NCBI GenBank assembly: GCA_020722815.1
Contig: DYKB01000031.1
Location: forward strand, 1 to 64,000
DNA length: 64,000 nucleotides
Direction: 5' to 3'
DNA from: Caldithrix sp.
GTDB taxonomy: Bacteria; Zhuqueibacterota; Zhuqueibacteria; Thermofontimicrobiales; Sulfurfontimicrobiaceae
Below, one piece after another: positions 1-64,000 of this stretch. The notes below the pieces were generated by a model that was not told where the DNA came from, searched no databases, and saw only the letters and a list, made by a program, of their open reading frames with translations. The position numbers were made by a program, and so were the translations under genes. Numbering within the stretch: position 1 is the stretch's first letter; each line of letters starts with the position of its first letter.

Positions 1-330
1 CAGAGGGAGAGGGCGTAGCTATCACCTCTCCCTCTGGGAGCATAGCCGTCAGGTTAACCCTCTAATTTGTTTGAAAACAAGATGTTGGATAAATAATAAA
101 AATTTAAGGCGTACCAAGCATCTGACCCTCACCCCAACCCTCTCCCAGAGGGAGAGGGCGTAGCTATCCCCTCTCCCTCTGGGAGCATAGCCGTCAGGTT
201 AACCCTCTAATTTGTTTGAAAACAAGATGTTGGATAAATAATAAAAATTTAAGGCGTACCAAGCATCTGACCCTCACCCCAACCCTCTCCCAGAGGGAGA
301 GGGCGTAGCTATCCCCTCTCCCTCTGGGAG
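1..330. repeat. 145-bp tandem repeat array (two full copies plus 40 bp)
   Basis: The unit beginning CAGAGGGAGAGGG at 1 recurs at 146 and 291, a period of 145 bp with near-identical copies. The third copy matches for 40 bases and then diverges into the right arm of a palindrome. Each unit holds the CCCTCACCCCAACCCTCTCC-type motif that is widespread in bacterial intergenic DNA. The 17-mer CATAGCCGTCAGGTTAA at 41-57 and 186-202 recurs inverted at 393-409. The array begins at the window edge, so its full length is unknown. Confidence 0.95.
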
Positions 331-346
331 AGGGTTAGGGTGAGGG
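271..346. repeat. 76-bp palindromic REP/MITE-like element
   Basis: Arms 271-303 and 314-346 are inverted copies matching at 32 of 33 positions, with a 10-base loop. It resembles dispersed palindromic repeats known from many bacteria. It lies downstream of the minus-strand Lon-family gene and could also fold in its mRNA, but there is no clear U-run. Confidence 0.85.
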
Positions 347-440
347 CAATTTTTAATTCAGCTTATTTCTTAATTTTTAATTAGTTATCACCTTAACCTG
401 ACGGCTATGGGCGTAATGCGTAATACGTAATGCAAATTTC

Positions 441-2840
441 TTAATCCTCATCTTTATCTTTTTGATTGAATTCATGTAATTTTTCATCAACCATATAATG
501 AACGGTTCCTTTTGTGAAAGTGTGATCGGGTAATTTGTCGCCCGCAGGTATCCCGGTCATCACTTCAATGCCTTCATTTATATTTTCCATCACATAAATA
601 TGAAAATAACCATTCTGAACCGCCCGAATAATATCCCGATGGAGTTGCAAATCAACTAAATTCCGTTTGGGAATAAGGACGCCCTGCGTGCCGGTGAGGC
701 CGATTTCCTTACAGAGATAAAAAAAACCTTCGATTTTTTCATTCACACCGCCAACCGGTTGAATCTGGCCAAATTGATCAATAGATCCGGTAATCCCAAT
801 TTCCTGCCGCAAGGGAATTTCAGCAATCCCAGATAGAAGCACTATTACTTCTGCGGCAGAGGCACTGTCCCCATCAATTTTAGCATAGGATTGTTCAAAG
901 CAAAGACTGGCGGAAAAATTCAATTCTTTATCATAGCCATAGGTCCCGCGAAAATAGCCTTTCAGAATGCCCAACCCTTTATTATGCGTTCGGCCACTAA
1001 AATCCGAATCCCGTTCAATATTAATAATGCCCGACCGCCCCATGGTGGCGCGAACGGTCAATCGTGCCGGCTTACCAAATTCATAATCATCCCCCATGCG
1101 AATGGTCAGGCTATTAATTTGCCCGACTTTCATGCCGGATAAATCCATGATAGTGGAACCAATTAACACCCGTTCGCGCATATATTCTTCAATCACATTC
1201 AGCCGCGCAATAGATTCCTTTATCGCCATTTCCACATGAATATCTTTCACCTGTGGCGATTTTTCAGTCTCCGCCCAATAATTCGCTTCGCACGCAATAT
1301 CGGCAACACGACTCATTAGGGTGGTCAGTTTGGTACGATTTTCCACAATCCGAACGCCTTCTTCCACCAAAGCTGCCAAACCACTTGGGGCAAAAGGGAG
1401 TAATTTCTTTTCGCGTCCAAGATATCGAATGAACTGCGCATATTGCTGAATTAAATCAGGCGTTTTAATAGCCTGAAAGTCAAAATTGGCTCTGATTTTA
1501 AAAAGCGATGTAAAATCTTCTTTGGATAAAAGCGAATAGTAGTGAAATTCTTCACCAATCAGGATGACTTTCAAATCCAGCGGAATTGGTTCCGGCCGCA
1601 ATGTTAAAACAGGCGTTTCCATGCTATAATAATTCGGTTCAATCGACAATGAATTATATTTTAAGATCTGCTTCAAGCGTAACCAAAAAGAGGTTATGAT
1701 ATTAACATTGGCCAGATCAACGACAAGATAACCCCCGTTAGCTGCCAGAATTGAACCCGTTCTGATATTCAAAAAGGTTGCTGCCGATGATCCGCCCGGG
1801 ATTGGTGTGCGTTCAATTGTACCAAATACATTAATAATTCCTGGCGTTTCTTCAAAAATAACCGGCGGACCTTGCTGGTTTCCGTTATCCAATAAAACAT
1901 TTACTCGAAAACGCCAGTATCGATCATTCTCGGTTGATGAAGGGGGATTATTTTCAGAATTTTTACTTTTAAAAAGGTCGATCTGCTCATAAATCGCGTC
2001 ATTAATTTCATCCAAATGTTTACATATTTTTTCATCCGGATATTTCTCTTTCAATGCATTTATTAATGGTGTAATCAGCGGTTCAGCTAATTCCGTCTCA
2101 AACTGACTTAGCTGGTTTTGAAGGGTGTTTTCAGCTTCCCGGAGATTTTGTATCGTATCATGCAATTCGGCCGCTAGCAAAGCCTGATTGTCCATAAAGG
2201 TTTCCCTGGAAACGATGGGTAAGTTTGCATTTCCATTTTCCACCTCACTCATCGACACCATCTTCTCCTGTTCGGTATTCAGGAGCAGAAATTGGGTATA
2301 CGCACCAGTCGAAATAACCCGTAATCCCAATCCCAGATGATTTATCTTGTTTTCAAGGGTGGCCAATTTTTCCTGTTTCATTTTTTCATAACTGGCTAAA
2401 ACTTTTTGCCGTTGCTCCTGAAAAAAATTTCCCTGAAATAAAGCCGATATTTTTTCCGTGAGTTGATTCACCAACTTATCGATATCTTTTTTAAATTTTT
2501 TTGCATTACCGGCTGGAAAAGCGAGTGCTTTGGGCTGATTGGGATTTTTAAAATTATAAACATAACACCAATCCGGCGGCGTTGGCCCATTGCCGGATTT
2601 TTCATTTAATAAAAATTTGACCGCGGTATGCCTGCCACTACCAGGCATACCCGTGATCATAATATTATAACCATATTGCTTTAAATCAATTCCCAGTCGT
2701 AAGGCTTTAATGGCTTTTTCATGACCAATAATTGGAAAATCCAGCGAATTTTTCTCATCCTGATTTTCAAATATATCAATCGGACAGTTCCATCGTAAAT
2801 TCTCTACCGGTACCTCATAATTCGCCAATTCAATACTCAT
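441..2840 (-). CDS. Lon-family ATP-dependent protease (LonB-like, AAA_32 type)
   Basis: This 799-residue protein is predicted to be a cytoplasmic ATP-dependent serine protease that degrades damaged or regulatory proteins. An N-terminal AAA module carries a Walker A motif (GMPGSGRHT, about residues 64-72). A long helical insertion occupies about 110-290. The C-terminal Lon protease domain has the catalytic serine in DGDSASAA (S659) and the lysine in GGVNEKIEG (K702); their 43-residue spacing equals that of the classical Lon dyad. It lacks the N-terminal LAN domain of LonA, so it belongs with the shorter AAA_32/Lon_C proteins. It is last in a run with the PK-C-like and GNAT genes, 28 bp after the former. 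Confidence 0.92.
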   Translation of the reverse strand: MSIELANYEVPVENLRWNCPIDIFENQDEKNSLDFPIIGHEKAIKALRLGIDLKQYGYNIMITGMPGSGRHTAVKFLLNEKSGNGPTPPDWCYVYNFKNPNQPKALAFPAGNAKKFKKDIDKLVNQLTEKISALFQGNFFQEQRQKVLASYEKMKQEKLATLENKINHLGLGLRVISTGAYTQFLLLNTEQEKMVSMSEVENGNANLPIVSRETFMDNQALLAAELHDTIQNLREAENTLQNQLSQFETELAEPLITPLINALKEKYPDEKICKHLDEINDAIYEQIDLFKSKNSENNPPSSTENDRYWRFRVNVLLDNGNQQGPPVIFEETPGIINVFGTIERTPIPGGSSAATFLNIRTGSILAANGGYLVVDLANVNIITSFWLRLKQILKYNSLSIEPNYYSMETPVLTLRPEPIPLDLKVILIGEEFHYYSLLSKEDFTSLFKIRANFDFQAIKTPDLIQQYAQFIRYLGREKKLLPFAPSGLAALVEEGVRIVENRTKLTTLMSRVADIACEANYWAETEKSPQVKDIHVEMAIKESIARLNVIEEYMRERVLIGSTIMDLSGMKVGQINSLTIRMGDDYEFGKPARLTVRATMGRSGIINIERDSDFSGRTHNKGLGILKGYFRGTYGYDKELNFSASLCFEQSYAKIDGDSASAAEVIVLLSGIAEIPLRQEIGITGSIDQFGQIQPVGGVNEKIEGFFYLCKEIGLTGTQGVLIPKRNLVDLQLHRDIIRAVQNGYFHIYVMENINEGIEVMTGIPAGDKLPDHTFTKGTVHYMVDEKLHEFNQKDKDED

Positions 2841-2867
2841 TCCACCTCCTGCTGCCGATAATATTTC

Positions 2868-3419
2868 TTAAAATTGATATGGCTTGATAATAATTTCGCA
2901 TATTTTGATATCAAAAAAACGATTCGAACTTTCAGCTTTAATGATCACCGCTGTATCGGCACCTTGTCCAGTGCCAGCAACCGCGACCACTTCCTCCGGT
3001 GGAATCAAACCCGCATCACATGCCATGGCAACGATTTCCACGGCCACTTTTATTCCCTGACCCAGCATGCGCAGGGTTGCGTTAATCAATTCTGTTTCGG
3101 CATAATGAAACTGGCTACGGATCGCCGAACCGATATTACGGAGTACCATTGTGCCGGTATACACGGTTCCACCACTGGCTGCTATCTCCTGGCGAATTTT
3201 TGGATCAAACTGCTGTTCACCCGGTTTTGAAAAACCCGTATTGTGAGTAACAACTATCAGTTTTAACCCCGTATTCTGAACGAGACCTATCGCCTGAAGC
3301 GCGGTATCACCACCCGTTGAAGCCACGACCAGGTACTTAATTTGACGCGATAGGGCAGCTTTGATAGCCAATTTCAATGTATCTAACGTATTTTCAGACT
3401 CAGCTTTTCTTGAATTCAT
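2868..3419 (-). CDS. Stand-alone pyruvate kinase C-terminal-like (alpha/beta) domain protein
   Basis: A 183-residue protein resembling the C-terminal alpha/beta domain of pyruvate kinase as found in stand-alone archaeal and bacterial proteins (COG1751 type). Visible are the strand-turn IKYLVVASTGGDTALQA, LIVVTHNTGF and the C-terminal VAVAGTGQGADTAVII. No pyruvate kinase catalytic barrel is present, so it is not an active pyruvate kinase; its true substrate is unknown. I chose ATG 3419 because AAGGA lies 7 bases upstream; a longer start at 3446 is possible. The start overlaps the end of the GNAT gene by 20 bases, suggesting translational coupling, and the Lon-like gene follows. Confidence 0.8.
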   Translation of the reverse strand: MNSRKAESENTLDTLKLAIKAALSRQIKYLVVASTGGDTALQAIGLVQNTGLKLIVVTHNTGFSKPGEQQFDPKIRQEIAASGGTVYTGTMVLRNIGSAIRSQFHYAETELINATLRMLGQGIKVAVEIVAMACDAGLIPPEEVVAVAGTGQGADTAVIIKAESSNRFFDIKICEIIIKPYQF

Positions 3420-4539
3420 CCTGATTTCCTTCAATCGGTTTTTCATAGATGCGATATTTTTTTACCAGATCAAATTTTAACTGGCGCATGGTATTATTCA
3501 TCATGTGATTATCTTCCAGAATATAATTTGCTTCCACGTATGGTTTTCGCGGGGAAATAGCTTGATTTAACCGGAGAAAAAGCAATCCCGGAATTCCTCT
3601 TCGCTGATATTCAGGTGCAATTCCCAATGCCCAGATGCGATAACGATTTATTTTTTTTAAGCCAAACAATAATTTGAAAATACCAAAAGGCCAGAGCCGT
3701 CCATTCAAATTTTTTAACAAACAGTTCACATCTGGTAAACCAATTACATATCCAATTGGTTCACCAGCGATCTCCGCAATCAACACCGCTTCGGGATGAA
3801 TGATCATTTTCAAATCAGCAGCGATTTCCTGCGCCTCGTCATCTGAAACCGGCGTGACTCCCCAATTTCGCGAAGTGGACGAATTGACCAGCCGCACGAT
3901 TTTTTTAACATCTTCCACCATATTTTTAATCTGAATTGGTCGGACGGTTACCCGATAACGGCTGGCAATTTTCTCAAGATGCGAAAAAAATCGCTCTGGC
4001 ATTGCATAACCTTTTGCCAGATCACAATTATAAACCAGCAAATCTTTAACTTTCCGCAAACCAAACGCTTCCACCTGCTGATTATCGTATTCCGGATTAT
4101 AAGAGGACATGACAATCGGTGGAACATCATACCCTTCCACCACAAATCCCCAATCCTGCGAAACAAAACTCCAGGGCCCACGCATTTTCGCAACCTTCTT
4201 TGCCTGCAACCGGTTGTATGCCGTTTGTAACAGAAGCCGTGAAGCCTTTTCATCCTAAATACATTCGTAAGAACCAAATAAACCGACCGAATCCTGCCAG
4301 TGATCATTGGCCGATTGATCGACAAAAGCGGCAATTCGCCCGATAACCTGTGAATTGTTTTTCAATAAGAACAACTGGTGATCACAATGTTTGCGCATTG
4401 AATTTCGCGCCGGATCAAAAATCTTTTTCTGCTCCGCAATCAATGGTGGAATCCAATTTTGACTCCCGCGATGAAGTTGATATGGAAAATATACAAACTC
4501 TTTCCATTGTGAATGGGTTTGAACCGGATATATTTGCAT
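3400..4539 (-). pseudogene. GNAT-family N-acetyltransferase interrupted by an in-frame TAG
   Basis: Read through codon 95, this encodes a 379-residue protein of a well-populated GNAT family: start MQIYPVQTHSQW, then NWIPPLIAEQKK, RGPWSF, a VVEGYDVPP segment, NGRLWPFG and the acetyl-CoA-binding stretch LGIAPEYQRRGI. A TAG at 4255-4257 follows GSYECI and precedes DEKASRLLL, with no shift of frame. Family members continue through this point with an acidic or polar residue. The 5' part (4539-4258) has a strong GGAGGAG site before ATG 4539; the 3' part could only restart from a TTG or internal ATG. It is either a single-mutation pseudogene, a readthrough gene or a sequence error. Confidence 0.85.
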
Positions 4540-4817
4540 TTTGTCTCCTCCCCGATTTCCCGAATAAAGCAACACATTCAGAATTTTAAAAATTCGTGTG
4601 TAGAGAACGACTCTTTTAGCTGATTCTAAACTGGGCGATTGGCTTTTGGCATTTTGCTATTAGCTCCTGGCTTTTAGCTGTTCTAAAGTAAATTGAACAG
4701 GTTGTTAATTTGTTCATTCGGGATATTCGCAAATTTCTAACATCAGGCAAATTATCAATTTACCTGACCTCAATAAAATAAACAGCTAAAGGCCAAACAC
4801 ACCCATTTTAAATTTAT
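4540..4817. other. Intergenic region with an inverted repeat
   Basis: No gene is apparent. TGGCTTTTAGCTGTT at about 4669-4683 is the inverse, at 14 of 15 positions, of AACAGCTAAAGGCCA at about 4781-4795. Degenerate AGCTAAAAGC-type words like these recur around 51280-51330. Confidence 0.5.
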
Positions 4818-5011
4818 CCTGAAATTCTAAAATGAATCGTTTTCGCTGAAGTCTTGACCCCCTCTGTATCTCTCCTATTTTCAAAAAGCGAAAATGGGAG
4901 AGAGAATCCCGCTTTATCTCCCCCAAATTCCGCTTTTTGGAATTTGAGGGAGGCAGGAGGAGGTACTACCTTGATTCTGAACATCAAAAATTTCCATTTT
5001 CGAATTTTAGG
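4818..5011. mobile_element. 194-bp MITE-like element, copy 1
   Basis: The ends CCTGAAATTCTAAAAT and (inverted) CCTAAAATTCGAAAAT form terminal inverted repeats. The flanks TTTAT at 4813-4817 and 5012-5016 are a 5-bp target duplication. A second 194-bp copy, about 88% identical by eye, lies at 11806-11999. The interior holds two hairpins around TTTTCAAAAAGCGAAAA and AAATTCCGCTTTTTGGAATTT. It has no transposase, so it would need to be mobilised in trans. Confidence 0.88.
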
Positions 5012-5235
5012 TTTATTTTAAATTTTCGATACTCATCTGTTTGGAGAATAGATCCGGACCCAAATTCAAACATGCCAGCAATACTGACGCGAAAGTCTCT
5101 TAATCTATTGATTTTTCAGTTAATAGTCAAGTAATTTTAAATTGAAAATCACGAATTACCGGATAGACAACGACGCTTTCATGACTAAATTGACAAAAAA
5201 TTAATCATTTGCGTAAATGAAAATCCTTTTTTATG

Positions 5236-5264
5236 TTGACTATTCCTGAATTTTGCCGTATATT
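5236..5264 (+). promoter_or_regulatory. Predicted sigma70-type promoter for the glycosyltransferase operon
   Basis: TTGACT (5236-5241) and TATATT (5259-5264) are separated by exactly 17 bases. The expected start near 5271 precedes ATG 5311/5314 and argues against translation from the longer open frame that begins at 5233. Confidence 0.55.
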
Positions 5265-5313
5265 TTTGGCTTTCAGTGACAATCGTATTCCGTACCAAAT
5301 TGATTCAGGAATG

Positions 5314-6423
5314 ATGATTAATTATCTAACGCTCTTTAGTATTATTATCCTGGGATTTTATCTTTTCATTATAAAATGGCTCTACGCCGGATTGACAAAA
5401 TTGCGAATCGGCGTAAATCTGGGAAAAAAAACGGTTTCAGTTATTGTGGCGGCACGGAACGAAGAAAGAAATCTGCCAGCATGTCTCGCCGCCCTTGAAA
5501 ACCAGCATTACCCATCCGATTTGATTCAATATATACTGGTGGATGATCGCTCCACCGATGCCACGGGTGAAATGATGCATCAATTTTGTGAGCGTCATAA
5601 AAATGCCATTAAAATACAAGTTATTGATAAGATTGAAAATATAAGTCCCAAAAAAAATGCATTGCAAAAGGGCATTGAAAAAGCAGACGGGGAAGTGCTT
5701 CTGTTCTGCGATGCTGATTGTGTGCCGCCACCGCACTGGGTAGCTGAAATGACGCGGTATTTTACGCCGGAGGTGGGGCTGGTTGCCGGCTTCTCTCCGC
5801 TTATAACGCATCGACAAGGATTACAATCAGCAATTATTGAATTGGACAGCCTAGTAAATGGCGCTGTGGCGGCGGCCAGTTTTGGAAATCAGTTGGGAAT
5901 TACCTGTACCGGCAGAAATTTGGCGTATACACGTGATGTATATCGAAAAATTGGCGGTTTTGAGGGTCTTTATCAGTCGCTTTCTGGGGATGACGATCTT
6001 TTTCTTTTTAAAGTGCAACAAAAAACTCAAAACGGGATTCGCTATTCAATTTCGTCCGCGACGATTGTTCCAGCTAAAACAGTTTCAAACCTGCGTGACT
6101 TTATTCATCAAAAACGACGGCATATTTCGGCTGGAAAATTTTTCCCATTTCGAATAAAAGTGAATTATTTTATTTATCATTTAATCAATACAATTTTTTA
6201 TTTCAATTTTTGTCTGGCAATTTTTAAACCCGGATATCTTATTATTGCTGGTAGCTTTTTACTCGTTAAATTCATTGGTGACTATTTTTTTATTAAAAAA
6301 TTTACCCGAATAATGAATTATCCAGCCCCTTTGAACTATTTTTTGAGTTGGGAAATATACTATTTTCTATTGAATCTTATTATTGGTCCAGCGGCGTTCA
6401 TTGGCAAAATTCGCTGGAAGTAA
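5314..6423 (+). CDS. Membrane-anchored family 2 glycosyltransferase
   Basis: A processive-type GT2 enzyme of 369 residues that should transfer sugars from nucleotide donors at the cytoplasmic face. An N-terminal membrane segment (LFSIIILGFYLFII) is followed by the GT-A signature SVIVAARNEERNLP, the ILVDDRSTDATG acidic motif, the FCDADCVPP DxD motif, SGDDDLF and QKRRH in the place of the QxxRW motif. Two or three membrane segments end the protein. ATG 5311 and 5314 are adjacent alternatives; AGGA lies just upstream. It is the first gene of a five-gene plus-strand run and is paralogous to the gene at 8443. Acceptor and sugar cannot be read from the sequence. Confidence 0.9.
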   Translation: MINYLTLFSIIILGFYLFIIKWLYAGLTKLRIGVNLGKKTVSVIVAARNEERNLPACLAALENQHYPSDLIQYILVDDRSTDATGEMMHQFCERHKNAIKIQVIDKIENISPKKNALQKGIEKADGEVLLFCDADCVPPPHWVAEMTRYFTPEVGLVAGFSPLITHRQGLQSAIIELDSLVNGAVAAASFGNQLGITCTGRNLAYTRDVYRKIGGFEGLYQSLSGDDDLFLFKVQQKTQNGIRYSISSATIVPAKTVSNLRDFIHQKRRHISAGKFFPFRIKVNYFIYHLINTIFYFNFCLAIFKPGYLIIAGSFLLVKFIGDYFFIKKFTRIMNYPAPLNYFLSWEIYYFLLNLIIGPAAFIGKIRWK

Positions 6424-6435
6424 ATTTTTTTCAGG

Positions 6436-7485
6436 ATGATCATAATCAGGAAAAATGCTCTTTTGAAGGAACTTTCAATTCGAAAACTCATTCAAGCGTT
6501 GAATTTTAAACGGATTTTCAATTTTGTTAAAGTTGAAACTTCATTTTTAATATCAAAATTATTCCATCGGAATATTTGCTGGGGTTTTCCCTATATTTTT
6601 ACCGTGGAACCGGGCAGTCTTTGTAATTTAAAATGCCCCCTCTGTGTTGTTGGAAGCCAAAAGTTGAATCGATTACAGGGATTGATGTCTTATGAACTTT
6701 TTGAACGGTTGCTAAATGAAATTGGCAATTATCTGATTGAAATTTTGCTCTTTAATCAGGGTGAACCCTTTTTACATCCAAAACTAATTGATTTTATCCG
6801 GCTGAGTAAGAAGAAAAAAATATATACCTCTGTCAGTACAAATGGACATTTTTTGACAAATCCCGATAAAGTCCGTGATTTAATTCAAAGCCGGTTGGAT
6901 GTCTTGATAGTTTCGATTGATGGTGCATCGGCTGAAACTTATACAAAATATCGTCATGGTGGAAATTTTCAGCAGGTTATTAGTGGCGTAAAAAAAGTTC
7001 AGTCATTAAAAAGGGAATTGAAAGCCCGTCATCCTGAGATCTATCTGCAATTTTTAGTAACAAGACAAAATGAATCAGAAATTGACGCTATACGACAATT
7101 ATCGCAGGAAATTAAGGCAGATCGTTTACTATTTAAGACATTACAGGTTGAAAATCTCGAAGAAGCAAATTTATATCTGCCCGAAGATGAACGTTTCAGT
7201 CGGTATATCGTTTCACCCGATGGAATAAAGTTAAAACGCAAATCATCATTTACCTGTGGACGACTCTGGCGCAGCAGCGTATTGCTGTCCGATGGACAAA
7301 TTGTCGGGTGCTGTTTCGATAAAAACGCGGAATATCCGGCTGGCCGACTTGATGGAAAGACGCAATTTAAACAAATATGGTATTCAAAAAACTATGCACA
7401 ACTCAGAAATCAGACTTTACATAAACGAACGATTGGCGGCTTATGTGGCAATTGTACCGAAGGCGTTAAAATCTATCACATCTAA
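6436..7485 (+). CDS. Radical SAM/SPASM-like enzyme in a glycan cluster
   Basis: The 349-residue protein has the radical SAM cluster motif in EPGSLCNLKCPLC (CxxxCxxC, about residues 62-69), a GEP segment (FNQGEPFLHP) and a C-terminal cysteine-rich region (CGRLW, GCCFDKN, GGLCGNCTEG) like a SPASM/twitch auxiliary-cluster domain. It lies 12 bp after the glycosyltransferase and before a lipid-flippase-like protein, so a role in modifying a lipid-linked sugar, lipid or peptide is plausible, but no substrate is indicated. Its last bases lie inside the longest frame of the next gene. Confidence 0.85.
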   Translation: MIIIRKNALLKELSIRKLIQALNFKRIFNFVKVETSFLISKLFHRNICWGFPYIFTVEPGSLCNLKCPLCVVGSQKLNRLQGLMSYELFERLLNEIGNYLIEILLFNQGEPFLHPKLIDFIRLSKKKKIYTSVSTNGHFLTNPDKVRDLIQSRLDVLIVSIDGASAETYTKYRHGGNFQQVISGVKKVQSLKRELKARHPEIYLQFLVTRQNESEIDAIRQLSQEIKADRLLFKTLQVENLEEANLYLPEDERFSRYIVSPDGIKLKRKSSFTCGRLWRSSVLLSDGQIVGCCFDKNAEYPAGRLDGKTQFKQIWYSKNYAQLRNQTLHKRTIGGLCGNCTEGVKIYHI

Positions 7486-8428
7486 AAAATTACTTCATGC
7501 ATTGAAATTTATCATCGCTGGTCTCCTTATCTGGATGTTGGTTCAGAAAATCGAACCAGCCAATGTCATGAATGCTTTTAAAACCGCCCGGTTTCAGTAT
7601 ATTTTGATTGCTTTTTTATTCGGATTCCCCAATGTGCTGCTACAATTTTTAAAGTGGCGATTCCTTTTACGGCTCGTAAAGCCAACTGTCTCAAATTACG
7701 AGACTTTGAGTTCATTACTGATTGGCTTTACCCTTGGTTTTATCACGCCGGGGCGAATTGGCGAATTTGGCAGAGCTGTCTTTATCCAGAATTGCAGCCG
7801 AACACGAGTTGTTGGACTGGCTATGTTGGACAAACTTTTTCCAATGGGAGTTGTTTTTCTGATAGGGAGCTGGTCCGTTGTTTATTTATTAAATTCCCGC
7901 TTGTCAATTATTACATCATCAATTTTCATTCTCCTGGCCTGTTTAATTACCCTCACTGTATTCTGGTTGTCCTGGTATCCCCAGCATTTACGCAAGATCA
8001 TGACTTTTGCCAATCAATTTTTACCATATCAGGAACGCATCGAACTTTTATTGAGTAGTCTGGATAATTTTCAGCGCAAACAGGCACTTCTCATGATCGG
8101 CTATAGTATTATTTTTTATGGAATTATCACCACTCAATTTGTTAGTTTGATGTATGCGTTCGAGCCCCTGCCAATTTTGATATCATACCTGGCCATTTTT
8201 TCAATTTATGTGGCCAAATCGCTGTTGCCCATTTCCCTGGCCGATCTGGGAGTCAGAGAAACCGCAGCAGTCTTTTTTCTGGGACTTGTCGGGGCCGCAC
8301 CTTCAACTGCATTTAACGCTGCAATTTTAATTTTGCTGATCAATCTGGTAATTCCAAGTCTGGCTGGATTTGTTTTACTATTGAATCCCAAAATGAATGA
8401 ACAATTATTGGTCTTTCGAAAAAAATAA
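7394..8428 (+). CDS. Lysylphosphatidylglycerol synthase TM-region (UPF0104/AglD-like) membrane protein
   Basis: A multi-pass protein of the LPG_synthase_TM family, without the soluble aminoacyl-transferase domain of MprF. It shows FIIAGLLIWMLVQKIEPA at the N-terminus, the conserved SLLIGFTLGFITPGRIGEFGRA motif split over a loop, LDKLFPMG, and the C-terminal SLADLGVRETAAVFF motif. Family members sit beside glycosyltransferases and are thought to act in transfer or flipping of lipid-linked groups. The start is uncertain: ATG 7394 overlaps the upstream gene by 92 bases; TTG 7502, just after that gene ends, would give the more usual 308-residue length. Confidence 0.82.
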   Translation: MHNSEIRLYINERLAAYVAIVPKALKSITSKKLLHALKFIIAGLLIWMLVQKIEPANVMNAFKTARFQYILIAFLFGFPNVLLQFLKWRFLLRLVKPTVSNYETLSSLLIGFTLGFITPGRIGEFGRAVFIQNCSRTRVVGLAMLDKLFPMGVVFLIGSWSVVYLLNSRLSIITSSIFILLACLITLTVFWLSWYPQHLRKIMTFANQFLPYQERIELLLSSLDNFQRKQALLMIGYSIIFYGIITTQFVSLMYAFEPLPILISYLAIFSIYVAKSLLPISLADLGVRETAAVFFLGLVGAAPSTAFNAAILILLINLVIPSLAGFVLLLNPKMNEQLLVFRKK

Positions 8429-8442
8429 TTGGACACTTTTTT

Positions 8443-9555
8443 ATGTTAAATGGAATATTTTTATTATTATCACTGGTTTATTGCGGTGTTATCCTGTTTT
8501 TTTATCTCGGTCTGTTCCGGCTGAAATCAGGAAGCAATCCCAACCAATTTTCGGTTTCTATTATTATTCCAGCCCGAAATGAAGCGAAAAATATTACAAC
8601 TTGCCTGAATTCATTATTGAAGCAAACATATCCGGCAGAATTTATCCAGATCATCGTGATTGATGACCACTCCACAGATCAAACGGCTCAAATCGTCCAA
8701 TCTTTTTCTGAAAGAGATAATCGAATCCGGTTGCTTTCGGCAGATCCACGTGAACCGGGGAAATCCCCCAAAAAGATGGCTATCAAAAAAGGGATTGAAT
8801 TCAGTCGGAATGAATTTATTTTTACGATTGATGCCGATTGTGAGGTCACGCCGGAATGGCTTACTAAAATGGTACGCTATTTTGAAGCCGATGTTGGTGT
8901 TGTGGTCGGGCCAGTCAGCTATCATCATGAAAAAAATCTATTTCAAAAATTACAATCGCTGGAATTTTTGGGGCTGGTAATTGCCGGTGCGGGGAGTATC
9001 GGCATGAATCGTCCGATTATTGCCAATGGGGCAAATCTGGCCTATCGTAAAATGGCATTTCATGATGTGGGCGGATTTACAAGCTTTGAAAATATCGCCT
9101 CTGGTGATGATGATCTGCTGGTTCAAAAAATCGCACACGCGACAAAATGGAAGATACGCTTTGCTGCGGACCATCAGGCCAGGGTGCGAACACATTCGGC
9201 TGAAACGATTCGTCAGTTTTTAAATCAACGGGCTCGCTGGGCATCCAAATCACTTATTTATCCGAATTTTGGGCTTAAATTAGTCCTGATTTTGATTTAT
9301 CTATTTTATGGATTTCTTTTTCTGGCGGGTCTTTTCATTTCTTTAAAATTGCTGACGCCTATTTTTGTCAGTATCGGCTTTTTGAGTAAAATAATAATTG
9401 ATTTTTTCATCATGATAAAAGGGTGTAATATTTTAAAAAGAAAAGACTTATTGTCTTATTTTCTGTTGACTGAAATACTGCAGATTCCCTATATTTTGTA
9501 TGCCGGGGCCGCAGGTGTCCTGGGAAATTTTCATTGGAAGGAGCAGAAGCACTAA
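8443..9555 (+). CDS. Membrane-anchored family 2 glycosyltransferase (second copy)
   Basis: A 370-residue GT2 enzyme with the same architecture as the 5314 gene: one N-terminal membrane segment, SIIIPARNEAKNI, VIDDHSTDQT, the TIDADCEVTPEW DxD region, SGDDDLLV, QRARWASK (a proper QxxRW motif) and three C-terminal membrane segments. The two paralogues share order and hydrophobic pattern but differ throughout, which suggests different donor or acceptor specificity. It begins 14 bp after the UPF0104-like gene, and its end lies 4 bp before the deacetylase start. Confidence 0.9.
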   Translation: MLNGIFLLLSLVYCGVILFFYLGLFRLKSGSNPNQFSVSIIIPARNEAKNITTCLNSLLKQTYPAEFIQIIVIDDHSTDQTAQIVQSFSERDNRIRLLSADPREPGKSPKKMAIKKGIEFSRNEFIFTIDADCEVTPEWLTKMVRYFEADVGVVVGPVSYHHEKNLFQKLQSLEFLGLVIAGAGSIGMNRPIIANGANLAYRKMAFHDVGGFTSFENIASGDDDLLVQKIAHATKWKIRFAADHQARVRTHSAETIRQFLNQRARWASKSLIYPNFGLKLVLILIYLFYGFLFLAGLFISLKLLTPIFVSIGFLSKIIIDFFIMIKGCNILKRKDLLSYFLLTEILQIPYILYAGAAGVLGNFHWKEQKH

Positions 9556-9559
9556 CATA

Positions 9560-10216
9560 ATGCGCATTTTCCCGACAAATTTTTATCAATTATTGCCACG
9601 ACAGATAACCCGTTCGATTATTTTTCATGGCAAACGTGAATATCGAAATCTCTTTTTGACTTTTGATGACGGCCCCCATGAAATTTGTACCCCAGCAATT
9701 TTAGAATGTCTTAAGGAATTAAAAATACCGGCATCATTTTTCATATTGGGAGAAAATGCAGTTCGTTTTCCTGAAATCATCAAACAGATACAAATGGATG
9801 GACATATAATTGGTATTCATGGTTATACGCACCAATCCTTCTTTTTTTTAAAATCAGCCAGCATTCGTGAGCAAATCGAAAAAACTCAAAATCACATTGA
9901 ACTATTTTTGGGAAAGAAAATATCCTTTTTTCGACCACCATACGGACGATTTGGCTGGAATACCGTTAGAATAGTCAGACAACAGGGATTAAAAATAGTT
10001 CTCTGGGATATTTTGCCAGGGGATTATAAATTAAATCGGACTATTTCAGCTATCGTTGATCAGGTAGTCATGCAAATCAGGGGGGGAAGTATTATTGTAT
10101 TCCATGATAATCTGAAGAATCCCGACAAACTTGTTAAAAGTCTCATTCAAATTCATCAACAGGCGGTTATCGAAGGGTACCGGTTTGTATCATTGGAAAA
10201 ATTAACGAATGATTAA
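9560..10216 (+). CDS. NodB-type polysaccharide deacetylase
   Basis: A 218-residue carbohydrate esterase family 4 domain. The five NodB motifs are visible: LTFDDGPH (catalytic and metal Asp), GIHGYTHQS (metal His residues), FFRPPYGR, LWDILPGDY and SIIVFHD. It should remove N-acetyl groups from a glycan made by the upstream glycosyltransferases. No signal peptide is seen, so a lipid-linked intermediate on the cytoplasmic side is a possible substrate. The start is ATG 9560; the longer frame from 9500 overlaps the glycosyltransferase. It ends the five-gene run. Confidence 0.9.
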   Translation: MRIFPTNFYQLLPRQITRSIIFHGKREYRNLFLTFDDGPHEICTPAILECLKELKIPASFFILGENAVRFPEIIKQIQMDGHIIGIHGYTHQSFFFLKSASIREQIEKTQNHIELFLGKKISFFRPPYGRFGWNTVRIVRQQGLKIVLWDILPGDYKLNRTISAIVDQVVMQIRGGSIIVFHDNLKNPDKLVKSLIQIHQQAVIEGYRFVSLEKLTND

Positions 10217-10320
10217 TTGAACTGTTGTCAGAATCAATACCAAAATATACAAAACCCGCTGTCGATAAGATTGATGAAATCGGCGGTTATTTTCAATCGT
10301 ATTTATCAGCCGGAAGATAA

Positions 10321-12935
10321 CTACTTCACAATCCATTCCTGAATTCCACCAGCAAAATCCGGCTGAGATTTGATTTCCAGACGAAGTGCTTTTGTTTTGA
10401 TGGTTTCAAAAACGACTTTATTAAATTTGTCCTTCTCGATGCCATAGACCTCTTCTGTAAAAATCGGTTTCCATTCTGTTCCCAATTTATAAAAAATTTT
10501 CCAGGATTCCGGAACCCGGCATTCACCGGTACCGGTATCATCAAACTAATAGACTTCGACGGTGGATACTTCCTCTGGTTGTTTAAAATCATATTGCACC
10601 CATTCGGTTGTCCCCTTATGCGGCCACCAATGATAGAATGGTAATTCCTGATCACCTGAGCTTTGTGGCATCATTTGATCATGAATGGCTTCCGGATTTT
10701 TGCCAAAAGAGGCACTTACATGGCTTTCAGAGGCTATTGTTGGCCTACCAAGCGCCTGAACTGCGGATTCTTCACGCGCCAGCCAGACCGCCATCGCTCC
10801 TTTTCCACGATGCGCCCAGGCATAATAGGGGATGGCCATGAAATCCTGTTCGGTTTTTTCTAAAGAATTCTCTTCGTTTCCGGCCTTACAGGCAAAAATT
10901 TTCCCCTGGATAACCGCAACCCCATTTAGCCAATCGGCCCGAAATTCACTGGTTAAAGAAACGCTATCCGGGAGAAGCAAATTTAAAATATGTCCCTCCG
11001 GATTGTCAGGCCATTCAGCGCAATAAACGATTGGCCCCCGCTGCAGCGCAACTCGACCCCGATCGGTAGCAACACTATCGTGAGCGATAATACGTCGAAT
11101 TGGCAGGGGTAATTCGAGTTCAATAGCATCGTTATCGTTCCACTTGCGTTTGATTTCAGCATAGCCATCTTTAATCTGGAAATTAGCAAGGTTATCATTA
11201 ACTTTTAAAACAGGACTTTCATTATTTACATTTAGAAAATGATAAAGGTCGCTCGGAATCGGTTGCTTTTGTGCCCAGCCAGGAATTCGCAAAAGAATTG
11301 AGAAAGATTGATTGTTGGTTGATGGATGAATCTTGATTTTAACAGCACCGTCCCAGGGGGAGTTCGTTTCCTGTTCAATTTTAACACTTTTATTTTCAAA
11401 TTCAATCGTCGCCTGATTTGAAATATACAGGTTAATGAAAATTTTATCATCCTGATAGGCATAGACGTATCCCGGTACCGACGCGATAAATCGGGTCACA
11501 TTGCCCGGACAGCAGGCACATCCAAACCAGGGGCTTCGCGCATGTTGTCCAACCGCAGCCAACGGATTGGGATAGAAAAACAACTTTCCATCCAGTGAAA
11601 CACCTGAAATGAGACCATTGTAAAGGGTACGTTCCAGGACGTCCATATATTTTGCTTCACCATGTAATAAAAATAACCGATGATTCCAATAGACATTCCC
11701 AATTGCCGCACAAGTTTCATTATAGGCACTCATGTTGGGAAGTTCATAATTCTTACCAAAGGCTTCACCCGCGCCCGTCGCACCGATTCCACCGATGATA
11801 TATAACCTGAAATTCTAAAATGAATCGTTTTCTATGAAGTCTTGACCCCCGCTGTATCGCCCCCATTTTCAAAAAGCGAAAATGGGGGCGAGAACCCCGC
11901 TTTCTCTCCCCCAAATTCCGCTTTTTGGAATTTGGGGGAGGCAGGAGGGGGGCCTACATTGATTCTGAATATCAAAAATTTCAATTTTAGAATTTTAGGT
12001 ATAATTTTTTTTCCAACTACCTTTTCCCAAAGTTTATCGATAGCTTTGGTGTAACGAACATCACCAGTCAGGGCGGCAACATCCGCCATTCCCGCATACA
12101 TATAACTGGCACGAACTTCATGTCCCACCGCTTCTTCCTGTTCGACCACGGGCTGATAATCCTGATTATATTCTCCCCAGAGTTCACGACCTTTTAAAGG
12201 TTTTCCACGAACATCGAGAAAAAATTTGGCCAGATTTAAACAACGGACATCGCCAGTGACGCGGTAGAGCTTCACCAGTCCCATTTCTATCACCTGATGG
12301 CCAGGGGGCAATGCTAATTTCCCGTCGCCAAAGGTGTAATCGATTAAGTTGGCGCTTTTTATCGCACTATCCAAAAGATTTCGCTTGCCGGTTGCCTGAT
12401 AATGCGCCACGGCTGCTTCATAAAGATGGCCTAAATTATAAAGTTCATGACTCCCCCGAATTTTTTCCCAGCGATTATCACCCATCCAGTTTTTGAGTCT
12501 TTCCGCTTTATTGGTACGAGCGATATACAAATAACCATCATCCTCCGGCGCCAAAGCAACCAGATGAATGAGGCTGTCCAGGTAGGCTTCCAGCTTCTTA
12601 TCGGGATACACCATTAAACTGTAAGAAGCTCCTTCGAGCGTTTTATAAAGATCCGTATCATCAAATGGATAGATTCCCTGCTGCTCACCGGTTTTTAAAC
12701 CACCTGCGATGGCAAAATTATCAAACCGTCCGGTTTCAGCACATTTCTGAAAAGCATGGGGAATGGTTACCGTCCGCTTGATTTCTATTCGGGATTTCCA
12801 GAAAGTATCTGTAATTTGAACTTTTGTAAAGGCGACTGGTTGAATTGGATAATCTTTCAATTATAAAGATGAGCGATGAATGGTAAGCATTAGAAAAAGT
12901 GCAAGCGCTACTGACTTTTGAATTTGGTGAAACAT
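10321..12935 (-). pseudogene. GH127 beta-L-arabinofuranosidase-like gene, broken by stops and a MITE
   Basis: Fragments of a secreted DUF1680/GH127 enzyme can be read in order. A start at 12935 after GGAGGAG gives a signal-like segment, MFHQIQKSVALALFLMLT. An in-frame TAA (12861-12863) precedes LKDYPIQPVAF. The N-terminal half runs to KLWEKVVGKK near 12020, where the 194-bp MITE interrupts it. The rest resumes with GGIGATGAGEAFG and TAYNETCAAIG-like sequence. A TAG at 10546-10548 follows STVEVY and precedes FDDTGTGECRVPESW, a position where the family has Trp. After removing the MITE and one target copy, an extra A in an 8-A run still breaks frame. It ends at TAG 10321-10323 and is certainly inactive. 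Confidence 0.92.
11806..11999. mobile_element. 194-bp MITE-like element, copy 2, inside the GH127 gene
   Basis: Same length and terminal inverted repeats as copy 1 (CCTGAAATTCTAAAAT against inverted CCTAAAATTCTAAAAT, 15 of 16). It is flanked by the 5-bp duplication TATAA at 11801-11805 and 12000-12004. The internal hairpins are conserved, including paired changes in the CCCCCATTTTC...GAAAATGGGGG stem relative to copy 1. Insertion within coding sequence shows the element has been mobile. Confidence 0.92.
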
Positions 12936-12962
12936 AAATTTTTCTCCTCCTTTAATATTAAA

Positions 12963-14861
12963 TTAATTCTTTTCAGGGAAGATCCATATCGATTGCCCGC
13001 CAGAAGCTATTAATTTTGCTTCAAGGGTGGTCTGAAAATCAACCGTAAGCGTTTGGATTTTAATTTTGGTTCGGCTTGTTATATCGGTGGGATTATCCGA
13101 ATAAATTTTAGCAGAATATTTCACGTCATGCTTAAGAAATTGCAATGGAATGCTGAGTATGCTTTCATTTTCATTTGTCAGCGCTCCTACAAACCAGGAA
13201 TCACCGGAACGTCGGGCGATGATGATAAACTCACCAATTTTGCCATCCAGTACCCGAGTTTCATCCCAGACAGTTGGTACATTTTCCCAGAGTTCAATTT
13301 CCGGTTCGCCCTGATAATCGGTCGGCTGTTCATGCCAAAAAAGAAATTGTAATGGACTATAAAAAACAATTGGAAGCGTTAATTGATGGGCAAAAGTTGT
13401 ATTTCCTTTGGAAAAATATTTTGGGGTACAATCGGCCGCGCCGGCAATAAATCGCGTAAATGGCAACGTTACACTGTTACTCGCCTCAGGACGATGTTCG
13501 TTACCACGAACGCCTTCCTGGGTCATGAAGTTAGGATAAGTCCGGCAAAATCCAGACGGGCGAAAAAGGTCGTGAACATCCACCATCAGATGGTATTTCG
13601 CGGCTTTACGAACCAGGTCATTCAGCCAATTCGTCCATTCCTGAGGACCGACCGTAACAAAACCCGGCTTGATTCCTTTAATGCCCCATTTTTGATACAA
13701 TGGCAATAGTTCATCCATCTGCCGCTCCAGCGCCCGGCGATTGACATACAACATAACGCCGATCCGACGTTCATTTGCATATTGAATCGCAGCCGCCAGG
13801 TCCAGATCATTTTTCGGATTCCGGCGCGGATCAACAGATACCCGCGTGGCATCCGATGCGCTGTCGTACTCATGACCATACCAGCCGGCGTCAAAATGAA
13901 TATACTGTAAGCCATGCGCAACAGCAAAGTCCACATATTCTTTCGCCCCAGTTGTGGAAAGTGTCATTTCCCGAATAGCCTTGCCGGGTTTTATCCAGGA
14001 AGTGTCTTTAATTTCGCAGGGCGGATTTAAATTTAAAACCAGATAGTTTCTTTCCAGCAAATCACCCGGCCGTTCGCCAACGATGATGCAGCGCCAGGGA
14101 GAGGCAAAAGGGGACACGGCTTGCACGGTACCAGTTAATTCCGCGACGACACAATCTCCCCGTTCCTTTACTCCCTTAAACTTCAACAGCGAATAATTTT
14201 CCAGCGCAGCTTCTGTTATGCACGCAAAAAGCCCGTTTTTGAGTTCAACAGTTAACGGCCAGCGGCAGCCACTTTTGATATTCCGAACGAGTCGCTTTTG
14301 ATAAATTTCCTCGGTCCCATATTCCACATAGCCTTTTGTGCTATCTGGAAAACGGAACCAGGTCATTTCGTGGGTAATTGCAAATTTTTTTAAATTTTCT
14401 TGTTCCGGAACGAAATAACGAAAGGCAACGCCTTCATTATATGCCCGAAAAATAAGCCTCAATTTCCGAAAAGGCTTTAATTTTTCCTGCAAATCGACAA
14501 TCATTTCATTATAAATATCTGGAATCGTTGCCCGTTCTCCATAAACCGGCTTCCATTCATTTTTAACAGAATTTAGTGATTGATTGACCAGTTGAAAATT
14601 GGTGAGTAATGGGGCTTCCCCTCCCAATTCCAGTCCCAATTGGGAATCCAGTAGAATATCCTTACCAGAAAAGTTGACACGATAATAGAGACAATGCGGC
14701 TCACTGTTCTGATGGGAAGGAATTTCGATACTGGGACGTATTTTAAAGACAAGTTGTATTTTTTTATCCGGCGAATTTAACGTATATGATGAGGATAAAA
14801 GGGGATTGAAGGTAAAAGTAATGACGATAAAAATGAAAAATTTTGATTTTAAATGATTCAT
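12963..14861 (-). CDS. Glycoside hydrolase family 97 enzyme (SusB-like)
   Basis: A 632-residue secreted alpha-glycosidase of family GH97. An N-terminal signal peptide (KSKFFIFIVITFTFNPLLSS) leads into the GH97 N-domain (SPDKKIQLVFKI, WKPVYGERATIPD, RAYNEGVAFRY). The barrel follows with YIHFDAGWYG, GIKGIKPGFV, the segment MVDVHDLFRPSGFCRTYPN and TQEGVRGNE. The C-terminal beta domain begins near WDETRVLDG. An Asp-rich VDVHD at the catalytic strand fits the retaining subgroup better than the inverting SusB type; that assignment is tentative. It precedes the broken GH127 gene in the same direction, suggesting a former glycan-utilisation operon. Confidence 0.9.
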   Translation of the reverse strand: MNHLKSKFFIFIVITFTFNPLLSSSYTLNSPDKKIQLVFKIRPSIEIPSHQNSEPHCLYYRVNFSGKDILLDSQLGLELGGEAPLLTNFQLVNQSLNSVKNEWKPVYGERATIPDIYNEMIVDLQEKLKPFRKLRLIFRAYNEGVAFRYFVPEQENLKKFAITHEMTWFRFPDSTKGYVEYGTEEIYQKRLVRNIKSGCRWPLTVELKNGLFACITEAALENYSLLKFKGVKERGDCVVAELTGTVQAVSPFASPWRCIIVGERPGDLLERNYLVLNLNPPCEIKDTSWIKPGKAIREMTLSTTGAKEYVDFAVAHGLQYIHFDAGWYGHEYDSASDATRVSVDPRRNPKNDLDLAAAIQYANERRIGVMLYVNRRALERQMDELLPLYQKWGIKGIKPGFVTVGPQEWTNWLNDLVRKAAKYHLMVDVHDLFRPSGFCRTYPNFMTQEGVRGNEHRPEASNSVTLPFTRFIAGAADCTPKYFSKGNTTFAHQLTLPIVFYSPLQFLFWHEQPTDYQGEPEIELWENVPTVWDETRVLDGKIGEFIIIARRSGDSWFVGALTNENESILSIPLQFLKHDVKYSAKIYSDNPTDITSRTKIKIQTLTVDFQTTLEAKLIASGGQSIWIFPEKN

Positions 14862-14930
14862 TTTGGCCTCATTGATTAACTGGAATGGCGTGACGTGAAA
14901 AATTAGATATTAAACAAAGCAAAAATGCTA

Positions 14931-15509
14931 TTAAGCCGTTTTAAATTCGACTTTGTGGTAGATTTCCTTTAAGGTTATTTGAAAATCAAGTGCAGAAAAT
15001 TTTAATATATCATCCCAATTGTCATATGCCGTCAAAATCCATTTTCCCGCGGGATTTTTCACAAACTGTTCGACATGCTGTTCATATTGATCAATCAGAA
15101 TATACTCTTTAAAGGAGGGGAGTGAACGATAGAGGACAAATTTTTCGCCGCGATCATAATTTTGTGTTGATTCTGAAAGGACATCGACAATAATCATCGG
15201 ATTCGTGATTGTATCATCGCTATCGGGATAGAATTGAGGTGTGCCACATACGACAGCGATATCCGGATATGTAAAAAGCTCTCTTTTTTTGACCCAGATT
15301 TTCAGGTCATTCATGAAAAGTTCACATTCACGGCTAAAAAGGTATGTACCTAATGAAATAGTTAAATTTTTGACAATTCTATGATGATTTGCGGAAGCAC
15401 CAGACATCGGGTACACCGCTCCCTGATAATATTCATTTTTATGCAGTGAATGCTCTTCAGAATCCAGATAATCTGCTACGGTGTAATATTTTTTTGCCTG
15501 ATCTTGCAT
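14931..15509 (-). CDS. Uma2-family (DUF820) PD-(D/E)XK endonuclease-like protein
   Basis: A 192-residue protein of the Uma2 family, which has a restriction-endonuclease-like fold. The conserved features are YTVADYLDSEEHS, KNEYYQGAVYPMSGAS, LKIWVKKRELFTYPDIAVV (catalytic Asp), IIVDVLSEST and YDRGEKFVLYRSLPSFKEYILID. These proteins are multi-copy in cyanobacteria and other lineages, and their biological role is poorly known. It stands alone between the GH97 and sulfatase genes, with about 70 and 195 bp of spacing. Confidence 0.92.
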   Translation of the reverse strand: MQDQAKKYYTVADYLDSEEHSLHKNEYYQGAVYPMSGASANHHRIVKNLTISLGTYLFSRECELFMNDLKIWVKKRELFTYPDIAVVCGTPQFYPDSDDTITNPMIIVDVLSESTQNYDRGEKFVLYRSLPSFKEYILIDQYEQHVEQFVKNPAGKWILTAYDNWDDILKFSALDFQITLKEIYHKVEFKTA

Positions 15510-15704
15510 GATTAAATCTCCAAAGAATAGCTAATAAAGTATCTGCTAAAATTACATATTTTTAATTTCAAAGTCAATGAAAATGAAAATATTATTCATT
15601 GGAATCGGCAATATTTAAAGGAGTTTAAACATAAAACATTATAAATGAAATATGTTGTGAGTTGTGACATATTATTTTTGTCAGGGACATTTTTTATAAG
15701 AAAA

Positions 15705-17186
15705 TTATTTCAATCCTGGATAAAGCTTTTCAGCGTTTTTTCCGCCATAATAGGGATATTGATCAAAAATTTCCGCACCGCCTGTCACTCGGGGATCACT
15801 GGTTCGCTTTAATTCGGCAATCAACATCTCACTTAATCTGGATTTTTGTTCAGTATATTCTGGCTGATCAGCAACATTGGTGAGTTGATACGGATCTTTT
15901 GTTAAATCATAAAGCTCTTCTGCCGGACGTTTGGCAATGGCAAGATCTAATAAAGGTTTGACAGCGGCTGCATCTAGATTTTCGAGCATGTAATCAATCG
16001 TCGGTGAACCATCAATATCCCCATAGCGACGTAGCGGATCGTACATTTCTCCGGATTCGGGGTCGCCGGCTGGCCAACGATCTGGTTCAAAATTTCGAAT
16101 ATACAAGAAATCCCGGGTTCGAACGGCTCGGCAGGGATACCCAAATCCGCCTTCACGGACCCAGGCATGGCGCTCTTTCCCGGTAAAGATTTGATCACGC
16201 CGAGGATCTAGCCAGCCGGATTTGCTGGATCTTAAAATATTCAGAAAACTTCGGCCAGTCATGCATTCGAGTGGTTTCAAGCCGGCAATTTCAAGAAAAG
16301 TGGGGGCTAAATCGGAAAGATGGATAAAATCTTCAATATTTCGCCCGCCTTTTATTTCTTTACCCCATCGAATTGCCAGCGGGACGTTGGTACCGTAATC
16401 ATAAAGATTGCTTTTGCAACGAGGAAAAGGCATTCCATTGTCACCGGTCATCACGATAAGCGTATTTTCTAACTCACCAATTTCTTCAAGCTGCTGCAGG
16501 AGTTCGCCGACTTCTTTATCAAATCGTTGAACTTCCCAATAATAATCACATAAATCTTTTCGAACAATTTCATTATCTGGTAGAAATGGTGGAACGTCAA
16601 CATCGGCTGAATTCAGACCATCTTTTACACCGGATTCCCACTCGTATGGTCGATGCGGGTCATAACTCCCAAACCAGAAACAGAATGGGACCTTTACAGG
16701 TCGTTTTGCCAGAAATGATTCAAAATTTTCATAATATGGACCTGCTGGATTTTGCTTACGACCACCCGGTTGTATCTTACCAGGGCCCCACCCCTTACGT
16801 GTGAATCCAACATGATAGCCTGCCTGCGCCAATAGATCCGGATAAACAGGAAATTTCGCTGGCAAAGTACTCCACAAATTGCCCCCCGCTTCAAGTCGCC
16901 AGTGATATTGACCAGTCAGAATAGCCCCACGCGAAGGCGTACAGGATGGCGCACTTGCAAAAGCATGATTAAATAACACACCTTCACGAGCAAGCCGATC
17001 AAAAGTCGGTGTTTTAAGCACTTTGGTGCCCGCACAACTGGCATAAGGCCAGGACCAGTCATCAGCAATGGCAAACAAGATATTCGGGCGTTTTTGAGTT
17101 GAGGTGCAATTCTGGATTAAAAGGGCCATTCCAGCGATTCCGGAACCGAGCTGTTTGATAAAATTGCGGCGATTAGAAGAAGACAT
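15705..17186 (-). CDS. Tat-exported type I sulfatase (Cys-type)
   Basis: A 493-residue sulfatase that should hydrolyse sulfate esters, probably on polysaccharides. The signature APSCTPSRGAILTGQ holds the Cys82 to be converted to formylglycine within CxPSR. ADDWSW (D42, D43) and VMTGDNGMPF provide metal ligands. The N-terminus SSSNRRNFIKQLGSG is a twin-arginine signal, with a cysteine (LLIQNC) at the end of the hydrophobic stretch that might be lipidated. Overall sequence resembles heparan N-sulfatase-like enzymes. A Cys-type site can be matured anaerobically; a candidate maturase is at 49922. It is transcribed with GH97, but about 840 bp and the Uma2 gene separate them. Confidence 0.93.
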   Translation of the reverse strand: MSSSNRRNFIKQLGSGIAGMALLIQNCTSTQKRPNILFAIADDWSWPYASCAGTKVLKTPTFDRLAREGVLFNHAFASAPSCTPSRGAILTGQYHWRLEAGGNLWSTLPAKFPVYPDLLAQAGYHVGFTRKGWGPGKIQPGGRKQNPAGPYYENFESFLAKRPVKVPFCFWFGSYDPHRPYEWESGVKDGLNSADVDVPPFLPDNEIVRKDLCDYYWEVQRFDKEVGELLQQLEEIGELENTLIVMTGDNGMPFPRCKSNLYDYGTNVPLAIRWGKEIKGGRNIEDFIHLSDLAPTFLEIAGLKPLECMTGRSFLNILRSSKSGWLDPRRDQIFTGKERHAWVREGGFGYPCRAVRTRDFLYIRNFEPDRWPAGDPESGEMYDPLRRYGDIDGSPTIDYMLENLDAAAVKPLLDLAIAKRPAEELYDLTKDPYQLTNVADQPEYTEQKSRLSEMLIAELKRTSDPRVTGGAEIFDQYPYYGGKNAEKLYPGLK

Positions 17187-17492
17187 CGAATCCTCCCGAA
17201 TTAATTATATCACTTTAAATCCTTCGAGAATCCTTTCACTTCATCCATAAATAGTTAAACTGAATAACGAAGTCAGTCGATTGATACACACCAATAAAGC
17301 AGATTTTTGACATGAAAAATCAGTCTTTTTATTGAATTGGATAAAGTCGATGGGATTTGTAATCTCAATTAGCGAAATCAGTCACAAACATAAATCTCAT
17401 TTTTATATCGAGATAGCTTTTTCAAAATCACAAATCCCGATTTTAAACTCAACTTTTTCCAACTATTTGAAAATATAAATGTCAATTTTAAT
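17187..17492. other. Intergenic region, no gene seen
   Basis: About 300 AT-rich bases between the sulfatase start and the bactofilin end. I see no coding frame, tRNA or strong hairpin. Confidence 0.5.
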
Positions 17493-17912
17493 TTATTTAA
17501 TTTTTTTTTCCTGTGTAGCACCTGTTGGATCAAAATTCATTCTGGGCGTTGTGTTGGGCGTGGTAGCATCACTCATCGAGCAATGCCCCTCAAAAATGGC
17601 ACCATCGTGAATCACCAGTTTTTTCGTCTTCATTTCCCCACGAAAAACTGAGTTTGCTTCGAGTGTAATTTTGCCTGTGGCGGTGATATTTCCAATGACA
17701 GTACCACCGATGACGGCATTTTTCACTTTTATCTCATCGCCCTGAATTTCACCATCACGTCCAATAGTTAATGATTCGGTGGTTTCAACCCGGCCTTTTA
17801 CTTTTCCATCAATCCGTAACGAATGCTTAATCGTCATTTTGCCTTCAAAATATGAATCTTTACCTAACCAGGTGAGTATTTCGCCAGTTTGTTCATCTTT
17901 TTTTGCTAACAT
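17493..17912 (-). CDS. Bactofilin (polymer-forming cytoskeletal protein)
   Basis: A 139-residue bactofilin. The core is a series of short beta-helix turns: SYFEGKMTIKHSLRIDGKVKG, then TIGRDGEIQGDEIKVKNAVIGG and GNITATGKITLEANSVFRGEM, followed by AIFEGHCSM and a disordered tail rich in Pro, Thr and Lys. Bactofilins polymerise without nucleotides and scaffold peptidoglycan enzymes or chromosome-segregation proteins. The neighbouring genes (M23 peptidase, ParB, ParA) are exactly such partners, as in Helicobacter (CcmA with M23 peptidases) and Myxococcus (bactofilins with ParAB). It is the last gene of the run. Confidence 0.93.
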   Translation of the reverse strand: MLAKKDEQTGEILTWLGKDSYFEGKMTIKHSLRIDGKVKGRVETTESLTIGRDGEIQGDEIKVKNAVIGGTVIGNITATGKITLEANSVFRGEMKTKKLVIHDGAIFEGHCSMSDATTPNTTPRMNFDPTGATQEKKIK

Positions 17913-18028
17913 GAATTCTCCTTAATTTTTATTCACGTATGCGACAATAATTTTATTCCTGAATTTCTTTTATTTTTTACAAAATTCTTTTCTAATAATC
18001 TCTTTTGTTCTGCCGAAATTTTATTTTT

Positions 18029-18919
18029 TTATTGAAATGCGATAAGAACGTCCTTTGGATCAATCGCCACGCCATTTCGCCAGATCTCAAAATGTAAATG
18101 AGGACCGCTACTTTTACCAGAATTGCCAACAAAACCGATGACTTCACCCTTTCGGACGAAAGTTTGATTGGTAACGACATTTCGATCATTATGCCCATAG
18201 TAAGTAAAAAATCCAGAGCCATGATAAATAATAATCAGATAGCCCAAATCAAAAGTCCATTCAGAAAAGACGACAAATCCGTCACCGGCGGCATGTATTG
18301 GCGTTCCAACATCGGCGACAATATCAATTCCCAGATGCCCTTCGCGTTTTAAAACAGAAAGCCAATTCAGAGGAGTGAATTCCTGGCTCATATAGCCGGC
18401 AACTGGTAGCCAGGTAGGTAAATTTCGAACAAAATCATGAAATTGGCTGTTTTTTTCTTTTAAGAAATCCATATTTTCGGTCTGAAGACCTTTTAAAATC
18501 GGCTTGTTTGATTCAGTTTGACGGGCTATTCCCGCATAGTTGTCAACTTTGGGAGCCGCTTGTAATGGATTGGAATGGCTAAAATTGGTGAAGCCCTGTT
18601 CTTTGACGCCCATCGCGTTGAGTACTTTTTCCTGTTCTTTTACCAGATCATCAACTACCGGTAAGATTTCATAAATTTTTTCACGGGTCTCGCTCAATTC
18701 TGCATTTTGATGCCTTAACTTGTTATTTTCCCGATTTAACACGGCATAACGCCAGTAAAAAATACCACCAAGAATAATGTGTATGAGTAAAAGTACGCCA
18801 ATTACTAATAAAAATTTTATAAAACGGGTCGTTAAATTTAAAGAAAATGGTTCAGTGTCATCATCCGGAATTAAAAGAATTGTAAGTCTTTTACGTCGAT
18901 TTTCTACTTTTGATAACAT
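18029..18919 (-). CDS. M23 (LytM-type) peptidoglycan endopeptidase, membrane anchored
   Basis: A 296-residue protein with a short cytoplasmic N-terminus, one membrane segment (FIKFLLVIGVLLLIHIILGG, about 33-52), a coiled-coil stretch (RENNKLRHQNAELSETREK) and a C-terminal LytM domain. Zinc ligands are in REGHLGIDIV (HxxxD) and GPHLHFEIW (HLH), with the YYGHNDRN motif between. All catalytic residues appear present, so it is probably an active D,D-endopeptidase. Its gene lies between parB (25 bp upstream) and the bactofilin gene, suggesting that the bactofilin positions it. Confidence 0.92.
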   Translation of the reverse strand: MLSKVENRRKRLTILLIPDDDTEPFSLNLTTRFIKFLLVIGVLLLIHIILGGIFYWRYAVLNRENNKLRHQNAELSETREKIYEILPVVDDLVKEQEKVLNAMGVKEQGFTNFSHSNPLQAAPKVDNYAGIARQTESNKPILKGLQTENMDFLKEKNSQFHDFVRNLPTWLPVAGYMSQEFTPLNWLSVLKREGHLGIDIVADVGTPIHAAGDGFVVFSEWTFDLGYLIIIYHGSGFFTYYGHNDRNVVTNQTFVRKGEVIGFVGNSGKSSGPHLHFEIWRNGVAIDPKDVLIAFQ

Positions 18920-18944
18920 GCGTTAGTTTTCCATAAAATCCTGA

Positions 18945-19820
18945 TTAATAAACATCCAAGTGATTTAAGATTCCTTCTAATTCATCACGTGAGTAAAACT
19001 CAATTTCAATTTTACCCGTGTCCCCCTTTGTAATAATGCGTACCTGGGTCGCCAATTTTGTTCGCAGACGATTTTCTGCATCCTGAATATAAATCGGAAC
19101 ATCCTCAGGCGCTGGTGGTGCCACTGTTTTTTTCGGTTGGGTGGCGTTCTTAACCAGCGATTCAACCTGGCGCACTGATAATTTGTTTTTTATAATTTTT
19201 TGCCACAGATTAAGCTGCAAATCCGGATCCTCGATAGCAATCAACGCACGGGCATGACCCATTGATAATTCTTTGCTAACCAGGCTATCCTGGATCGGGG
19301 TTGGCAATTTTAGTAACCGTAAAAAATTGGTGACGGTCGAACGCTCTTTTCCGACTTTTTGGGCGACTTCTTCCTGCGTTAAATTACATTCAGTTAAAAG
19401 TCGTTGAAAACCCAGTGCCACTTCAATAGGATTTAATTCTTCCCGCTGGATATTCTCAATAAGCGAAAGTTCCAGCATATCTTCATCCGATTTGATATCG
19501 AGGATATAGGCGGGAATAAACTCAAAACCCAATTCCTGAACCGCCCGCAAGCGTCGTTCGCCAGCAATCAACTGATAAGTGGTATCTTCCATTCGCCTTA
19601 CAGTAATAGGCTGAATAAGTCCCTTCTCATTAATCGAGTTTTTTAAATCGTTGAGCGCTTCCAGATCAAAATTATGACGCGGTTGAAATGGATTCGGTTT
19701 AACTTTTGCAACGGCAACTTGTTCAATCGAAGACGGTTCACGTTTCGGTTGAGAATCAACGGGCGCCAGGTCGGGAATCAAAGCACCCAGACCGCGTCCC
19801 AGCCGTGGTTTATTGACCAT
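18945..19820 (-). CDS. parB: Chromosome-partitioning protein ParB (Spo0J)
   Basis: A 291-residue ParB that should load on parS sites and act with ParA in origin segregation. The N-terminal domain begins [15 protein letters not shown], the usual chromosomal ParB start. It continues with NPFQPR, the CTPase motif [27 protein letters not shown] and the helix-turn-helix [20 protein letters not shown]. The C-terminal dimerisation region ([18 protein letters not shown]) is complete. The start overlaps the end of parA by 11 bases. A TCACGTGA palindrome at 18985-18992 within its 3' end shares the core of parS but not the flanks. Confidence 0.96.
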
Positions 19821-20583
19821 TCTTTATTATTTCCTCAGCGAGTGACATGTAATTTTCAGAACCAATTGAAACCGCATCATATAAAATGATGGGTTTCCCG
19901 AAACTTGGGGCTTCACTAAGTCGCACATTGCGACTCACAACGGTTTTATAGACTTTATCTTCAAAATACTTCGAGACATCTTCTGCCACCTGACGGGAAA
20001 GGTTGAGTCGGGCATCATACATCGTTAAAAGAACGCCTTCGATCTCCAGTTGCGGATTCAGGTGCTTCTGTACAATCCGCACGGTATTTAACAACTGACT
20101 TAAGCCTTCAAGCGCATAATATTCACACTGGATCGGAATTAACACCGAATTCGCGGCGGTCATTGCATTTAGCGTCAACAGCCCAAGTGAAGGTGGACAA
20201 TCGATTAGAATATACTTATAGTCCCGATTCAATTTCTTTAACGCCTCACTCAAAATTTTTTCGCGAGAAATAACTGTAACCAGTTCAATTTCTGCGCCAA
20301 CGAGATTTTTTGAAGAAGGAAGCACATCAAGAAATTTCAAATCAGATTTAATGATCACTTCATTAATGTTCACACCATCAATTAGCACTTCATAAATACT
20401 TCGTTTTTCAGTATGAATCCCGCTTAAAATACTGGACAAACCACTGGTTGAATTTGCCTGGGGATCAATATCAATTAATAACACTGGATATTCTGCCACC
20501 GCCAGACAGGCAGCCAGATTAATGGCCGTAGTGGTCTTTCCCACGCCACCTTTTTGATTGGCAATCGCGATAACTCGACTCAT
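19810..20583 (-). CDS. parA: Chromosome-partitioning ATPase ParA (Soj)
   Basis: A 257-residue MinD/ParA ATPase with the deviant Walker A motif [15 protein letters not shown] (K11-T18), the switch motif [14 protein letters not shown] and the Walker B-like [17 protein letters not shown]. It lacks an N-terminal DNA-binding domain, as in chromosomal Soj proteins. It starts the parA-parB-M23-bactofilin run and overlaps parB. Chromosomal parAB usually lies near the replication origin, but no gidA/gidB, rnpA or dnaA gene is visible here. Confidence 0.96.
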
Positions 20584-20787
20584 TTTCCTCCCAATCCAAC
20601 CAATTTATTTTCGTTAACGATTCTGGCTATTTACGCAAATCCATAATTGTTTAAATTTATTTGATGGATTATCTTATTAATCCCGCTTAACCAGAATTTG
20701 AATTACCCCCAACCATAAATTCTTAATTTATAAAAAAACCATTGTGTCTCATTCATCAAAATGATACATAATGGATGAACCCGATTT

Positions 20788-21630
20788 TTATTTAAATCTT
20801 TTTAAATCCGTCCATTTAAAAGTCCATTCAGGTGTCCGCAACACTTTCCCCTCTTTTAACTTATACCAGGGATTGAGTTGCGGGTTCTCTGGATTTTTGA
20901 GGATGTGAACTTCCTGGGCTGGCATATAACTCTGTACCAATAAAAATATTTTTTCTTCACCAACCGAACTTTTTGCCAGATCAACAACCATCACGGCATG
21001 TCCCGGAAAACCTGGCTGAATAAATACATCCCCAACATCCAAATTATCCAGTTTATTCACCGCAACCAGCTCTTTCGAAAGTGAATAGCTGCCCGCAAAC
21101 ATGAAAACAGAATTCAAATATGCCCGAAAGCTAAAATCGGAAGAATCCACCGCCGCCGTCTTCTTCCAGCTTACTTGATTTCCTTTTACTTGCGGTCGAT
21201 ATCCGGCTGACCAGGTCTTAAATTCCGCACGATGCCCGCTTGTAAAGTTAAAAGCAATTTTGTCAAACCTTTTTTGAGCATATTGATATTCCGCATACAG
21301 TCGAATCATTGCATCTGCGCATTGCTGCAAATTATTTTTACCCACATCAAGCTGAATAATCCTGAAATGCACTTGCTGATTTGACTTCAAAGAACCATTA
21401 TACAGTTTTACGAATTCTGTACTATCTTTTAATGGCAGATGTCGTAGCCAATCCTGAAATGAACCAATTGGATACGCGACTCTGGTAAATCCATCCGGGA
21501 GTACAATATCTTTCACCCTGAATTGGTTGAATGATGATTCAAGCCATGGATATTGATTTGCCTGCGAAAAAATGAAATCACTTAATAAAAAAGTTAACCA
21601 GCACAAAACCTTAAAAAATTGATAATTCAT
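20788..21630 (-). CDS. DUF4846 domain protein, secreted
   Basis: A 280-residue exported protein with signal peptide FFKVLCWLTFLLSDFIFSQA. It matches the DUF4846 family: PDGFTRVAYPIGSFQDWLRHLPL at the N-terminus, DVGKNNLQQCADAMIRLYAEY, then FNFTSGHRAEFKTW and the late motif LDVGDVFIQPGFPGHAVMVVD. The GHA and surrounding glycines look NlpC/P60-like, but no activity is established. It is alone, about 200 bp from neighbours on each side, so context adds nothing. Confidence 0.85.
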   Translation of the reverse strand: MNYQFFKVLCWLTFLLSDFIFSQANQYPWLESSFNQFRVKDIVLPDGFTRVAYPIGSFQDWLRHLPLKDSTEFVKLYNGSLKSNQQVHFRIIQLDVGKNNLQQCADAMIRLYAEYQYAQKRFDKIAFNFTSGHRAEFKTWSAGYRPQVKGNQVSWKKTAAVDSSDFSFRAYLNSVFMFAGSYSLSKELVAVNKLDNLDVGDVFIQPGFPGHAVMVVDLAKSSVGEEKIFLLVQSYMPAQEVHILKNPENPQLNPWYKLKEGKVLRTPEWTFKWTDLKRFK

Positions 21631-21848
21631 TTTTAATAAGTGTCGTCAATTTTAATGGTAGCCTGAAACGATCATTAAATTATATCGTCTTGTTTTCAGC
21701 ACTTACGCCAGAAAGCACGCCAAAACAAGAGGTCATCCGGTATCCAATTTTCTAATATAAGTTTTTATGCCTATAAATGCAAGATAAAAATTGTTCATAT
21801 TTAAAATTTTGAACCAGGCAAAATGGAAGTTCCAACCACAGATCAATT

Positions 21849-22982
21849 CTATTTTAAAGCTTCCTTACCTTTTAGAAAATCCCGATTACAAGCAAATTCA
21901 TCCATATTCATTGGCCAGGTTCCTGTCAGTATATGATGCGCCATAAACTCGCCCAAGGCCGGTCCGAACATAAATCCATGGCCGCACATGCCACCGCAGA
22001 TATAAAATCCAGGAATTGTCGTTTCACCAATAATGGGATTTCCATCCGGTGTCATACTATATGAACCCGACCATTGACGAATAATCGAAACCTCTTTCAG
22101 CATTGGTACCAGCCGCATCATTCGTCGGGGCATTTCGGTCATAAATTCAAATGTTGAATCGAGATTGTGACCAGGAACCTTTTCAGCCGGTGTGTAACAG
22201 CCAATAAACTGCCCCGTTAAACGCTGCACAAAATAACATCCATCCTTTCGATAATCGACCACCATCGGAACTCGCATAAATTCAATTGGTTCAGTGATCG
22301 CGGCTTCATGACGTTCAGGTTCAACTGGCAAATCCAGTCCTATCATCGCGCCCACCTCTCTGGCGAATGGACCGGCAGCATTTAAAACTTTGGGGGCGAA
22401 ATAAATATCATTATTAGAACAAATCACGCGATAAGAACCAGATGGTGTCATTTCAATGGCAATTACTTCGGCATGCGTGCGAATCTGGCCGTTATTTTTT
22501 TTAATTCCCTGAAAATAGCCTTTTAATACTAAAAAAGGATCGGCCTGCCCATCAGTAGGACAATAGGTTCCACCGATTAAATCCTGGGTATTGATATAGG
22601 GAAATAGCTTTTCAATTTCATTTTTTTCATAAAAGCGAACATCCAGCCCTAATTGCTGCTGAATTTGCATGACATTTAAAAAAGCTTTTTTTCGTTCTTC
22701 ATCATGTGCCAAAAAAAGATAACCCGTTGGCGCCCATTCCACAGAATGACCAAATTCTTTTTCCATTCCCTGAAATAATTCGATACTATGCTTCGCCAAT
22801 TTTATAGAAGTTTCAGTAGAAAATTGTGCCCGAATACCGGAAATGCACCGACCAGTAGAACCAAAGCCAATATAGCTTTTCTCGAGCACCAGAACTGATT
22901 GCTGTTGCTTTGCCAAATAATACGCGGTTGCCAATCCAATTATTCCGCCGCCAACGATGATAATATCAAATTCACGATTCAT
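21849..22982 (-). CDS. FAD-dependent oxidoreductase (proline/sarcosine dehydrogenase beta-like)
   Basis: A 377-residue DAO-family flavoprotein. It starts with the FAD-binding IIIVGGGIIGLATAYYLAK (GxGxxG at 11-16), then the characteristic GFGSTGRCISGIRAQFS, where the family has a conserved GS-T/G-RC-GGIRQQ stretch. The C-terminal FAD motif is GNPIIGETTIPGFYICGGMCGHGFMFGPA. It is the last gene of a four-gene operon whose subunits correspond to dye-linked L-proline dehydrogenase (PDH1 type) of Thermococcales or to heterotetrameric sarcosine oxidase-like systems; this would be the amine-oxidising subunit. It overlaps the upstream BFD-like gene by 11 bases. Confidence 0.85.
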   Translation of the reverse strand: MNREFDIIIVGGGIIGLATAYYLAKQQQSVLVLEKSYIGFGSTGRCISGIRAQFSTETSIKLAKHSIELFQGMEKEFGHSVEWAPTGYLFLAHDEERKKAFLNVMQIQQQLGLDVRFYEKNEIEKLFPYINTQDLIGGTYCPTDGQADPFLVLKGYFQGIKKNNGQIRTHAEVIAIEMTPSGSYRVICSNNDIYFAPKVLNAAGPFAREVGAMIGLDLPVEPERHEAAITEPIEFMRVPMVVDYRKDGCYFVQRLTGQFIGCYTPAEKVPGHNLDSTFEFMTEMPRRMMRLVPMLKEVSIIRQWSGSYSMTPDGNPIIGETTIPGFYICGGMCGHGFMFGPALGEFMAHHILTGTWPMNMDEFACNRDFLKGKEALK

Positions 22983-23250
22983 GTTTTTCTCCTGCCAATA
23001 CCTTAATCGGAATCGCTTTTAAGGGGGGACGATGGGTCATGGGTTCGACTTCTTCTGGTTTAATTCCGGTTTTCTGGACGATAATCTGCTGAATCAGCCG
23101 TCCACAGGTCCGCCCCTGACAGGGTCCCATCCCGGCGCGCAGAAAACGTTTCATTTCATTTAATGAAGTAACCCCCATTTCAATGGCATCCAAAATTTCA
23201 CCATAGGTAATATCTTCACAGCGACAAATTATCGTATCTCTGGTAATCAT
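22972..23250 (-). CDS. BFD-like [2Fe-2S] small subunit
   Basis: A 92-residue protein with the BFD cluster pattern: TIICRCEDITYGEIL gives C9 and C11, and GPCQGRTCGRL gives C44 and C49. Such subunits hold a [2Fe-2S] cluster that links flavin sites in HcnABC, proline and hydroxyproline dehydrogenases. I chose ATG 23250 because AAAGGA sits just upstream; an ATG at 23265 directly abuts the previous stop. It overlaps the downstream flavoprotein, indicating coupled translation. Confidence 0.88.
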   Translation of the reverse strand: MITRDTIICRCEDITYGEILDAIEMGVTSLNEMKRFLRAGMGPCQGRTCGRLIQQIIVQKTGIKPEEVEPMTHRPPLKAIPIKVLAGEKHES

Positions 23251-23265
23251 ATTTTTCCTTTTCAT

Positions 23266-23763
23266 TCATTGTTTTCGTTTAAAAAATCGAATAATCATTG
23301 CATATTTCTTCGGGATGGCAAGAAAGACGATAGGTGTTCGATCAAACGCTTTCGGATTCCGAACCTGAACAACTCGTCCTTCACAAACAACTTTTCCATC
23401 CCGACCCAGGGCTAAAACGGTCTCCCCCTTTTCTGGAAGTGGTAAAAATTCGTAAGGGATTCCCACTTCAGCTTCCGTTTCAGCAAAAATTTCATTAACC
23501 GTAAAAATTGCCAGGCCGGGACAATTCGCGACACAGAGCGTGCAGCCATTACATTTTTCAAAATCTATTTTGGGTGGATTCGTAAGATTTCCTTCAATCG
23601 TAATGGCCTGACGCGGACAAATATCGACACAAGGATTGCAAGGAATTTGCTGAACACATTCAATAATCGCCACTCTTCCCTGTTTTAATCGTGCCGGGGA
23701 AGGTTGATCAAAATCATCTAAAGTCAAGATCCCGTCTTTCAGAAAGCTCATCGATGCTCCCAT
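23266..23763 (-). CDS. Two-[4Fe-4S] ferredoxin-like subunit
   Basis: A 165-residue electron-transfer protein. The first cluster region is ECVQQIPCNPCVDICP and the second CNGCTLCVANCPGLA, the standard bacterial ferredoxin pattern. An unusual C-terminal extension of about 70 residues (EAEVGIPYEFLPLPEKGE, then VCEGRVVQVRNPKAFDRTP) has no cysteines and matches the extended ferredoxin subunits of this dehydrogenase class. The start overlaps the end of the large flavoprotein gene by 16 bases. Confidence 0.87.
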   Translation of the reverse strand: MGASMSFLKDGILTLDDFDQPSPARLKQGRVAIIECVQQIPCNPCVDICPRQAITIEGNLTNPPKIDFEKCNGCTLCVANCPGLAIFTVNEIFAETEAEVGIPYEFLPLPEKGETVLALGRDGKVVCEGRVVQVRNPKAFDRTPIVFLAIPKKYAMIIRFFKRKQ

Positions 23764-25181
23764 GCGATTTTTAATTGATTAATTCCACGACGTGTTTTAT
23801 CACCAAACGGTCCTTCGCGTAGTTTATCCAGTCCGAACCGTGTTTCTGACTTCAAAATTTGGATTTTTTCAGAAGTCCCCACCAGACTCCCGGCGGCAGC
23901 CAGACCAGCCAATCGGCCTTCCAGCATTGCCGATGAAGCCTCTTCAATCCCACTGACGTCGCCAGCAACATATAATCCCGGTACGGTTGTCTGCAGATCA
24001 TCGTCATGAAGCGCAACATTCCCACCCAATGCCGGCAGATATCGCATTTGCGCACCTGCCTGAGATAGAATTTCAGAGGAGGGATTTAAACCCACTGCAA
24101 GACAGATGGTATCCACTTCTTTAATTGATTCAGTACCCGGTATCTCTTCCCATTTTTCATTTAATTGCACGATTTCAACTGCCTCGACTTTATCACTTCC
24201 AATCGCCTGTTTGATAGTATGAGAAGTCAGAATCGGAACCCCCATCCGGGCAATTTTTGAAGCGTGAACCTGATAGGCACCAATGGTGGGTAAGGCTTCA
24301 ACAATCGCGACAACTTCAACACCAGCCTGAAGCAATTGATAACTCACAATCACCCCTATATTCCCGGCACCAACCATGAGAACGCGTTTTCCGGGCAAAA
24401 CGCCATAAACATTCATCAGGGTCTGAACGGCACCAGCCCCATAAACTCCTGGCAAGTCATTGTTTTTGAACGTGAACATATTCTCTGTTGCACCGGTCGC
24501 AATAATGGTTTTGCGGGCGACCACTTTTTTTAATTCACCGGCTTGAATTATTGCCAGCGTATGGGGATGAAAATAGCCAATCACTGAGGTGTCAGTAAAA
24601 AGTTGAACCGGTAACTGCGTTATTTCAGTAATTAATTTTTGAGAAATGTCGATTCCCCGAATTCGGGCATAATGTTCGCGAGACCCGAAAAACATGTGGG
24701 TCTGTTTAATGAGTTGTCCGCCAGGTTGATTGTTTTCATCAAATATCATGCACCGGACCCCAGCTTTGGCCGCATAAATAGCCGCTGAAAGTCCTGCCGG
24801 CCCACCCCCGATAATGGCGATGTCCGTCGTCATGGTGGGAATTGTTCGATTTAAAAAACTGGTTACCGCTTGAGAATTCTCAATCCGGCCTTTACCAGCT
24901 TGATTTCGAACGTGCATTCCTTCTTTCACCAATACCAGGCAAGTTTTTACATTGGGAATACCATCAACTTCCATCAGGCAGGATGAACATTTTCCAATAG
25001 CACAAAAGAATCCACGCGGACGGTTCAGGTGCGGGCTTCGCGATAAAACCCGGACTCCATTTGCATGGAGCGCCGCAGCAATGGTTTCGCCTTCATAAGC
25101 GTCGATTTTCTGATCATTAAAGTAAAAATGGATTAATTTCCCCCGTTTAAATTCCAGTATAGGATGTTCATTTATTCGCAT
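23748..25181 (-). CDS. FAD/NAD(P) oxidoreductase with N-terminal [2Fe-2S] domain (dehydrogenase alpha-like)
   Basis: A 477-residue subunit that should pass electrons between the amine-oxidising subunit and NAD(P) or another carrier. The N-terminal ferredoxin-like domain carries C60, C65, C68 and C81 (FFCAIGKCSSC, VKTC). An FAD-binding motif DIAIIGGGPAGLSAAIY begins near 120, and a second dinucleotide motif, RVLMVGAGNIGVIVSY, near 270. A final FAD segment reads TVPGLYVAGDVSGIEEA. The same two-part architecture occurs in HcnB/OoxA and sarcosine oxidase alpha N-regions. It is the first gene of the four-gene operon. Confidence 0.87.
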   Translation of the reverse strand: MRINEHPILEFKRGKLIHFYFNDQKIDAYEGETIAAALHANGVRVLSRSPHLNRPRGFFCAIGKCSSCLMEVDGIPNVKTCLVLVKEGMHVRNQAGKGRIENSQAVTSFLNRTIPTMTTDIAIIGGGPAGLSAAIYAAKAGVRCMIFDENNQPGGQLIKQTHMFFGSREHYARIRGIDISQKLITEITQLPVQLFTDTSVIGYFHPHTLAIIQAGELKKVVARKTIIATGATENMFTFKNNDLPGVYGAGAVQTLMNVYGVLPGKRVLMVGAGNIGVIVSYQLLQAGVEVVAIVEALPTIGAYQVHASKIARMGVPILTSHTIKQAIGSDKVEAVEIVQLNEKWEEIPGTESIKEVDTICLAVGLNPSSEILSQAGAQMRYLPALGGNVALHDDDLQTTVPGLYVAGDVSGIEEASSAMLEGRLAGLAAAGSLVGTSEKIQILKSETRFGLDKLREGPFGDKTRRGINQLKIAWEHR

Positions 25182-25412
25182 CAGTTGACTCCAGGCTTAT
25201 TCTCCGACTATTAGATAACCATCTGTCAAATCCATAATCAATAATATATTAAAAATTTGTCAAAGTTCCAACTAATTTTTAAATATAACAAATCGTTAAA
25301 TACTAGAACATTTCAAATTACATAAAACTAAAATCAAATATTTTAATCCCCCCAAAAACATCGCTTAAAAAGCTAAATCGCCCTTTTTTTATTAGGTTAA
25401 CATGATTTTTAC

Positions 25413-25441
25413 TTGACATTGTTCTTTTTTTTCGATATGTT
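25413..25441 (+). promoter_or_regulatory. Predicted sigma70-type promoter upstream of the STAND/radical SAM pair
   Basis: A perfect TTGACA (25413-25418) and TATGTT (25436-25441) are spaced by 17 bases. If used, transcription would start near 25448 and leave a leader of about 390 bases before ATG 25841, including the palindromic element at 25568-25658. Confidence 0.5.
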
Positions 25442-25456
25442 AAATTAGAGGTAGAG

Positions 25457-25516
25457 GTGTATCTGGTGCGTTGTATTGATTTAAAAGCCTCCAGAAGGCG
25501 ATTTCTGGTAGAATGA
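25457..25516 (+). CDS. Possible 19-residue leader peptide
   Basis: Just downstream of the predicted promoter, a GTG preceded by AGAGGTAGAG opens a 19-codon frame ending in TGA. The peptide would be Arg-rich with one Cys (MYLVRCIDL then KASRRRFLVE). It could be a leader or a modification substrate for the radical SAM enzyme downstream, but a frame this short often occurs by chance. No FxSxx-like tail is present. Confidence 0.15.
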   Translation: MYLVRCIDLKASRRRFLVE

Positions 25517-25567
25517 AGGTTCATAAAATGTAAATTTATTTTTTTTATAAAACAACAAGGACAAAAC

Positions 25568-25658
25568 GTATCCCCTCAATAAAGGATGGTGAAATCTACC
25601 CTTTCAAAGGTTTAAAACCTTTGAAAGGGTGTACGAGCATGTTTTATTGAGTGGATAC
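25568..25658. repeat. 91-bp nested palindromic element
   Basis: Outer arms GTATCCCCTCAATAAA (25568-25583) and TTTATTGAGTGGATAC (25643-25658) are inverted at 15 of 16 positions. Inside, 25598-25630 is a perfect palindrome with 16-base arms around a single A. It has the form of a small non-autonomous element or a strong RNA structure. No target duplication is obvious and no U-run follows, so it is not a standard terminator. Confidence 0.85.
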
Positions 25659-25840
25659 CAATCGAGGTATGGAACGGATTCACAGTAACTGAATTTGAAT
25701 AGTCGTGTATTTATGGCGAATAATTTGCTTAACATTTTATTAATACCTGTGTATTAAAATAAAGGATCAGGAATATAATTGGCGGACCTCTCACGAATTC
25801 CGACAGCTCTGATGTTTATTGTTAATAGAGGAGTGGTTGA

Positions 25841-28600
25841 ATGATACAGAAACCGTCCGATTTTATTGGGCGCAAAAAGGAATTTGCTCTCTTTGACCAG
25901 CTTATTCATCAAAAAATGAATCTTGCTATTGTCTGTATTGACGGACCTGGTGGCATAGGAAAAACACGGCTCCTCCAGGAGATTCAGTCTTCGTACCAAA
26001 ATACTCATGGTCTTTTCATCTCCAAAATTTTTGATTTTGATGATCCGGCATATCACATATTTAGAAATTTTCGACTGGCGTTTGCCGAACAATTAAATGC
26101 TGTCATTTTTCGTCCATATTTAAACGCGCTCGAAGATTTTCGGAATATGGAACTGGCAAATGTAAGCCCGGACAAATTATTGATCGAAAGTGAAACAATC
26201 GATCAAATTTTCATTAAATGTTTTAATGAAAACCTGGCAAAAAAACAACGGGTTCTCCTGTTTTTTGATACGCTGGAAACCATCCAGGAAGAATATATCT
26301 GGAAAAATTATCTACTGAAACAAATTTCCGCCTTAAAAAATACCACCATCATTCTTGCCGGCAAAAAACTGCATGAAATTCGTGAAGATCTGGAAGCCCT
26401 GGCCGGAAAAGATTCGATCACATTTGTATCATTACCTGGATTTTCTTTAACAGAAGTTAATGAATATTTTGATTGGCGCCGCATCGGAAAAACTGTCGAC
26501 CCGGAAATGCGGGAAAAGATCCACATTTTAGTCGATGGCAAACCGATTCTCCTCGATCTGGCCATTGATTGGCTTAGCCACGACGTTCCACTGCCTGAAA
26601 TTCTGGAAAAACCACTGGATGAAATTAAAAACTACGACGCAATACAATTAAACGCAGTCCGGGAGCAGTTTGAACAATCGCTGGTTATCGAAGTCCTGAG
26701 CTTCATTAAGCCTATTGACCGGGCAATTCTGGACATGGCGTGCATTCATCGATTTTATAATCCTGATATTATGGCCTTTTTATTGGGCGTATCAGCGGTT
26801 CGCGCCAAAGAAATGATGCGGCATTTAAGTAATTTTACTTTTGTGAGAATTCGGCCGCAAAATAATTACACATTACACGATGAAATGCGCCGGATGGTAA
26901 ACAATTATGCCTGGCCCAAATACGATCCTTTTGGCACGCAAAAAAAGAAGACCCATGCCAGATTGACTGACTATTATTACAGTAAATTGAACGATTTGGA
27001 AAATCAATTACAAATATTTTATGATCAACTGTCTGAAATTCGCAACGAAGGTCATAAAGAACAGGAAATACAAATTTCCAATGAAATTGCCACGCGCGAA
27101 CGTGAATATTGGCTTCTCCGGATTGAGTATTTACATCACGCCTTACGCTCTGATCTGAATAAAGCTTTAAAAATTTTTATCGAAAGTGCCGATAAAGCCA
27201 CTAAACAATTCCGTTATGAATATCGGCGTGCCATTTTCGATGAAATCCTGCATTTTGAACAACATTTTAAATTGCAGGATCAATTTGAAATTTACATTCG
27301 CCAGGCAAAATATCTGCTGGATAAGGGTAAATATGAACAGGCTTATCATGCCTTGCAAAATTTATTGGAGAAACATGCTGATGGTAGTTACCGCGAAATT
27401 GATATTTTGATTCAACTCGGGAACGCGACAATTCGAATGGGACGTCCAAATGAAACGTTACAATATTTCCATCGCGCGCTGGAAATATGCCAACAAAAAC
27501 GTTATAAAAACTGGCTGGGAGTGGTATATAATGAGCTTGGCTGGACAAATCGAATGCTGGGTAAGTGGGATGAAGGAATCAAATATTACGATCTGGCGAT
27601 GGAACATAATCAAAAAATGAAAGATACCATGAATCTTGCTGATACACTCAATAATCAGGGATTCATTTATAACTTAAAAGGGGATTATAGCAGTGCCTTG
27701 ATCTATTGTCAGCAGGCACTGGAAATTCGGCAACAATTGAATTTGATCCGGGATATTGGAATGAGTTATAATACGCTGAGTATCATTTATCGAAACCGGG
27801 GTGATTATGAGGAGTCCCTGAACCATTCCAACAAAGCGCTGGCCATATTTCGGGCACAAAATGACATTGAATGGTTAGGAAAAGTCTATCGGGAACGCGG
27901 TGTGACACGTTGGTTAACCAATCAACTGGATCTAGCCCGTGCGGATATTGAAAAGAGTCTTTCAATCTTTGAAAAATATGAATATAATAATGAGCTCCCC
28001 ACAACCTATTTTCGGCTGGCACATGTGTTATGGGAATCAGGGATGCCAAATTCGCAGCAAATACGGCCCAATTCACGGGAACTTTTTGATCAGGCAGAAA
28101 CTCTTTTCAATCGGAGCATCCACCTTGGTATGGATATTGCCGATATTTATATTACATTCAATAGTCTGTCGGCGTTGATTGAGTTACTTTACGATTATTC
28201 GGAAATTGTCGGGCTCAATCGTGTCTCAGAGTTAAGACAGTTGTACAAAAAGTTACAAAAGTTAGATCAGGAGTCTGATTTTCATTATCCGTTATCAATT
28301 GGCAACGCTGATAGAATTATGGGTGCGGTGGAACAAGATGCTCATCACTTCTCACAGGCATTAAATTTCTACAAAAAAGGATTCCCCCTGATTGCGCGTC
28401 ATAGCAATTATCATCGCTATGCCTTTGACCGAAAAGCACTAACTTTTTTAGATAAAAAAATCTCACAGCTTCCATCCGCTATTGCAAAAAAGTGGTGTGA
28501 AGCTTTAATAGATCATTGGAAAAATGAGCATTTAGACTCGCAGTACCCCGAATTTATTAATTACTGCAAGGTATGGCAGATTCGGGCAAGCTGGAGATAA
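25841..28600 (+). CDS. STAND-like NTPase with C-terminal TPR repeats
   Basis: A 919-residue protein built like a STAND signal-transduction ATPase. The N-terminus DFIGRKKEF leads into the Walker A motif DGPGGIGKTRLLQEI (about 35-42) and Walker B VLLFFDTLE (D143), followed by a winged-helix-like region and a basic, helical middle part. From about residue 490 to 780 there are tandem TPR units such as GKWDEGIKYYDLAM, GDYSSALIYCQQALEI and GDYEESLNHSNKALAI. STAND proteins usually sense a ligand through the repeats and oligomerise. Its start follows GAGGAG. The gene is 39 bp from a radical SAM/SPASM gene, an arrangement recalling FxsT/FxsB of the actinobacterial FxSxx peptide system. Confidence 0.88.
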   Translation: MIQKPSDFIGRKKEFALFDQLIHQKMNLAIVCIDGPGGIGKTRLLQEIQSSYQNTHGLFISKIFDFDDPAYHIFRNFRLAFAEQLNAVIFRPYLNALEDFRNMELANVSPDKLLIESETIDQIFIKCFNENLAKKQRVLLFFDTLETIQEEYIWKNYLLKQISALKNTTIILAGKKLHEIREDLEALAGKDSITFVSLPGFSLTEVNEYFDWRRIGKTVDPEMREKIHILVDGKPILLDLAIDWLSHDVPLPEILEKPLDEIKNYDAIQLNAVREQFEQSLVIEVLSFIKPIDRAILDMACIHRFYNPDIMAFLLGVSAVRAKEMMRHLSNFTFVRIRPQNNYTLHDEMRRMVNNYAWPKYDPFGTQKKKTHARLTDYYYSKLNDLENQLQIFYDQLSEIRNEGHKEQEIQISNEIATREREYWLLRIEYLHHALRSDLNKALKIFIESADKATKQFRYEYRRAIFDEILHFEQHFKLQDQFEIYIRQAKYLLDKGKYEQAYHALQNLLEKHADGSYREIDILIQLGNATIRMGRPNETLQYFHRALEICQQKRYKNWLGVVYNELGWTNRMLGKWDEGIKYYDLAMEHNQKMKDTMNLADTLNNQGFIYNLKGDYSSALIYCQQALEIRQQLNLIRDIGMSYNTLSIIYRNRGDYEESLNHSNKALAIFRAQNDIEWLGKVYRERGVTRWLTNQLDLARADIEKSLSIFEKYEYNNELPTTYFRLAHVLWESGMPNSQQIRPNSRELFDQAETLFNRSIHLGMDIADIYITFNSLSALIELLYDYSEIVGLNRVSELRQLYKKLQKLDQESDFHYPLSIGNADRIMGAVEQDAHHFSQALNFYKKGFPLIARHSNYHRYAFDRKALTFLDKKISQLPSAIAKKWCEALIDHWKNEHLDSQYPEFINYCKVWQIRASWR

Positions 28601-28639
28601 TACCAAAATTACAGGAATCTCTAAGTAAAAGGATTTACA

Positions 28640-29779
28640 ATGACGACAATCTGCACAGCATCGAAAGATGATGTTTTCGCAATTAATTCTCTAATGGGCG
28701 CGAGATTTCCAGTCAATAATATCCTCGATAATAAATTCTGGCGTGATTTGGATTTTTATTGTAAATGTGATTGTATCACACCCAGCATTATTCCCCGGGA
28801 TATTCCAGCCCTGCCTGATCCTAAAATCTGTTATCTGGAACTAACCACCCAATGCAACCAACGCTGCGCCGGCTGCACTTTCTGCACTGAAAATTCACCG
28901 ACGGCAACCAATCGAACATTGACGATTCGTGAATGGACCATCATATTAAAAAAATTGGCGCCAGGAGTCCAGCGAATTCAGTTGACAGGGGGTGAACCGA
29001 CACTCTATCCGCACTTCTATGAATTGATTCAAATAATTGAACAAACGAACATTCCATATGTTATTTTTACAAATGGTTGCTGGAATGAGCCTGCCCGGCT
29101 TTTGTCGTTTTTAAAATCCGGTCAAAATTTTCGTGGTTTTTTAATTTCACTCCACGGCACAACCCCGCAAACACATAAAAAATTCACCCGAATCGACGGT
29201 TCCTTTGAGCGAACGATTCAAAATATTCAATTAGCAGTGAAATATGGCTTTTCGGTTTTTACCAGCAGCGTTATATTTCCGGGCAACGTAGCTGAATTAA
29301 ACGAAATCCCAAAATATGCACAAAGTCTCGGTGCCGAATATTCCATTTTTAATCGATATATTGGTCATGCCCCCGCTGAAATTCTGATGGACCCATTGAA
29401 ACTGAAAGAAGCGATACAGGGATTGGAGCAGCTTATCCAGAAAGGATCACCCGTTCGATTTGGAAATTGTATTCCACAATGTTTTATTCCCACCTCATCA
29501 AGCGGTTGTCTGGCTGGTACGGCATTCATGAGTATCGATGCGTATGGCAATGTAAAACCATGCAATCATGCGAATTTAAAATGCGGAAACCTGCTCAATC
29601 AGTCACTGCAGGAAATCTGGAATTCACCCATGATGTCCTTATGGCGCCAGGCATTTTCACCAAATTGTTTGCAATGTGCTCAATTTTCAAATTGTCATGG
29701 TGGTTGTCGGGCAGAGGCATTTCGGCTTGGAAGAATTGAAGATCCATTGGTTCAACCATCTCCATTCATTAAAAATTGA
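28640..29779 (+). CDS. Radical SAM/SPASM protein paired with the STAND ATPase
   Basis: A 379-residue enzyme with the radical SAM motif in LTTQCNQRCAGCTFC (CxxxCxxC), the LTGGEPTLYP SAM-binding segment and a C-terminal SPASM region whose cysteines are in CLAGTAFMS, KPCNHANLKCGNLL and CLQCAQFSNCHGGCRAE. SPASM enzymes often modify peptides (RiPP maturases) or activate proteins. An N-terminal extension of about 70 residues has two close cysteines (FYCKCDC) of unknown role. It follows the STAND gene by 39 bp with an AAAGGA site. No precursor peptide is evident nearby, so the substrate could be in trans or be a host protein. Confidence 0.87.
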   Translation: MTTICTASKDDVFAINSLMGARFPVNNILDNKFWRDLDFYCKCDCITPSIIPRDIPALPDPKICYLELTTQCNQRCAGCTFCTENSPTATNRTLTIREWTIILKKLAPGVQRIQLTGGEPTLYPHFYELIQIIEQTNIPYVIFTNGCWNEPARLLSFLKSGQNFRGFLISLHGTTPQTHKKFTRIDGSFERTIQNIQLAVKYGFSVFTSSVIFPGNVAELNEIPKYAQSLGAEYSIFNRYIGHAPAEILMDPLKLKEAIQGLEQLIQKGSPVRFGNCIPQCFIPTSSSGCLAGTAFMSIDAYGNVKPCNHANLKCGNLLNQSLQEIWNSPMMSLWRQAFSPNCLQCAQFSNCHGGCRAEAFRLGRIEDPLVQPSPFIKN

Positions 29780-30135
29780 TTAAATTCAATCAAGAATATT
29801 CACTTTATTAGAACCTCCTCAGTCACTTCAATGTTATTGAAAACAGACTATCCGAATAATCCTGATTGAGGATGAATTTTTGGACCGGTATGGGACAATT
29901 TCGCCATCAAATTTTCCACTAACGGTTATCTACTCCTGATACCCGAATTCAAGATGTTGATACTTTATAACCGTCTACACGCGGGATCAACGCTGTCATT
30001 CCCGCCTGTTTTTTGGTGTAAATCCATACTCCTTCCAACAACTGGATTTCCGATAAAAGCATTCGGTCATGACTGAACCTATTATTTTTTCACACCGATG
30101 AACGGATAAAATACTTTAAATGTAACATTTTATTC
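29780..30135. other. Intergenic region, no gene seen
   Basis: About 355 bases between convergent genes. I checked it for a small peptide that the radical SAM enzyme might modify and saw no convincing frame with a ribosome site. No strong terminator hairpin is evident. Confidence 0.45.
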
Positions 30136-30654
30136 CTATTGGTTATTAAGATGCTTTTCGATAGCTTCCTGAAATTCACTAAATGACTTTTTACCATTTA
30201 AAAAAGCCAACTGAACTCCATTCGGATTGTAGATAAAAGAGGCGGGTAAAGCACCACTCCAGGATTCATTAAGTCGGTTAATAAAATCCTGTTCGCTTTT
30301 AAATTTTTGAACATAAATTTTAAAATTGAGATCAAATTCTTTTAAAAACGGTAAAATTTTCAACTCAATTTCATCCGGATAATCTGCACTGAGTCCAATA
30401 AATTCAATTTGTTTTGATTGATAAATATTTGCCAGTTTAATCAAATCCGGAAATTCTTCCCGACAGGGAATGCACCAGGTTGCCCAGACATTGATAAATA
30501 AAAATTTTCCATTTCGATCCAAAATTAACTTCTGGAAACCAGCTTCATCCAGAATATCAACACTGAAGCTGGTTTCCTTCATGTCCGGAGTTTGGGATTT
30601 TTCACCACATGACAAAAAAATCACAAAAATTGATATGATAAAAAAATATTTCAC
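30136..30654 (-). CDS. TlpA-like thioredoxin lipoprotein
   Basis: A 172-residue periplasm-facing redoxin. The signal ends in a lipobox, FVIFLSCGEKS. The thioredoxin motif is VWATWCIPCREEF (WCxxC), followed by ANIYQSKQIEFIGLSAD and a proline loop GALPASFIYNP. It should reduce or shuffle protein disulfides. The GTG start overlaps the TGA of the upstream redoxin gene (GTGA), so the two are probably translated together and may form a redox relay. Confidence 0.9.
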   Translation of the reverse strand: MKYFFIISIFVIFLSCGEKSQTPDMKETSFSVDILDEAGFQKLILDRNGKFLFINVWATWCIPCREEFPDLIKLANIYQSKQIEFIGLSADYPDEIELKILPFLKEFDLNFKIYVQKFKSEQDFINRLNESWSGALPASFIYNPNGVQLAFLNGKKSFSEFQEAIEKHLNNQ

Positions 30655-31238
30655 TTTTGTGCTCGCTTTATGGTACAGCCAAAAGCCTTGGTTTCCGTTA
30701 CGCTCACTTTTTTACCAGTGAGTACCTCATCCAGCGCTTTTCGTAAGTCCTGACTTTTGACTTCTTCTTCACGACGGGAATCATCAATCCGGCCATGATA
30801 TAATATTTCAAACTTTGAATTCAATACATAGATTTCCGGTGTAACCGTTGCCTTAAACTTATCGGCTATAACATTATCAGGATCTTTTAATACGGCAAAT
30901 TTAAATTTATTCTCCTCGGCATGTTTTTTAATTTCTTCGACATTTTCCAGGACATTGGAATTAATGCCGAGAAAAGTTACGCCTTTGGATTCATAATCAG
31001 CAAAAATCTTGTTCATTCGTTCATTATAAGCATTTGAAACAGGGCACCTGGTGGCGATAAACATCACCACGATAGCCTTTGAATTTTGATAATCTTGTAA
31101 TGTATGTTTTTTTCCATTATAATCACTTAAGGTAAAATTCTCCATAATTTTTTCACTGGAAAGTAACCGATTCAAACCACCTGTAAACAAAAAAGTGAAT
31201 GAAAAGATAAAAACTGAAGTCATGATATTCCTAAACAT
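30651..31238 (-). CDS. Exported redoxin (AhpC/TSA-type thioredoxin fold)
   Basis: A 195-residue protein with an N-terminal hydrophobic signal (IMTSVFIFSFTFLFTGG), then a thioredoxin-like domain: FTLSDYNGKKHTLQDYQ, VVMFIATRCPVSNAYNERM and TPEIYVLNSKFEILYHGRIDD. The single cysteine of RCPVSN is in the peroxiredoxin-like position, without the second Cys of a CxxC site. Similar redoxins are often paired with copper or c-type cytochrome proteins, but none is here. It precedes and overlaps the TlpA-like gene. Confidence 0.87.
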   Translation of the reverse strand: MFRNIMTSVFIFSFTFLFTGGLNRLLSSEKIMENFTLSDYNGKKHTLQDYQNSKAIVVMFIATRCPVSNAYNERMNKIFADYESKGVTFLGINSNVLENVEEIKKHAEENKFKFAVLKDPDNVIADKFKATVTPEIYVLNSKFEILYHGRIDDSRREEEVKSQDLRKALDEVLTGKKVSVTETKAFGCTIKRAQK

Positions 31239-31340
31239 CTGATTCTCCTTATATAAAAAATAATTTTGTCAGTTAAATTATTAATTGTTAAGATAAATTT
31301 GTCCATAAAATTATTCAAAAAATAAAAAAAATTTGAACGT

Positions 31341-31832
31341 TTATTTGTCTTTATTTTTAAGTACTTCAACCCGGACTTCGATAATTCCGGCGCGAATGGC
31401 ATCCAGTTCAGCCGCGGCCTTATAAGAGAGGTCAATAATCCGATTTTTCGTAAAGGGCCCCCGATCATTGATACGAACTTTTACACTCTTGTCATTTGCC
31501 AGATTCGTCACGCGACACCAGGTGCCAAAAGGGAGTTTTTTATGCGCCGCCGTTAACTTATTACGATCGTACAACTCACCACTGGCCGTGGATTTCCCAT
31601 GTAACTGGTCGGAGTAATAGGATGCTCTTCCCGTTTCAGTTGAAGTGACGATTTCAGTAGACCGGGAAGGTGCCGGCTTTGAGGGTGTATTCTCAACTCG
31701 TCGGCCGGACAGAATTTGGGGAGTATCTTCACTGTCGAAGTTATTTTCCTGATTACTGCCGTTTGGTGCACAGGCGGCGAGTACAATGGCTAAAAGAAGC
31801 ACCAAAAAATAATAAATTTTTATCTTCATCAT
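31341..31832 (-). CDS. rlpA: RlpA-family septal ring lytic transglycosylase-like lipoprotein
   Basis: A 163-residue outer-membrane-type lipoprotein: signal YFLVLLLAIVLAACAPNG with the lipobox cysteine, a Pro/Thr/Ser-rich linker, then a double-psi beta-barrel domain, GRASYYSDQLHGKSTASGE, AAHKKLPFGTWCRVTNL, RINDRGPFTKNRIIDLSYKAA. The DRGPF motif with its catalytic Asp is intact, so it may cleave denuded glycan strands. There is no C-terminal SPOR domain, unlike E. coli RlpA. It stands alone, about 100 bp upstream of the redoxin pair. Confidence 0.9.
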   Translation of the reverse strand: MMKIKIYYFLVLLLAIVLAACAPNGSNQENNFDSEDTPQILSGRRVENTPSKPAPSRSTEIVTSTETGRASYYSDQLHGKSTASGELYDRNKLTAAHKKLPFGTWCRVTNLANDKSVKVRINDRGPFTKNRIIDLSYKAAAELDAIRAGIIEVRVEVLKNKDK

Positions 31833-32269
31833 TTATTCCCTCTATTTTGCTGGTTGAAAAACTTTTAAAAAAGGAGGTTATTTTCAATTTTTTAAGATCG
31901 CAACATCCTGTTTATTTGATTCTTACATATTTAGATGCATCATTACGGGTTTCGTTGCTTCTGAATCGTAATTGATACAATGAATTTATGCGATAATATG
32001 ATATAAAATCACTAAAATCGAAATTTCAGCGATGCTGTTCCATTATACAACGTAGCATCCGGGATCGTTCATTCAAAAATGAATTTTGCCGGGGACAAAA
32101 AAAATCCTGCACAAAAAAACAGCTCGTGATCTCCTGTCACTTATTATCCAGAATCCTGGGATCGCTATTCTTTATGCAGGATTTAGTTACGTTTGGGCTG
32201 GTAATTTATAACCTTATTATTTTTGTATTAAATACGTCAAGTTTAAATAAATCAATTAGTTAGAAATTA
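31833..32269. other. Intergenic region with a widely spaced inverted repeat
   Basis: No gene is evident in about 435 AT-rich bases. AAATCCTGCA (about 32100) and TGCAGGATTT (about 32175) are exact inverses separated by about 65 bases. They may form a long stem-loop after the gene at 32270, which is transcribed in this direction. Confidence 0.4.
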
Positions 32270-33493
32270 CTAATGACAATCAGGATTATAAGTCAAAAAA
32301 TACCGTGTTCCATTTAAAAGAAGCTTATTATCCGGATTTGTTATCGTAAATTCTTTAATCCGACCATCGCTAAATTCCAGACGCAAGGTTGGTTGACCGG
32401 CAACTGTCACCACTTTCCATTGTCCCTGACCGCCTCCATTCCCGACACTGCTTCCGGAAGCACCGGGAACATCCACCGATACCGTACTGTTTCCCTGATA
32501 ATTAAAATTTCCATTTTGACAGAGTGAATAAACCGTCTGCATATTATAACCGCCACGACTATTACTGGAATAGCTCTCCATAAATGTCAGGCGGGTCCCT
32601 TTTAATTTTTCCTGCCATTGCTTCGTTTCTGGCGATGTTTTAGGGACAGAAAATTTCACACTTTGAGCAATTTTCCCGGCATAGTTAGCATAATCCGATG
32701 AATAACTGGCGCTTTCAACCGCCACTAAAATCGTAACCCCATCGCCATAAGGTGAAAGTAAGGTAACAATTTTTGCCCGAGCTTGATTCCATTGAATCGT
32801 TCCGGCAAATTCGGCACTAATACCCTGGTTTGAAAAAACTTCAATCGGGCCATTTAAGACAAATTGCGTCCCATTCTCAGCATCCGACCAACCCTCTTTT
32901 AGCGCCATCCGGATTGCATCCAACGAACGGTACTGATGAGTGGCGACCAAAATAAATCCTTTTTGCGTTGCCGACGTTAACAAAAATCCGCCTGGCACCT
33001 TCTGTGCTGTCCAGCCGGCTGGCGGCACAAATTTAAATCCCAGAAGTTCATCCCCAATCTCATCTCCTTGCCTGTAAAACGGTGTCGAACTGTTTACATT
33101 TTGATTCGCAGCAGCCTTAGTAACGTTCGATTGAGGGGAAACACCAACATCACCCATGTTGTCATTTTGGTGCTGGAGCGTTAAATTCACACCATCTATA
33201 AATAATGACAACATTTGACCCTCAATTTTCCCACGTAAAGGAAAATTTTTCCCCTGAAACTGATAAAATCCCTCGAAACTATGGCCGAAATTCCGTTCAA
33301 CAACAACCCGATAGCTTTGTCCATTCAGCATAATGTGACTATCCGACCCATCTTTATCTCCCTTTATCGTTAACGACAATAGTCCATTTGTAAAATTGCC
33401 AGGCACTGAATCATCTGCTTTTAAATTGGTATTAAAATTTAAAAACCAGATTCCGATAATCATTAATTTGAATAAGGATTTTAATCGCATCAA
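32270..33493 (-). CDS. Secreted protein of unknown function
   Basis: I do not recognise this 407-residue protein as a named family. It has a signal peptide (LFKLMIIGIWFLNFNTNLKA), an N-terminal beta-rich domain (NGLLSLTIKGDKDGS, VVVERNFGHSFEGFYQF), a linker of Asn, Gln, Val and Ser, and a middle domain (FKFVPPAGWTAQKVPGGFLL) with PsbP/DUF1795-like character. The C-terminal part resembles lipocalin-like or META-type stress domains (GQWKVVTVAGQPTLRLEF, then LLLNGTRYFLTY). Only two cysteines are present. It stands alone and ends in TAG followed directly by TAA. The start could be either of two adjacent ATG codons. Confidence 0.75.
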   Translation of the reverse strand: MMRLKSLFKLMIIGIWFLNFNTNLKADDSVPGNFTNGLLSLTIKGDKDGSDSHIMLNGQSYRVVVERNFGHSFEGFYQFQGKNFPLRGKIEGQMLSLFIDGVNLTLQHQNDNMGDVGVSPQSNVTKAAANQNVNSSTPFYRQGDEIGDELLGFKFVPPAGWTAQKVPGGFLLTSATQKGFILVATHQYRSLDAIRMALKEGWSDAENGTQFVLNGPIEVFSNQGISAEFAGTIQWNQARAKIVTLLSPYGDGVTILVAVESASYSSDYANYAGKIAQSVKFSVPKTSPETKQWQEKLKGTRLTFMESYSSNSRGGYNMQTVYSLCQNGNFNYQGNSTVSVDVPGASGSSVGNGGGQGQWKVVTVAGQPTLRLEFSDGRIKEFTITNPDNKLLLNGTRYFLTYNPDCH

Positions 33494-33846
33494 TCGTCAT
33501 TATATTTTAACTGCTAAAAAATATTTAATTTGTTTACTTTTAATCCATACAATTAAAAGATAACAGAATTTTTCAAAAATTTTAAATTCAAAAAATGTAC
33601 CACAATCACGTTCGCTTGAAAATAGTACTATTATTTCTTATTTTCCAATATATTATAACACTGTCATTTTAATTGATAAGTATAAAACAGTCTCAATTAA
33701 CCCAAATTAATAAGACAAATTAAAGAACAAATGAGACATATTAAATGAGACAGGCCTGGTTGGAAGGGATCTCTTCAAATAAAGCTGAAGATTCTGGTAA
33801 CTGGAAATGATGAATGAAGGGATTATTTAACAACAAAAACCTGGAT
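33494..33846. other. Intergenic region, no gene seen
   Basis: About 350 very AT-rich bases. No coding frame, terminator or repeat is convincing. Confidence 0.45.
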
Positions 33847-35772
33847 TTATTTCAAAATTATTTTTCCCTGATCATTTCGGGTAACTTCATGTAAAAAATT
33901 CAGCCATTTTGGATAATCGCGAGCTAAAATTTCCAATTGCTTTGTTTTAAATTGCCGAAAAATTTGAAGACTCGAATCCTGCGCGACAAATCTCAATTCG
34001 TATTCGCCCCACTCAGTCGCTTTCTGGTTCGATCGGGGTATTTGTCGAAATTTCATGGCGGGTGGAATTTTCAGGTTGATAAAATCAATATCTTGTTGTA
34101 AATAATTTAAATGAACTGGATGTTCCCGTTCGACCATGGGAAAGAGAACATCATACCGGCGTGATTGCATTACTGTCCCGTTGAAAATGAGTCCATCATC
34201 TATTCGATCCGCAAAATTCGCCGCAGAAAATGAGATAAACACCTTTAAGGGCTTTTCAATTGTGTCACCATTTTCAATCCAGACACTATCTAATTTGCTT
34301 CCCGGGCAAAAATCGGCGATTTCCCCGGCAAACCATTCTTTCTGTAGTTTGGGATGCGTTAAAGATCGGAGAATTCTTCGTTGGTTTTTCTCCGCCGCAC
34401 CGGTAAACGACCATTCGGTTCGACCTTCCAGTCTACCCGTTTCATTTAACTGCAAACGCCAATTTCGATTGGTTTGGTTTTTAAGCGATGATTGGGCCGG
34501 CGTTTTGACAAATTTTGCTTTGCCACTATCCTGTACCCCCAACACCAGCCGTTCCTGATCATACCAGGGCAATTCACCAAAGGCACAATCCTTATCGGTT
34601 GCGTCCATCCAATAAAATTCTTTCTCGGAAAGCCGGGCGCAGGCGATCAGATGATTAAATTGGGTTTGAGATACAACCAGGGTATCGACAGCACCATTTT
34701 GACGCGTGGAAATCAGGACGGGCCAGGCCGGAATACCCACCGACCGGGCCATAGCGACAATTAACGTGCTCATGTCCTTGCAGTCTCCATAGCGATTTGT
34801 CAAAACTTCACTGGCATAATGCGGCTGATAATTACCAATTCCGATGGAAATTGCAACATACCGAATCTTTTCGCGAACGAAATTGTAAATTCGGCTCAAT
34901 TTTTCTTTGGTATCAGTTGCATCTTGAATCAACATGCGAGTAAAATCTTTAAGTGCCTGATTCGGCTTCATTCGATCTTCGGCCAGTTGATGATACCATT
35001 TTCCAATGTCCTGCCAATTCTTTAAAAAAACCTGTGAAAACTCGATACGTTTGATGCGCTGACTCAACGGCGGCATACCGGGTTCGATGACATATTCGGT
35101 TACATTTCGGGCTTCCCAGGTATATTGTTTTCCATTAGATTGAGAAGTTTTTATCGGTTCAATGTTAATCAGATAAGATTGAGTGGCAACATCCCAGCCG
35201 GTTGGAACGCTCAGAGAAAAACGCGAAATAAGCGTCGGAACTTCATTTTGAAATTGCCAGGCGTTGGCATAAGTTTGACCTTTAATAATTTCTGCGTACT
35301 GATATTCCAGAATCGACCCCACTTCCACCGCAGGAAATGTGAAACTTTTCGCCCGGACGTCAGAATAGAGAATATATTCCGGATAAAGATTAATATCAAA
35401 AATATTCTCTCTGGCTAATACTGATATTTTCCCTTCTGGCGAAATTGTACGCGCTTGAATTTTCGTAATAAGTGTGTGGGTTGCATACGGAATTATCACA
35501 TTCGCAAATTTATTCCCACTGGTCGTCAAAATCTTGATGATGACATGTTTTTTAAATGTCGTATATCCACTTCCTTTGGCACCAGTTACTTCCATCTGTC
35601 CTTCATCCAGCAGAAATACTGCCGGCGCATGGGGGAACTCTTTCTGGGCAGGCAGGTCGGCCAATTTGAAGTCATCCCATATCACCTGTGTTTTCCAGAT
35701 TTTATTTCCACCGGCACAAGCGATAATAAAAATCCAATATAAAATTATCGGGAGGATAAAATAGCGTTTCAT
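33847..35772 (-). CDS. DUF3857/transglutaminase-like lipoprotein
   Basis: A 641-residue exported protein: signal LPIILYWIFIIACAGG with a lipobox cysteine, a DUF3857 domain (YTTFKKHVIIKILTTSGN, ARTISPEGKISVLARENIFD, FTFPAVEVGSILEYQY) and a transglutaminase-like domain near residues 280-400. The catalytic triad can be read: Cys in TNRYGDCKDMSTL, His in QTQFNHLIAC and Asp in FYWMDATDKD. Such proteins are frequent in Bacteroidota and relatives, and their substrates are unknown. It is not close to another gene (over 200 bp downstream, about 75 bp after a hairpin upstream). Confidence 0.88.
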   Translation of the reverse strand: MKRYFILPIILYWIFIIACAGGNKIWKTQVIWDDFKLADLPAQKEFPHAPAVFLLDEGQMEVTGAKGSGYTTFKKHVIIKILTTSGNKFANVIIPYATHTLITKIQARTISPEGKISVLARENIFDINLYPEYILYSDVRAKSFTFPAVEVGSILEYQYAEIIKGQTYANAWQFQNEVPTLISRFSLSVPTGWDVATQSYLINIEPIKTSQSNGKQYTWEARNVTEYVIEPGMPPLSQRIKRIEFSQVFLKNWQDIGKWYHQLAEDRMKPNQALKDFTRMLIQDATDTKEKLSRIYNFVREKIRYVAISIGIGNYQPHYASEVLTNRYGDCKDMSTLIVAMARSVGIPAWPVLISTRQNGAVDTLVVSQTQFNHLIACARLSEKEFYWMDATDKDCAFGELPWYDQERLVLGVQDSGKAKFVKTPAQSSLKNQTNRNWRLQLNETGRLEGRTEWSFTGAAEKNQRRILRSLTHPKLQKEWFAGEIADFCPGSKLDSVWIENGDTIEKPLKVFISFSAANFADRIDDGLIFNGTVMQSRRYDVLFPMVEREHPVHLNYLQQDIDFINLKIPPAMKFRQIPRSNQKATEWGEYELRFVAQDSSLQIFRQFKTKQLEILARDYPKWLNFLHEVTRNDQGKIILK

Positions 35773-35919
35773 ATTTTGCTCCAGCTTGACTTTTTAATGA
35801 GTCCCAAAAAATTCTAACTAAAAAGTAACAAAAATGCAAGCAAAATTTTGACATGAATGTCTTTCTATCATGATGAAACAAAACTTTATGCCGTGTTATG
35901 AAAGTATTCTGTTAACAAA

Positions 35920-35957
35920 GAGGACGGAGAGAACGGAGAGAATTTCTCTCCGTCCTC
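35920..35957 (-). terminator. Hairpin terminator of the ABC exporter operon
   Basis: GAGGACGGAGAGA and its exact inverse TCTCTCCGTCCTC form a 13-bp stem with a 12-base loop. On the minus strand it is followed by TTTGTT, 23 bases after the permease stop. Confidence 0.7.
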
Positions 35958-35979
35958 TTAAAACTCTATGTCCAAAAAA

Positions 35980-38058
35980 TTACTCATAATGTATCGACTC
36001 GCTTGTTTTTAACCGAAAACCAATCAACGCCGGATAAAAAGCCGCTACCGTGCTCACCAGAATAGATCCTAAAAAAATCAGGCCAAATAATTTGCCTGAT
36101 AAAAGTAAATTGACTTTAAAAACACTCAGCATGTTCAACGCCTGAATACTTACCCATCCCAATGGAATACCCAGGAAAATGGCCAGCAATCCCCCAATTT
36201 TTCCGATAAACAGCCCTTCAATTAAAACCATTTTCAGGATTTGCGGACCAGTCATGCCCAGAACCTGGAGCAATGCAATTTCGCGATTTCGGGCCTGAAG
36301 TTGAATTAACATCGTATTGGTGACGCCCAACGCCGCCAGAAAAGTCGCCAGCATCAAAATGACATCGAAAATTACAAAATCTTTATTGATTTCGCGAACC
36401 TGATACCGAATTTTCCATTCTCCCGGATGCACGCGACGTTTCAGAATTTTGTTTATCCGCACCAGTTCTGAATAATGAAACTGATTATTCCGCCGCGGAT
36501 TTGCTTTATTCCAGAGGATCAAACGCGTTCCGGGACGCGCCAGATCCGGTGGAAGAAGAAAATCATTCGCCTGATCAACCACCGCATAGGTTTTACGTTC
36601 GCGATAAGTGCCGTCACCCGGATAATAACCCAGATCATCAGTGATACCAATCAATCTAAACTTTTTCTCACCATCTTTTGAAGCAACCCAAATCCAATCG
36701 CCTGTTTTGACACCCAATTGCGCCGCCATGGTTTCGGACATAATAATACTTTCCGAATCAAAATTGTTTATGATCGATGCCAGTTTCGGCGAGCGTTCCA
36801 GATATTTAATCAATTCTGATTTTGCCATTGGTAATATTCGATTTGGGGCTGGACTGCCAATGGCCATCGGGATTACGGTATAATTCTCCCCGATTTGCGC
36901 GATCATCTCTGGGGTGACCGCTGATTTTTTGCCATTTTCAAGGACAAAGGCCATGCCTTCTGAAGCCTTTTGACCCCATTGAAGCGTTTCCGCTTTCAAA
37001 CTTTTCGTGACCAGATGTAACGTGAGCAAAAATGCAAAAACCAGCATGACGTTACTGATGGGCCAGGAAATGGTTTGTGTAAAATGGGTAAAACGACTGC
37101 TGGCCAAACTTACTTCGAGCGGAAAAAGTTTTTGAAACAGTTTTGCCAGATATTTAGTTAAAAATGCATTCACTTTGGGGATAAAAAAGATAACAACCAA
37201 AAACATGGTGACGATAAATCCGACTTCGCCAACATAAAAATAGATCGAAGGGATAAATTGGATGAGAAATGGCCGCATTAAAATATAGGTCAAAATCAAA
37301 AGGGGAACAATTAGCGAGAAGAGATTCAGCGACTTTTGGAGTTTCATTTCATTTTGATCCGACAGGAACCGCGGCTGCAAGGCGTTTCGAACATTTAAAG
37401 TCCGCAATTTCCAGACCGGATGAATCGCACCGGCAATCGCGGTAATAATCCCCACGAACCAGACCGCCAAAAACTCCCAATAGGGGATATAGGCGCTAAA
37501 CAAACGCCCTTTGCCTGTCGTGGTAACGTTTAAGATTTTTAATATTTTAAATAAAGGCAAAGAGCTGATGATGCCACAAAGACTTCCCACACTTCCCATT
37601 AAAAAAGCTTCCCAGAGGACAATGAACGAAATCTGTGAAAAAGTCGCACCCAGTGCAGTGAGCAGCGCCAATTCCTTTTTTCGCTGTTGAATCGAAAAGC
37701 CGATAGTATAATAAACGATAATCGCGCCAATGGAAAATGCCAATAATGACGCCAACCGCACGGTGCTGCGCATGATCTGATAATCTTCGGCATAAACATT
37801 TTCTGCTGGTTTCGCATTTTTACGCGGATGATTTCCAGTCGCGTCCAATGGGATGATTTGAACGACAGTTTTTGGGGCGACAATTTCATTTTCCTGAATA
37901 TAATCCAGTGTCCAGCTTTCCGAAATATTTGTATTGAAATCCAGAATTAAAATCGTCGCGACGGTGGTCACGCCCACGGCAATGCCGGCAACAGTTAATA
38001 ACGTCCGAAACCAGTTAGATACCAAGTTCTTCCAGGCGGCGGAAAATATGAAATACAT
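35980..38058 (-). CDS. FtsX/MacB-type ABC transporter permease
   Basis: A 692-residue permease with two FtsX modules. An N-terminal membrane segment (NWFRTLLTVAGIAVGVTTVATILIL) is followed by only a short extracytoplasmic stretch before the first three-helix FtsX domain (LASLLAFSIGAIIVYYT, FGSLCGII-like region). A second MacB-like periplasmic domain (AAQLGVKTGDWIWVASKDGEKKF) precedes the last FtsX domain, with NTMLIQLQARNREIALLQVLG. The short first periplasmic domain makes it smaller than the usual 800-850 residues. It overlaps the ATPase gene by 44 bases and should form an exporter for lipoproteins or other envelope molecules. Confidence 0.88.
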   Translation of the reverse strand: MYFIFSAAWKNLVSNWFRTLLTVAGIAVGVTTVATILILDFNTNISESWTLDYIQENEIVAPKTVVQIIPLDATGNHPRKNAKPAENVYAEDYQIMRSTVRLASLLAFSIGAIIVYYTIGFSIQQRKKELALLTALGATFSQISFIVLWEAFLMGSVGSLCGIISSLPLFKILKILNVTTTGKGRLFSAYIPYWEFLAVWFVGIITAIAGAIHPVWKLRTLNVRNALQPRFLSDQNEMKLQKSLNLFSLIVPLLILTYILMRPFLIQFIPSIYFYVGEVGFIVTMFLVVIFFIPKVNAFLTKYLAKLFQKLFPLEVSLASSRFTHFTQTISWPISNVMLVFAFLLTLHLVTKSLKAETLQWGQKASEGMAFVLENGKKSAVTPEMIAQIGENYTVIPMAIGSPAPNRILPMAKSELIKYLERSPKLASIINNFDSESIIMSETMAAQLGVKTGDWIWVASKDGEKKFRLIGITDDLGYYPGDGTYRERKTYAVVDQANDFLLPPDLARPGTRLILWNKANPRRNNQFHYSELVRINKILKRRVHPGEWKIRYQVREINKDFVIFDVILMLATFLAALGVTNTMLIQLQARNREIALLQVLGMTGPQILKMVLIEGLFIGKIGGLLAIFLGIPLGWVSIQALNMLSVFKVNLLLSGKLFGLIFLGSILVSTVAAFYPALIGFRLKTSESIHYE

Positions 38059-38761
38059 CCGTTTCCCCTTTGTTTAAAGAAAATTTTGGTTCAATCTTTC
38101 CATTTTTAAGAAAAACAATACGATCGGCCCAGGAAGCATCTTCCGGACTATGTGTGACCAAAATAATACTGGCATGGCTGATTCGGGTACTCTCCTGTAG
38201 TTTGCGCATAATCAATTTACCGGTTTCCAGATTCACATTGCCGGTGGGTTCGTCGGCCAGAATGACGCCTGGCTGTCGAATCAGCGTCCGGGCGATGGAA
38301 ACCAGTTGCATTTCACCGCCGGAAAGCTGCGAGGGGAGATGACGCCTTCGCGAGGCCATTCCGGTAAATTCCAGCACTTCTTCCAGCCGGGTTTTCATGG
38401 CTGGATTTTTATCGCCAGCAATTAAAAAGGGCAATAAAATATTTTCTTCAACGGTCAGGGATGGCACCAGATTGAAAAATTGATAAATAATTCCCAGATT
38501 GTCGCGTCGGAAAAGAATGCGCTGTCGTCGACTCATTTGATGCAAGGCATGTTGTTTTACATAAATTTCTCCGGAATCGATTGTTTCGAGTGCGGCGATC
38601 AAATTGAGCAAGGTACTTTTGCCTGAACCACTCCGGCCCATGACGGCCACCAATTCACTGGCGTGAACATCCAGACTTAATCCCTCCAGCACCGGCAAGC
38701 GTTGATCGCCCACCGGATAGGATTTAAACACATTTTTAACGCTGATAGTTGTTTCGCCCAT
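38015..38761 (-). CDS. ABC transporter ATP-binding protein (LolD/MacB type)
   Basis: A 248-residue ATPase. Visible motifs are Walker A GRSGSGKSTLLNLI, the Q-loop region NLGIIYQFFNLVPSLT, the ABC signature SQLSGGEMQLVSIA, Walker B GVILADEPTGNV (followed by N where LolD usually has D) and the H-loop ILVTHSPEDASWA. ATG 38761 follows GAGGAG; a longer frame from 38797 runs into a terminator. The gene is coupled to the FtsX permease. Confidence 0.93.
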   Translation of the reverse strand: MGETTISVKNVFKSYPVGDQRLPVLEGLSLDVHASELVAVMGRSGSGKSTLLNLIAALETIDSGEIYVKQHALHQMSRRQRILFRRDNLGIIYQFFNLVPSLTVEENILLPFLIAGDKNPAMKTRLEEVLEFTGMASRRRHLPSQLSGGEMQLVSIARTLIRQPGVILADEPTGNVNLETGKLIMRKLQESTRISHASIILVTHSPEDASWADRIVFLKNGKIEPKFSLNKGETDVFHIFRRLEELGI

Positions 38762-38782
38762 AACTCCTCTGTTTTTTGACAA

Positions 38783-38826
38783 TAAAAAACACCGCAAGCA
38801 GCAGTTGATTTTTAACTGCTTCGGTG
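38783..38826 (-). terminator. Rho-independent terminator after the HD phosphohydrolase gene
   Basis: Read on the minus strand, CACCGAAGCAGTT and AACTGCTGCTTGCGGTG pair with small bulges around a short A-rich loop and are followed by TTTTTTATT. It lies between the HD-domain gene and the ABC operon. Confidence 0.75.
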
Positions 38827-38948
38827 TCGATGATATTCTTTAAGATAGTGAAATGACGAGTGGAAAGCAACAAATGTGAGAATAAATTCATTTTAATGAA
38901 CTGAATTTATTTTTTAACAGACAAATGCAAATGAAGACAAATTAGTGG

Positions 38949-39497
38949 TTAATTTCCACAAAAAACTGATTGGACCAGTTGATCAAAAGTTTTGACCAGT
39001 GAGATAAAGGGTTCATCCTGAATACGCAGGAAAAACAACTCCCGAAGAGATTCGTGATACCATTTTTGCTGCGGCTTGGGGCGTTCAAATCGATTCCAGA
39101 AATCTTTGCCGACTTTTTGATACTCATTAGCCGTTGTTTGAATATTATCCAGCTTATCAGCCAGCATGATTTTTACAACGTCCATCGGCGCCGTTTTTAA
39201 AAAATTAATCGTATGTTGTTTACGATTTTCCCAGCTATCGGATTTATTGGGTTCGGATGCGCCAGCCACTAAATCGGCAACGCGCTTCCCAAATAATTTT
39301 TCGATATCGATTAGCTCCACCGGGGTATCTTCGACGGTATCATGCAAAATACCGGCAATAATAATTTCTTCCTCACAATCAGATTCAATGAGTATCTTAC
39401 CGACCTGTAAGGGATGAATGATATAGGGAACACGCGATCCTTTTCGAAATTGACCGGTATGTGCTTTGGCCGCAAATTCAATAGCTTTAAAAAGCAT
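38949..39497 (-). CDS. HD-domain (p)ppGpp hydrolase-like phosphohydrolase
   Basis: A 182-residue protein resembling the hydrolase domain of RelA/SpoT and the small alarmone hydrolases. It has KAHTGQFRKGSRVPYIIHP (metal His), IIIAGILHDTVEDTPVEL (the HD pair and ED of the family), VADLVAGASEPNK and ADKLDNIQTT. No synthetase or regulatory domain is present, so a hydrolase acting on (p)ppGpp or a related nucleotide is likely. It is monocistronic, with a terminator downstream. Confidence 0.88.
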   Translation of the reverse strand: MLFKAIEFAAKAHTGQFRKGSRVPYIIHPLQVGKILIESDCEEEIIIAGILHDTVEDTPVELIDIEKLFGKRVADLVAGASEPNKSDSWENRKQHTINFLKTAPMDVVKIMLADKLDNIQTTANEYQKVGKDFWNRFERPKPQQKWYHESLRELFFLRIQDEPFISLVKTFDQLVQSVFCGN

Positions 39498-39716
39498 AGG
39501 AACCCCCTCATTAATTATTGAAATAAATTAAGTTATACTACAAACGAATGAAATGGTGGGAGGTTCCATTTATCGTCGGGTGATTGGGAAATTTGAAATC
39601 ATTTTACTTGCCTTTTAATAGAAAGATTGATTTTATTCATATTCTATAAAATTATGCAACTGGAAAAAGATTTCCGAGTAAATATTGGCTGTAATTTAAA
39701 TCTTAAACGAGGTTTA

Positions 39717-40541
39717 ATGATGGCTGAACAAACATCCAATTTACAAAAGTCCCCTCAAAATATTTGACAAAAAATATTGCTTGTTTGTGTTATAATATGG
39801 TTTCATGTAACTCTTTTTTATCCATTTGAAAAGACTAATATCACTATTTCAAGTTTGGTGCTATTGATAATTGTTCTGACACGGCTCCGAATTATGTATC
39901 ATCTAGGCTTTCTGCTCCTGTTCACAAGTCTCAATAAATATTTATTGATAGGCGGATTGAAAAATTTGCCTGCCGTAAGCTTGCTGATTCCATTTCTCCT
40001 TTCGACGCTGCTTATTTTGCCTGATCAGGAAGCTCGAAAAACACTCAATTGGCTAAAATTTGGTAAAATTGATAAGATTTCAAAATGGCTAATTGGAATA
40101 ACGAGTCTTTTTTCGGTAGTCGTGCTGCTTCTCTGGGCTTTCTGGAGTGATAATTTGGGAATGGGCGCTCAAATGGTTCAGGGATTTATCCATTATCCAG
40201 GCTGGCTGATTATAGGATTGGGAATTCCACTATTTGCATTAACCAACGCCCTGGCTGAAGAATTTTATTTCAGAGGGGTGTTTCAAACCGCACTGAATTC
40301 AGTTCGTCTACCGAAAATGTGGGTGATATTTTTACAAGCGATTATTTTTGCAGCCGCCCCTTTTACTTCCGGTTTCCCGAATGGCGCGATTGGCTATCTC
40401 ATGGTTCTGATTTATGGCACCATGCTGGGCTACTGAAAAGAACGAACCAATGGAATTTTCGCACCGTATATCGCCCATGTCATTGCCGATTTGACAATTG
40501 GATACTTTTTATATTTTTATGCCCTGAAAAATTTGCTCTAA
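39717..40541 (+). pseudogene. CPBP-family intramembrane protease with two in-frame TGA codons
   Basis: One continuous frame of 274 codons encodes a CPBP (Abi) membrane protein if TGA at 39765-39767 and at 40434-40436 are read through. It starts at ATG 39717 after ACGAGG with MMAEQTSNLQKSPQNI, then a membrane segment. The protease motifs are NALAEEFYFRGVF (EExxxR) and, after the second TGA, FAPYIAHVIADL (AHxxxD). The first TGA lies before QKILLVCVIIW and the second between GTMLGY and KERTNG, places where Trp would fit. The second conserved histidine region (QAIIFAAAPF) also looks altered. A TTG start at 39777 would avoid the first stop only. Loss of the AHxxxD motif means it is probably non-functional. 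Confidence 0.8.
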
Positions 40542-40635
40542 TTCCTGAAATCCATATCACGCATTACGAATCACGCATCACAATTCACCTGAAACAACTG
40601 CCTTTCTGACAATTCCAGTTTATAGTTCTTAATTT

Positions 40636-42150
40636 TTATAAAATCTTAACCAGATTTACCCTGGATTTTTCTTCAACAATTTTATGCAATGAATTGCCAT
40701 GCGCATCCATCGTTACCACGGCAGGAAATCCTTCAACTTTTAATTCCCAGACCGCTTCCGGACTGCCAAATTGCTTCAAATGCACGCTGGGAACGGCTTT
40801 GACGCATTGTGCATAGATTTGTGCGGCGCCACCAATGGCATGCAAATAAACAGAACCATATTCCTGACAAGCCAGGCGCGTTTTTTCACCCATGCCACCT
40901 TTACCAATGACTGCCTTAATACCAAACTTTTTAATAATTTCATGTTGATACGGTTCCTCCCGAATCGAAGTGGTCGGGCCGGCGGCCATGACTTTAAACT
41001 CGCCACCATCTTCCAAAATTACCGGCCCACAATGGTAAATAATACCATTCTTGATAATGTCCAGTTCTCCCCCGTCATAGAGAAACTTATGAACCGCATC
41101 CCGTCCGGTAAACATGGTTCCGTTAATTAAAACCACATCCCCGACTTTCAATTGGCGAATATCCTCCGTCGTAAGTGGCGTATTTAGCGTTTTTATCGAT
41201 TTTGCATCAACTTTAAATCCGGAGGTGATATTCAGCGGAATTTCAAACTCACCCGGCGTTTGATAAAGCCACTCGATTACTTCGCCATCAGTGGTCAATT
41301 TTACGCCACGACGACGAAAAGCCCAACACATATAAGCAATCGTCACAAAAAATGAAGCGGGCAGACGATTCCGGGCGCCAATTTTACAGCTTCCAATGGT
41401 CATTTTGCCACCAAAACCCATTGGGCCGATTTCTAATTGGTTCGATTCCGACATAATTTGCTCTTCCAACATTGCTAATTCGGGTACTGGATTTACATCA
41501 TCAATTTCCCGCAAAAGCTGTTCTTTAGCAAATTCGTATCCCATGGCGCGATCACCACCGATACAGACACCTAAAAATCCAGGTCCACAGCCCTTCCCCT
41601 GTGCCTGAAAGATGGCATCCAGAATGCAGGCGCGTACACCCGCCAAATCACGACCGAATTTTTTCCCGTGAAATTCGCCCGGCAATTTATATTGGGTACT
41701 CATATTCTCGCACCCGCCGCCCTTTAAGATGAGCCGCATATCAATGTAGTCATTCTCCCACTGTTCAAAGTGGAAATTGGGATGCCCATGGCCCAAATTG
41801 TTACCAGTATTCTTACCAGTTAAGCTATCAACCGAATTTTGCCTTAAATAACCTTTTTCAGTTGCCGTGACCACACACTTTTTAATGACGTCTTTTAATT
41901 CAATCTGATTGACACCCACCGGCACCTGAATAAAAAACGACACGGTTCCGGTATCCTGACAAATCGGTTGCGAAAATTTTTTGGCCAGACCGATATTTTG
42001 AAGGACTAAATCGAGGGCAAATTCAGCCAGTTCGCCCTTCCTTTCCAGATCATGCCGAATCTCCAGCGTGCTTTCGATATCTGCCGGCAAAAAAGCAGAA
42101 GTTCGTCGAATGAGTTCAAGAATATTTTTTTCAAATTTTGTGTTAATCAT
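40636..42150 (-). CDS. fumA: Class I (iron-sulfur) fumarate hydratase
   Basis: A 504-residue enzyme that interconverts fumarate and malate in the citric acid cycle. Alpha- and beta-type regions are fused as in FumA. The N-terminal region has ICQDTGTVSFF, GHGHPNFHF, GGGCENMSTQ and GVCIGGDRAMGYEFAK, with cysteines for the [4Fe-4S] cluster. The C-terminal swivelling part includes LINGTMFTGRDAVHKF, HCGPVI, AAGPTTSIREEPY and VIGKGGMG. ATG 42150 follows GAGGAGGTT; the frame extends to 42186 but lacks a site. Its gene stands alone. Confidence 0.94.
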   Translation of the reverse strand: MINTKFEKNILELIRRTSAFLPADIESTLEIRHDLERKGELAEFALDLVLQNIGLAKKFSQPICQDTGTVSFFIQVPVGVNQIELKDVIKKCVVTATEKGYLRQNSVDSLTGKNTGNNLGHGHPNFHFEQWENDYIDMRLILKGGGCENMSTQYKLPGEFHGKKFGRDLAGVRACILDAIFQAQGKGCGPGFLGVCIGGDRAMGYEFAKEQLLREIDDVNPVPELAMLEEQIMSESNQLEIGPMGFGGKMTIGSCKIGARNRLPASFFVTIAYMCWAFRRRGVKLTTDGEVIEWLYQTPGEFEIPLNITSGFKVDAKSIKTLNTPLTTEDIRQLKVGDVVLINGTMFTGRDAVHKFLYDGGELDIIKNGIIYHCGPVILEDGGEFKVMAAGPTTSIREEPYQHEIIKKFGIKAVIGKGGMGEKTRLACQEYGSVYLHAIGGAAQIYAQCVKAVPSVHLKQFGSPEAVWELKVEGFPAVVTMDAHGNSLHKIVEEKSRVNLVKIL

Positions 42151-42493
42151 GAATAACCTCCTCATCAATTTCAATAAAAAATGCACCTTTATGACTAAAC
42201 GATCATCAAAAAATAGTGGATTGGCAGATGTGTTTATTTTGAAACAAATCTGAATACAATCGACTGAATAAATTTATGAGAAATGTAAGGAAATGTCAAG
42301 AAAAATATTACAAACGCTTCATAATAAATTTCTGCTGAATCAATTTTTTAAATTCAACAGTTAAATTAACGAACCGATGCTTAGCTTATTAATTTCTCAA
42401 TGGTTAAGAGCATTTAAGGGTGTTTATTGTTAAAAAATCTTGACGAATGGAATAAAATTATTTTCATTTTGTCTAATTAGCAAAAGAAAGGGA

Positions 42494-43051
42494 ATGCGGC
42501 GCTTGACTGACGAAGAAATAATTCATTCAATCAAAGCAGGAAAAACGGCTGCCTTTAAAGAATTGGTAAAACGCTATGAATCACGCGTGGCAGCTACTGT
42601 CATTGGAATGCTGGGCCATTGTCCCGAAGCTGAAGACGTTGGCCAGGAAACTTTCATCCGTTTTTATAATGGACTGAACAGTTTTCAGGGAAATTCGAGT
42701 GTGGCAACTTATTTAACTCGAATTGCGATCAATTTGTCACTGAATGAATTAAAGCGGCGAAAAAGAAGAGCATTATTCCTATACCCAAAGCCAGTGGAAG
42801 AGATGGGCCTGGCCAGTGATGATACGCTTTCCGCCCTGTTTGATGAAGAACGCGAAATCGTCCAAAAAGCACTTGATCAGTTGGACCCAAAATTTCGCAT
42901 GGTTGTTGTCCTTCGTCTCATTGAAGGTTTTTCAACCGCCGAAACCGCTTCGATTTTAAAACTACCACCGGGGACGGTGCTTTCCCGGTTAGCACGCGCA
43001 CAGGCAAAATTGAAAGAAATTTTAGTTACCAAATTGGGAGAAATAGAATGA
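42494..43051 (+). CDS. ECF-type RNA polymerase sigma factor
   Basis: A 185-residue sigma70-family group 4 factor. Region 2 has ELVKRYESRVAATV, AEDVGQETFIRFYNGL and TYLTRIAINLSLNELKRR; region 4 has LDQLDPKFRMVVVLRLIEGFSTAETASIL and KLPPGTVLSRLARA. It is the first gene of a three-gene run with a membrane anti-sigma-like protein and a Spy-like periplasmic protein. ATG 42494 follows AAGAAAGGG closely. The stop overlaps the next ATG (ATGA). Confidence 0.94.
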   Translation: MRRLTDEEIIHSIKAGKTAAFKELVKRYESRVAATVIGMLGHCPEAEDVGQETFIRFYNGLNSFQGNSSVATYLTRIAINLSLNELKRRKRRALFLYPKPVEEMGLASDDTLSALFDEEREIVQKALDQLDPKFRMVVVLRLIEGFSTAETASILKLPPGTVLSRLARAQAKLKEILVTKLGEIE

Positions 43052-43473
43052 ATCGAGACATTATCAAAGTACTCTATCGGTCGTTTGATGGCGAGTTGAC
43101 TCCCGATGAAAAAATAAAACTTAAGCTTGCCCTGCAAAATTCAAGCACGCTTCGTGCCGAAAAAAACCGAATTGAACAGTTAAGAAAAAGGCTGGGTTCC
43201 CAGACGAATTACGCATTTAAGCCTTTTTTTGCCGAACGCGTCATGCAAAAAATAATGGTTTTAACAGAAAGCAAACCAGTTCAGGAACTATTCTTTGAAT
43301 CGCTCTATTCACTCTTTCGACCGGCTTTAATCGCCGTAACAATTTTATTATTTGCTTTGATATCCTATAATTTAAGTAAAAGTGACCAGATAACGCTGAA
43401 TAAAGCGATTGCGCAACCAGAAGTTTCTCTGGAACAACTTTTAAATCCTGTTGAACTCCTGATTGAGGATTAA
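43048..43473 (+). CDS. Membrane anti-sigma factor-like protein
   Basis: A 141-residue protein with a cytoplasmic N-terminal helical domain (VLYRSFDGELTPDEKIKLK, a short RsgI/RskA-like anti-sigma pattern lacking zinc-ligand His/Cys), one membrane segment (PALIAVTILLFALISYNL, about 92-109) and a short external tail. Its start overlaps the sigma gene stop, the usual arrangement for an ECF/anti-sigma pair. It should hold the sigma factor at the membrane until released. Confidence 0.82.
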   Translation: MNRDIIKVLYRSFDGELTPDEKIKLKLALQNSSTLRAEKNRIEQLRKRLGSQTNYAFKPFFAERVMQKIMVLTESKPVQELFFESLYSLFRPALIAVTILLFALISYNLSKSDQITLNKAIAQPEVSLEQLLNPVELLIED

Positions 43474-43476
43474 TTT

Positions 43477-43941
43477 ATGAATATTCGATTTAAAACATCT
43501 CTGATTGTATTGGTAACAATAATATTGGGTATCATCGCGGGTATACTAATCGAAAGAAGTATCCTCCACGAACGTTTCCGACGAAAATTTATGCAAAGCC
43601 GGGTTTCAGATGTCTTTAGAAGCCGTATGGAACAACTGATTAGCCCGGATAGCACACAGCAGGATACCGTTAGAAAAATTTTAGATAAGCATTCAAAAAG
43701 AATGGGTGAGACCGATTCGTTAATCCATACCCGGATTCAATCAAATTTGGATTCTTTAAAAAATGAATTAAAATACGTACTCCGTGAAGATCAGTTTAAA
43801 CGTGTGGAAGAAAAAGTCGATCACCTCAAAAAATATCGCCGAAAACCACCACCAATGTCGGAAAAAGATTCTGAGAAAAATATTGGCGAAACACCCTGTC
43901 CACCACCCAACAGTCCCGATAACTCCAATCAAGAAAAATAA
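43477..43941 (+). CDS. Spy/CpxP-like periplasmic protein with membrane anchor
   Basis: A 154-residue protein with an N-terminal membrane segment (SLIVLVTIILGIIAGILI), then helices with heavy charge (QQDTVRKILDKHSKRMGE, LKYVLREDQFKRVEEKVDHL) typical of Spy/CpxP or heavy-metal-sensor-like (DUF3106-type) proteins, and a disordered Pro/Asn/Ser tail with one Cys. It starts 3 bp after the anti-sigma gene. It may sense envelope stress for the sigma/anti-sigma pair; that is inference from position. Confidence 0.75.
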   Translation: MNIRFKTSLIVLVTIILGIIAGILIERSILHERFRRKFMQSRVSDVFRSRMEQLISPDSTQQDTVRKILDKHSKRMGETDSLIHTRIQSNLDSLKNELKYVLREDQFKRVEEKVDHLKKYRRKPPPMSEKDSEKNIGETPCPPPNSPDNSNQEK

Positions 43942-44110
43942 CTGCCTCTTCTTATTGATGACACAAAGTCTACGCCTGAAAATAATCCCTGGAATTATTA
44001 AGTCGGTTACTACACGAAAATGAAATCTTTGCGTAGGAATTTAATATTCAGATTAACTTATGACATCCACCTAACATTCCACAAAATTTTCAGCCATATT
44101 GATTATAAAA

Positions 44111-45622
44111 TCATTTCCGTCCTACCAATTGATAGCTCACGAAAGCCACCTGCCGACTATCGGGTGACCAGGAAGGGACATTAATCGTTCCCTGACCACC
44201 GAATAGATGGGCAATTATTTCAGGTTCCCTGCTATTTACAGACGTTAAACGCAAAAAAACGTCCTTGTTTGGAGGATGCCCGCTCACTGACTTGTTGTAT
44301 GAGACGAAAACCAGCCATTTCCCGTCAGGTGAAGGATGGGCAAACCAGTCATTATAATCTTCACCAAAAGTAACCTGCTCCTGCTGAGAACCATCCGGTC
44401 GCATGCGCCAGATTTTCATGAGACTGGTTCGAACTGTATTGAAATAAATGTATTGACCATCGGGTGAATATTCAGGTCCATCATCCAGGCCTGGCGCTGT
44501 TGTCAGTCGTTTTTCCTTACCGCCGTCAACTGAAATAGTATAAACATCATATTCATCATTTCGTTGGGCACAGTAGGTCAATGTCTTTCCATCCGGCGAC
44601 CAACCATGCCAATAAGAAGGCCCCAATGGTGTAATCTGCTTTGGAATACCGCCGGTTGCTGGCAAAGTGTAAATTATTGATTTATCTTCAGGTGAGTGAC
44701 TAATGGCCAGCATTTTGCCATCCGGAGAAAATCCATGATCATTATTACATTTATTGGCAAAATCAGTATTTAAAATCTGCGGTGCGCCACCACCAACCGG
44801 TATGGTGAAGAGTTTTCCATTACTGTTGATAATAAAATATGTGCCATCACGGGACCAGTTGGGCGCTTCAAAATGTTCGTTGGCCTGATAAATTATATTT
44901 CGTTCGCGTGTTTGAATATCAATAACCTCCAGTGTACTTTGAATCAGGCGTTTCTCTTCTGGAATTATACCGAATGTGTCCATTTTAACTTCTGAAAAAA
45001 TAGCCGTCTCTTTCGTCGTTGAATCGTGTGAACAAACCACAAGACCCGCATAAACCGAATCCATCAGGTTAATTGAGATTGAACCCACCGGTTGCAACTT
45101 TTGATGGGGACGCGCAACCGCCAATGAGAACAAATTTCCATGACGTTCCAGGCGAATAGCGGCGGGTGCCTTAATTGGAGATTTTATTTCCTGTGTCTCC
45201 CCACCCTTTTCGCGGCGAAATTGAAGAGAAATCAGGCTATCGCCATGAACAACCGCATCGATGTAGGGGGAATCAGGCGTTAAATCCTGCCGAACCATCC
45301 AGCCGGCTTTTCGGTGGGGATGCATGCCGGAACCTTCCCAGGCAATTTCGGTGCTTAAACACAAATCTCCCGCGACTTTTCGCCAGACGAAATAAAAGGC
45401 ATCCGTTGTTCCCCAAATATTTTCACCACTCCCGGTTATTTTGTAGATCTTTTCGATTTCATTAAATTTTACCAATCCTGGTATTTTAATGGCCCCCACA
45501 TTGGTTGTTCCGGTAAATTCACCCACCTGATCGTTTTGAGCACAAAACATTACTCCCAAAAGCAGCAGTAACATCAATTGAAAAATTATTTTGTCGTCAT
45601 TGATAAAATAGTTTCGATTCAT
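44111..45622 (-). CDS. TolB-like WD40/PD40 beta-propeller protein with N-terminal lectin-like domain
   Basis: A 503-residue exported protein. After a signal (IIFQLMLLLLLGVMFCAQ) comes a beta-sandwich similar to DUF1349/concanavalin-like domains (DAFYFVWRKVAGDLCLS, AGWMVRQDLTPDSPYIDAVV). The C-terminal half has at least five PD40 repeats: NWSRDGTYFIINSNG, GFSPDGKMLAISHS, GWSPDGKTLTYCAQ, EYSPDGQYIYFNT, HPSPDGKWLVFVS, SWSPDSRQVAFVS. Such proteins are common in Planctomycetota and Bacteroidota near sugar metabolism. It is about 750 bp from a sugar-isomerase-like gene on the same strand. Confidence 0.87.
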   Translation of the reverse strand: MNRNYFINDDKIIFQLMLLLLLGVMFCAQNDQVGEFTGTTNVGAIKIPGLVKFNEIEKIYKITGSGENIWGTTDAFYFVWRKVAGDLCLSTEIAWEGSGMHPHRKAGWMVRQDLTPDSPYIDAVVHGDSLISLQFRREKGGETQEIKSPIKAPAAIRLERHGNLFSLAVARPHQKLQPVGSISINLMDSVYAGLVVCSHDSTTKETAIFSEVKMDTFGIIPEEKRLIQSTLEVIDIQTRERNIIYQANEHFEAPNWSRDGTYFIINSNGKLFTIPVGGGAPQILNTDFANKCNNDHGFSPDGKMLAISHSPEDKSIIYTLPATGGIPKQITPLGPSYWHGWSPDGKTLTYCAQRNDEYDVYTISVDGGKEKRLTTAPGLDDGPEYSPDGQYIYFNTVRTSLMKIWRMRPDGSQQEQVTFGEDYNDWFAHPSPDGKWLVFVSYNKSVSGHPPNKDVFLRLTSVNSREPEIIAHLFGGQGTINVPSWSPDSRQVAFVSYQLVGRK

Positions 45623-45849
45623 CGATAACCTCCTTTAATTACCTGGTTATTTAAATTATAAAAATCATTTTAATGATATTCAATGAAATTTTATAAGATA
45701 TAAATGAAAAATTCAGCAAATTACGCCAACTTCGCTTACCTCAAAGGGTTAATTTTAAATTTTCGAATATCTTTTTTCAAAAATTTTCGTATCAATAGAT
45801 TCAAATCCGAATTCCTTTTTAAATTTATCATTAAAATTTGGGAGGCTTC

Positions 45850-46359
45850 ATGCGAAAATCGTTTATTTTTAATGTTGTTTTTAGCAGTCACTATTTTTTG
45901 TCTAAATGCCCAACAAAATCCCCCTTCATTAACAGTTGAACCACTAACCCAAAATTAATTTAAGCTGACTTATGCGGCGAATCGCACCGGTAATTTAGTT
46001 GTTTCGGTAGGTAATGATGGCATTTTATTGGTTGCTACCGGTACGCCGGCTGTTGGCGAACCTTTATTAAAGGAATTAAAAAAATTTGAAGGGAAGGAGG
46101 TAAATACTATCATTAATACTCATTTTCATCAGGATCATACTGGCGGAAATATTGCTTTTGTATCATCTGCAAAAATTATTGGACATCAAAATATCCGACC
46201 GCTCTTGACTACTGGTGCTAAAAAACTATCGTAAATCATTGGAAATTAATCCGCAGAATACCAATGCGGTACAGGCACTTCAAAAACTGGAAGGCAAATG
46301 AGTTGATTTTGCAAATGGCACTGAACCGTATGAAACGACTCAAATGACACTCATCGGCC
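45850..46359 (+). pseudogene. Metallo-beta-lactamase-fold hydrolase remnant
   Basis: A Shine-Dalgarno (GGGAGG) and ATG 45850 are followed, one base out of frame, by a signal peptide RLFLMLFLAVTIFCLNAQ. The same frame continues to VEPLTQN, meets TAA at 45956-45958, then resumes with FKLTYAANRTGNLVV and VATGTPAVGE (families have VDTG). The zinc motif NTHFHQDHTGGN is intact. An extra A in a run near 46220 moves the reading into a frame giving YRKSLEINPQN and VQALQKLEGK, then TGA. The 3' half of the gene is missing. At least four lesions mark it as decayed. Confidence 0.85.
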
Positions 46360-46373
46360 TTATATTTTTTGCC

Positions 46374-47372
46374 TTATACTTCAAGTCCCGCCACTTTCAT
46401 TTCGGCTTTTGCCCACTGCAAATCCCGTCTGAAGGCGTCCAGCACTTTTGATTTTTCGATTGTAAATTCCCGATGCCCATGCTCAACGCCCCCAAGGGGA
46501 TATTCATAATGCAAAATGACCACCTCAGTTTTTCCAAAAGTTTTGACTAATCGGAAAAACTCCTTCCAATTGACCATCCCTTCGCCCAGAGGACAGTTGA
46601 TGAGTTGCCACCCTTTGCTGGTTTTTTCCCAATAAAAATCTTTCAAAACCAGAGTTCGGGCAAAAGGGGCGATGAGTCGATAGTAAACCGGCCAGATATT
46701 TGCCCCTTCCACGGTTGCATGGCGCACATCAAATTGAACACCGATCCAGCGGGAATCACGTTCTTTAATTGTTTCCCAGAGATCCCAAATGGCAGCACCA
46801 AATCGATTATTGCCGGAATGATTTTGATAGGCACCATGTATTTTATATTTTTGATTTAATTCCATCAAGCCATACATTTTTTGTTTAATTGATATTAATT
46901 GCTCCGGAATTCCCTTTTTTTCATGATAACCAAAGTAACCAAGACGATAATACGCAACGCCGGCCTGGCTGGCAGTTTTAAGAATTTTTTGTGTCGTTTC
47001 TTTTTCACTATCATCGATAGCGGTCGTCAGGGTAAAAATTTCTGTTCCAGCCTTTTTTGCAGCTTCAACCGCCAATGGCAAATCTTTTTCAACATTTTTT
47101 GGCAAAACATGCCCATCAGGTCGGACAGTTAAGTCGATTCCATCAAAGCCAAGTTCAGCTACCGTTCTCGCCATTTCGGTGTAATCTAACCAGTGTAACT
47201 GTTTGGAAAATATACAAAATTTTATTTTTTGTGTATTTTGCGTGTCCAAAAAATTTTGTCCTTTTGAATAAACTGAAGTGGCTCCACCAAGAAGCGCTAC
47301 CGTCCCCAAGGCAGAACCCATAAATTTACGACGGGATAAATTTATTGAAACAGAAGATGTATCCGGTTGCAT
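46374..47372 (-). CDS. Sugar phosphate isomerase/epimerase-like TIM-barrel protein, Tat-exported
   Basis: A 332-residue AP_endonuc_2/xylose isomerase-like barrel. The N-terminus has a twin-arginine signal (INLSRRKFMGSALGTVALLGG). The barrel shows ELGFDGIDLTVRPDGH, IHGAYQNHSGNNRFG, IGVQFDVRHATVEG, LVLKDFYWEKT and VVILHYEYPLGG, with acidic and His metal ligands. ATG 47372 follows GAGGAG; the frame extends to 47387. Exported members are frequent in Planctomycetota/FCB genomes and probably act on sugars, but the exact reaction is unknown. Its neighbour upstream is nnr. Confidence 0.87.
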   Translation of the reverse strand: MQPDTSSVSINLSRRKFMGSALGTVALLGGATSVYSKGQNFLDTQNTQKIKFCIFSKQLHWLDYTEMARTVAELGFDGIDLTVRPDGHVLPKNVEKDLPLAVEAAKKAGTEIFTLTTAIDDSEKETTQKILKTASQAGVAYYRLGYFGYHEKKGIPEQLISIKQKMYGLMELNQKYKIHGAYQNHSGNNRFGAAIWDLWETIKERDSRWIGVQFDVRHATVEGANIWPVYYRLIAPFARTLVLKDFYWEKTSKGWQLINCPLGEGMVNWKEFFRLVKTFGKTEVVILHYEYPLGGVEHGHREFTIEKSKVLDAFRRDLQWAKAEMKVAGLEV

Positions 47373-47428
47373 TCTTATTCTCCTCAAACAAAAAAATTAA
47401 TTTCAATCCTTACTCTTCAAATATCAAG

Positions 47429-49003
47429 TTATACAATCGTAATTGAAAGCGTTGTATTATTGACGACTTTTTCCAGATTCCTTCGAAACATCTTTAAAGC
47501 TTTGGGTAACGCTTGCATAATATCACTGGCAATCATTCCATCTTCGCCTTTTTTTCGGGCAGCCAGGTCGCCAGCAAATGAATGGATAAAAACGCCGGTC
47601 CGAACCGCATCTTCAAGAGCCAAACCAATACCTTTCATGGCGGCAATTGTTCCGGTTAAGAGATCGCCGCATCCAGCCGTTGCCATGCCGGGATTGCCGG
47701 TGGTATTGATAAACACTTTTCCATCCGGATACCCGATGAGCGTATGCGCCATCTTCAAAACAACAATCGCATTGAGCTCCTGAGTCGTCTTTTGGAGCAA
47801 TTCTACCGGATTTTTAATAATTTCACCATATTCTCGTCCTGTTAATCGCATCATTTCACCCGGATGCGGCGTTAAAATAGTTGCGCCCTGACGCTTTTTT
47901 ATACAGGTTGTATCGCCAGCCACTGCCGTTATCCCATCCCCATCGATTAAAACCGGAACCGAACATTTTTCGACAATCGTTCGGACCAACAACTGAGTCT
48001 CTTCATTCAAAGATAAGCCAGGACCAATAACAACGAAATCAACAGAATCACCAATATCCAGGAGTAGCTCTGTGTTTTCCAAGGCAATCGCGCCATCGTC
48101 CGTTACATTAAGCGGAAAGAGCACAAGTTCAGGTGCCATCGAACCCAGAAAGGATGAATAACTTCCTGGCATGGCCAGATACGATAAACCGCCACCGGCT
48201 TTTAAAAAAGAGAGTGCTGCAAATCGAGGCGCGCCTAAATAACTGGCTGAGCCAGCGATAAATAGCGTTTTGCCATAATCTCCTTTATGTGTTTGCGGCA
48301 AACGAACCGGCGGAGTTGCTGGAAAATTGATTTCGACTTTAATATCAGGTGAAAGGAGTGAGTTCAGGGGGAGTGAAATCGTGGAATAATATAATTTACC
48401 GCCGAATTCAAAACCAGGATAGAGCAAATTTCCTAATTTGGGAAGGCCAAAAGTAATCGTGTGGCTGGCAAGGATAGCCTGTCCCATTATTTCCCCTGTA
48501 TCACCATTTATTCCGGATGGAATGTCCACACTAAATACCAATTTATGAGCAGCATTGATAACATTTATTATTTGTGCCGGTAAATCTTTGATTTCGCGGT
48601 CCAGGCCGGTGCCAAACATTGCATCGACAATGGCATCCGCCTCGTCAATTTCCCCTTGTACATCATCGATATTAGCGACAACTTCCATTTCAATGTTTAA
48701 TTTTTTAGCAATCTCATAATTTTTTTTCGCAGCACCTTTAAATTTTTCAGGCTCCCCTAACAAAAACACCTTTACCAGTCCCAGATTCGACTGTAATTTT
48801 CGGGCAACCACCAGTCCATCACCACCGTTATTCCCGATTCCACACAAAATAACAAAAAAGGCACCCTGGACTCGCATTTCGGTGCTGATGACCTGGTAAA
48901 CGGCATTCCCGGCATTTTCCATTAAAATTTCTTCACTCATTTTAAAATCGTGTATTGCCGACTGATCGATTTGTCTTATTTCTTTAATATTCGCGACTTT
49001 CAT
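47429..49003 (-). CDS. nnr: Bifunctional NAD(P)HX epimerase/ADP-dependent dehydratase
   Basis: A 524-residue two-domain repair enzyme for hydrated NAD(P)H. The N-terminal YjeF_N epimerase domain has ENAGNAVYQVI, CGIGNNGGDGLVVAR and FSVDIPSGINGDTGE. The C-terminal ADP-dependent dehydratase has KGDYGKTLFIAGSASYLG, VIGPGLS, TPHPGEMMRLTG and the catalytic-region motif TGNPGMATAGCGDLLTG (GTGDVL-like). Both active-site regions seem intact. It is monocistronic or weakly linked to the downstream isomerase-like gene (57 bp). Confidence 0.94.
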   Translation of the reverse strand: MKVANIKEIRQIDQSAIHDFKMSEEILMENAGNAVYQVISTEMRVQGAFFVILCGIGNNGGDGLVVARKLQSNLGLVKVFLLGEPEKFKGAAKKNYEIAKKLNIEMEVVANIDDVQGEIDEADAIVDAMFGTGLDREIKDLPAQIINVINAAHKLVFSVDIPSGINGDTGEIMGQAILASHTITFGLPKLGNLLYPGFEFGGKLYYSTISLPLNSLLSPDIKVEINFPATPPVRLPQTHKGDYGKTLFIAGSASYLGAPRFAALSFLKAGGGLSYLAMPGSYSSFLGSMAPELVLFPLNVTDDGAIALENTELLLDIGDSVDFVVIGPGLSLNEETQLLVRTIVEKCSVPVLIDGDGITAVAGDTTCIKKRQGATILTPHPGEMMRLTGREYGEIIKNPVELLQKTTQELNAIVVLKMAHTLIGYPDGKVFINTTGNPGMATAGCGDLLTGTIAAMKGIGLALEDAVRTGVFIHSFAGDLAARKKGEDGMIASDIMQALPKALKMFRRNLEKVVNNTTLSITIV

Positions 49004-49192
49004 GGTTTAATTTCCTCTCAATTGATGGTATTTCCCTTTTCAGAGCTACCTTGATAATGAAAATAATCATCTGATGTTAACAATTTATAAATTAATTGAC
49101 AAATATGAAACAGATTAGTATATTTTATTTGGGTTCCAGCGTTTAAGGTTCACAGTTCCATGCCAAAGATCTGATGAATTGATAAAAACAAA

Positions 49193-49831
49193 TCAAATTT
49201 TTGCCCAGATACGTACCGGTGAACCATCGGCGCCGGCATATTTTATGGGTGACACAACCATTTCCGTGCGTTTTCCAATGAGTTCGTCTGGAATCAGAAT
49301 GTTTTCGATGATTAAGCATTCATTTCCCAGCAAAATATGATGGATGGGGAGATTGGTTGCGTCCATGGGATCAACCGAAATGGTATCCATCCCCAAAATT
49401 TTAATGTTTTGCGAAACGAGAATTTGAGCAGCCTCATTGGTTAACACCGGATAATCTGAAAAATAAGAACTATCTGGCCATTTATGGCAATAATGAGTCG
49501 CCAGAATTATTATTGGACAATTATTTATGAGTGATTTATTTTTTTGTATCAAGTCTTTATCAATAAAAGACTTACAGGATCGGCAATCCAGAAAAGCAGC
49601 CTGACCCCAAAATGTTTCCGGTGCGAATTGGTCGAGGCTCTTGCCATCCGGTATAAGATGGGCTGGTGCATCAAGATGGGTTCCAACATGCGAGGTGAAT
49701 GTAAATTGCGTCTCGTTAAAACCATTTACCGCCAGCGTGCTCACTTTTTTAATCTGCAGAGGTTGGGTACCCGGATAAAGTAACATTTCAGGATGCATTT
49801 GATGACTGAGATCGAAAACGCTTGTGTTCAT
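49193..49831 (-). CDS. Cyclase-family (kynurenine formamidase-like) metal hydrolase
   Basis: A 212-residue protein of the Cyclase family, which includes arylformamidase KynB and isatin hydrolase. The metal-binding motif is TFTSHVGTHLDAPAHL (HxGTHxDxPxH). Further conserved parts are DLSHQMHPEMLLYPGTQPL, ILGMDTISVDPMD, HHILLGNECLIIENI and SPIKYAGADGSPVRIWA. No kyn genes are nearby, so the substrate is uncertain. It stands alone and is divergent from the radical SAM gene at 49922. Confidence 0.9.
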   Translation of the reverse strand: MNTSVFDLSHQMHPEMLLYPGTQPLQIKKVSTLAVNGFNETQFTFTSHVGTHLDAPAHLIPDGKSLDQFAPETFWGQAAFLDCRSCKSFIDKDLIQKNKSLINNCPIIILATHYCHKWPDSSYFSDYPVLTNEAAQILVSQNIKILGMDTISVDPMDATNLPIHHILLGNECLIIENILIPDELIGKRTEMVVSPIKYAGADGSPVRIWAKI

Positions 49832-49921
49832 TTTCTTATGTATTTCCTTTTTATTTAGAACAAACTGAATCGATTTTATAGCAAAATATTAATGAATTGA
49901 ACTGTGAATTTCAAGGAAAAA

Positions 49922-51178
49922 ATGATGGAATCGACATTTCAACCACGAAAAAAAATACTCAACTCGGTATTAATTAAACCAGCCGGGCCTGATTGCAATA
50001 TGGCGTGCACCTATTGCTTCTATCTCGAAAAATCTGAATTATTCAAGACCCAGTCAGTTCACCGGATGAGCGATGAAATTGCCAGCGAGACTATCCGTCA
50101 GGTGATGCAACAGGGGGGACAACAGGTCTCCTTTGGCTGGCAGGGAGGCGAACCGACGCTCATGGGGGTGAAATTCTTTGAAAATTGCATCAACTGGCAG
50201 CAAAAATTTGGCCGCCCGGGACAGGTGGTGGGAAATGGCCTGCAGACCAATGGCATCCTGATCAATAAAAAATGGGCTAATTTTCTGCATGATGCCAAAT
50301 TTCTGGTGGGATTGTCCTTAGATGGACCACAACATATCCATGATCGCTATCGAAAACGACGGGGTGGTCAATCCAGTTGGGCGCGGGTGGCGCGTGCCAG
50401 GGATATTATGCTCGATACCGGTGTAGAAGTGAATGCTTTGATTGTTGTAAATGATTATTCCGTCAAATTTCCGGAGGAAATTTATCAATATCATAAAGAA
50501 AATGGCCTGGTCTTTATGCAATTCATTCCCTGCGTGGAACCGGATCCATTTAATCCCGGTCAGGCAGCTTCTTTCAGCGTTTCCGCAGCGGATTATGGCG
50601 TTTTTCTCTGTAAACTTTTCGATCGCTGGATAAACGATTTTGAAGATGGTCGCCCAACAACTTCCGTTCGCTGGTTTGATTCGCTTTTTTATACCTATGT
50701 CAATTTACCGGCCCCCGAATGCACGCTATATCCGGAGTGTGGAATTTATGTGGTCATTGAACATAATGGCGACGTCTATTCCTGTGACTTTTTCGTTGCT
50801 CCTGAATGGCGGCTGGGGAACGTCATGGAGGGGAATCTGGTTGATTTTTTAAACAGTCCTTTACAAAATCATTTTGGACGGGTTAAATCAAATTATCCCC
50901 CCGAATGTATTGACTGCATCTGGCTGCCTCATTGCTGGGCGGGATGTCCCAAAGACCGCCAATCCGATGTTCGAGATAACGGTTCCAATCATTTTTGCCA
51001 ATCATATAAAGTCTTTTTTGAACACGCTGATAAAAAATTTCGCGAGTTAGCCGATAAGTGGATTAAAGAGCAACGGCTTCTTCGCGCACAACCTTATCTA
51101 AAAACCACCGGTCGAAATGATCCTTGTCCCTGCGGGAGTGGCTTAAAATTCAAAAAGTGCTGTGGAAGTAAAATTTAG
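49922..51178 (+). CDS. Anaerobic sulfatase-maturating enzyme (radical SAM/SPASM)
   Basis: A 418-residue enzyme that should convert the active-site Cys or Ser of sulfatases to formylglycine. The radical SAM motif is in CNMACTYCFYLEKSELF, typical of anSME; SFGWQGGEPTLMG and GNGLQTNGILI follow. Two SPASM clusters are ligated by cysteines in APECTLYPECGIY, YSCDFF, CIDCIWLPHCWAGCPKDR and CQSYKVFF. The C-terminus adds a SEC-C-type zinc motif, NDPCPCGSGLKFKKCCG, right before TAG. ATG 49922 lies 5 bases after AAGGA. The likely client in this window is the Cys-type sulfatase at 15705. Confidence 0.93.
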   Translation: MMESTFQPRKKILNSVLIKPAGPDCNMACTYCFYLEKSELFKTQSVHRMSDEIASETIRQVMQQGGQQVSFGWQGGEPTLMGVKFFENCINWQQKFGRPGQVVGNGLQTNGILINKKWANFLHDAKFLVGLSLDGPQHIHDRYRKRRGGQSSWARVARARDIMLDTGVEVNALIVVNDYSVKFPEEIYQYHKENGLVFMQFIPCVEPDPFNPGQAASFSVSAADYGVFLCKLFDRWINDFEDGRPTTSVRWFDSLFYTYVNLPAPECTLYPECGIYVVIEHNGDVYSCDFFVAPEWRLGNVMEGNLVDFLNSPLQNHFGRVKSNYPPECIDCIWLPHCWAGCPKDRQSDVRDNGSNHFCQSYKVFFEHADKKFRELADKWIKEQRLLRAQPYLKTTGRNDPCPCGSGLKFKKCCGSKI

Positions 51179-51362
51179 GTGTTTGGATGGTAGCATTTTA
51201 GGGTGTTAATAAGGATGTTAAAAATTATTTCGGATTATTAGTTGGAAATTCGGATGCTAATTTTTATAAACTTCCGCTCATAGCTAAAAACCTACCGCCT
51301 AAAAAGCTAATCACACAAAAATCTGCGGTTACTTTTTCGACATTTAAATGTAGGACTCACCC

Positions 51363-51992
51363 TCATTTCGCATATAATCCACCCGTCATTTCCAGCCAAT
51401 CGGCAATCACATTGGTCGCCTGAATAATATCATTATTTGAAACATCTAATTCGAGAACGGGGAGCATTGATTCTCGAACCAATGTTCTCATCAATTCCTG
51501 TTCTTTGATAAAAATGTCCAGATCATCATATTGGCCAGGATTTCCGGACACTTTCAACCGCTCTTTGCGTGCCTGGACAAATGATTCGGGACGGCGATAA
51601 CAAAAAACCAGGTGAAAACCCAATGCGAAAAGTCGTTCTTCTAACCATTTAAAGTCATAATTTTTTTGGTATTTTTGGAATTGAAACATTTTGGTGGATA
51701 AATGAAACCGATCAATAATCCACGAATAATAACGCAATAACTCAAATAGTCGCACCCAGGTTTGATAAGTTTCCATCGCCATCGCCTCTTCCTGCGGTTC
51801 AAAATTAATGAGTCCCCGACCCCAGGGAAAATTGGTAAAGGCACACCATTCTCCGGAGATAAGTGGCGAGTGATAACGATATTTTCGCGGCCCCACAATT
51901 CGGGGATGCTCATTAAGTGAAAAAGCGCTCTCTGTTTTAAAAGTGAGTCGGGTTCCTTCTAAAATAATTTTTGGACATAATTTAGCAGACAT
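51363..51992 (-). CDS. Deoxynucleoside/thymidylate kinase-like protein with degenerate P-loop
   Basis: A 209-residue protein whose overall order resembles small P-loop kinases: an opening strand and loop KIILEGTRLTFKTES, a central DRFHLSTKMFQFQ resembling the DRx3S region of thymidylate-kinase-like enzymes, RRPESFVQARKERLK resembling the lid, and a final LPVLELDVSNNDI strand. The P-loop lacks the expected GKS/T at its end, so catalysis is doubtful or uses a different nucleotide contact. I cannot name a family with certainty. It stands alone, ending after an empty 185-bp gap. Confidence 0.6.
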   Translation of the reverse strand: MSAKLCPKIILEGTRLTFKTESAFSLNEHPRIVGPRKYRYHSPLISGEWCAFTNFPWGRGLINFEPQEEAMAMETYQTWVRLFELLRYYSWIIDRFHLSTKMFQFQKYQKNYDFKWLEERLFALGFHLVFCYRRPESFVQARKERLKVSGNPGQYDDLDIFIKEQELMRTLVRESMLPVLELDVSNNDIIQATNVIADWLEMTGGLYAK

Positions 51993-52171
51993 TGATTTTT
52001 TCCTTGGTTTTGTAAAATATTTTTTATACGGTTAATTGTCAGATTTAGTTCTTTCATTTTATCAATAAAAAAATGGTAACATTATCATTACATTTTCGTA
52101 ATCAGCAAGTTAGGTTTCAAAATCTGTATTTTAATTAACTTCACTCTTAAACGATGACTCAGGAGGTCATA

Positions 52172-54907
52172 ATGCATCGATCCAAATCCTTAATCTGTTT
52201 TATCCTATCCTTATTTTTTATTATTAATCTGGCGCAAGCTGCCGAAATCGACATTCCGTACAAAAAATTTGTGCTCGATAATGGCTTGACACTCATTGTC
52301 CATGAAGATCACAAAGCGCCGATTGTGGCAGTTAATGTCTGGTATCACGTGGGTTCGAAGAATGAAAAGGAAGGCAAAACTGGCTTTGCCCATCTTTTTG
52401 AACACTTGATGTTCAATGGGAGCGAAAATTTCAACGATGACTATTTTAAAGCATTGGAAAAAGTGGGGGCCACTGATTTAAATGGTACAACCAATGAAGA
52501 TCGCACCAACTATTTCCAGAATGTCCCAACGCCTTCCCTGGATCTCGTGCTCTGGATGGAATCTGATCGCATGGGACATCTTATTGGTGCCATTGACCAG
52601 GCAAAATTGGATGAACAGCGGGGGGTGGTTCAAAATGAAAAACGACAAGGTGAAAATGAACCCTATTCGCTGGCAGACGAGTTAATTGCCACAAACTGTT
52701 TCCCGGTTGGACATCCATATTCATGGACGGTGATTGGTTCAATGGAAGATTTAACTGGTGCTTCCCTTGAAGATGTACATGAATGGTTTAAATCTTATTA
52801 CGGTGCCGCAAATGCCGTATTATCGATTGCGGGTGATATTGATCCCGAAACAGCGAAGAAAAAAGTTGAACAGTATTTTGGTGACATTCCTTCAGGTCCG
52901 CCCGTCACCAAACATGACGTTTGGGTAGCCAAACGCACGGGCACTCATCGCCAGATAGCTCAGGATCGTGTCCCGCAAGCGCGCATTATGAAAATCTGGA
53001 ATATCCCGCAATGGGGCTCTGCTGATGCGGATTACCTTGATTTAGCCAGTGATGTATTAGCCTCGGGAAAGACCTCACGGCTTTTTAAAAGACTGGTCTA
53101 CACTGATCAAATTGCAACCAGGGCGGCTGCTTTTGTTGATCTGCGGGAGATTGGTGGATTATTTACAATTCAAGCCGATGCCAAACCCGGCGTCAGTCTG
53201 GAAAAAGTCGAACAGGCCATCGATGAAGAACTGGCAAAATTCCTGGCAGAAGGTCCAACTGAAGCTGAATTAAAACGTATTAAAACCCAGTATGTAGCAA
53301 ATTTCATTCGTGGGAGTGAACGAATTGGTGGCTTGGGCGGAAAATCTGATATTCTGGCCCGAAATGAAGTTTTTACCGGCAATCCAGAATATTATAAAAC
53401 CACTTTAAATCGCGTACAAAATGCGACTGCTGATAATCTATTGAACGCGGCAAAAACCTGGCTTTCCGATGGTGTTTATATTCTGGAAATCCATCCCTTT
53501 CCGGATTATAAAACAGTCGCTTCAACCGCTGATCGGAGCAAACTTCCCGCTGAATCTGGAACCTCTCCCAAAGTGCAATTTCCCGCTCTTCAGCGAAAAA
53601 CTTTATCAAATGGTTTAAAAATCATTCTGGCGGAACGGTCAACAATTCCAGTGGTCAATTTTAATTTAATGGTTGATGCGGGCTATGCCGCTGATCAATC
53701 AGCGCGACCCGGTACAGCAAGTCTGGCGATGGATATGATGGATGAAGGAACCGCTACCCGCTCTGCCCTCCAAATTAGTGAAGAACTCGCCATGCTGGGA
53801 GCGCAACTTGGTACCGGCTCGAATCTGGATGTTTCTACTGTTTTTCTATCCGCCTTGAAGGACAATCTGGATGCGTCGCTGGATATTTTTGCCGATGTTA
53901 TTCTGAATCCTTCATTCCCGAAAGATGAATTCACCCGACTTCAAAAACAACGCCTGGCCGGAATTCAACAGGAAAAGGCATCTCCGATTTCAATGGCCAT
54001 TCGGGTATTCCCGAAACTAATATTTGGCTCAGGACATGCCTATAGTAATCCCTTTACTGGTTCCGGAAATGAGGCTTCGGTTTCAAAAATGACCGTTTCA
54101 GATTTGCAGAAATTTCATCAGGAATGGTTTAAACCAAATAATGCCACTTTAGTGGTGGTTGGTGCAACCACAATGAATGAGATGGCACCAAAATTGGAGA
54201 AACTCTTCGCAAATTGGAAAAAAGGAAAAGTCCCCGCCAAAAATATTGGCGAAGTGAAATTAGCTGCTTCTTCAGAAGTCTACTTAATTGATAAACCAGG
54301 TGCGCAGCAATCAATGATCCTCGCCGGGCACATCGCCCCGCCAAAATCGCATCCGGAAGAGATTGCCATGGATATGATGAATCTGACATTCGGTGGCAAA
54401 TTTACTTCCCGAATTAATATGAATCTGCGAGAAGATAAACACTGGACCTATGGCGCCCGAAGTCTGTTTTTAGCTGCTCGGGGACAACGACCTTTTATCG
54501 CTTATACCCCGGTTCAAAGCGATAAAACCAAAGAAGCCATCATCGAAATTAAAAAAGAATTCAGTGATATTATTTCTACCCGGCCCGTAACAGCCGATGA
54601 ATTCAGTAAAACGCAGGAAAACGAAGTTTTACGATTACCCGGCTCCTGGGAAACCGCCAATGCTATCGCAGGTTCTATCGGTAATATCGTTCAATTTAAT
54701 TTGCCGGATAATTATTATCAGACCTATCCTGAAAAAGTTAAAAATTTGAAATTAGCTGATGTCGTAAAAGCCGCCAAAACAGTCGTTCGTCCGGAAAATG
54801 TCACCTGGATAGTTGTTGGCGACAGGGAAAAGGTTGCTCCAGCAATTAAAGAACTGGGCTTTGGCGAAATCAAGCTAATTGATACCGATGGAAATCCCGT
54901 AAAATAA
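52172..54907 (+). CDS. M16 (insulinase-type) zinc metallopeptidase, secreted
   Basis: A 911-residue fused M16 protein: signal peptide LICFILSLFFIINLAQA, a catalytic half with the inverted zinc motif HLFEH (H74, E77, H78) and downstream ENEPYSLADE, and a second half beginning near RKTLSNGLKIILAE that has no HxxEH and should be the inactive partner domain (as in PqqL/pitrilysin). The RKTY-like substrate region reads DKHWTYGARS. ATG 52172 is preceded by CAGGAGGTCATA. It is followed by a paralogue after 364 bp and probably degrades peptides in the periplasm or at the surface. Confidence 0.93.
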   Translation: MHRSKSLICFILSLFFIINLAQAAEIDIPYKKFVLDNGLTLIVHEDHKAPIVAVNVWYHVGSKNEKEGKTGFAHLFEHLMFNGSENFNDDYFKALEKVGATDLNGTTNEDRTNYFQNVPTPSLDLVLWMESDRMGHLIGAIDQAKLDEQRGVVQNEKRQGENEPYSLADELIATNCFPVGHPYSWTVIGSMEDLTGASLEDVHEWFKSYYGAANAVLSIAGDIDPETAKKKVEQYFGDIPSGPPVTKHDVWVAKRTGTHRQIAQDRVPQARIMKIWNIPQWGSADADYLDLASDVLASGKTSRLFKRLVYTDQIATRAAAFVDLREIGGLFTIQADAKPGVSLEKVEQAIDEELAKFLAEGPTEAELKRIKTQYVANFIRGSERIGGLGGKSDILARNEVFTGNPEYYKTTLNRVQNATADNLLNAAKTWLSDGVYILEIHPFPDYKTVASTADRSKLPAESGTSPKVQFPALQRKTLSNGLKIILAERSTIPVVNFNLMVDAGYAADQSARPGTASLAMDMMDEGTATRSALQISEELAMLGAQLGTGSNLDVSTVFLSALKDNLDASLDIFADVILNPSFPKDEFTRLQKQRLAGIQQEKASPISMAIRVFPKLIFGSGHAYSNPFTGSGNEASVSKMTVSDLQKFHQEWFKPNNATLVVVGATTMNEMAPKLEKLFANWKKGKVPAKNIGEVKLAASSEVYLIDKPGAQQSMILAGHIAPPKSHPEEIAMDMMNLTFGGKFTSRINMNLREDKHWTYGARSLFLAARGQRPFIAYTPVQSDKTKEAIIEIKKEFSDIISTRPVTADEFSKTQENEVLRLPGSWETANAIAGSIGNIVQFNLPDNYYQTYPEKVKNLKLADVVKAAKTVVRPENVTWIVVGDREKVAPAIKELGFGEIKLIDTDGNPVK

Positions 54908-54933
54908 AATTTTATTTCCTCAAATTTCTCTGA

Positions 54934-54992
54934 ACAGGATTTACAGGATGATTTGGATAATAGAAAATCCAGTAGCATCAGGTAAATCCTGT
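54934..54992 (+). terminator. Possible terminator between the M16 genes
   Basis: ACAGGATTTAC (54934-54944) and GTAAATCCTGT (54982-54992) are exact inverses. A T-rich run (TTTATTTTT) follows 8 bases later. The loop is long, so this may instead be a dispersed repeat of the AACAGGATTTACAGG type. Confidence 0.4.
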
Positions 54993-55271
54993 CTCATTGT
55001 TTATTTTTCCTCATTAAGTCAACTTCATTTTTCCCGTCTCGACCACTAATTCGCGGATTTGGAACAATATATTTAACCTGGCGTAACATTTTAGATTTTT
55101 TGACATTTCTCTAATTTTATAAAAATTTGATTTTCAAAAGTATTCGAGTTGATAAAGATCGTTTCTAACTTGTCAAGCGATTCTGCAACAAAATTGAATT
55201 GAGTTGTACAAAAATGAAACAATAGAATCATTCAGGAATGATTTATAAAAATAGCTAAAACAGGAAAACCA
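54993..55271. other. Intergenic region between the M16 paralogues
   Basis: About 280 bases with no gene. I looked for a signal peptide in frame with the second peptidase; an in-frame TGA closes the frame 10 codons before its ATG. Confidence 0.5.
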
Positions 55272-57941
55272 ATGAACCTAAAAATTTCCATTCCTTATGA
55301 AAAGTATAAATTAGATAATGGATTGACGCTAATTGTTCATGAAGATCATAAAGCCCCGATTGTCGCGGTCAATCTCTGGTACCATGTTGGTTCTAAAAAT
55401 GAAAAGCCCGGAAAAACCGGCTTTGCTCATCTTTTTGAACATTTAATGTTCAATGGCAGCGAGCATTTTGATGATGATTACCTGGAAATTATGGAAAGCA
55501 TTGGCGCCACCGATGTCAACGGCAGCACCAGCGAAGATCGCACGAACTACTTTCAGAATGTCCCCACGTCCGCACTTGATGTCGCACTCTGGATGGAATC
55601 GGAACGTATGGGGCATCTGTTAGGGGGCTTAACCCAGCAAAAAGTTGACGATGAACGAAATGTCGTGATTAATGAAAAACAGCAATTTGAAAACGAACCT
55701 TATGGCATCGTCGATGGATTAATTTTAAAAAATATCTTTACACCTGGACATCCCTACTCCTGGCCAATCATTGGCGAGATTGAAGATCTAAATGCTGCCA
55801 AATTCGAAGATTTCCAGACCTGGTTCAAGACTTATTATGGGGCGGCAAATACGGTCCTGGTCATTGCCGGTGATATTGAAACGAAAAAAATACGGAAACA
55901 AGTGGAAAAATATTTTGGGGATATTCCAGCCGGGCCGCCATTGATTCATCATCAGGAATGGATTGGTAAACGTTCAACCTCGCATCGACTTCTCGTTTCG
56001 GACCGGGTTCCGCAATCGCGAATATATCGTGCCTGGAATGTGCCCCAATGGGGAACTGCGGAAGGGACTTATCTCGATCTGGTAGCCGATATTCTGTCCA
56101 CGGGTCGAAATTCACGCTTTTATAAACGACTGGTCTACGAGGATCAGCTTGCTACCAGCGCCCATGCCTATATTGATTTATGTGAAATCGCCGGTATTTT
56201 TTATGTGGAAGCATCGGCGCGTCCCGGGGAAAATTTAAGCCAGGTTGAATCCATTTTAAATGAAGAATTACACCGTTTTCTCCAGGATGGACCAACCGAG
56301 GTTGAATTACAGCGGGTTAAAATTCAGTATCTTTCCAATTTTGTTCAAAAAATTGAACGAATTGGCGGATTTGGCGGAAAATCAGACATTCTGGCAAAAG
56401 GGGAAACTTTCGCCGGAAATCCGGATTATTATCAAACCTTTTTGCAACAAATTCATGAAACCACGGCACAACAATTAATCGAAGTTGCTCGTAAATGGCT
56501 TTCCAATGGCGATTTTAGGTTGGAAGTCCAACCTTTTCCGGAATATAAAACTGGCCGAAGCCGGGTAGATCGTTCCCGGATCCCGATTCCAGCCAAAACA
56601 CCAAGAGCAAAATTTCCGCATTTAGAACATGCAAAACTGTCGAATGGATTGGAAATTATTCTGGCCCAACATGATGCTGTTCCAGTGGTGACCATGAATT
56701 TGGTAATCGATGCCGGCTATGCTGCGGATCAAAATTTTCAACCCGGAACGACAGAGCTTGCTATCAATATGTTGGATGAAGGAACTCATACCCGAACTTC
56801 GTTAGCGATCAACGAGGCGTTTTCTCTTCTGGGAGCAGATCTGGGAAGTGGCTCCAATCTGGATACTTCGGGTATATATTTGACTGTTTTGAAAGAAAAC
56901 TTAAGCGCCGCACTCGATATTTATGCTGATATTATTCAAAATCCAATTTTTCCGGAAAAAGATTTTTATCGGTTGAAGAAATTACAGCTAATTCAGATCA
57001 AACGCGAAAAATCTTCACCAAGCCAGATCGCACTTCGTCTTTTTCCCGAAGTACTCTATGGCACAAACCATATCTATGGCAAGCCTTTCACCGGCTCAGG
57101 ATTCGAAACAACTGTCGCCAAAATTACACGTGAGGATTTGATAAAATTTCATCAAACCTGGATTCATCCAGCGAATTGTAAACTGATTGTTGTGGGATCA
57201 ATTACCTCAAACGAAATCGTTCCGCCACTGGAAGCTGTTTTTAAAAATTGGAAACCAAAGCCCATTCAGGAAAAAGTGATTCCGCCCGTCGATTTTCAAT
57301 CCCCGCAGATTTATTTGATGGATAAACCCGGCTCGCTTCAATCGTTAGTGATTGCTGGCCATATTGCGCCGCCGAAAGCCCATCCGGATGAAATTGCTTT
57401 TGAAATTTTTAATAATATTCTGGGAGGAAATTTTACTTCGCGCTTAAATTTGAACTTGCGGGAAGCAAAAGGCTGGAGCTATGGAATTGATTCCAGTATC
57501 ATTGATGCCCGTGGTCAGCAGCCCTTTCTCATTTATGCACCCGTACAAACAGATAAAACGGCTGAATCGATCCTGGAAATTATGAAAGAACTCCATGAAA
57601 TTAAAACAAATCGGCCAGTGACGGCGGAAGAATTTATCAAAGCCCGGGACAACCAAATTTTGCAACTTCCGGGTGCCTGGGAAACCAAAAACGCCATTGC
57701 CTATTCGATTCATAAATTGGTTCGATTTGGATTATCCGATGACTATTATCAAACTTATACCGATCGGGTCGAAAGCCTGACGCTGGATAAAATTAATGAC
57801 GCCGGGCAAAAATTGGTTCATCCGGATAAGCTGATCTGGATTATTATCGGTGATCGCGAACAGATAGAAAGCAAAATTCGGTCGATTAATTTAGGAAAGT
57901 TAAATTTTATTGATGTCGATGGAAATTTGGTTGAGTCCTGA
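55272..57941 (+). CDS. M16 (insulinase-type) zinc metallopeptidase paralogue without signal peptide
   Basis: An 889-residue paralogue of the preceding gene, collinear along its length. It has the same catalytic motif (HLFEH, H53, E56, H57), NEKQQFENEPYG, and a second, non-catalytic half beginning HAKLSNGLEIILAQ. Unlike its neighbour it starts almost at the mature sequence (MNLKISIPYEKYKLDNGLTL) and no signal peptide is encoded upstream in frame. It may therefore be cytoplasmic, or have lost its signal. The DNA differs widely between copies, so the duplication is old. It ends in TGA. Confidence 0.9.
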   Translation: MNLKISIPYEKYKLDNGLTLIVHEDHKAPIVAVNLWYHVGSKNEKPGKTGFAHLFEHLMFNGSEHFDDDYLEIMESIGATDVNGSTSEDRTNYFQNVPTSALDVALWMESERMGHLLGGLTQQKVDDERNVVINEKQQFENEPYGIVDGLILKNIFTPGHPYSWPIIGEIEDLNAAKFEDFQTWFKTYYGAANTVLVIAGDIETKKIRKQVEKYFGDIPAGPPLIHHQEWIGKRSTSHRLLVSDRVPQSRIYRAWNVPQWGTAEGTYLDLVADILSTGRNSRFYKRLVYEDQLATSAHAYIDLCEIAGIFYVEASARPGENLSQVESILNEELHRFLQDGPTEVELQRVKIQYLSNFVQKIERIGGFGGKSDILAKGETFAGNPDYYQTFLQQIHETTAQQLIEVARKWLSNGDFRLEVQPFPEYKTGRSRVDRSRIPIPAKTPRAKFPHLEHAKLSNGLEIILAQHDAVPVVTMNLVIDAGYAADQNFQPGTTELAINMLDEGTHTRTSLAINEAFSLLGADLGSGSNLDTSGIYLTVLKENLSAALDIYADIIQNPIFPEKDFYRLKKLQLIQIKREKSSPSQIALRLFPEVLYGTNHIYGKPFTGSGFETTVAKITREDLIKFHQTWIHPANCKLIVVGSITSNEIVPPLEAVFKNWKPKPIQEKVIPPVDFQSPQIYLMDKPGSLQSLVIAGHIAPPKAHPDEIAFEIFNNILGGNFTSRLNLNLREAKGWSYGIDSSIIDARGQQPFLIYAPVQTDKTAESILEIMKELHEIKTNRPVTAEEFIKARDNQILQLPGAWETKNAIAYSIHKLVRFGLSDDYYQTYTDRVESLTLDKINDAGQKLVHPDKLIWIIIGDREQIESKIRSINLGKLNFIDVDGNLVES

Positions 57942-58062
57942 AATGAAAAGAGAATATAATTCTGATTTCAGAACAAGGATAAACGATTTAAAATTTTGGA
58001 AGTTTACCTTCTGAAACCAAAAAATCGTTAATCGGAAATCGTTAATCCATTTTTTCCAATAG

Positions 58063-58722
58063 CTAATCCCATCTAAAGGCCTCTTCACGCGCTTCTTTCT
58101 TTTCGATTCGGATGCGCTCTTTAAAATCGAATACCGCCTTGTGAAGCGCCCATTTTAACTCAAAAGTTGAAGTATCCGCCGTTCTGACACGATCACCGGT
58201 ATGACTGCTCACCTCGAAGTAATATCGTTCATCTTCATCCTGCATCAATTCCACCTTGAAGTAATCATGCGGTTCACCATCTCGCTTGAAATTTTTTTTA
58301 CTCCCATAAACTTCCCACCAGGTATCACTCCGACGATATCCGTATTTTTTACCAAAGTAGCGAAAGAATCCTCCCCAATACGCACACCCAACATCATCCA
58401 GCAGCCGATGGACACGACCTTCCAGTTCACGCATTTTTGAGTTAAAGTGTCGTTCGCGCCGGCGTCCCTTTTCCAGGATCCGCTTCTGTTTCTTCATATC
58501 AGCGCGATTTTTCTCTTTAAAATCATCCAGCCAGGCGGAACAAAAATAAAGATAGAATAATCCGAATAAAGTGGTGAAAATAATAATTGGAAGACGGATG
58601 GAAATAAGCAAGGCCGCGACTTCGTTTAATTGAAAAACCTTACCGATAATTTCGGGTAAAATTGCCGCTAATACCGGCCCCAGAATTAACAAAATGATGC
58701 CTTTTTCACGATTTGTGGACAT
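58063..58722 (-). CDS. Two-helix membrane protein of unknown function
   Basis: A 219-residue protein I do not recognise. Two membrane segments (GIILLILGPVLAAILPEIIG and LPIIIFTTLFGLFYLYFC) are followed by a highly charged, probably coiled-coil stretch (KKQKRILEKGRRRERHFN) and a C-terminal domain with many aromatic residues (GRRSDTWWEVYGSKKNF-like region, DERYYFEVSS) and a basic helical end. ATG 58722 follows AAAGGGAAA; the frame extends to 58755. It converges on the M16 gene and ends in TAG. Confidence 0.72.
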   Translation of the reverse strand: MSTNREKGIILLILGPVLAAILPEIIGKVFQLNEVAALLISIRLPIIIFTTLFGLFYLYFCSAWLDDFKEKNRADMKKQKRILEKGRRRERHFNSKMRELEGRVHRLLDDVGCAYWGGFFRYFGKKYGYRRSDTWWEVYGSKKNFKRDGEPHDYFKVELMQDEDERYYFEVSSHTGDRVRTADTSTFELKWALHKAVFDFKERIRIEKKEAREEAFRWD

Positions 58723-59320
58723 ACTTTTCCCTTTAAATTGAGTGAATTTCAACAATCAACGGCAGGCTGCATGAAATCGCCTTGATGTTTTCCTGTTTAT
58801 TGATTGCGTCCGATTTCCCGAATTTGAAGGAATTTTGATGCAGGTCATCCTGGCCTAAAATTCACACGCTGTATTAATTTAATTTTTCAACGCCTGAATA
58901 AGAATCTGTCTGGTTCATTGAAGATTAGATTCCCAGTTGCCATTCTGTCCAAGAAGTCCGTATACTGAAGTTCGCATTTTCATGTGGATAAGAATATAAA
59001 ATACTCCTTTTATATCGAAAAGTCAATAGGAAATTTATAAATCAGCAAAAATTTAGTAAATTTTTTAATTTATGAACTGCAAAAACTTTTAACTCAATTA
59101 CTGAAATTTAATCATGGATTATGAAAAAATACCCCCTAATTCTGAAAATCGTCAGCCAAAGCATAAAAAAACCGCAGAAATAAATTTGACCTTCATAATT
59201 TACGAATCAAATGTCTGCTACCATTTTTCAATCCAATATCGTGTTGGAACAAAAGCATCATTTCGGCGTGAGGTCGTTATAATCCCCTCATCATCAAAAT
59301 AAATAAGAAGGATGACCAAT
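58723..59320. other. Long intergenic region, no supported gene
   Basis: Nearly 600 bases between divergent genes. A 62-codon frame at 59114-59302 has no ribosome site or recognisable sequence and I do not call it. No RNA gene or strong hairpin is evident. Confidence 0.45.
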
Positions 59321-60124
59321 ATGAAATTACTTTTCTCGGAATACAAATCTGATTATATTCATTACATCTTTCCCTATGCGATCTGGGCTATTCCTGAAGC
59401 CGGAGAAACACCCGGAATAATTTTTCAAAATGGCTTTTTACCGTCCAATTATAAGCTCGAACGTTTTTATCTCTGCCGACAAATTCGGATCAAGTTAGCT
59501 GATTTCGTTCCATCCTCTGAAAATCGCCGGATTTTGCGCAAAGGAACGGGTATTCATTATGAATTAATTTCACGCGACAACTTCGACTATTCCGCCCAAC
59601 GGCGTGAATTTTGTAAAACCTATGCTGACATTAAATTTGGCAAAGATGTGATGTCCTATCAACGACTGGATTTACTCTTTAATTCACGGGTTTTTTCGCA
59701 TGCACTACGATTTATCGATACAACATCAGATAATGAGGTCGGCCTGGTGTCGCTCTATCTGGAACCACCCACGATGGCGTTTTATTACTATGCCTTCTAC
59801 GATCTGAATTATTATTCGCGGAACCTGGGTATGTATATGATGACCTCCGCGGTTGAATTTTTCCAGCTCCAGCAATTTAAATATCTCTATCTCGGTACCT
59901 GCTACTCCCCCAATGCCCTTTACAAAACCCAGTTTGCCGGTTTCGAATTTTTTAATGGCTTTTCCTGGTCAAATAATTTAAAAGAGTTAAAATATCTGAT
60001 TCAACGCGAAGATTCGGTAATTACCCAGCATCTGCTGGAAACCGAAAGCTATCGGGAGCGATTTTATGAGGGCAAATTAGAAAATATTGCCGAAGCGGGG
60101 GGATTCAGGGTCATTCAGTCATGA
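59321..60124 (+). CDS. Arginyl-tRNA--protein transferase-like (ATE/Bpt, GNAT fold) protein
   Basis: A 267-residue protein whose order of motifs matches the leucyl/arginyl-tRNA-protein transferase group: IPEAGETPGIIFQNGFLPSN, YLCRQIRIKLADFVPSSENRR (where Bpt/ATE1 have C-x2-C-x-P-x-R ... F-x-PS-x-xRR), then the C-terminal acyltransferase part with YYAFYDLNYYSRNLGMYMM, FKYLYLGTCYSPNALYKTQF and FEFFNG. Only one of the usual N-terminal cysteines remains. ATG 59321 has GAAGGA 8 bases upstream; an ATG at 59312 is too close to it. A role in N-degron tagging is possible but unproven. Confidence 0.75.
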   Translation: MKLLFSEYKSDYIHYIFPYAIWAIPEAGETPGIIFQNGFLPSNYKLERFYLCRQIRIKLADFVPSSENRRILRKGTGIHYELISRDNFDYSAQRREFCKTYADIKFGKDVMSYQRLDLLFNSRVFSHALRFIDTTSDNEVGLVSLYLEPPTMAFYYYAFYDLNYYSRNLGMYMMTSAVEFFQLQQFKYLYLGTCYSPNALYKTQFAGFEFFNGFSWSNNLKELKYLIQREDSVITQHLLETESYRERFYEGKLENIAEAGGFRVIQS

Positions 60125-60185
60125 TATTCATGAAACCTTACTATTTGGATTTCGTAGTTTATGCGTATTAAAAGCTACACCACAA

Positions 60186-60220
60186 ATTTCGCAGATTGCA
60201 CAGACTTTCATCTGCGAAAT
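60186..60220. repeat. Short inverted repeat, possible hairpin
   Basis: ATTTCGCAGA (60186-60195) and TCTGCGAAAT (60211-60220) are exact inverses, 60 bases after the ATE-like stop. No U-run follows. It resembles common dispersed intergenic sequence with GCAGATTGCACAGA words. Confidence 0.5.
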
Positions 60221-60270
60221 CCAGAAAATCGGCGATCAATTTTGATCGAATAATGAAAAATGGAGAACTC

Positions 60271-60822
60271 ATGAAAATAACCATATTGAATGGAAATCCT
60301 GATGGTAATTTTTCAGCGTTTGATGCCTATCTGGATAATTTCAGTCAGGAATAGAACAAGCAAAATCAGCAGGTAGCCCATCTGAAATTACGCGATCTGA
60401 ATATCAAATACTGTATCGGCTGCAGGGACTGCTGGGTGAAGACACCGGGCGAATGTTTCGTTAAAGATGACTCGGCTATCGTTTGTCAGGAGAGGATCAA
60501 CTCCGATTTTATTTTATTCGCCTCACCAGTCATTATGGGCTTTACAGCATCACTGATGAAAAAGATGCCGGATAAGACCATTCCACTGCTGCATCCCTAT
60601 ATCGAACTCGATCATGGCGAATGTCATCATCAGAAGCGCGATACAAAATATCCCACGCTGGGTTTATTACTCGAAAAAGGGGCAGATACCGATGCGGAAG
60701 ATATTGAAATCATCAATCAGGCCATGCGCCGATATGCCCTGAATTTTAAAAGCAATTTGCAATTTACCAGATTTTCCACCGATTCAATTACGGAGGTGTG
60801 TGATGCGATTAACCGTATTTAA
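60271..60822 (+). pseudogene. Flavodoxin-like NAD(P)H reductase gene with in-frame TAG
   Basis: From ATG 60271 (after GGAGA) one frame of 183 codons encodes an NADPH-dependent FMN reductase-like protein: KITILNGNPDGNFSAFDAYL, then TAG at codon 28 (60352-60354), then LKLRDLNIKYCIGCRDCWVKTPGECFVKDD, FASPVIMGFTASLMKK, HPYIELDHGECHH and TDAEDIEI. The CIGCRDCW motif of the family is present. The family continues without interruption where the TAG stands, usually with a Leu/Glu-rich helix. The frame after the stop has no good restart before the CxGC motif. It overlaps the next flavodoxin-like gene by 20 bases. Confidence 0.85.
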
Positions 60823-61558
60823 CGGCTCCCCACGCGGCAAGGGCAGCAACTCCAAAATTCTGATGGAGCAATTTGTAACGGGTTTTCAGGAAAACAATGA
60901 AAACAGCCATGAAATCGCCTATCTCAGTCGAACCGGCGATCAGGAGAAATTCGTAGAAATTTTTCGTAATGCCGAAATGGTGCTGCTGATTTTTCCGCTC
61001 TATACCGATGCCATGCCCGGTATCGTCAAGCACTTCATCGAATCGCTGGCGCCTTTTTGCGGTCGGCCCAATAATCCACCTATTGGCTTTATCATCCACT
61101 CCGGCTTTCCCGAAGCGATTCACTGCCGCGCACTGGAAAAATATCTCGAAAAACTGGCCAGACGTCTGGATTCCCCCTATCTGGGAACGGTTATTAAAGG
61201 TGGAACAGAAGGTATTCAGATTCAATCAGCCGGAATGACGCGTAAGCTATTTACTGCCTTCTATCAACTGGGTCGATATTTCGCCCAAAATCAGCAATTT
61301 GATCCCAATATTGTTCAAAAATTCACCAAACGCGAACGTTTTCCCCTCATCGGCCGAATGATATTCACCATTGTGAATTTTATAACTTATCGCGAAGCGA
61401 CAGGAGATGCATTCCCACGCCGGAGCGTGGGAACGAGAAGAAGTCCGGTGGCGGAGCCTGTCGAAGCCCGGTGGTTGAGCCTGGAATCTCGTTCCCACGC
61501 TCCGGCGTGGGAACGAGAAGAAGTCCGGTGGCGGAGCCTGTCGAAGCCCGGTGGTTGA
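60803..61558 (+). pseudogene. Flavodoxin-like NAD(P)H oxidoreductase with REP-disrupted C-terminus
   Basis: ATG 60803 follows GGAGG. The protein begins LTVFNGSPRGKGSNSKIL (FMN phosphate loop) and has VLLIFPLYTDAMPGIVKHFIE and GFIIHSGFPEA. After about residue 200 (FITYREATGD) the frame enters repeat sequence and ends in PVAEPVEAR- and RSHAPAWERE-like translation to a TGA at 61558. The true C-terminus, AQEKINPDTAWQNCFDKPHF, lies after the repeats in another frame, ending at TGA 61690. The main fold may survive, so function is uncertain. It forms a pair with the TAG-interrupted gene upstream. Confidence 0.78.
61325..61371 (+). repeat. 47-bp segment copied in inverted orientation at 61710-61756
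   Basis: The coding segment beginning ACCAAACGCGAACG in the flavodoxin-like gene recurs, reversed, at 61710-61756 with 45 of 47 bases equal. The two copies flank the REP-like array, giving a large cruciform-capable structure. Confidence 0.88.
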
Positions 61559-61597
61559 GCCTGGAATCTCGTTCCCACGCTCCGGCGTGGGAACGAG
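61411..61597. repeat. REP-like array of palindrome plus GGAGCCTGTCGAAGC units, 80-bp period
   Basis: A 30-base palindrome (CTCGTTCCCACG, then CTCCGG, then its inverse) occurs at 61488-61517 and 61568-61597, with a partial copy at 61411-61437. Between them is a unit holding GTGGCGGAGCCTGTCGAAGC; the period is 80 bp. Both words are widespread dispersed repeats in unrelated bacteria and give the familiar artefact peptides RSHAPAWERE and AEPVEA. Base composition is much GC-richer than the surroundings. Confidence 0.93.
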
Positions 61598-61709
61598 AAG
61601 CACAAGAAAAAATTAATCCTGATACGGCCTGGCAAAACTGCTTTGATAAGCCCCATTTTTCTTTAACAACAGATTCCAGTACAGATTCGTGATACCGGTC
61701 CAGGAAAGC

Positions 61710-61756
61710 ATGGTGAATATCATTCGCCCGATGAGGGAAAAACGTTCGCGTTTGGT
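61710..61756 (-). repeat. Inverted copy of 61325-61371
   Basis: Matches the reverse complement of 61325-61371 at 45 of 47 positions. It lies just after the original 3' end of the disrupted flavodoxin-like gene. No coding role is seen between it and 61896. Confidence 0.88.
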
Positions 61757-61895
61757 TTATTTTGGCTTTTGGGGAAATTAGTATTGAATTTGGTTGAATT
61801 TTTCGATAAATTTGTTATATTAAAATAGCTAAATTTTTTTAAATTGAACTAAAAAGACTGCCACTTCATCCTAAAAATCAAGTTGAGTCCTTTTT

Positions 61896-63092
61896 ATGTT
61901 AAGTCAAGAAGAACTTATAAATATAATGCATGATCTGGAATCCGATCGAATTGAACGGACAAAAGCTACTACCGACACGGATAAATTTTGTGAGGCTATC
62001 TGTGCTTTTTCAAACGATTTTCCAAATCATAAAAAAAACGGATACTTATTACTCGGTGTCACCAATGAAGGTAATTTATCCGGTCTCAAAGCGACTGATA
62101 AATTATTAAAAGATTTGGCTTCAATCAAAACGAGTGGAAATATATTGCCCCAACCAGCGATGACGATTCAACCTTATCATCTGGATGGGGGAGATATCAT
62201 TGTAATTGAAGTTTTTCCGGCCATTCATCCGCCGGCACGTTACAAAGGAAAAATCTGGATTCGAACTGGTCCAACCCGTTCAATCGCCAATGAGACTGAA
62301 GAACGGATACTCATCGAAAAAAGAACTTCTACTGCCAGGACGCACGATGCGCGCCCATGTCCTGGTTCAAAATTGAACGACCTGAGTTTGGACCTTTTTA
62401 AGATTATTTACCTCCCTCAAGCTGTTGACACCGATACGGTAGCCAAAAACAACCGAAGTATTGAACAACAGCTCGCTGCTCTTCGATTTTATGATTTAGT
62501 CTATAATTCACCGACTTATGCCGGAATAATTATTTTCGGAACGAATCCACTATTTTACTTACCTGGCGCATATATTCAATATGTGAGATTTAATGGAACA
62601 GATGTAACGGCAGACATAGAAATTGAAAAAAGATTTTCTGGTGACATCTATTACCTGTTAAAAGGTGTTGAAGAATTTATTGAAAATGTTATTATCCTCA
62701 AAAAGCCGGTTAAAGCTGAAAGACTTCAGGAAGAAATGATTCAAAACTATCCGCTTTGGGCTTTGCGCGAGCTAATGATGAACGCGATTATACATCGTGA
62801 TTATGAATCGAATGCACCCATATATTTTTATGAGTTTACCGATCGGATCGAAATTTTGAATCCCGGAGGATTATATGGTGATGTTCGTCCAGATAATTTC
62901 CCGAATGTTAGTGATTATCGCAATCCCGTCATTGCTGAATGCTTAAAAACGTTAGGATATGTAAATCGTTTTAACATTGGTATTCGGATGGCACAGGAAG
63001 AACTCAAAAAGAATAATAATCCGCCTGCTGATTTTGATATCCGGCAGACAACAAGATTCAGTGTAAAAATTTTCAGGAATAAAAAATGGTAA
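61896..63092 (+). CDS. AlbA_2 (Schlafen-type) and HATPase-like protein (COG2865)
   Basis: A 398-residue protein with an N-terminal AlbA_2 domain: ESDRIERTKATTDTDKFCEAICAFSND, GYLLLGVTNEGNLSGL and HPPARYKGKIWIRTGPTRSIA. It is followed by the COG2865-type C-terminal region, ALRELMMNAIIHRDYESNAPI, which resembles a GHKL ATP-binding N-box, and ILNPGGLYGDV, a G-box-like motif. These proteins are annotated as transcriptional regulators or RecG-like and are frequent in defence and mobile regions. Its stop overlaps the start of a ParA-like gene by 7 bases, so the two are translated together. Confidence 0.88.
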   Translation: MLSQEELINIMHDLESDRIERTKATTDTDKFCEAICAFSNDFPNHKKNGYLLLGVTNEGNLSGLKATDKLLKDLASIKTSGNILPQPAMTIQPYHLDGGDIIVIEVFPAIHPPARYKGKIWIRTGPTRSIANETEERILIEKRTSTARTHDARPCPGSKLNDLSLDLFKIIYLPQAVDTDTVAKNNRSIEQQLAALRFYDLVYNSPTYAGIIIFGTNPLFYLPGAYIQYVRFNGTDVTADIEIEKRFSGDIYYLLKGVEEFIENVIILKKPVKAERLQEEMIQNYPLWALRELMMNAIIHRDYESNAPIYFYEFTDRIEILNPGGLYGDVRPDNFPNVSDYRNPVIAECLKTLGYVNRFNIGIRMAQEELKKNNNPPADFDIRQTTRFSVKIFRNKKW

Positions 63093-64000
63093 AAGTCATT
63101 ACTTTTTTTAATAATAAAGGTGGAGTTGGCAAGACTACCCTGATTTATCATACCGCATGGATGTTTACTGAACTTGATTTTCGGGTGTTGGTGGTTGATT
63201 TGGATCCTCAATGCAACCTTTCTTCGATGTTCCTTCCCGATGAACGGTTAGAAAATGTCATTGAAGATAACCGTTCAACAATCTTAAGTGCCATTTCGCC
63301 GGTTGTAAAAGGTGTTGGCGATTTTCAAAAGGTTCATATCGAAAAAATTAATGACAAAATATCTTTAATCATTGGGAATCTTGAATTATCAGCTTTTGAG
63401 GATAAGTTAAGTGATAACTGGACAAAATGCCTGAATCGGGATGAGTATGCTTTCCGGGTCGTTTCGGTTTTTTACCGGATTATCCGGGAGGCTGCCGAAA
63501 GAACTAACAGCGAGTACGTGTTAATTGACGTTGGCCCCAATTTAGGGGCAATCAATCGTTCGACACTTATTTCCACAGATTATGTTGTTATTCCAGTAGC
63601 TTCCGATTTATTTTCATTGCAAGGAATTAAAAACCTGGGGAGTTCATTTTCTACCTGGCGAACTGAATGGAAAGACCGGTATGATCGAAATCCAGCATCA
63701 GATTTATTACTTCCAGTGGGAAAAATGCAGCCGGTGGGATATGTTGTTATGCAACATGGTGTGAAAGAAAGCCGCCCGGTTCTTTCTTATTTAAAGTGGG
63801 CCAACAGAATTCCGAAAACATACCAGGAATATATTTTAAAGCATCCAGAAAATGAAATCCAAAGTGTCGAAAATGATGAAAATTGCCTTGGTTTAATAAA
63901 ACATTATCGGAGCTTGATGCCCATGGCAATGGAAGTTCGAAAACCCATATTTTTACTCAAGCCAGCCGATGGCGCAATTGGTGCACATTTTCAAGCGGTG
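63086..64000 (+). CDS. ParA-like ATPase, C-terminally cut by the window end
   Basis: 305 codons are visible of a MinD/ParA-family ATPase: deviant Walker [19 protein letters not shown] (K11-T18), VVDLDPQCNLSSMFL, Walker B-like YVLIDVGPNLGAINRSTL and VIPVASDLFSLQGIKNLG. A long insertion and C-terminal part (GKMQPVGYVVMQHGVKESRP, GLIKHYRSLMPMAMEVRKP, LKPADGAIGAHFQAV) are unlike chromosomal Soj and define a separate family of larger ParA-like proteins. No ParB accompanies it; instead it is translationally coupled to the AlbA_2/ATPase gene. The frame is still open at base 64000. Confidence 0.9.
   Translation, partial: MVKVITFFNNKGGVGKTTLIYHTAWMFTELDFRVLVVDLDPQCNLSSMFLPDERLENVIEDNRSTILSAISPVVKGVGDFQKVHIEKINDKISLIIGNLELSAFEDKLSDNWTKCLNRDEYAFRVVSVFYRIIREAAERTNSEYVLIDVGPNLGAINRSTLISTDYVVIPVASDLFSLQGIKNLGSSFSTWRTEWKDRYDRNPASDLLLPVGKMQPVGYVVMQHGVKESRPVLSYLKWANRIPKTYQEYILKHPENEIQSVENDENCLGLIKHYRSLMPMAMEVRKPIFLLKPADGAIGAHFQAV

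What the first reader, a model, noticed from the sequence alone, without database searches (positions are those of the whole stretch)
25413..29779. STAND/TPR ATPase and radical SAM/SPASM two-gene system with a structured leader
A large STAND-like ATPase with TPR sensor repeats is directly followed by a radical SAM/SPASM enzyme with an unusual Cys-containing N-terminal extension (FYCKCDC). The combination of a TPR/NTPase and a SPASM enzyme is known from the FxsT/FxsB (FxSxx-COOH) peptide systems of actinobacteria, but here there is no FxSxx-like peptide or FxsC, and the proteins look divergent. STAND proteins often sense invaders or signals; a peptide-modifying enzyme as output would be new. 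Function is inference from architecture.
Basis: partly seen in the sequence, partly recalled or inferred. Interest (0 to 1): 0.68.

Follow-up and report, generated by a model that had tools for sequence, protein, structure and literature searches.

The report
STAND switch paired with SPASM enzyme
Two neighbouring genes encode an immune-receptor-like molecular switch and an iron-sulfur enzyme of a peptide-modifying type; the same rare partnership recurs in distant bacteria beside protease genes, so it is probably a real, undescribed variety of bacterial conflict (defence-like) system.

Summary
A 919-aa STAND/TPR ATPase (25841-28600) is followed 39 nt later by a 379-aa radical SAM/SPASM enzyme (28640-29779) with the N-terminal motif FYCKCDC. 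The STAND protein belongs to a small, sharply bounded family: leave-one-out HMM 416 bits versus at most 96 for other STAND proteins. In all nine genomes where I found the family, a radical SAM/SPASM gene with an N-terminal CxC motif lies downstream. In 386 cyanobacteria, separate searches with each partner hit the same three genomes. CxC occurs in 8/8 STAND-linked enzymes (about four independent lineages) and in 0/35 other radical SAM proteins. Relatives add Trypco1, trypsin and EAD9-NTPase genes (cyanobacteria) or a CHAT protease (same class), which are building blocks of published NTP-dependent conflict systems. The window copy has no protease or peptide gene, and its radical SAM domain is from another subfamily, yet keeps the Cys motif. 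FxsT/FxsB membership was tested and not met. The "structured leader" is a dispersed ~91-nt palindrome with about 30 copies in the genome. Mechanism is inferred: the STAND protein is the switch, the SPASM enzyme a linked protein or peptide modifier. New variant of a known kind.

The parts
25841..28600 (+). STAND/TPR ATPase, 919 aa: nucleotide-binding domain from residue 8, winged helix with LHD motif, long TPR superhelix; no fused effector domain
   Evidence: AlphaFold mean pLDDT 81.8, best PDB match 6mfv STAND-TPR, E 1e-13
25943..25966 (+). Walker A motif GPGGIGKT (residues 35-42)
   Evidence: G37, G38, G40, K41, T42 invariant in nine family members
26873..26887 (+). LHDEM (residues 345-349), MHD-like motif of the winged-helix domain
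   Evidence: L345, H346, D347 invariant in nine family members; the equation with the MHD motif is from knowledge of NB-ARC proteins
28640..29779 (+). Radical SAM/SPASM enzyme, 379 aa, without the ~100-aa region that the relatives carry between the Cys motif and the radical SAM core
   Evidence: best fold matches SuiB, SkfB, PqqE
28754..28774 (+). FYCKCDC: N-terminal CxC motif shared by all STAND-linked radical SAM proteins found
28853..28876 (+). CNQRCAGC, radical SAM [4Fe-4S] motif
   Evidence: C72, C76, C79 invariant in 15 aligned sequences
29507..29707 (+). SPASM cysteines (C290, C308, C343, C346, C352, C356)
   Evidence: Pfam SPASM 8.5e-11; C308, C343, C346, C352, C356 invariant, C290 invariant in the STAND-linked set
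25568..25658 (.). Dispersed palindromic repeat (the 'structured leader'); not part of the system

Best explanation
The two genes form one functional module of the NTP-dependent conflict (defence-like) class. Shown by sequence: the STAND/TPR protein has an intact P-loop, an LHD winged helix and a TPR sensor but no effector domain of its own, and it co-occurs with a radical SAM/SPASM enzyme that carries an N-terminal CxC tail. Inferred: the TPR array senses a trigger, ATP exchange switches and oligomerises the STAND protein, and the STAND platform recruits or licenses the SPASM enzyme, perhaps through its Cys tail. The enzyme then modifies a protein or peptide of the module (a radical-made crosslink or thioether is most likely for this enzyme type). 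In relatives the effect is passed on by a trypsin-like or CHAT protease encoded in the same operon. In the window copy any protease would have to act in trans or has been dispensed with.
For: Full-length co-linear homology of the STAND proteins across phyla (E 2e-49; 4e-30), with the C-terminal TPR tail specific to the family (leave-one-out 108 bits vs 34). Neighbourhood holds in both search directions: STAND queries led to L036 and L045, both with a radical SAM gene; radical SAM queries led to six further cyanobacteria, all with the STAND gene immediately upstream. Both partners hit the same 3 of 386 cyanobacterial genomes. 0 of 39 other STAND loci has a convincing radical SAM neighbour. CxC in 8/8 linked versus 0/35 other radical SAM proteins. 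Companion genes Trypco1, trypsin+EAD9, EAD9-NTPase, CHAT are parts of published conflict systems (PMC7159879).
Against: The window's radical SAM domain is no closer to the relatives' enzyme than generic radical SAM proteins are (23.8 bits, rank 44), so two lineages of enzyme are involved. The window has no protease, Trypco or EAD gene and no visible substrate. No defence activity or trigger is known. The family is rare: 2 of 82 genomes in the phylum. PADLOC gives only generic matches.
Confidence: 0.45

Rival explanations
1. The radical SAM enzyme is a constitutive maturase: it modifies its own Cys tail or a component of the module (STAND protein or protease) so that the switch is competent, rather than being the triggered output.
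For: The Cys tail is part of the enzyme itself in all members; the relatives' core is nearest to PapB-type thioether maturases, though far below cut-off; no separate conserved short peptide gene was found.
Against: The number of Cys in the tail varies (2 to 4) and it has no constant core sequence; self-modification by a SPASM enzyme has not been tested here.
Confidence: 0.22
2. The CxC tail binds an extra metal or Fe-S centre, making the radical SAM protein a redox or oxygen-sensing partner of the STAND switch, with no peptide product.
For: Clustered cysteines CKCDC, CDCDGGDCAC, DCDCAC in a Fe-S protein.
Against: One member (L036) keeps only DCAC, two Cys, too few for a [4Fe-4S] site alone.
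Confidence: 0.13
3. The window pair is a chance or degenerate neighbourhood: a STAND gene that lost its operon and lies next to an unrelated radical SAM gene.
For: The radical SAM domain is of another subfamily and the protease genes are missing.
Against: Same strand, 39-nt gap, same order as relatives, isolated between two - strand genes, and the CxC tail is retained although absent from 35 other radical SAM proteins (for the window alone Fisher p = 0.028).
Confidence: 0.12
4. It is an FxSxx-COOH-like RiPP system whose small precursor gene was missed.
For: TPR-STAND plus SPASM enzyme is the FxsT/FxsB theme (PMC7159879).
Against: FxsT model 51 bits against a cut-off of 300, TPR part only; the FxsB model is not among the best 25 for the window enzyme; no FxSxx-like peptide in the flanks and no short ORF shared between loci except Trypco1 (whose printed output was cut).
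Confidence: 0.05

Closest known systems
FxSxx-COOH peptide systems with FxsT (TPR) and FxsB (radical SAM/SPASM), VMAP-type conflict systems (PMC7159879)
   Same: A TPR/STAND-type protein and a SPASM enzyme in one locus; peptide- or protein-modifying chemistry is the inferred role
   Different: No vWA, MoxR, zincin, FxSxx peptide or FxsC seen beside the window pair; family models not met; the STAND protein belongs to a different, tightly bounded family
Trypco1/trypsin/EAD conflict systems of multicellular bacteria (PMC7159879, PMC10907252)
   Same: The cyanobacterial relatives encode Trypco1, trypsin-EAD9 and EAD9-NTPase beside the pair
   Different: In the main text of those papers I found no radical SAM partner for a Trypco1/EAD9/STAND-TPR operon; the window copy lacks the protease part
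STAND protein with TPR sensor, PDB 6mfv
   Same: STAND nucleotide-binding domain plus TPR array; best fold match
   Different: TM-score only 0.43 to the query; a link of 6mfv to a radical SAM partner was not examined
PapB/ranthipeptide and other SPASM peptide maturases (SuiB, SkfB, PqqE)
   Same: Radical SAM plus SPASM fold; the relatives' enzyme scores best with PapB; the window enzyme folds like SuiB/SkfB/PqqE
   Different: All curated cut-offs missed by a wide margin; no precursor gene

Membership tests
FxSxx-COOH system (FxsT/FxsB/FxsA/FxsC) | TPR protein reaches NF040586 (FxsT) cut-off of 300 bits | tested here: not met
   51.0 bits, TPR part only
FxSxx-COOH system (FxsT/FxsB/FxsA/FxsC) | SPASM enzyme reaches TIGR04269 (FxsB) cut-off of 370 bits | tested here: not met
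   Not among the best 25 for the window enzyme; 50.7-58.6 bits for the relatives' enzymes
FxSxx-COOH system (FxsT/FxsB/FxsA/FxsC) | Short FxSxx-COOH precursor beside the genes | tested here: not met
   Small ORFs in the leader and downstream gap read; cross-locus comparison
HaaT/HaaA cyclophane RiPP system | TPR protein reaches NF041717 cut-off of 1125 bits | tested here: not met
   46.0 bits
STAND ATPases | P-loop NTPase with winged helix followed by repeat sensor | tested here: met
   AAA_16 and TPR hits, invariant GGxGKT and LHD, fold match 6mfv
Avs-type antiviral STAND | Fused N-terminal effector domain | tested here: not met
   The nucleotide-binding domain begins at residue 8; no Avs model matched in PADLOC
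Avs-type antiviral STAND | Recognition of phage proteins | not testable with these tools
   Needs an infection assay
Trypco/EAD protease conflict systems | Trypsin or caspase-type protease with Trypco or EAD partner in the locus | tested here: not met
   Met in relatives L112 and L045 (L036 has CHAT); not seen beside the window pair, whose flanking genes are metabolic
Radical SAM/SPASM enzymes | CxxxCxxC and SPASM cysteines | tested here: met
Named SPASM peptide maturase families (PapB, SkfB, PqqE, mycofactocin and others) | Curated NCBIfam cut-off | tested here: not met
   Best window hit AhbD 104.6 of 500 bits; mycofactocin 85 of 265

The most novel reading that the evidence does not exclude
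An NLR-like bacterial STAND receptor uses a radical SAM/SPASM enzyme, bearing its own Cys-rich substrate or docking tail, to make a radical-installed crosslink as a step of immune signalling, upstream of or in place of a protease.
Probability: 0.15. Interest if true: 0.85.

Novelty: new variant of a known kind. Interest (0 to 1): 0.58.

Why it matters
It links two fields that, as far as I found, have met only in the FxSxx- and FtsH-type systems: STAND immune-type switches and radical SAM chemistry. If the Cys tail is a substrate or docking site, it would show how a STAND switch controls a post-translational modifier, and the compact five-gene cyanobacterial operon (or the two-gene window version) makes that directly testable.

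Tried and rejected
Close relatives of the window radical SAM enzyme: none in genome contigs, viral contigs or plasmids, and at most 31% identity in the phylum. Specific structured leader: rejected, dispersed repeat. Rfam: no match. FxsT/FxsB and HaaT membership: rejected. Avs and viperin membership: PADLOC pVip matches at 1e-13 are generic radical SAM core hits, and viperins lack SPASM (the latter from general knowledge). Short peptide gene: none seen shared between loci; an 81-aa Cys-containing ORF upstream in most cyanobacterial loci is missing in L112, so it is synteny and not part of the system. Virus occurrence: none in IMG/VR. A CHAT gene elsewhere in the own genome: ten matches exist, too common to assign as partner. 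Literature: no paper on this pair found; supplementary files could not be read.

Full report
Observation. The window (contig C74 of a 7.3-Mb genome) carries a STAND/TPR gene at 25841-28600 and a radical SAM/SPASM gene at 28640-29779, both on + and 39 nt apart, isolated between - strand genes for an FAD oxidoreductase complex and a thioredoxin-like protein. Each ATG is preceded by a purine-rich Shine-Dalgarno-like stretch (read directly from the sequence). Pfam finds AAA_16, NACHT-like and TPR matches in the first protein and Radical_SAM plus SPASM in the second. The GC content of the two genes (0.39, 0.42) matches the window (0.41).

Leader. The strong fold upstream (z = -5.0) is a nested palindrome at 25568-25658. 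About 30 copies at roughly 80-99% identity lie across the genome. It is a REP- or MITE-like repeat and not a specific leader. No peptide gene is evident among the small ORFs on either side.

STAND family. In 82 genomes of the phylum the only full homologue is in G052 (L036), 22% identical over 754 residues, E 4e-30, co-linear to the C-terminus. A scan of 85,000 species genomes found a second in a Leptolyngbyaceae cyanobacterium (L045), E 2e-49 over the whole length. A leave-one-out HMM without the window scores the window protein at 416 bits (whole), 212 (ATPase) and 108 (C-terminal TPR); the best non-family STAND proteins reach 96, 60 and 34. This is a bounded family, not shared TPR background. 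Walker A and an LHD (MHD-like) motif are invariant. The AlphaFold model (mean pLDDT 82, pTM 0.60) matches the STAND-TPR structure 6mfv best (E 1e-13). There is no fused effector domain.

Partner. Both STAND hits lie upstream of a radical SAM/SPASM gene: directly in L036, and after a trypsin and a Trypco1 gene in L045. Going the other way, the relatives' radical SAM profile found two more genomes in a cyanobacterial sample of 386 and four more within one order. All six have the STAND gene directly upstream, within the order Trypco1, trypsin-EAD9, EAD9-NTPase, STAND/TPR, radical SAM (domains were assigned by HMM in L112 and by matching sequence and length in the others). A blind STAND search of the same 386 genomes returned exactly the same three genomes (identical sets by chance would be 1 in 9.5 million, ignoring relatedness and the E <= 1e-20 limit with only the top candidates scored per genome). 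The six cyanobacteria are related to each other, so the independent lineages number about four: this cyanobacterial clade, L045, L036 and the window. Of 39 loci with other STAND proteins none has a convincing radical SAM neighbour (one weak 17-bit hit; some of these loci are short).

Cys motif and swapped enzyme. All linked radical SAM proteins carry a CxC motif upstream of the radical SAM core: GQCDCDGGDCACD (cyanobacteria), DCDCAC (L045), DCAC (L036), CKCDC (window). It is present in 8/8 linked and 0/35 other radical SAM proteins, whose N-termini were taken from the first possible start codon (four lineages against 35, Fisher p about 1e-5; window alone p = 0.028). Many of the control N-termini are shorter than the relatives', which weakens the contrast somewhat. 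The window enzyme lacks the ~100-aa region that follows the motif in the relatives; that region aligns with the N-terminal part of QhpD-type maturases (TIGR03906) and is RRE-like by inference. Its core is not specifically related to theirs (23.8 bits, rank 44); it scores best with AhbD/NirJ2-type models, far below cut-off. The simplest reading is an enzyme exchange that kept the STAND gene and the Cys tail, but convergence cannot be excluded. The model of the window enzyme (mean pLDDT 69, N-terminus below 50) matches SuiB, SkfB and PqqE, so the fold supports a SPASM enzyme without fixing a substrate.

Comparison with what is known. Kaur et al. (PMC7159879) describe SPASM enzymes with FxSxx peptides in VMAP systems, and another radical SAM protein in FtsH systems; Trypco1 and EAD9 are described there as protease-associated and signalling-recruiting domains. 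In the main text I found no Trypco1/EAD9/STAND-TPR/radical SAM operon; supplementary tables could not be read, and most subscription papers are not in the library. FxsT, FxsB and HaaT cut-offs are missed widely.

Mechanism and verdict. Shown: the pair, its conservation, the Cys motif, and the companions in relatives. Inferred: sensing by the TPRs, ATP-driven switching, recruitment of the SPASM enzyme, modification of a protein or peptide, and protease output in relatives. Nothing here shows defence activity or a substrate. The finding is a new variant of conflict-type STAND systems, rare but real, with an untested chemical step.

Noticed in passing
window 25568-25658: Nested ~91-nt palindrome present about 30 times in the 7.3-Mb genome at roughly 80-99% identity: a REP/MITE-like repeat family.
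   Followed up: partly
window 49904-51178 (+): A second radical SAM/SPASM gene, above the cut-off for anaerobic sulfatase maturase (TIGR03942, 402.7 bits against 349.45).
   Followed up: partly
window 6589-6996 (+): Another weak radical SAM match (E 5.5e-4) in a 353-aa open frame; not examined.
   Followed up: no
window 21849-25181 (-): Three- or four-gene FAD/ferredoxin oxidoreductase cluster resembling sarcosine/amino-acid oxidase subunits (SoxA/SoxB-like).
   Followed up: partly
L036 5192-7690 and 12076-12462: AAA-CHAT protease gene about 10 nt upstream of the STAND homologue, and a 128-aa fragment-like GxxExxY (PDDEXK_3) gene downstream of the radical SAM gene.
   Followed up: partly
L121 4463-4708 (and equivalents in L113, L122, L123, L124): Conserved 81-aa ORF with a Cys-containing C-terminus upstream of the cyanobacterial operon, missing in L112.
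   Followed up: partly
G052, G001 and G000 whole genomes: Many CHAT-domain proteins: 37 matches in G052, 14 in G001, 10 in G000.
   Followed up: no
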